This document shows, piece after piece, positions 1 to 14,374 of a stretch of DNA of 14,374 bases. Position 1 is the first letter of the stretch. Every line of letters starts with the position of its first letter. The translations under genes were made by a program, and so were the position numbers. Source of the DNA: an uncultured Planctomycetaceae bacterium (lineage in GTDB: Bacteria > Planctomycetota > Planctomycetia > Planctomycetales > Planctomycetaceae); contig CAIJTL010000673.1 in assembly GCA_903823545.1 (NCBI GenBank), positions 1 through 14,374 on the forward strand. The letters are read 5' to 3'. A model generated the notes under the pieces. The model saw nothing but the letters and a program-made list of their open reading frames with translations, did no database searches and was not told the origin of the DNA.

Positions 1-1275
1 AATTTGATTCCGGAATGGAATGACCTCGTGTTTCGCGGCCATTGGCGCGAAGCGCTTGACCGGTTGCACAAGACGAACAACTTTCCGGAGTTCACTGGCC
101 GAGTCTGCCCTGCTCCGTGCGAAGGTTCGTGCGTGCTGGGAATCACGTCGCCTCCCGTGACGATCAAGAACATCGAGTGTTCGATCATCGACAAGGCGTT
201 CGATGAAGGCTGGGTCACTCCTCAGATCCCGACGACCCGAACCGGGAAAAAAGTAGCCATCGTTGGTTCCGGTCCTGCGGGACTCGCGGCGGCAGCGCAG
301 CTCAATCGAGCGGGACACAGCGTGACGGTTTACGAACGGGCCGACCGCATAGGCGGACTGCTGATGTATGGCATTCCGAACATGAAGTTGGAGAAATGGG
401 TCGTCCAACGGCGAGTCAACTTGCTGGCCGATGAAGGGGTCAAGTTCGTCACGAGTTGCGAAGTGGGAAAGGACATCGACGCAGTTCATCTTCGAGAAGA
501 GAACGACGCGATTGTCTTGGCCGTTGGAGCGACGAAGCCGCGCGACTTGCCGATTCCGGGCCGCGAATTGAAGGGAGTTCATTTCGCGATGGAGTTCCTG
601 CACGGCAACACGAAGAGCTTGTTGGATTCCGACCTGCGCGATGGTAAGTGCATCAATGTTGAAGGGAAGAAAGTCATCGTCATCGGTGGCGGAGATACGG
701 GCAATGACTGTCTCGGAACGTCGATGCGGCAGGGCTGTGCCAGTCTGATCAACTTTGAGATCGTGCCGCAGTCGCCGAATGAGCGAGCGGCTAACAATCC
801 GTGGCCGCAGTGGCCTCGCATTTATCGACAGGATTATGGGCATGCGGAAGCTGCCGCGAAGTTCGGGAGCGATCCACGTAAGTTCTGCATCGACACAATC
901 CGCTTTAACGGCGATGCGAACGGAAATCTGAAGTCACTGACCGCCGTTCAAGTCGATTGGTCGAAGCCGGTGAAGGGGGGGGCGCCATTCACTCGCGTTG
1001 AAGGCTCTGAAGTAGAAATGGAATGTGATTACGTATTCCTGGCCCTGGGGTTCTTAGGGCCAGAGAAGATTCTTGCTGAGCAACTCGGGATCGAAGTTGA
1101 CCCACGGTCAAACTTCAAAGCGGACTACGGCAAGTACGCAACCAGCATGCGTGGAGTCTTTGCCGCAGGCGACTGCCGACGTGGTCAAAGCTTGATCGTG
1201 TGGGCCATCAACGAAGGTCGCGAAGCGGCACGCGAGTGCGATCGGTATCTGATGGGGTCGACGCAGTTGCCGTAG
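1..1275 (+). CDS. gltD: Glutamate synthase small subunit (5'-truncated by window edge)
   Basis: This is the NAD(P)H-oxidising small subunit of glutamate synthase, which passes electrons through FAD and iron-sulfur clusters to the large subunit GltB to make glutamate from glutamine and 2-oxoglutarate in the cytoplasm. The frame is open at base 1 and begins with [10 protein letters not shown], an internal stretch of GltD, so roughly 50-70 N-terminal residues lie outside. Counting the Met-equivalent at base 4 as residue 1, visible motifs are the cysteine cluster CPAPCEGSC (35-43) for a [4Fe-4S] centre, the FAD-binding GSGPAG (88-93), the NADPH-binding GGGDTG (about 227-232) and the C-terminal FAD motif [10 protein letters not shown]. 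The stop is TAG at 1273-1275. The C-terminal half is complete and no lesion is seen. gltB is expected upstream but cannot be seen. A stand-alone GltD-like oxidoreductase is a less likely alternative. Confidence 0.96.
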
Positions 1276-1319
1276 GACGGGTCTCCTTGGCGGATCCGAG
1301 TGCCGCATCATGGCATCGT

Positions 1320-1469
1320 TGTGTCCGGTCTCCTGACCGAGACACTCTCCGCACGACCGAAGGTCTCCCGAACAACAGCAGGACGCGGTTGTGAGAGATA
1401 CCTTGGCCTACAGCGAAAGTGGAGACCTGCGGTCGAATGCGTGTGACTCCGTCATGAGACTAGCCACAA
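1320..1469. repeat. Diverged copy of the nested palindromic element, with enlarged loop
   Basis: The 26 bases at 1320-1345, starting TGTGTCCGGTCTCC, are identical to the left outer arm of the element at 6841-6947. The next part, GACCGAAGGTCTCCC (1355-1369), matches the inner arm with one change. Its partner GGAGACCTGCGGTC lies at 1421-1434, so the central loop is about 50 bases instead of 9. The right outer arm (1441-1468) is recognisable but clearly degenerate. The copy fills most of the gap between the convergent gltD and ABC exporter genes. It could still fold and act as a transcription barrier, but no T-run marks it as an intrinsic terminator. It encodes no protein. Confidence 0.8.
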
Positions 1470-1477
1470 CGTGAGAG

Positions 1478-3664
1478 TCAACTCGACTTTCGTCGCGCAC
1501 TTTTCGCGACCGTGTTGTCATCGGCAGTCTCATTGGCTTTGGCGAACTTGATCAGTTGCGGTTCTTCGGAGTGTGACGCGGTCGGATCGATGGAGTCGTG
1601 TTTCACTGTTGGCAGTTGAAACTCGGGTAGGCTGTCACCGCCTCGGCTGGATGATTGCGCGTTGTAGAGACGTTGATAAGCCGAGCACGCTTGCAAGAGG
1701 TCGTAGTGCGAGCCTGTCGCAAGCAGTCGGCCGTGTTCCATAACGACGATGCGGGTCGCGAATTCCAAAATCTGTGGTGTGACCGAATGCGTGATGAGGA
1801 ACACTGTACGGCCTTTGACGAAATCGCCGAGGCATTGATGAATCATTGTTTCGCTTTGAGCGTCAACGGCTGATGTGGCTTCATCGAGAATCAAAATTGC
1901 TGGATCGTGCAGAAGCGCGCGAGCCAATGCGACTCGTTGACGTTGTCCGCCCGAGAGTCGGCAACCACGAGGACCGACTTTTGTGTCAAAGCCTTCGGGA
2001 AGTTGGTCAAAGAACTTCGGCACGTGAGCTTTTTCGGCAGCCGCGAGGATTTCTTCGGGCGATGCATTCGGTTTCGCATAGCGAATGTTTTCATAGATCG
2101 TGTCATCGAATAGCAGTGTTTCCTGCGTCACGACACCAATCTGCGCGCGAAGTTCGCGTAGCCGGACATTGCGAATGTCGATGCCGTCGATCAAGACGGA
2201 ACCGCCGTTCGGGTCGTAGTAACGAGGGAGAAGATTGACCAAGGTCGATTTGCCGCTGCCGTTCTCACCGACAACGACAACAACCTCGCCAGCAACGACT
2301 TTTAGAGTGACATCATTAAGTGCTGGCGGTCGATCGACCGCTTCGGTCAACGCCGCGTACTTGAAGACAATCTTCTTGAAGGAGATTGACTGAGAGTGTC
2401 GCGGCATGAGTTGCGGCTGAACCGGCTCTTTGATCAGCGGCTTCCAATCCATCATTTGGAAGACACGTTCGGTCGCGGCCCCTGCCCGCTTCAACTTGGT
2501 GTAGACCGATGAAAGTTTGCGTATCGGATCGAGCGTGCCAGCCAACAGTGCATACAAAACGGAGAGTTGTCCGATCTCCATTGTCTGTGAAGCGAGCTTG
2601 ATTCCCCAGATCGAATCGGTTTGTCGCAGAACCAGATACGCTCCCGGTAACAATGACAAACAGACAGAAAACATGGCTAAGGATTCGGTCGTCGGATTGG
2701 TCAGCGCGTCGATGCGGACAACCTTCATCGCTTTGTGATAATAGTCTTTATTCTCGCGATGGAATCGTTGTCGGGCACGCCGTGCTCCGTTGTACGCGAT
2801 GACAATCTTCAGTCCGTCGAACGTCTCTTCTAGCGATTTATAGATGCGCGACATCCGCTCCATCATGTGATGACTCGCTCGTTTCAGCAATTTGCCATAG
2901 CGATGGAACGCTCCCGCCATCAGCGGAACGAAGACGAGCGAAAGCAACGTCAAATGCCAGTTCACATAAAACGCACCGGCGATGCAGGCGATCGCTTTGA
3001 GCGGCTCCCGAACGATTTTTCCGCCAAGAAGGCTGAGGCCATCGGCGACCAAACCGATGTCGTTCGTGAACCGCGACATGAGGTCCGAGTTCCCTTTGAG
3101 CGACAACGTTTGATAGTCGAGTCGGAGTGCGTGCCGAAAACAGTCCTTGCGTAAGGACATCACAGCCAGTTCCACCACACTGCCGACGAGCACTTCTTGG
3201 ATAAACATTGCCGCGTCTTTGAGGATCGTTGCAATGACGAGGATCCCCAAGATCAATGCATAGGTGTCAAACTGATCGCGGGGAACCCACGGCATCACGC
3301 GTTTCTGAATCCAATGCAAAACCACTAAACGGTGTGAGGCATCGCTGAGGTCGGAGCGGTCACGGTCTTGTTGCTTCAGTTCTCGATTCGGCTTCATCAT
3401 TTTGACTTCGGCCGCCTTGATGGCGACTTCGGCCTCTTTGATTTCCGCGGAGACGTAGTCGTTCAAACTCTGCCCTTGTAGCAGCACCTTGACGACAAGG
3501 AATGACATCGAAATCGTCGCGGCCCATAAGAGCGCAACGACGATCGCAAAGAAAACCGAGAGGTAAACCTTCGACCGGTTTCGCCAGACATACGGCAATA
3601 ATCGAGCAAGCTGATCCACGGCTGATCCATCCTTGGAGCAAGACCCCGAATGCTTCTGTGCCAT
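1478..3664 (-). CDS. ABC exporter, fused membrane and ATPase domains (MsbA/LmrA type)
   Basis: This is an inner-membrane half-transporter that should work as a homodimer, using ATP to export a lipid, drug or other hydrophobic molecule. The substrate cannot be read from the sequence. The membrane domain covers about residues 30-400, with TM1 near 34-60 and further hydrophobic segments near 135-165, 222-255, 328-346 and 365-378. The ATPase domain (about 425-665) is intact: Walker A GENGSGKST (466-474), Q-loop Q514, signature LSGGQ (570-574), Walker B ILILDE (590-595), D-loop SAVD and H-loop H626. Unusual features are a charged, helix-prone insert between TM1 and TM2 (about 70-125, rich in E, K, R and D) and a polar tail after residue 670. 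The ATG at 3664 has no clear ribosome site. A GTG at 3619 (residue 16) has AAGGA ten bases upstream and may be the true start. The gene is divergent from the lipoprotein gene and convergent with gltD. Confidence 0.94.
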   Translation of the reverse strand: MAQKHSGSCSKDGSAVDQLARLLPYVWRNRSKVYLSVFFAIVVALLWAATISMSFLVVKVLLQGQSLNDYVSAEIKEAEVAIKAAEVKMMKPNRELKQQDRDRSDLSDASHRLVVLHWIQKRVMPWVPRDQFDTYALILGILVIATILKDAAMFIQEVLVGSVVELAVMSLRKDCFRHALRLDYQTLSLKGNSDLMSRFTNDIGLVADGLSLLGGKIVREPLKAIACIAGAFYVNWHLTLLSLVFVPLMAGAFHRYGKLLKRASHHMMERMSRIYKSLEETFDGLKIVIAYNGARRARQRFHRENKDYYHKAMKVVRIDALTNPTTESLAMFSVCLSLLPGAYLVLRQTDSIWGIKLASQTMEIGQLSVLYALLAGTLDPIRKLSSVYTKLKRAGAATERVFQMMDWKPLIKEPVQPQLMPRHSQSISFKKIVFKYAALTEAVDRPPALNDVTLKVVAGEVVVVVGENGSGKSTLVNLLPRYYDPNGGSVLIDGIDIRNVRLRELRAQIGVVTQETLLFDDTIYENIRYAKPNASPEEILAAAEKAHVPKFFDQLPEGFDTKVGPRGCRLSGGQRQRVALARALLHDPAILILDEATSAVDAQSETMIHQCLGDFVKGRTVFLITHSVTPQILEFATRIVVMEHGRLLATGSHYDLLQACSAYQRLYNAQSSSRGGDSLPEFQLPTVKHDSIDPTASHSEEPQLIKFAKANETADDNTVAKSARRKSS

Positions 3665-3823
3665 TCGGAAGGGGGCGGGATTACAGCCCGTTTTGCTCGT
3701 GAGTGTCCAGATGAAATCGGCGAGTCACATTCACACTTAGGGAGACTGAGGAGAACCGGGCTAGACACGTTTTCGACAACCACCTACCACTCCGCCCGAA
3801 TTCGATCCCAGGGAGAGGGAGAT
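3665..3823. promoter_or_regulatory. Divergent intergenic region between ABC exporter and lipoprotein genes
   Basis: This 159-base gap separates two divergently transcribed genes, so it should carry both promoters. I could not identify convincing -35/-10 pairs by eye. A short inverted pair (GGGC and GCCC around 3670-3690) is too weak to call an operator. A purine-rich ribosome-binding stretch, AGGGAGAGGGAG (3810-3821), precedes the lipoprotein start. The promoter assignment rests on gene layout only. Confidence 0.4.
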
Positions 3824-4702
3824 ATGATGCGGATGGATCGCTTGTGTTTCGTTGTCATGACAACTTGTTTGTTCGCAGCCGGTTGTTTTAGTTATGGCCC
3901 GTATGGTCAACCCGGCCCGTATGGCACGGTTCCCCATACCGCGATGGGACCGCAACCGATGATTGGCGGAGCGCCGCCAGGGACAGTTTGGATTCCAGCG
4001 ACGCCGACCACCCCTAGCAAAGTTGATTTGGGACCGGCGGCCGTGTCGGCACCAGATCCGGTCCGTCGTGACAACTCCACGAAAAAGGATCTCTTTGAAG
4101 AACCAGCCGATGGCAAGGTTGTTCCTGATCCGCCTGAATCTGGAAAAGATGATCGACCGGTTGTGGCGCCGATGGGCTACAACGAAGAGACGCAAATTCA
4201 ACCTCGTAACAAAAAAACGAGCCAGCGAGCGAAGCCACAATCAGCGGATGACGAGGGTGTTGCTAGCTCTGATCGAGAACCACAACGTCTCGTTCTGGAT
4301 TCCGAGCCAGAACTTGCCGATCCTGACAGCGTCACCGCAAGTCGCTCGGCTCAACGAACGGCTGAGTCAAAAACGGTTGTGCGTGCTGATGGGATTCAGC
4401 AAGTGAACGCTGAGCAAGACGTCGAAGAAAAATTTGATTACGACTCTGAGGGCTACACGTGGCTCAAAGGGATCGTGGAATTCGACCGCAAGCACAAGAC
4501 GTGGCATCTGACTTACGACCGCTCGCCGGATGATGCTGATCAGTTCGGAGGCGAAGTGACTTTTAAGGATCGGCCTGAGTTCGCGAAGGCATTCCGCAGC
4601 GGCCAAATCATTTTCGTCGAAGGACGCTTTGATGGCGCTCAACTCGATCGACTTGGCAAGCCTCTTTATGAAGTGGATGGCTATCGCCCCATCACCAAGT
4701 GA
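3824..4702 (+). CDS. Putative lipoprotein with conserved C-terminal domain, function unknown
   Basis: I do not recognise a named family. The 292-residue product starts MMRMDRLCFVVMTTCLFAAGC: a short basic start, a hydrophobic core and a lipobox-like AAGC whose Cys21 would be lipidated, implying export and membrane anchoring. A Gly/Pro/Tyr stretch (SYGPYGQPGPYG, 23-34) follows. Residues about 60-200 form a polar, low-complexity, probably disordered linker rich in P, D, E, K and R. The last 85 or so residues (about 205-292) look folded, with YTWLKGIVEF, KTWHLTYD and IIFVEGRFD suggesting beta strands, possibly a small OB-like barrel (inference). The start was set at 3824 because the signal peptide begins there and AGGGAG repeats lie just upstream. 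ATGs at 3827 and 3833 are possible alternatives. The frame stays open upstream to 3650, but that stretch does not look coding. The beta-propeller gene follows after 99 bases. Confidence 0.8.
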   Translation: MMRMDRLCFVVMTTCLFAAGCFSYGPYGQPGPYGTVPHTAMGPQPMIGGAPPGTVWIPATPTTPSKVDLGPAAVSAPDPVRRDNSTKKDLFEEPADGKVVPDPPESGKDDRPVVAPMGYNEETQIQPRNKKTSQRAKPQSADDEGVASSDREPQRLVLDSEPELADPDSVTASRSAQRTAESKTVVRADGIQQVNAEQDVEEKFDYDSEGYTWLKGIVEFDRKHKTWHLTYDRSPDDADQFGGEVTFKDRPEFAKAFRSGQIIFVEGRFDGAQLDRLGKPLYEVDGYRPITK

Positions 4703-4732
4703 TCCGACTGAGTCCCCCTGATTGCGAACGTC

Positions 4733-4776
4733 ATTCGGGCCACATACAGTCCTGCCCGAATCTGCCCCACCTTTTT
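4733..4776 (+). terminator. Possible weak terminator or attenuator hairpin
   Basis: A perfect 8-bp inverted repeat, ATTCGGGC (4733-4740) and GCCCGAAT (4754-4761), has a 13-base loop. TTTTT follows at 4772-4776, ten bases after the stem. It lies between the lipoprotein and beta-propeller genes. The gap between stem and T-run is too long for a standard intrinsic terminator, so it may only reduce read-through or be unrelated to termination. Confidence 0.3.
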
Positions 4777-4801
4777 CTCCTCCTGTCTTGGAGCCTACCC
4801 A

Positions 4802-6076
4802 ATGCGTAAGAGTCTGTTGTTGTCTGGTCTTGGTTTGCTCGGCGGCGCGTTGTCGCTGGCAGCGTTTGCGGCTGACGCACCGGCTTCGAAAGATTGGCCG
4901 ACGTGGCGCGGTGCGAAGCGTGATGCGATCTCGACCGAAACCGGATTGCTCACGGAATGGACCGAAGCTGGTCCAGAAGTTGTTTGGACTGCCGATGGAA
5001 TCGGTCGCGGGTTTTCGAGCCTGTCGATTGCTGGCGGCAAGATCTACACGATGGGCGAACGCAAAGGAGGCTGCTTCCTGATTTGCCTCGACATGAGCGG
5101 CAAAGAGTTGTGGGCCGCGCCGGTTGGCAAAGGTGATCCCAATTGCACGCCGACGATCGATGGCGATCGGGTTTACGCCATGGACCGCAACGGCGAACTT
5201 GCCTGTGTTGGGACAGAATCGGGCAACGTCATCTGGACCAAGAGTTTCACGAAGGACTTCGGCGGCAAGATGATGTCCGGTTGGGGCTATAGCGAGTCAC
5301 CGACAGTTGATGGCGATTGGTTGATCGTCACTCCCGGCTCCAAGGACGCGATGTTGGCCGCGCTTAATAAAAAGACGGGCGATGTGATTTGGAAGACTGC
5401 GGTTCCAGAACTCGGCGACAAAGGGAAAGACGGAGCAGCATATTCTTCAGTCGTCATCAGCAACGCTGGCGGCGTGAAGCAATACGTGCAACTCGTCGGC
5501 AAGGGGATCGTTTCTTCGCGAGCGAAAGACGGTCAGTTTCTCTGGAGCTACAACAAGGTTGCGAACGTCACTGCTGACATCCCGACTCCGATCATTCGCG
5601 ATGACTACGTCTTCTGCTCGACCGGCTACGGCGACGGCGGATCGGCACTACTGAAAGTTGTGAAGAACGGTGACAAGTTCAGTGCAGAAGAAGTCTGGTA
5701 CAAGCCTGCCAAGGAATTGCAGAACCATCACGGCGGCGCGATTCTCATTGGTGATTACCTCTACATGGGTCACGGCCACAACAACGGCTTCCCGGTCTGT
5801 GTCGAATTCCTCACTGGCAAAGACGCATGGCGACCAGGTCGTGGTCCCGGCGGTGGATCAGCGGCAGTCGTTGCTGCGGACGGACATCTTTACTTCCGTT
5901 ACCAAGACGGCGTCATGGCGCTGATCGAAGCGACTCCGAAAGAGTACCACTTGAAGGGTCAGTTCAAGATCAAGACCAAGCACGGCGAAAGCTGGCCGCA
6001 CCCAGTCGTCCTCGACGGCAAGCTCTATCTCCGTGATCAGCACAACTTGCACTGCTACAACGTCAAGAAGAGCTGA
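4802..6076 (+). CDS. Secreted PQQ-like beta-propeller repeat protein
   Basis: This is a 424-residue exported protein of the BamB/quinoprotein-like propeller type, many copies of which are found in planctomycetes. Its role is unknown; such propellers usually bind proteins or ligands and are not necessarily enzymes. A signal peptide is clear: MRK, a hydrophobic core LLLSGLGLLGGALSLAA, and an AFA site near residue 23. The mature protein begins with DWPTWRG (31-37). Repeated blades end in strand motifs such as VVWTADG, ELWAAPVG, NVIWTKSF, DVIWKTAV and FLWSYNK. I see no heme-binding CXXCH and cannot confirm that PQQ itself is bound. The ATG at 4802 has GGAG at 4790-4793, eight bases upstream. A strong terminator follows the stop. 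The gene could be co-transcribed with the lipoprotein gene 99 bases upstream. Confidence 0.9.
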   Translation: MRKSLLLSGLGLLGGALSLAAFAADAPASKDWPTWRGAKRDAISTETGLLTEWTEAGPEVVWTADGIGRGFSSLSIAGGKIYTMGERKGGCFLICLDMSGKELWAAPVGKGDPNCTPTIDGDRVYAMDRNGELACVGTESGNVIWTKSFTKDFGGKMMSGWGYSESPTVDGDWLIVTPGSKDAMLAALNKKTGDVIWKTAVPELGDKGKDGAAYSSVVISNAGGVKQYVQLVGKGIVSSRAKDGQFLWSYNKVANVTADIPTPIIRDDYVFCSTGYGDGGSALLKVVKNGDKFSAEEVWYKPAKELQNHHGGAILIGDYLYMGHGHNNGFPVCVEFLTGKDAWRPGRGPGGGSAAVVAADGHLYFRYQDGVMALIEATPKEYHLKGQFKIKTKHGESWPHPVVLDGKLYLRDQHNLHCYNVKKS

Positions 6077-6106
6077 ATCTGTTTCAGTGCTAATAAAATT
6101 AAATCT

Positions 6107-6151
6107 AAGCAGAGCCTGACGCCTTCACGACGTCAGGCTCTGCTTGTTTTT
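6107..6151. terminator. Strong, probably bidirectional intrinsic terminator
   Basis: A perfect 15-bp inverted repeat, AAGCAGAGCCTGACG (6107-6121) and its complement (6131-6145), has a 9-base loop. On the plus strand GTTTTT follows the stem, ending the beta-propeller gene 30 bases after its stop. On the minus strand the stem is followed by the T-rich AGATTTAATTTT, which would end the HD phosphohydrolase gene, whose stop lies just beyond the stem at 6159. Convergent genes sharing one hairpin is a common arrangement. Confidence 0.88.
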
Positions 6152-6158
6152 AAGAGAC

Positions 6159-6794
6159 TCAGTGTTCTTCTCGGTTGAAGTGCTCAAGCATTCGAATTGA
6201 TGCCAAGAGATTCTCTTTCGCCTGAATTTCGAATCGTTTCCGAAATGACTCTGTTTGAAAGATCGAATCGCGTTCGAGAAAGCGGCGCAAAATTGCCGTT
6301 CTTCCGTCACGAAACTGCTGGTCGGGAACCCAACTGTATTCCACGCGGATTTGTCGTTCGTATTCAGCAAAGCGTTCTGGATCGGAACCGAGAATTGCAA
6401 GGTCGATGTCCGTGAGGACCGCTTCATCGCGACTTCGACATGGCTGATCATGTTTGGTGGCCATGATCAATGAATTCACTCGTTGGACGATTGCCGGGTC
6501 GACGCGACCAGCCAGCATCGATCGCTCCGCTAAATCGGCACTTTGTTCTTCATTATCCGAACGATGTGTGTCGTAGATGGCGTCATGAAACCAAAGCGCG
6601 AGTTCAACTTCGTGCGGACGATCTGCCGCGTCACGAGTTACATCAAGTAGCGTGAAACACTCACGAAGATGTTGAAGAGTGTGGTATGCCCGATGCGGCT
6701 CCTCGTATCTTCGGACGAGCTCATTGAGCAACTCAGTGCCGGGATGCTGATTAAACTGCTTCCACACCGCGGCCCAGCGAATTTGGTCGATCAT
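6159..6794 (-). CDS. HD-domain metal-dependent phosphohydrolase (COG4339-like)
   Basis: This is a 211-residue cytoplasmic protein of the predicted HD-type metal-dependent phosphohydrolases. The natural substrate of this family is not established to my knowledge. Metal-binding motifs are in the usual order: H38 and H42 in PHRAYHTLQH, the HD pair H70-D71 in LWFHDAIYD, and TDIDLAILG (128-136) with the distal aspartates. The C-terminal half carries the family-like stretches EYERQIRVEYSWVP and FRDGRTAILRRFLERDSIF. Length is normal for the family. The start was chosen at 6794 because AGAGG lies nine bases before it. The in-frame ATG at 6803 (adding MNT) has that AGAGG directly against it, with no spacing. 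A longer open frame extends to 7661, but it is only the wrong frame of the repeat and the amidase remnant. The palindromic element lies about 46 bases upstream of the start, where the promoter would be. Confidence 0.87.
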   Translation of the reverse strand: MIDQIRWAAVWKQFNQHPGTELLNELVRRYEEPHRAYHTLQHLRECFTLLDVTRDAADRPHEVELALWFHDAIYDTHRSDNEEQSADLAERSMLAGRVDPAIVQRVNSLIMATKHDQPCRSRDEAVLTDIDLAILGSDPERFAEYERQIRVEYSWVPDQQFRDGRTAILRRFLERDSIFQTESFRKRFEIQAKENLLASIRMLEHFNREEH

Positions 6795-6840
6795 CGTGTT
6801 CATCCTCTGGATGATGCGTTGAGATACCGAATTGACAAGT

Positions 6841-6947
6841 TGTGTCCGGTCTCCTGACCGAGACACGCCGCACGACCGCAGGTCTCCCAAACAATGCGGG
6901 AGACCTGCGGTCAGGCAATTGGTGTCTCGGTCAGGAGACCGGACACA
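6841..6947. repeat. Nested palindromic element (REP/MITE-like), intact copy
   Basis: The outer arms are perfect 26-bp inverted repeats at 6841-6866 (beginning TGTGTCCGGTCTCC) and 6922-6947. Inside them are perfect 15-bp inner arms, GACCGCAGGTCTCCC (6874-6888) and its complement (6898-6912), around a 9-base loop. The whole 107-base unit could fold into one long two-stage stem. The GGTCTCC core occurs in both outer and inner arms. A diverged relative lies at 1320-1469. No reading frame of note lies within it, so any mobility would depend on a transposase elsewhere. The minus-strand stop codon of the amidase remnant (6931-6933) falls inside the right arm. Confidence 0.9.
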
Positions 6948-7557
6948 TCGATGCGAGACGCATCGACCACGGCTGAATTTGTTCCCACGCTCGTGATGCT
7001 TGCAGGACCAATTGGTCGGCGTGGCGGTTGCCGATGATTTGGAGGCCGACGGGGAGGCCGGATTTGGTCCAACCGGCGGGGACGCTGGCGACTGGTTGGC
7101 CGGTGAGGTTGAACGGGTAGGTGAACTGAGTCCATTGCAGCGGGCCGAGCACTTTGCCGTCGATTGGGTCGGCATCATCTTGGCCAACTGCGAACGGTGG
7201 GACTGGCAACGTGGGGCACAGCAGGAGATCGAAGCGGTCGTAAATTCGACGAACTTTCTCCCACAACTCATGCCGAGCGGCGAGTGCGTTGGCGAAATCG
7301 ACGCCTCGCAGTTTGAGGCCCGCATCAACGACACGCCGCAGTCCGGGGTCGAGCAGATCGCCTTGAGTGGCGAGCTTCTTTTCGAGCGATGCGGCGGCGG
7401 ACCCGAAGAAGAAAACGCTCCAGATGTCATAGGGATCGGTCCAATCCAACGAGATCGTTTCGACGTGACATCCGGCTGCGGCCAATCGCTCGGCCGCTTT
7501 CTGACAGATCGCAGCAACTTCCGGATCGACGTGCGCGTACCCCAGGTTTGGACTAAA
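6931..7557 (-). pseudogene. Amidase (amidase signature family) C-terminal remnant
   Basis: About 208 codons match the C-terminal half of amidase-signature enzymes (GatA-like, COG0154), starting SPNLGYAHVDPEVAAI and running through YDRFDLLLCPTLPVPPF, FTYPFNLTGQPVASVPAGW and GLPVGLQIIG, which are typical family segments. Family members are usually 450-500 residues. The missing N-terminal half holds the Lys-cisSer-Ser catalytic residues, so this copy cannot be an active amidase. Upstream the frame is open to a TGA at 7618-7620, but homology stops at about 7557, directly against a perfect hairpin. The last residues (SMRLASMCPVS) run into the palindromic element, which supplies the TGA. A TTG at 7485 could start a 184-residue product. 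No internal frameshift is seen, so the loss may be recent or the fragment may still be translated. Confidence 0.85.
6949..6965. repeat. Small palindrome beside the nested element
   Basis: A perfect 7-bp inverted repeat with a 3-base loop, CGATGCG-AGA-CGCATCG, starts two bases after the right arm of the nested element. It lies within the last codons of the amidase remnant. It may be part of the repeat insertion or simply chance; a loop this small with such a clean stem favours a structural role. Confidence 0.45.
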
Positions 7558-7586
7558 CGCGTCCCGCTTCTGCGAAGCGGGACGCG
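7558..7586. repeat. Perfect 13-bp hairpin at the amidase truncation point
   Basis: CGCGTCCCGCTTC (7558-7570), loop TGC and GAAGCGGGACGCG (7574-7586) form a perfect GC-rich palindrome. It begins where recognisable amidase sequence ends. On the minus strand the nearby T-run (TTTTTTG, about 7592-7598) comes before the stem, not after it, so this is not a terminator for the large gene upstream. It is better read as a short repeat element or deletion junction. Confidence 0.7.
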
Positions 7587-7679
7587 CAGTACAAAAAACT
7601 CGCGCAAGAATTTCAATTCAAGAACTCGCCCCATCGTCGGTAGCGACGAGTGGTTTGTCACAAGAGTTCTGAAGAGTTA

Positions 7680-10600
7680 TCAGGCATTGAAGGAGAGCAA
7701 GTCCTCCAGCAACTCATCGAAATCGAACGTGAACGAGAGGTCGATGATCTTCGTGGAGTCGTTCACGATATCCTTGCCGGGGCCGACGAGCACTCCGTTA
7801 ATCGTGTCGATGCCCGAACCGCCAAGCAAAGAATCGACTCCGTCGTTACCAACCAGTGTGTCTGCGCCACTCTCGCCAAGCAGCGAATCATTTCCTTCTG
7901 AGCCAATCAGCAGGTCGTCTCCGTTGCCTCCCTTGAGTGTGTCGTTGGCGAGACCACCGCGCATCGAGTCGTTGCCATCGTTTCCAATGAGGCTGTCGCG
8001 ATCGTTGCCGCCGTCGATGACGTCGTCTCCGCGACCTCCGCTGAGCACGTCGTTACCGGCATCACCCAGCAGTACGTCGTTGCCGTCGCCACCGTTGATG
8101 ATGTCCGCTCCAGCATCGCCGATCAGTGTGTCGTTCCGAAGTCCGCCAGTGATGCGATCGCTGCCAGTTCCTCCATAAATCACGGACGGCAAATTGACGG
8201 TCTGAGCCGTGATTCGGTCATTGCCAGCTTGGCCGTAGACCTCAATACCCGTCACACCGGTGAAGGTCGAGACGGTAGGAACTCCGAATGCAACAGTCCC
8301 AAAAGCGATTCGGCGGAGTACGACTCGGACGGCGTTGGCTCCGTTTGGCTCTAAAGCGAAGTCGTCGTTCAACGGTGTGCCGCCGACGACCAGCGTGCTT
8401 CCTTGCATTTGAGCGGCGACGATTTGAACCGTCAGTTCGGCGGCTTCGCTTTCGTCGCCGTTGCGGTCGGTGCTCGTGACGCTCACGTTGAAGGTTCCCA
8501 CGCTGGTGAAAATGTGCGTGAGCTGCAAACCGCTGGCGGTTTCGGCGTCGGTCGTTTCGATCGGGCTGCCGTCGCCCCAGTTGATCGTGAACGTGAAACC
8601 GGCTTCCGTGTCTCCCGCATCGGGATCGCTGGCGGTCAGTGTGTAGTGCAGCGGCTGACCTCGGACACCGGACTCCGGGCCTTCGATCTCCGTCGTCGCG
8701 GCATCGTTGACTCCGCCGACGACGTGGACGATCGCTGCGTCGCTGGAGGCATTGCCCGTGTCGTCGATGATCTCGAAGCGAACGAGTCGCGGCATCAGGT
8801 TCGGGTCTTGCGAGTCATTGCTGTAGCTCACTGTTCGCAGGACTTGTTGGTACTGAGCCAGCGTGGCTGTTCCCGTCAGCGACAGTTGCCAAGTCGTCGG
8901 ATCGAACGAAGCGACGATCGGCGTGCCGGTCGTGTTGGCTTCGAGGAACTCCGTTCCGTCGAGCGGATTCGTGATCGTGACGGTCGCCGACGCGAGCGTC
9001 TCGCTGTCGGCATCGGAAATCGTCAACGCCGAGTCAATCACGACTGGCTCTTCCCCTTCGGTGAACGTGACGCTGCCGTCGGTGAGCGTCAGTGTCGAGG
9101 GGAGGCTGACTTCCATGATCGTCACCGTGCCGCTGATCTCGTTCGAGACGAGGACCAGCGGTCGGCCGTTCGGAGAATCTGCGGCGCTGATGAATTGCAG
9201 ACCTTCAGGGCCGACGTCGCCGGGGCTGACGAGGTATTGCACGAATCGCGGCGCGGCCGGGACGCTGACGTCGAACATCATCACGCCGTTGGTTCGCTCC
9301 AGACCGATGAAAGCGTAGGGCGTGCCGTCGATCACACCGGTGACGGCTGCTTCCGGCTCCGGACCTTTATTGTCGCTGCGCGTGTCGAAGTTGGCCGCCG
9401 TGCCGTTGGCCAGAACGCCGCCGTCCGAGTTGAAGAAGGCCGGACGCGATTGAGCCGTGATAATCTCCAGCAGATTGCCACTGTCGTAGACGAGCGTGCC
9501 ATCGGTGGCGCGGATCGAGAACGAGCGTCCGCCGAAGACGTAGATTTCCTCGAAGTCCGCGTCGCCCCCTTTGCCGAGCGTGTTGGTGACAGTCAGTCGG
9601 CCGAGGCTAGCGTTGTTCTTGAGCGCGGCCTCATTCGGGAAGACCGTGTCGTCGAGGTCAAGCGAAGCGACTCGCGATTCCTCGTTGAAGCCGGTGTAGT
9701 CGCGAGCGTCCCCTTCGTTGGCCGTGACGAGGTACGTCGTGCCATCAACCACGAACGACGCGATCGCGTCGGGCTGGTACATGCCGAAGATCGGCTGGTT
9801 GAGAATGTTGATCGACGGTGTCGTGCTGCTGATGACGTTCGTGTCGCGATCGCTGGCGTCCAGCGAGTTGCCGACGGTACTGTGATTTTTGAAGCCCAGC
9901 GAGGTGATGCTGGTGACAACTCCGGTGCTGAGGTTGATCGTGGCCAGCGCGTTGTTCTCTTGCAGCGTGACGTAGGCGGTCGTCGAGTCGGACGAGATCG
10001 CGACGTACTCCGGCTCAAGGTCTTCGGCCACGGTGGCGAACAAGCCGAAGATGCGCACGTTCGCGGGCAGCTCAGCATTGCGTGACCCGCCGACATTGAA
10101 GTCGGTGAAGCCTGCCGTCGTCACGGTGGCCGCGATCAATCCGCCGGAGAGGTCGATGATGCTGACCGAGCCTTCGGGATCGTTGTTCGCCGCGCTGGAG
10201 TAGTTGTCCGGTTCCCCTTCGTTCGCGACGACGACCTTCGTGCCATCGGGCGTGAAGGTCAGCATGTCGGGCAAGGCTCCCACGATGACGGAGCCGAGCA
10301 CGGTTCCGCCAGTCGTGAAGAACGCGACCCGGCCTGGATTCTGTTTGACGGCCGCTTCGACAGCGACGGCCACCAGCCCGTTCTTGGCGGCCACGCTGTT
10401 GGGAGCCGCTCCGAATGCCGCGAGGCTGATCTCGCCGACCTTCGTCGGGTTCGCGGGGTCGGCGAGATCGACGATGTCCACTTTGTTCGCCGGGCTGTTG
10501 AGCACGAACAATCGCTGCGAGACGGCGTCGTAGGCACTGATCTCGGCGGCCGCGTTCGTGCCGATGACGTAACGTCCCACAACGCTCAAGTTCGGATTGG

Positions 10601-12185
10601 TCGAGCTGGCGATGTTCGCCGTGTTGAGCAGCAGCAGTTGGCCACCCTCACCGAGACCGAGGTCCGTGCCAGAGCCTGCGACTTGCGAGGCTTCCAAACT
10701 GTTGAGCGAATGGGCCTGCACGTCGAAGAGCCAGTTGCCGACGCCGTAGATGCTCGACAGGTCGGTCACGCCAGAGGTCTCCCAAACACCGACCGCGTCG
10801 CGGAAGCCAGCCGTGTTCGGAACCGCCGTCTGATCGACTTCGGCGATCCGCTGCAACGCACCCGTGTTGACGTCGTACAGCCACAGCGACGCCTCGCGAC
10901 CGGCGAGGAACGATCCCCGATGCTCGCTGTTGTTGTCTTCCTGAATCACCATCTGGTCCAGCGGATTGATGTCGAGGTTGTCCGGGTTGACGATCGGATC
11001 ACCGGCATCCCCTTCGAGCAACACCTTGAGCGAAGTCGTCGCCGTTGGATTCTCCGGGTCGAGATCAAGCTGATAAATGCGACCCAGCTTGTTGATGTTT
11101 TGATTGCTGGTGTTCTTCGTCGTGCTGCCAGTCGTCGCGAAATAGAAGCGGCCCGGCGTGTTCCGATCGGACGCTCCGTCTTCGAGTCGCAGGAAGTCGA
11201 ACGCATCGACTGCATCGGCCGCTGTCTCCAACTGCGTCTCGTTGAGCGTGTCCGCCGAGACGATCTCGACCCAACTGCCGGTGATCGTGCCATCCACTTT
11301 GTGGACCGTGTTCTCGTCATTCTTGGCGACGTTGTTCGACTTGAAGACGTACAGCTTGCCGCCGACCAGACCATTGCGCACGACCGGATTCGCGTCCCCC
11401 ACCACCTTCTCGCCGACGTACATGTAAAGCTGGCTGTCGAGTGTCGAAGGCCCATCCTCCAAGCCAATCACCACCGTCAAGTTGCCCGTGTTCGGCAGCA
11501 CGACTTGGTTCTCCCAAGGGAAGTGCCCCAGGTCCGTGAGCACATACGCCTTGCCATCGACGATGCCCACCGTGACTCCGCCCAGCCCGTCGAACGTGTC
11601 CTGCCCAGCGGAGAAACTTTCCGCAGCCTCTTCACCGGCGAGGTAAATGTAGGTGTCGAAGCCAACCTCCGGCCCCGCCAAGAATCCCGAACAGAACCGC
11701 CCGAAGAAGCCTGTGACCGGCGTCGGATTGTCGTCCACGAAAATCTGGTCGTAGGCGATGTCCGCCGAGATCACCCCCAGCGTCGTCTTATCGACGATCA
11801 GCTTGCTGACATACGCCCCTTGCTCCGCCGCTCCACCCACAAACGGATTGGTCGTCGTCGCCCAGGCAAACTCATGATTGACGAACATCGTCAGCGTGCC
11901 GTCACCGTTGTCGTAAACCCCCGCCCCATCGGGGATGCCCGTGAAGCGGTACTGCTCCTCCAAGTCGCCGGTCTGCGGAACCACATCGCCCACTGTCAGA
12001 ATCGGCTGCGTTGTGACACCCGGTACCACTCCCACGGCATACGCCGGAGACGCCGTCACAAAGCCGGTCAGCAGACTGCGCGGCTCAAGAACTTCCATCG
12101 CCACACTCGCCGCGCGTGCAACACGACGACGTGAATTGAACCGAACCAACCGCGACCGCGAACCGAAACTCAAGAAGTCGACCAT
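7680..12185 (-). CDS. Giant exported protein: LEPRxLL, choice-of-anchor I propeller, PKD and RTX repeats
   Basis: This 1501-residue protein is probably exported and found at the cell surface or outside the cell. Its arginine-rich start leads to LEPRSLL (33-39), a motif at the N-terminus of many large planctomycete exported proteins. Residues about 70-500 (DGAGVYDNGDGTLTMFVNHE and onward) resemble PhoX/DUF839-like proteins, less certainly. About 535-1028 is a clear choice-of-anchor I beta-propeller (VVVANEGEPDNYS, LEPEYVAISSDS, MYQPDAIASF, VTANEGDARDYTG, DNKGPEPEAA, FIGLERTNGVM). A cadherin-like module (about 1030-1160) and a PKD-like domain with INWGDGSP (about 1165-1262) follow. Residues 1337-1462 are 14 consecutive RTX nonapeptides of GGxGxDxLx type, expected to bind calcium and fold outside the cell. 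The end is DFDELLEDLLSFNA, with no PEP-CTERM motif. ATG at 12185 follows AAAGGGTGG. The substrate, and any phosphatase activity, are unknown. No ABC/HlyD type I export genes adjoin it. Confidence 0.93.
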   Translation of the reverse strand: MVDFLSFGSRSRLVRFNSRRRVARAASVAMEVLEPRSLLTGFVTASPAYAVGVVPGVTTQPILTVGDVVPQTGDLEEQYRFTGIPDGAGVYDNGDGTLTMFVNHEFAWATTTNPFVGGAAEQGAYVSKLIVDKTTLGVISADIAYDQIFVDDNPTPVTGFFGRFCSGFLAGPEVGFDTYIYLAGEEAAESFSAGQDTFDGLGGVTVGIVDGKAYVLTDLGHFPWENQVVLPNTGNLTVVIGLEDGPSTLDSQLYMYVGEKVVGDANPVVRNGLVGGKLYVFKSNNVAKNDENTVHKVDGTITGSWVEIVSADTLNETQLETAADAVDAFDFLRLEDGASDRNTPGRFYFATTGSTTKNTSNQNINKLGRIYQLDLDPENPTATTSLKVLLEGDAGDPIVNPDNLDINPLDQMVIQEDNNSEHRGSFLAGREASLWLYDVNTGALQRIAEVDQTAVPNTAGFRDAVGVWETSGVTDLSSIYGVGNWLFDVQAHSLNSLEASQVAGSGTDLGLGEGGQLLLLNTANIASSTNPNLSVVGRYVIGTNAAAEISAYDAVSQRLFVLNSPANKVDIVDLADPANPTKVGEISLAAFGAAPNSVAAKNGLVAVAVEAAVKQNPGRVAFFTTGGTVLGSVIVGALPDMLTFTPDGTKVVVANEGEPDNYSSAANNDPEGSVSIIDLSGGLIAATVTTAGFTDFNVGGSRNAELPANVRIFGLFATVAEDLEPEYVAISSDSTTAYVTLQENNALATINLSTGVVTSITSLGFKNHSTVGNSLDASDRDTNVISSTTPSINILNQPIFGMYQPDAIASFVVDGTTYLVTANEGDARDYTGFNEESRVASLDLDDTVFPNEAALKNNASLGRLTVTNTLGKGGDADFEEIYVFGGRSFSIRATDGTLVYDSGNLLEIITAQSRPAFFNSDGGVLANGTAANFDTRSDNKGPEPEAAVTGVIDGTPYAFIGLERTNGVMMFDVSVPAAPRFVQYLVSPGDVGPEGLQFISAADSPNGRPLVLVSNEISGTVTIMEVSLPSTLTLTDGSVTFTEGEEPVVIDSALTISDADSETLASATVTITNPLDGTEFLEANTTGTPIVASFDPTTWQLSLTGTATLAQYQQVLRTVSYSNDSQDPNLMPRLVRFEIIDDTGNASSDAAIVHVVGGVNDAATTEIEGPESGVRGQPLHYTLTASDPDAGDTEAGFTFTINWGDGSPIETTDAETASGLQLTHIFTSVGTFNVSVTSTDRNGDESEAAELTVQIVAAQMQGSTLVVGGTPLNDDFALEPNGANAVRVVLRRIAFGTVAFGVPTVSTFTGVTGIEVYGQAGNDRITAQTVNLPSVIYGGTGSDRITGGLRNDTLIGDAGADIINGGDGNDVLLGDAGNDVLSGGRGDDVIDGGNDRDSLIGNDGNDSMRGGLANDTLKGGNGDDLLIGSEGNDSLLGESGADTLVGNDGVDSLLGGSGIDTINGVLVGPGKDIVNDSTKIIDLSFTFDFDELLEDLLSFNA
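7800..8177 (-). repeat. Tandem 27-bp repeat array encoding 14 RTX nonapeptides
   Basis: This is the DNA of the RTX block in the giant protein: 14 uninterrupted nine-codon units from YGGTGSDRI to LGGSGIDTI. The protein pattern is regular, but the DNA units have diverged at many positions, so the array is old rather than a recent slippage expansion. Several units are imperfect at the conserved glycines (GGLRND, GGNDRD, GNDGVD). Confidence 0.88.
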
Positions 12186-12576
12186 TGAGCCACCCTTTGA
12201 AGTTTGAGACTTGAACGTGAATCCGAGCGGCAGGGTGTAGGCCGCAATGACGAAGAAAAAATGTGCGCAGTATGAAGAGTTGCCTCGGACAAGTGCCTCG
12301 ATCTGGCCTGATGTAAACGCCGGAAGTTGGGTGGATTGGAATTGCGGAGAAATGAAAAACTGTTGCGCCTCTTCACGTATGTGTGTTTAGATCACGCGGG
12401 TGGCACGGCATCGCAGAGGCCGCGTGCGCAGCATTAGAAACTCCGCACAAGACGTCCAAATTCACGGACGACCAACAGTATCGGTTCGTCGTTCACTCCA
12501 AGTTTCTGGTGCCTACGGCACCCTGCATCTGCGATGCGGGGGCACCCGCGCGTTGTGCAGACGAGCAATTCTCGCC
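12186..12576. other. 391-bp intergenic region, no gene seen
   Basis: The gap lies between two minus-strand genes. Its left part (12186-12394) should carry the leader and promoter of the giant exported protein. I see the ribosome site just before 12185 but no convincing promoter boxes. Its right part is a long imperfect inverted repeat, described separately. Short open frames here have no recognisable protein features or ribosome sites. Confidence 0.6.
12395..12550. repeat. Long imperfect inverted repeat with internal hairpins
   Basis: The 23-base arms at 12395-12417 (CGCGGGTGGCACGGCATCGC and on) and 12528-12550 pair with 20 of 23 matches; the ends CGCGGGTG and GCATCGCAGA match exactly. The 110-base interior has its own hairpins: GGTGCC-TAC-GGCACC (12508-12522) and a CGTCC/GGACG stem near 12450-12470. 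The right end lies 26 bases beyond the DUF1501 stop codon on the minus strand. It may be a non-coding repeat element, a structured RNA or a transcription barrier between the two genes. The sequence does not decide among these. Confidence 0.65.
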
Positions 12577-13944
12577 TCATGCCAATTCGGGAATGTGATC
12601 GCCGTAGGAAATGTGAATGGGGCGGCCGGCTTGGTCGTTGAAGGCTTGGCGGTAGTCGATGCCTAAATGGTGGAAGATCATCGAGCGGAAATTTTGCGGA
12701 GTGAGTTCGCGCTGGATCGGATGCTCGCCCATTGAGTTGGTCGCTCCGATGACTTGGCCCATGCGCTTGCCACCTCCAGAGACGAGGATCGACATGGCGT
12801 GTGGCCAGTGGTCGCGACCCCAGTTCATCTTTCCGTTGCTGTTTCCTTTTTGGATGTTGCCGCGCGGCGTTCGACCAAATTCGCCAGAGACGATCACCAT
12901 CACGTCTTGATCGAGACCGCGTTGGTAGATGTCTTCGATGAGCGCGGTCACTGCTTGGTCGAGACCGGGGAGCCGTTCTCGCATGGCTGTGGGGAGGTCG
13001 CCATTCACGGCGTGATCGTCCCAGTTGTAGATCTCCTTACCGCCGGGGACTCCGACCGTGACGAAGCTGACGCCCGCCTCAACGAGACGTCGTGCGAGCA
13101 ACGCTTGCTGAGCCCAGCCTTCGCCGTATCGAGCTCGCGTGCGTGGGTCTTCACGCGAAAGATCGAAGGCAATTCGTGCTCGGTCGCCGGTGATGATCTC
13201 AAACGCCTGACGATTGAACGAATCGAGTGAGTTCATCACTCCGCTATCGAGGTCCGATCGCAAGCGATCGACGCTGCCGAGCAATCGCTGACGATCATCG
13301 AGTCGGCGTCCATCAACGGTCGCGGTGGAGTTCAACAATCCTTTCTCGCTGACGGTCGGCGGGCGATACCGATTGCCCCAGTAACCGGTCGCGGTCGTGG
13401 GGACATAGCTGTAGTGAGTCGCTCCCATTCCGCACGCAACCGGGACCCCTTGATGACATTGGCCGAAGACGCGGCTGACCACGGCACCGATTTCAGGATG
13501 AACCGACTCATTCTTCGATTCGTCCCAGTTGGGATAGCCGCTCATCATCACCGGAATGCCGTCGTTGTGTCCGGCGTAATTGTGCGAGCACGAACGAATC
13601 AGCGTGAACTTGTCAGCGATCTTCGCGTGCATCGGCAGGAGTTCGCAGATCTCGATGCCGGGAACGTTGGTTTTGATCGGAGAGAACGGCCCGCGCACAT
13701 CACGGACGGCGTTCGGTTTCATGTCATAGGTTTCGAGATGCGATGGCCCGCCGTTTTGCCATAGGAGGATTACCGACTTTTTCGACGGCGTCGTGCGGTA
13801 TTCGTTCGAGTCAGATGCCTGCGCCTGGATTCGCAAGGTGTCGGCTAAGGTGAGTCCGCCGATTGTCAGCGTCCCGACTCGAAGCATGTTTCGTCGCGTC
13901 ACGCCGTCACACAAGCGATGCTGATTGGTAAACAGGTCAAGCAC
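12577..13944 (-). CDS. DUF1501 family protein with twin-arginine signal
   Basis: This 455-residue protein belongs to DUF1501, a group in the alkaline phosphatase/sulfatase-like fold that is highly expanded in planctomycetes. Its substrate is not established. The N-terminus has the Tat pattern VTRRNMLRVGTLTIGGLTLA (RR at 17-18), implying export of a folded protein. Family segments include WQNGGPSHLETYDMKP (62-77), LIRSCSHNYAGHNDG (about 115-129), IVSGEFGRTP (about 350) and GRDHWP (about 378), several with likely metal-binding D and H residues. Length is typical and no lesion is seen. The start is GTG at 13944, preceded by AGAGGG nine bases upstream. In planctomycetes such genes often follow a DUF1549/DUF1553 cytochrome-type gene. 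None is visible in the 430 bases upstream, so this copy may be transcribed alone. Confidence 0.95.
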   Translation of the reverse strand: MLDLFTNQHRLCDGVTRRNMLRVGTLTIGGLTLADTLRIQAQASDSNEYRTTPSKKSVILLWQNGGPSHLETYDMKPNAVRDVRGPFSPIKTNVPGIEICELLPMHAKIADKFTLIRSCSHNYAGHNDGIPVMMSGYPNWDESKNESVHPEIGAVVSRVFGQCHQGVPVACGMGATHYSYVPTTATGYWGNRYRPPTVSEKGLLNSTATVDGRRLDDRQRLLGSVDRLRSDLDSGVMNSLDSFNRQAFEIITGDRARIAFDLSREDPRTRARYGEGWAQQALLARRLVEAGVSFVTVGVPGGKEIYNWDDHAVNGDLPTAMRERLPGLDQAVTALIEDIYQRGLDQDVMVIVSGEFGRTPRGNIQKGNSNGKMNWGRDHWPHAMSILVSGGGKRMGQVIGATNSMGEHPIQRELTPQNFRSMIFHHLGIDYRQAFNDQAGRPIHISYGDHIPELA

Positions 13945-14374
13945 TTTGAGAACCCTCTGAGATCAGATTTCAAACATCCTCGCGATTCGCGTCCGAGACC
14001 CTCGTGGCCCGGCGACGTCGCATTTCATCCTAACTCTGTCGGCGAGAGAAGACCAAGGCGATGAGCCCTGTTTAAGCAGATGCCGCTTGATGAACCACTG
14101 AAATCGCGCGTTGAAACCGAAGACTCCGCAAACGCCGCCTGAATTTGGCGCGATTTGAGATTGAAGGCTAATCCGCAAGAGCGAGTCGCTGAGCCCAAAT
14201 CGATTAGGGAAAACTGACGCCATACTCCAGGTAACGGGCAGTTTCCCGCAGAGGCGCAGAGCTCGCGGAGATAAACGAAGGCTTTGTTTTTCCTCGCGGA
14301 GGTTGTCTTAAAACTAACCCGAAGCGTGAGCGAGGGCGGACGCTTCACGAGACTCTGAAATCAGTGGAGCATCC
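13945..14374. other. 430-bp region with repeat-like sequence, no gene seen
   Basis: No frame here has a start with a ribosome site and a protein-like composition. The two minus-strand open frames (13963-14223 and 14025-14348) overlap each other in different frames and read repeat-like sequence. The part nearest the DUF1501 gene should hold its promoter, which I could not identify. The right half (about 14239-14340) looks like dispersed repeat DNA. Confidence 0.6.
14239..14340. repeat. Intergenic repeat-like block (GCAGAGGCGCAGAG and CCCGAAGCGTGAGCGAGGGC)
   Basis: The block contains CCGCAGAGGCGCAGAG (14245-14260), two direct copies of CTCGCGGAG (14262-14270 and 14293-14301), and AACCCGAAGCGTGAGCGAGG within 14315-14340. 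The first and last resemble short sequences I know as dispersed intergenic repeats in planctomycetes and other bacteria. That resemblance is from memory, not a search. Only one copy of each is in this window. Confidence 0.45.

Follow-up and report, generated by a model that had tools for sequence, protein, structure and literature searches.

A nested palindrome in a planctomycete genome is probably a REPIN-like mobile repeat linked to a clade of RAYT genes

The closest described relatives of the element reported here are the REPINs and BIMEs which, together with a cognate RAYT gene, form the REPtrons. In the relevant parts of the published accounts these are described as two opposed hairpins occurring in dozens of copies, with the RAYT flanked by the repeat, with stems specific for the locus, and as homo- and heterodimers (PMC3733652, PMC6006769); REPtrons are said, in a passage of the latter paper, not to transpose as a unit (PMC6006769). 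According to sections of a study on TnpA-REP enzymes, single-stranded REP is cleaved near the hairpin, the enzyme reads the foot, the bulge or the loop, and in the one system tried a GTAG to GTTG change abolished cleavage (PMC8266576). In a second type of system, the TIRtrons with their TIRYT genes, a RAYT-like gene is bounded by long inverted repeats that are partly self-complementary and can form genomic families; some of them were called double palindromic in portions of the original description (Di Nocera 2013, PMC3733652). For the class 3 and subclass 2.6 TnpAY1 proteins, excerpts of a later survey report atypical structures beside the gene and copies elsewhere in the genome, class 3 being found mainly in Planctomycetes, Acidobacteria and Proteobacteria (Quentin 2018, PMC6006769). 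Prior work on REPtrons and TIRtrons, taken as a group and in part, also reported a plethora of RAYT-like genes with flanking repeats in R. baltica (PMC3733652, PMC6006769, PMC8266576). When literature text was searched for the string GGTCTCCTGACC, with figures and supplements outside the scope, one unrelated paper was found. Given the prior reports of double palindromic TIRs and of the genes of R. baltica, a planctomycete, related repeats may already stand in supplements.

The window, that is the whole stretch of 14,374 nucleotides that was analysed, derives from an uncultured Planctomycetaceae bacterium. An earlier note on this DNA had described a nested palindrome at 6841-6947 with 26-bp outer arms, 15-bp inner arms and a 9-base loop, and this description was exact. 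The left outer arm (6841-6866, plus strand) forms a perfect 26-bp inverted repeat with the right outer arm (6922-6947, minus strand); the left arm is also a hairpin on its own, with a TCCT loop and one bulged A, and the right arm is the same hairpin on the opposite strand. Separated from them by spacers of 7 and 9 bases are the inner arms, GACCGCAGGTCTCCC (6874-6888, plus strand) and its perfect 15-bp inverted-repeat partner GGGAGACCTGCGGTC (6898-6912, minus strand), of which the left one belongs to a pattern, GACCGNAGGTCTCC, found across the taxonomic family. The 9-base loop AAACAATGC (6889-6897, plus strand) is the site of a longer loop in other copies and of a RAYT gene in two loci of relatives (L123, L124). 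By inverted-repeat analysis and fold the whole element, which is of the short form, covers 111 bp (6839-6949, without assigned strand). A palindrome with 26-bp outer arms is far above chance: the longest perfect inverted repeat within 120 bp in the window was 26 bp, the maximum in 200 two-base-block shuffles 18 bp. The DNA fold of the palindrome had an energy of -55.1 kcal/mol (z -11.5), and none of 200 dinucleotide shuffles was as good. A search of the window with the Rfam 15 covariance models gave no match at gathering score. The GGTCTCC core, claimed before to be common to both tiers of arms, was confirmed in the inner and the outer tier of the window palindrome; the inner and outer hairpins have GGTC/GACC and TCC in common, and this sharing would be compatible with the idea that the unit arose when a simpler palindrome was duplicated. 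A separate small hairpin, TCGATGCG AGA CGCATCGA at 6948-6966, adjoins the right end of the palindrome.

The second copy in the window (1318-1470, plus strand) represents the long form. It is, with 153 bp and partly decayed arms, longer and less perfect than the palindrome, and is located between convergent FAD-oxidoreductase and ABC-transporter genes. The palindrome lies between the C-terminal remnant of an amidase gene (6931-7485, minus strand; PF01425 positions 348-445 of 445), whose stop codon is inside the palindrome, and the next gene downstream (6159-6803, minus strand; no Pfam match), whose start codon, placed by reading the sequence, is approximately 35 bp from the palindrome. Both window copies thus sit between genes, where copies of such a family had been expected. 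The amidase remnant adjoins the end of a gene that encodes a choice-of-anchor/RTX protein of 1,501 aa.

Both window sites lie in a region of synteny with the closest sister contig (G005:C75), the matched flanks being 84-95% identical. In that contig the repeat is absent from both sites: 43 unrelated bases are present where the window has 135 at the palindrome, and unrelated sequence of similar length occupies the position of the 1318-1470 copy. Of the prediction that relatives would have empty sites, the absence of both copies from this contig was borne out, but its strict form was not, as the comparison revealed neither a clean pre-insertion site nor a target duplication at the two sites. At the position corresponding to 1318-1470 the sister contig (L180) carries other small palindromes, GGGGCACGTTTACAACGTGCCC and a similar one.

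In the host assembly (G000; 7.23 Mb, 1,707 contigs, 88% complete) BLAST detected 98 matching pieces at E up to 10, which by hand count correspond to 34 separate places at E <0.02, weaker places in C391, C396 and C1640 being omitted from this count. Short, imperfect palindromic repeats in many copies, as are expected of REPs and REPINs, are therefore present in the host genome. Thirty-two of the places were examined further (the fragments C1090 and C812 were dropped), and 26 of these copies had two clean ends, 8 being short (107-113 bp) and 18 long (144-184 bp). The earlier note had predicted many copies with the same nested layout, and these were found in the host genome and in relatives; the family is not limited to the two copies of the window. 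Each host copy is 71-88% identical to its nearest sibling, so that the population has diverged and shows no trace of a recent burst, and the recent movement that had been proposed finds no support in these values. Long perfect arms are rare in the family, yet the window copy is not alone in having them: over the 32 places, the longest perfect inverted repeat was 27 bp in C110, 26 bp in the window copy, 24 bp in C1567 and C1504, and not longer than 17 bp in the remaining 28. Inspection of the element ends by eye revealed no direct repeats.

Eight of the 32 host copies were too close to a contig end for their gene context to be assessed, and none of the other 24 was called in frame inside one gene. 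Coding signal, measured by a codon score trained on six window genes, was present on both sides in only 10 of the 24; the neighbors were convergent in 6 cases, co-directional in 4 and divergent in none. The four co-directional copies have differing frames, so frame-shifting insertions may be among them. These orientations, and the amidase stop codon inside the hairpin, would be understandable if the repeat were a 3'-end element kept by the host as an mRNA stabilizer or bidirectional transcription stop, with selection acting on the RNA hairpin and the RAYT link being an old side issue. We consider this unlikely, because copies are absent at both matching sister sites, species of the family differ widely in match number (0 to 120), and one RAYT clade has the repeat on both sides (see below). 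A function as intrinsic terminator was also considered and rejected, as no T run follows the hairpin end at 6947 in the window sequence.

Matches to the repeat at 1e-3 were found in 10 of 12 genomes of the genus, and the window copy was matched at 1e-9 in 13 of 150 sampled genomes of the family. A degenerate pattern describing one arm pair (outer GGTCTCC(N)GACC, spacer and the inner motif given above) detected the nested layout in 39 of the 170 family genomes searched, which belong to 16 of 58 genera, the reversed control giving 0 throughout, and the number of matches per genome varied from 0 to 120. The top value of 120 was that of G169, a genome with no clade RAYT at E 1e-20. Many of the elements listed have different outer stems on their two arms and a constant inner motif, although this constancy is partly built in, since the pattern itself requires the inner motif; the long outer pairing between the arms is not maintained in such mixed-stem elements.

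Several further observations were made on these copies. The nested pattern occurs in four viral contigs (L181, L182, L183, L184, L185), five times in one stretch (L184), and no RAYT was found near it in the stretches examined. In L152:870-3107 (G002:C173) ORFs run in frame through copies of the repeat; the first of these ORFs starts as an M56 (BlaR1-like) peptidase, so that some copies may be translated. Two candidates for cargo between distant half-elements were rejected: in L152 (G002) the copies are inside the ORF with the M56 start and do not bound cargo, and in L153 (G141) a decayed half is upstream of an ORF of unknown kind, with a second element, having one mismatch to the inner motif, downstream. 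At 31 places another copy of the outer right end, in most cases truncated at its 5' side, follows the first within 11-49 bp (L122:3727-3790, L123:2107-2160, L017:1628, L031, L037, L074 and others). These end ladders, whose fixed 3' boundary is partly a search effect, could have been left by cutting and joining at one end only, or by slippage. In some relatives the repeats stand in clusters 1-3 kb apart. Such spacing might recall integron attC-like recombination sites, whose core sites have the order RYYYAAC...GTTRRRY. The repeat ends read GTT...AAC by eye, the reverse of the attC order; the attC candidate was rejected on this ground and we regard its probability as negligible. Nor did an integrase catch the eye in the clustered loci.

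The outer arm is a hairpin of about 10 bp with GGTC/GACC at the top, a TCC(T/C) loop and often one bulged base, placed mostly right after GTT. Among 148 distinct outer units the loops were TCCT (98), TCCC (35), TCC (12), TCCG (2) and TCCA (1), and the stem was preceded by GTTG in 97, by GCTC in 12 and by GTTC in 10. A canonical GTAG (or GT[AG]G) 5' foot was not found as a feature of these units: the string GTAG occurred in 3 of the 148, and GTGG, present in 75, belonged to the paired stem in units of the GTGGC/GCCAC type. Pairing within arms scored 3.93, compared to 1.68 for dealt-out partners (s.d. 0.16, 200 deals), a control that ignores the relatedness of the units. The stem types GTGGC/GCCAC, GTGTC/GACAC and CGGCG/CGCCG differ by changes on both sides of the arm. 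Taken together, the better within-arm pairing and the two-sided stem changes suggest that each outer arm has most likely been maintained as a covarying REP-like hairpin. Behind each outer arm there is a small conserved hairpin, GACCGNAGGTC-TCC. The element therefore has two REP-like hairpins in inverse orientation which are able to form one hairpin.

A candidate transposase was found in G003, the genus member with the most pieces matching the repeat. The 181-aa gene (P0001) is located between repeat copies, with the nearest outer hairpins 13 and 29 bp off. P0001 matches NCBIfam NF047646 REP_Tyr_transpos with 98.1 bits (cut-off 80), and a Pfam search gave no match at 1e-3. By sequence it matched TnpArep in the PDB (4er8, E 3.5e-6), and 4er8 was also the first match of the predicted fold (E 1.2e-3), a model of modest confidence. 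All 26 sequences compared have H59, H61 and Y139; going by the range aligned to 4er8 we presume that H59 and H61 are the HUH pair and Y139 the catalytic tyrosine. There were 1,152 homologues at 1e-3; the 120 listed are all at least 60% identical, and among those listed one, from Symmachiella dynata, is named REP-associated tyrosine transposase. By these matches P0001 is a REP-associated tyrosine transposase (TnpA-REP, Y1 HUH). It is the likely mobilizer of the repeat. Homologues with 31-32% identity were present in four plasmid records, and none were detected in the phage records searched.

The host assembly gave no match to a P0001-clade RAYT at E 1e-3, and no inner motif was seen near its five Y1/RAYT-profile matches within the stretches examined. 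The G000 copies are thus either orphaned, or the gene lies in an assembly gap. The clade RAYT was also absent from 10 of the 11 other genus genomes (best match 1e-11, 23-29% identity), and 8 of these ten match the repeat. A clade-profile search of the phylum yielded 0 of 392, a zero which carries no weight as a negative, 8 candidates being scored per genome.

Linkage was assessed in seven clade loci, that of P0001 (G003) and six with 56-67% identity (L122; G076, G060, G045, G131, G150), which represent at least 4 genera (G076, G060, G045, G131 and G150 belong to three and G003 to a fourth). In all seven loci examined, the outer and the inner motif were found on either side of the gene at distances of no more than 700 bp. 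Among 24 loci of homologues with 29-38% identity, only L128 had the inner motif, 1.2 kb off and on one side, and three further loci had a single outer core. Of 97 other distinct RAYT/Y1 loci of the genus, L209 alone had the inner motif, with one mismatch, 8 others had a single outer core, and no locus had both motifs. The latter control was composed of 37 loci from L082-L120 and 60 from L186-L245, included all five G000 matches, counted the duplicates L101 and L111 (of L083 and L082) once and left out the weakest profile matches. Core motifs were applied to all groups; the strict motif missed the repeats of L123, which have a different stem. At the level of genomes, the clade RAYT was found in 6 of 170, all of which had the repeat, which was present in 33 of the 164 others (Fisher p 1e-4). 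Thus a RAYT with matching ends, which the earlier note had suggested looking for, was found in relatives but not in the host assembly, and help in trans, proposed because no transposase is nearby, is what these data suggest.

The repeat is present in many genomes that have no clade RAYT (8 genus genomes; G169), so the number of repeats and the presence of the RAYT are loosely linked. This, as well as the position of the gene between elements and not inside one in three of the seven loci (L122, L125, L126), could be explained if the RAYT were a passenger that had entered a set of repeats already present and mobilized by another agent. Such an arrangement would hardly account for seven out of seven loci in at least 4 genera having the locus's own stem variants on both sides, for the inner motif being found in only 1 of 24 and 1 of 97 control loci, or for repeat copies in L127 that bear the RAYT's own flanks, and we think it quite improbable. 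The stems beside the RAYT vary between lineages; those beside the gene in G003 include GTGGC/GCCAC and GTGTC/GACAC, that is both types of the G000 copies.

In two of the seven clade loci (L123, L124) the RAYT gene takes up the loop of a single nested element: it has an inner hairpin on each side, at a distance of 7-45 bp, and an outer hairpin beyond each of these. In L081 outer hairpins face the gene from both sides without inner ones, and in L127 the element is intact on one side of the RAYT and truncated on the other. Four neighboring repeats in L127 consist of the upstream and the downstream flank of the RAYT, with the coding sequence absent: the upstream flank is present in two pieces of 32-50 bp (73-95%) and, 3 bases on, is followed by 67 bp of the downstream flank (93-99%). 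Loss of the gene from these copies, or entry of the gene into such a copy, would produce the sequences seen. The relation was found in G150 only, and no match was seen between the flanks of the G003 gene and the loop of the G000 long form.

Copies equal to the ends of the gene-bearing element without the gene (L127) are a feature shared with MITEs of IS elements. If the repeat were a MITE belonging to a common DDE insertion sequence whose terminal inverted repeats are long, its inverted ends, the lack of a long coding frame of its own and the two size classes would be accounted for. However, in the loci where a transposase was seen between or inside such ends it is a single-strand Y1 RAYT, no target duplication was noticed by eye at the ends or in the sister comparison, and the ends are self-complementary hairpins with covariation. 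A DDE origin therefore appears very improbable. Another possibility, which we put forward tentatively and regard as rather doubtful, is that the whole RAYT system moves or has moved as a unit, with the gene carried inside the loop of its own two-tier hairpin, and that the repeats scattered over the genome are this element minus its coding sequence.

Compared to REPtrons, whose flanking of a cognate RAYT by the repeat is seen in the relatives (7/7 loci) but not in G000, the present element lacks the GTAG foot (97 of the 148 units have GTTG), has a further conserved hairpin on the inner side of each outer one, in some copies has very long perfect arms, and can have the RAYT in the loop of one element. 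With the TIRtrons it has in common a RAYT-like gene between long inverted repeats that are unrelated to GTAG REPs. The GGGGWSAS sequence reported for some TIRs in the part of the paper concerned (PMC3733652) was not noticed here by eye. In the pertinent section of the survey, 20 of 26 TIRYTs were in subclass 2.1 with an HTH extension (PMC6006769), whereas P0001 has 181 aa and, as stated above, no Pfam match at 1e-3. Class 3 proteins are characterized in the same excerpts by W[TA] and Y..EQ motifs and a CnGA foot, in contrast to WQ and YLHENP in P0001 (PMC6006769). Subclass 2.6, with WQ and YIH[QN]NP, is near P0001 in these motifs, and was reported, in the part covering it, mostly from Bacteroidetes (PMC6006769).

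We estimate with a probability of about 0.8 that the palindrome is a non-autonomous REPIN-like mobile repeat of a RAYT (TnpA-REP, Y1 HUH) system whose RAYT has been lost from, or is missing in, this assembly. The working ends would be the outer arms, each a hairpin of its own with the conserved small inner hairpin behind it. As the two ends face each other, a single-stranded copy could fold as a whole into one long hairpin of two tiers. The outer hairpins would be recognized by a RAYT of the P0001 clade, which would cut and rejoin the single strand near the hairpin feet and in this way spread the element. By analogy with the studied enzymes, we infer that the G000 copies were bound, cleaved and dispersed by a clade RAYT of this kind. 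The usual foot of the repeat is GTTG, which was not cleaved in the system mentioned above; the clade must therefore read the foot differently if this REPIN-like model is right.

The family bears on how REP-like repeats and RAYT genes stay linked, and on where such repeats originate. Within this single planctomycete family several stages are displayed: in some genomes the gene is inside an element, in others it stands among elements, and in others again there are repeats but no gene could be detected. The stems are specific for the lineage, while the inner hairpin is kept. By comparison of these stages and by cleavage assay one can test gene deletion against gene capture as the origin, whether stem and enzyme evolve together, and how orphan repeats persist. 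If transposition as a unit should prove true, the family would provide a link between the IS200/IS605 transposons and the REPtrons, in which a quickly changing outer hairpin, determining specificity, stands over a conserved inner hairpin.
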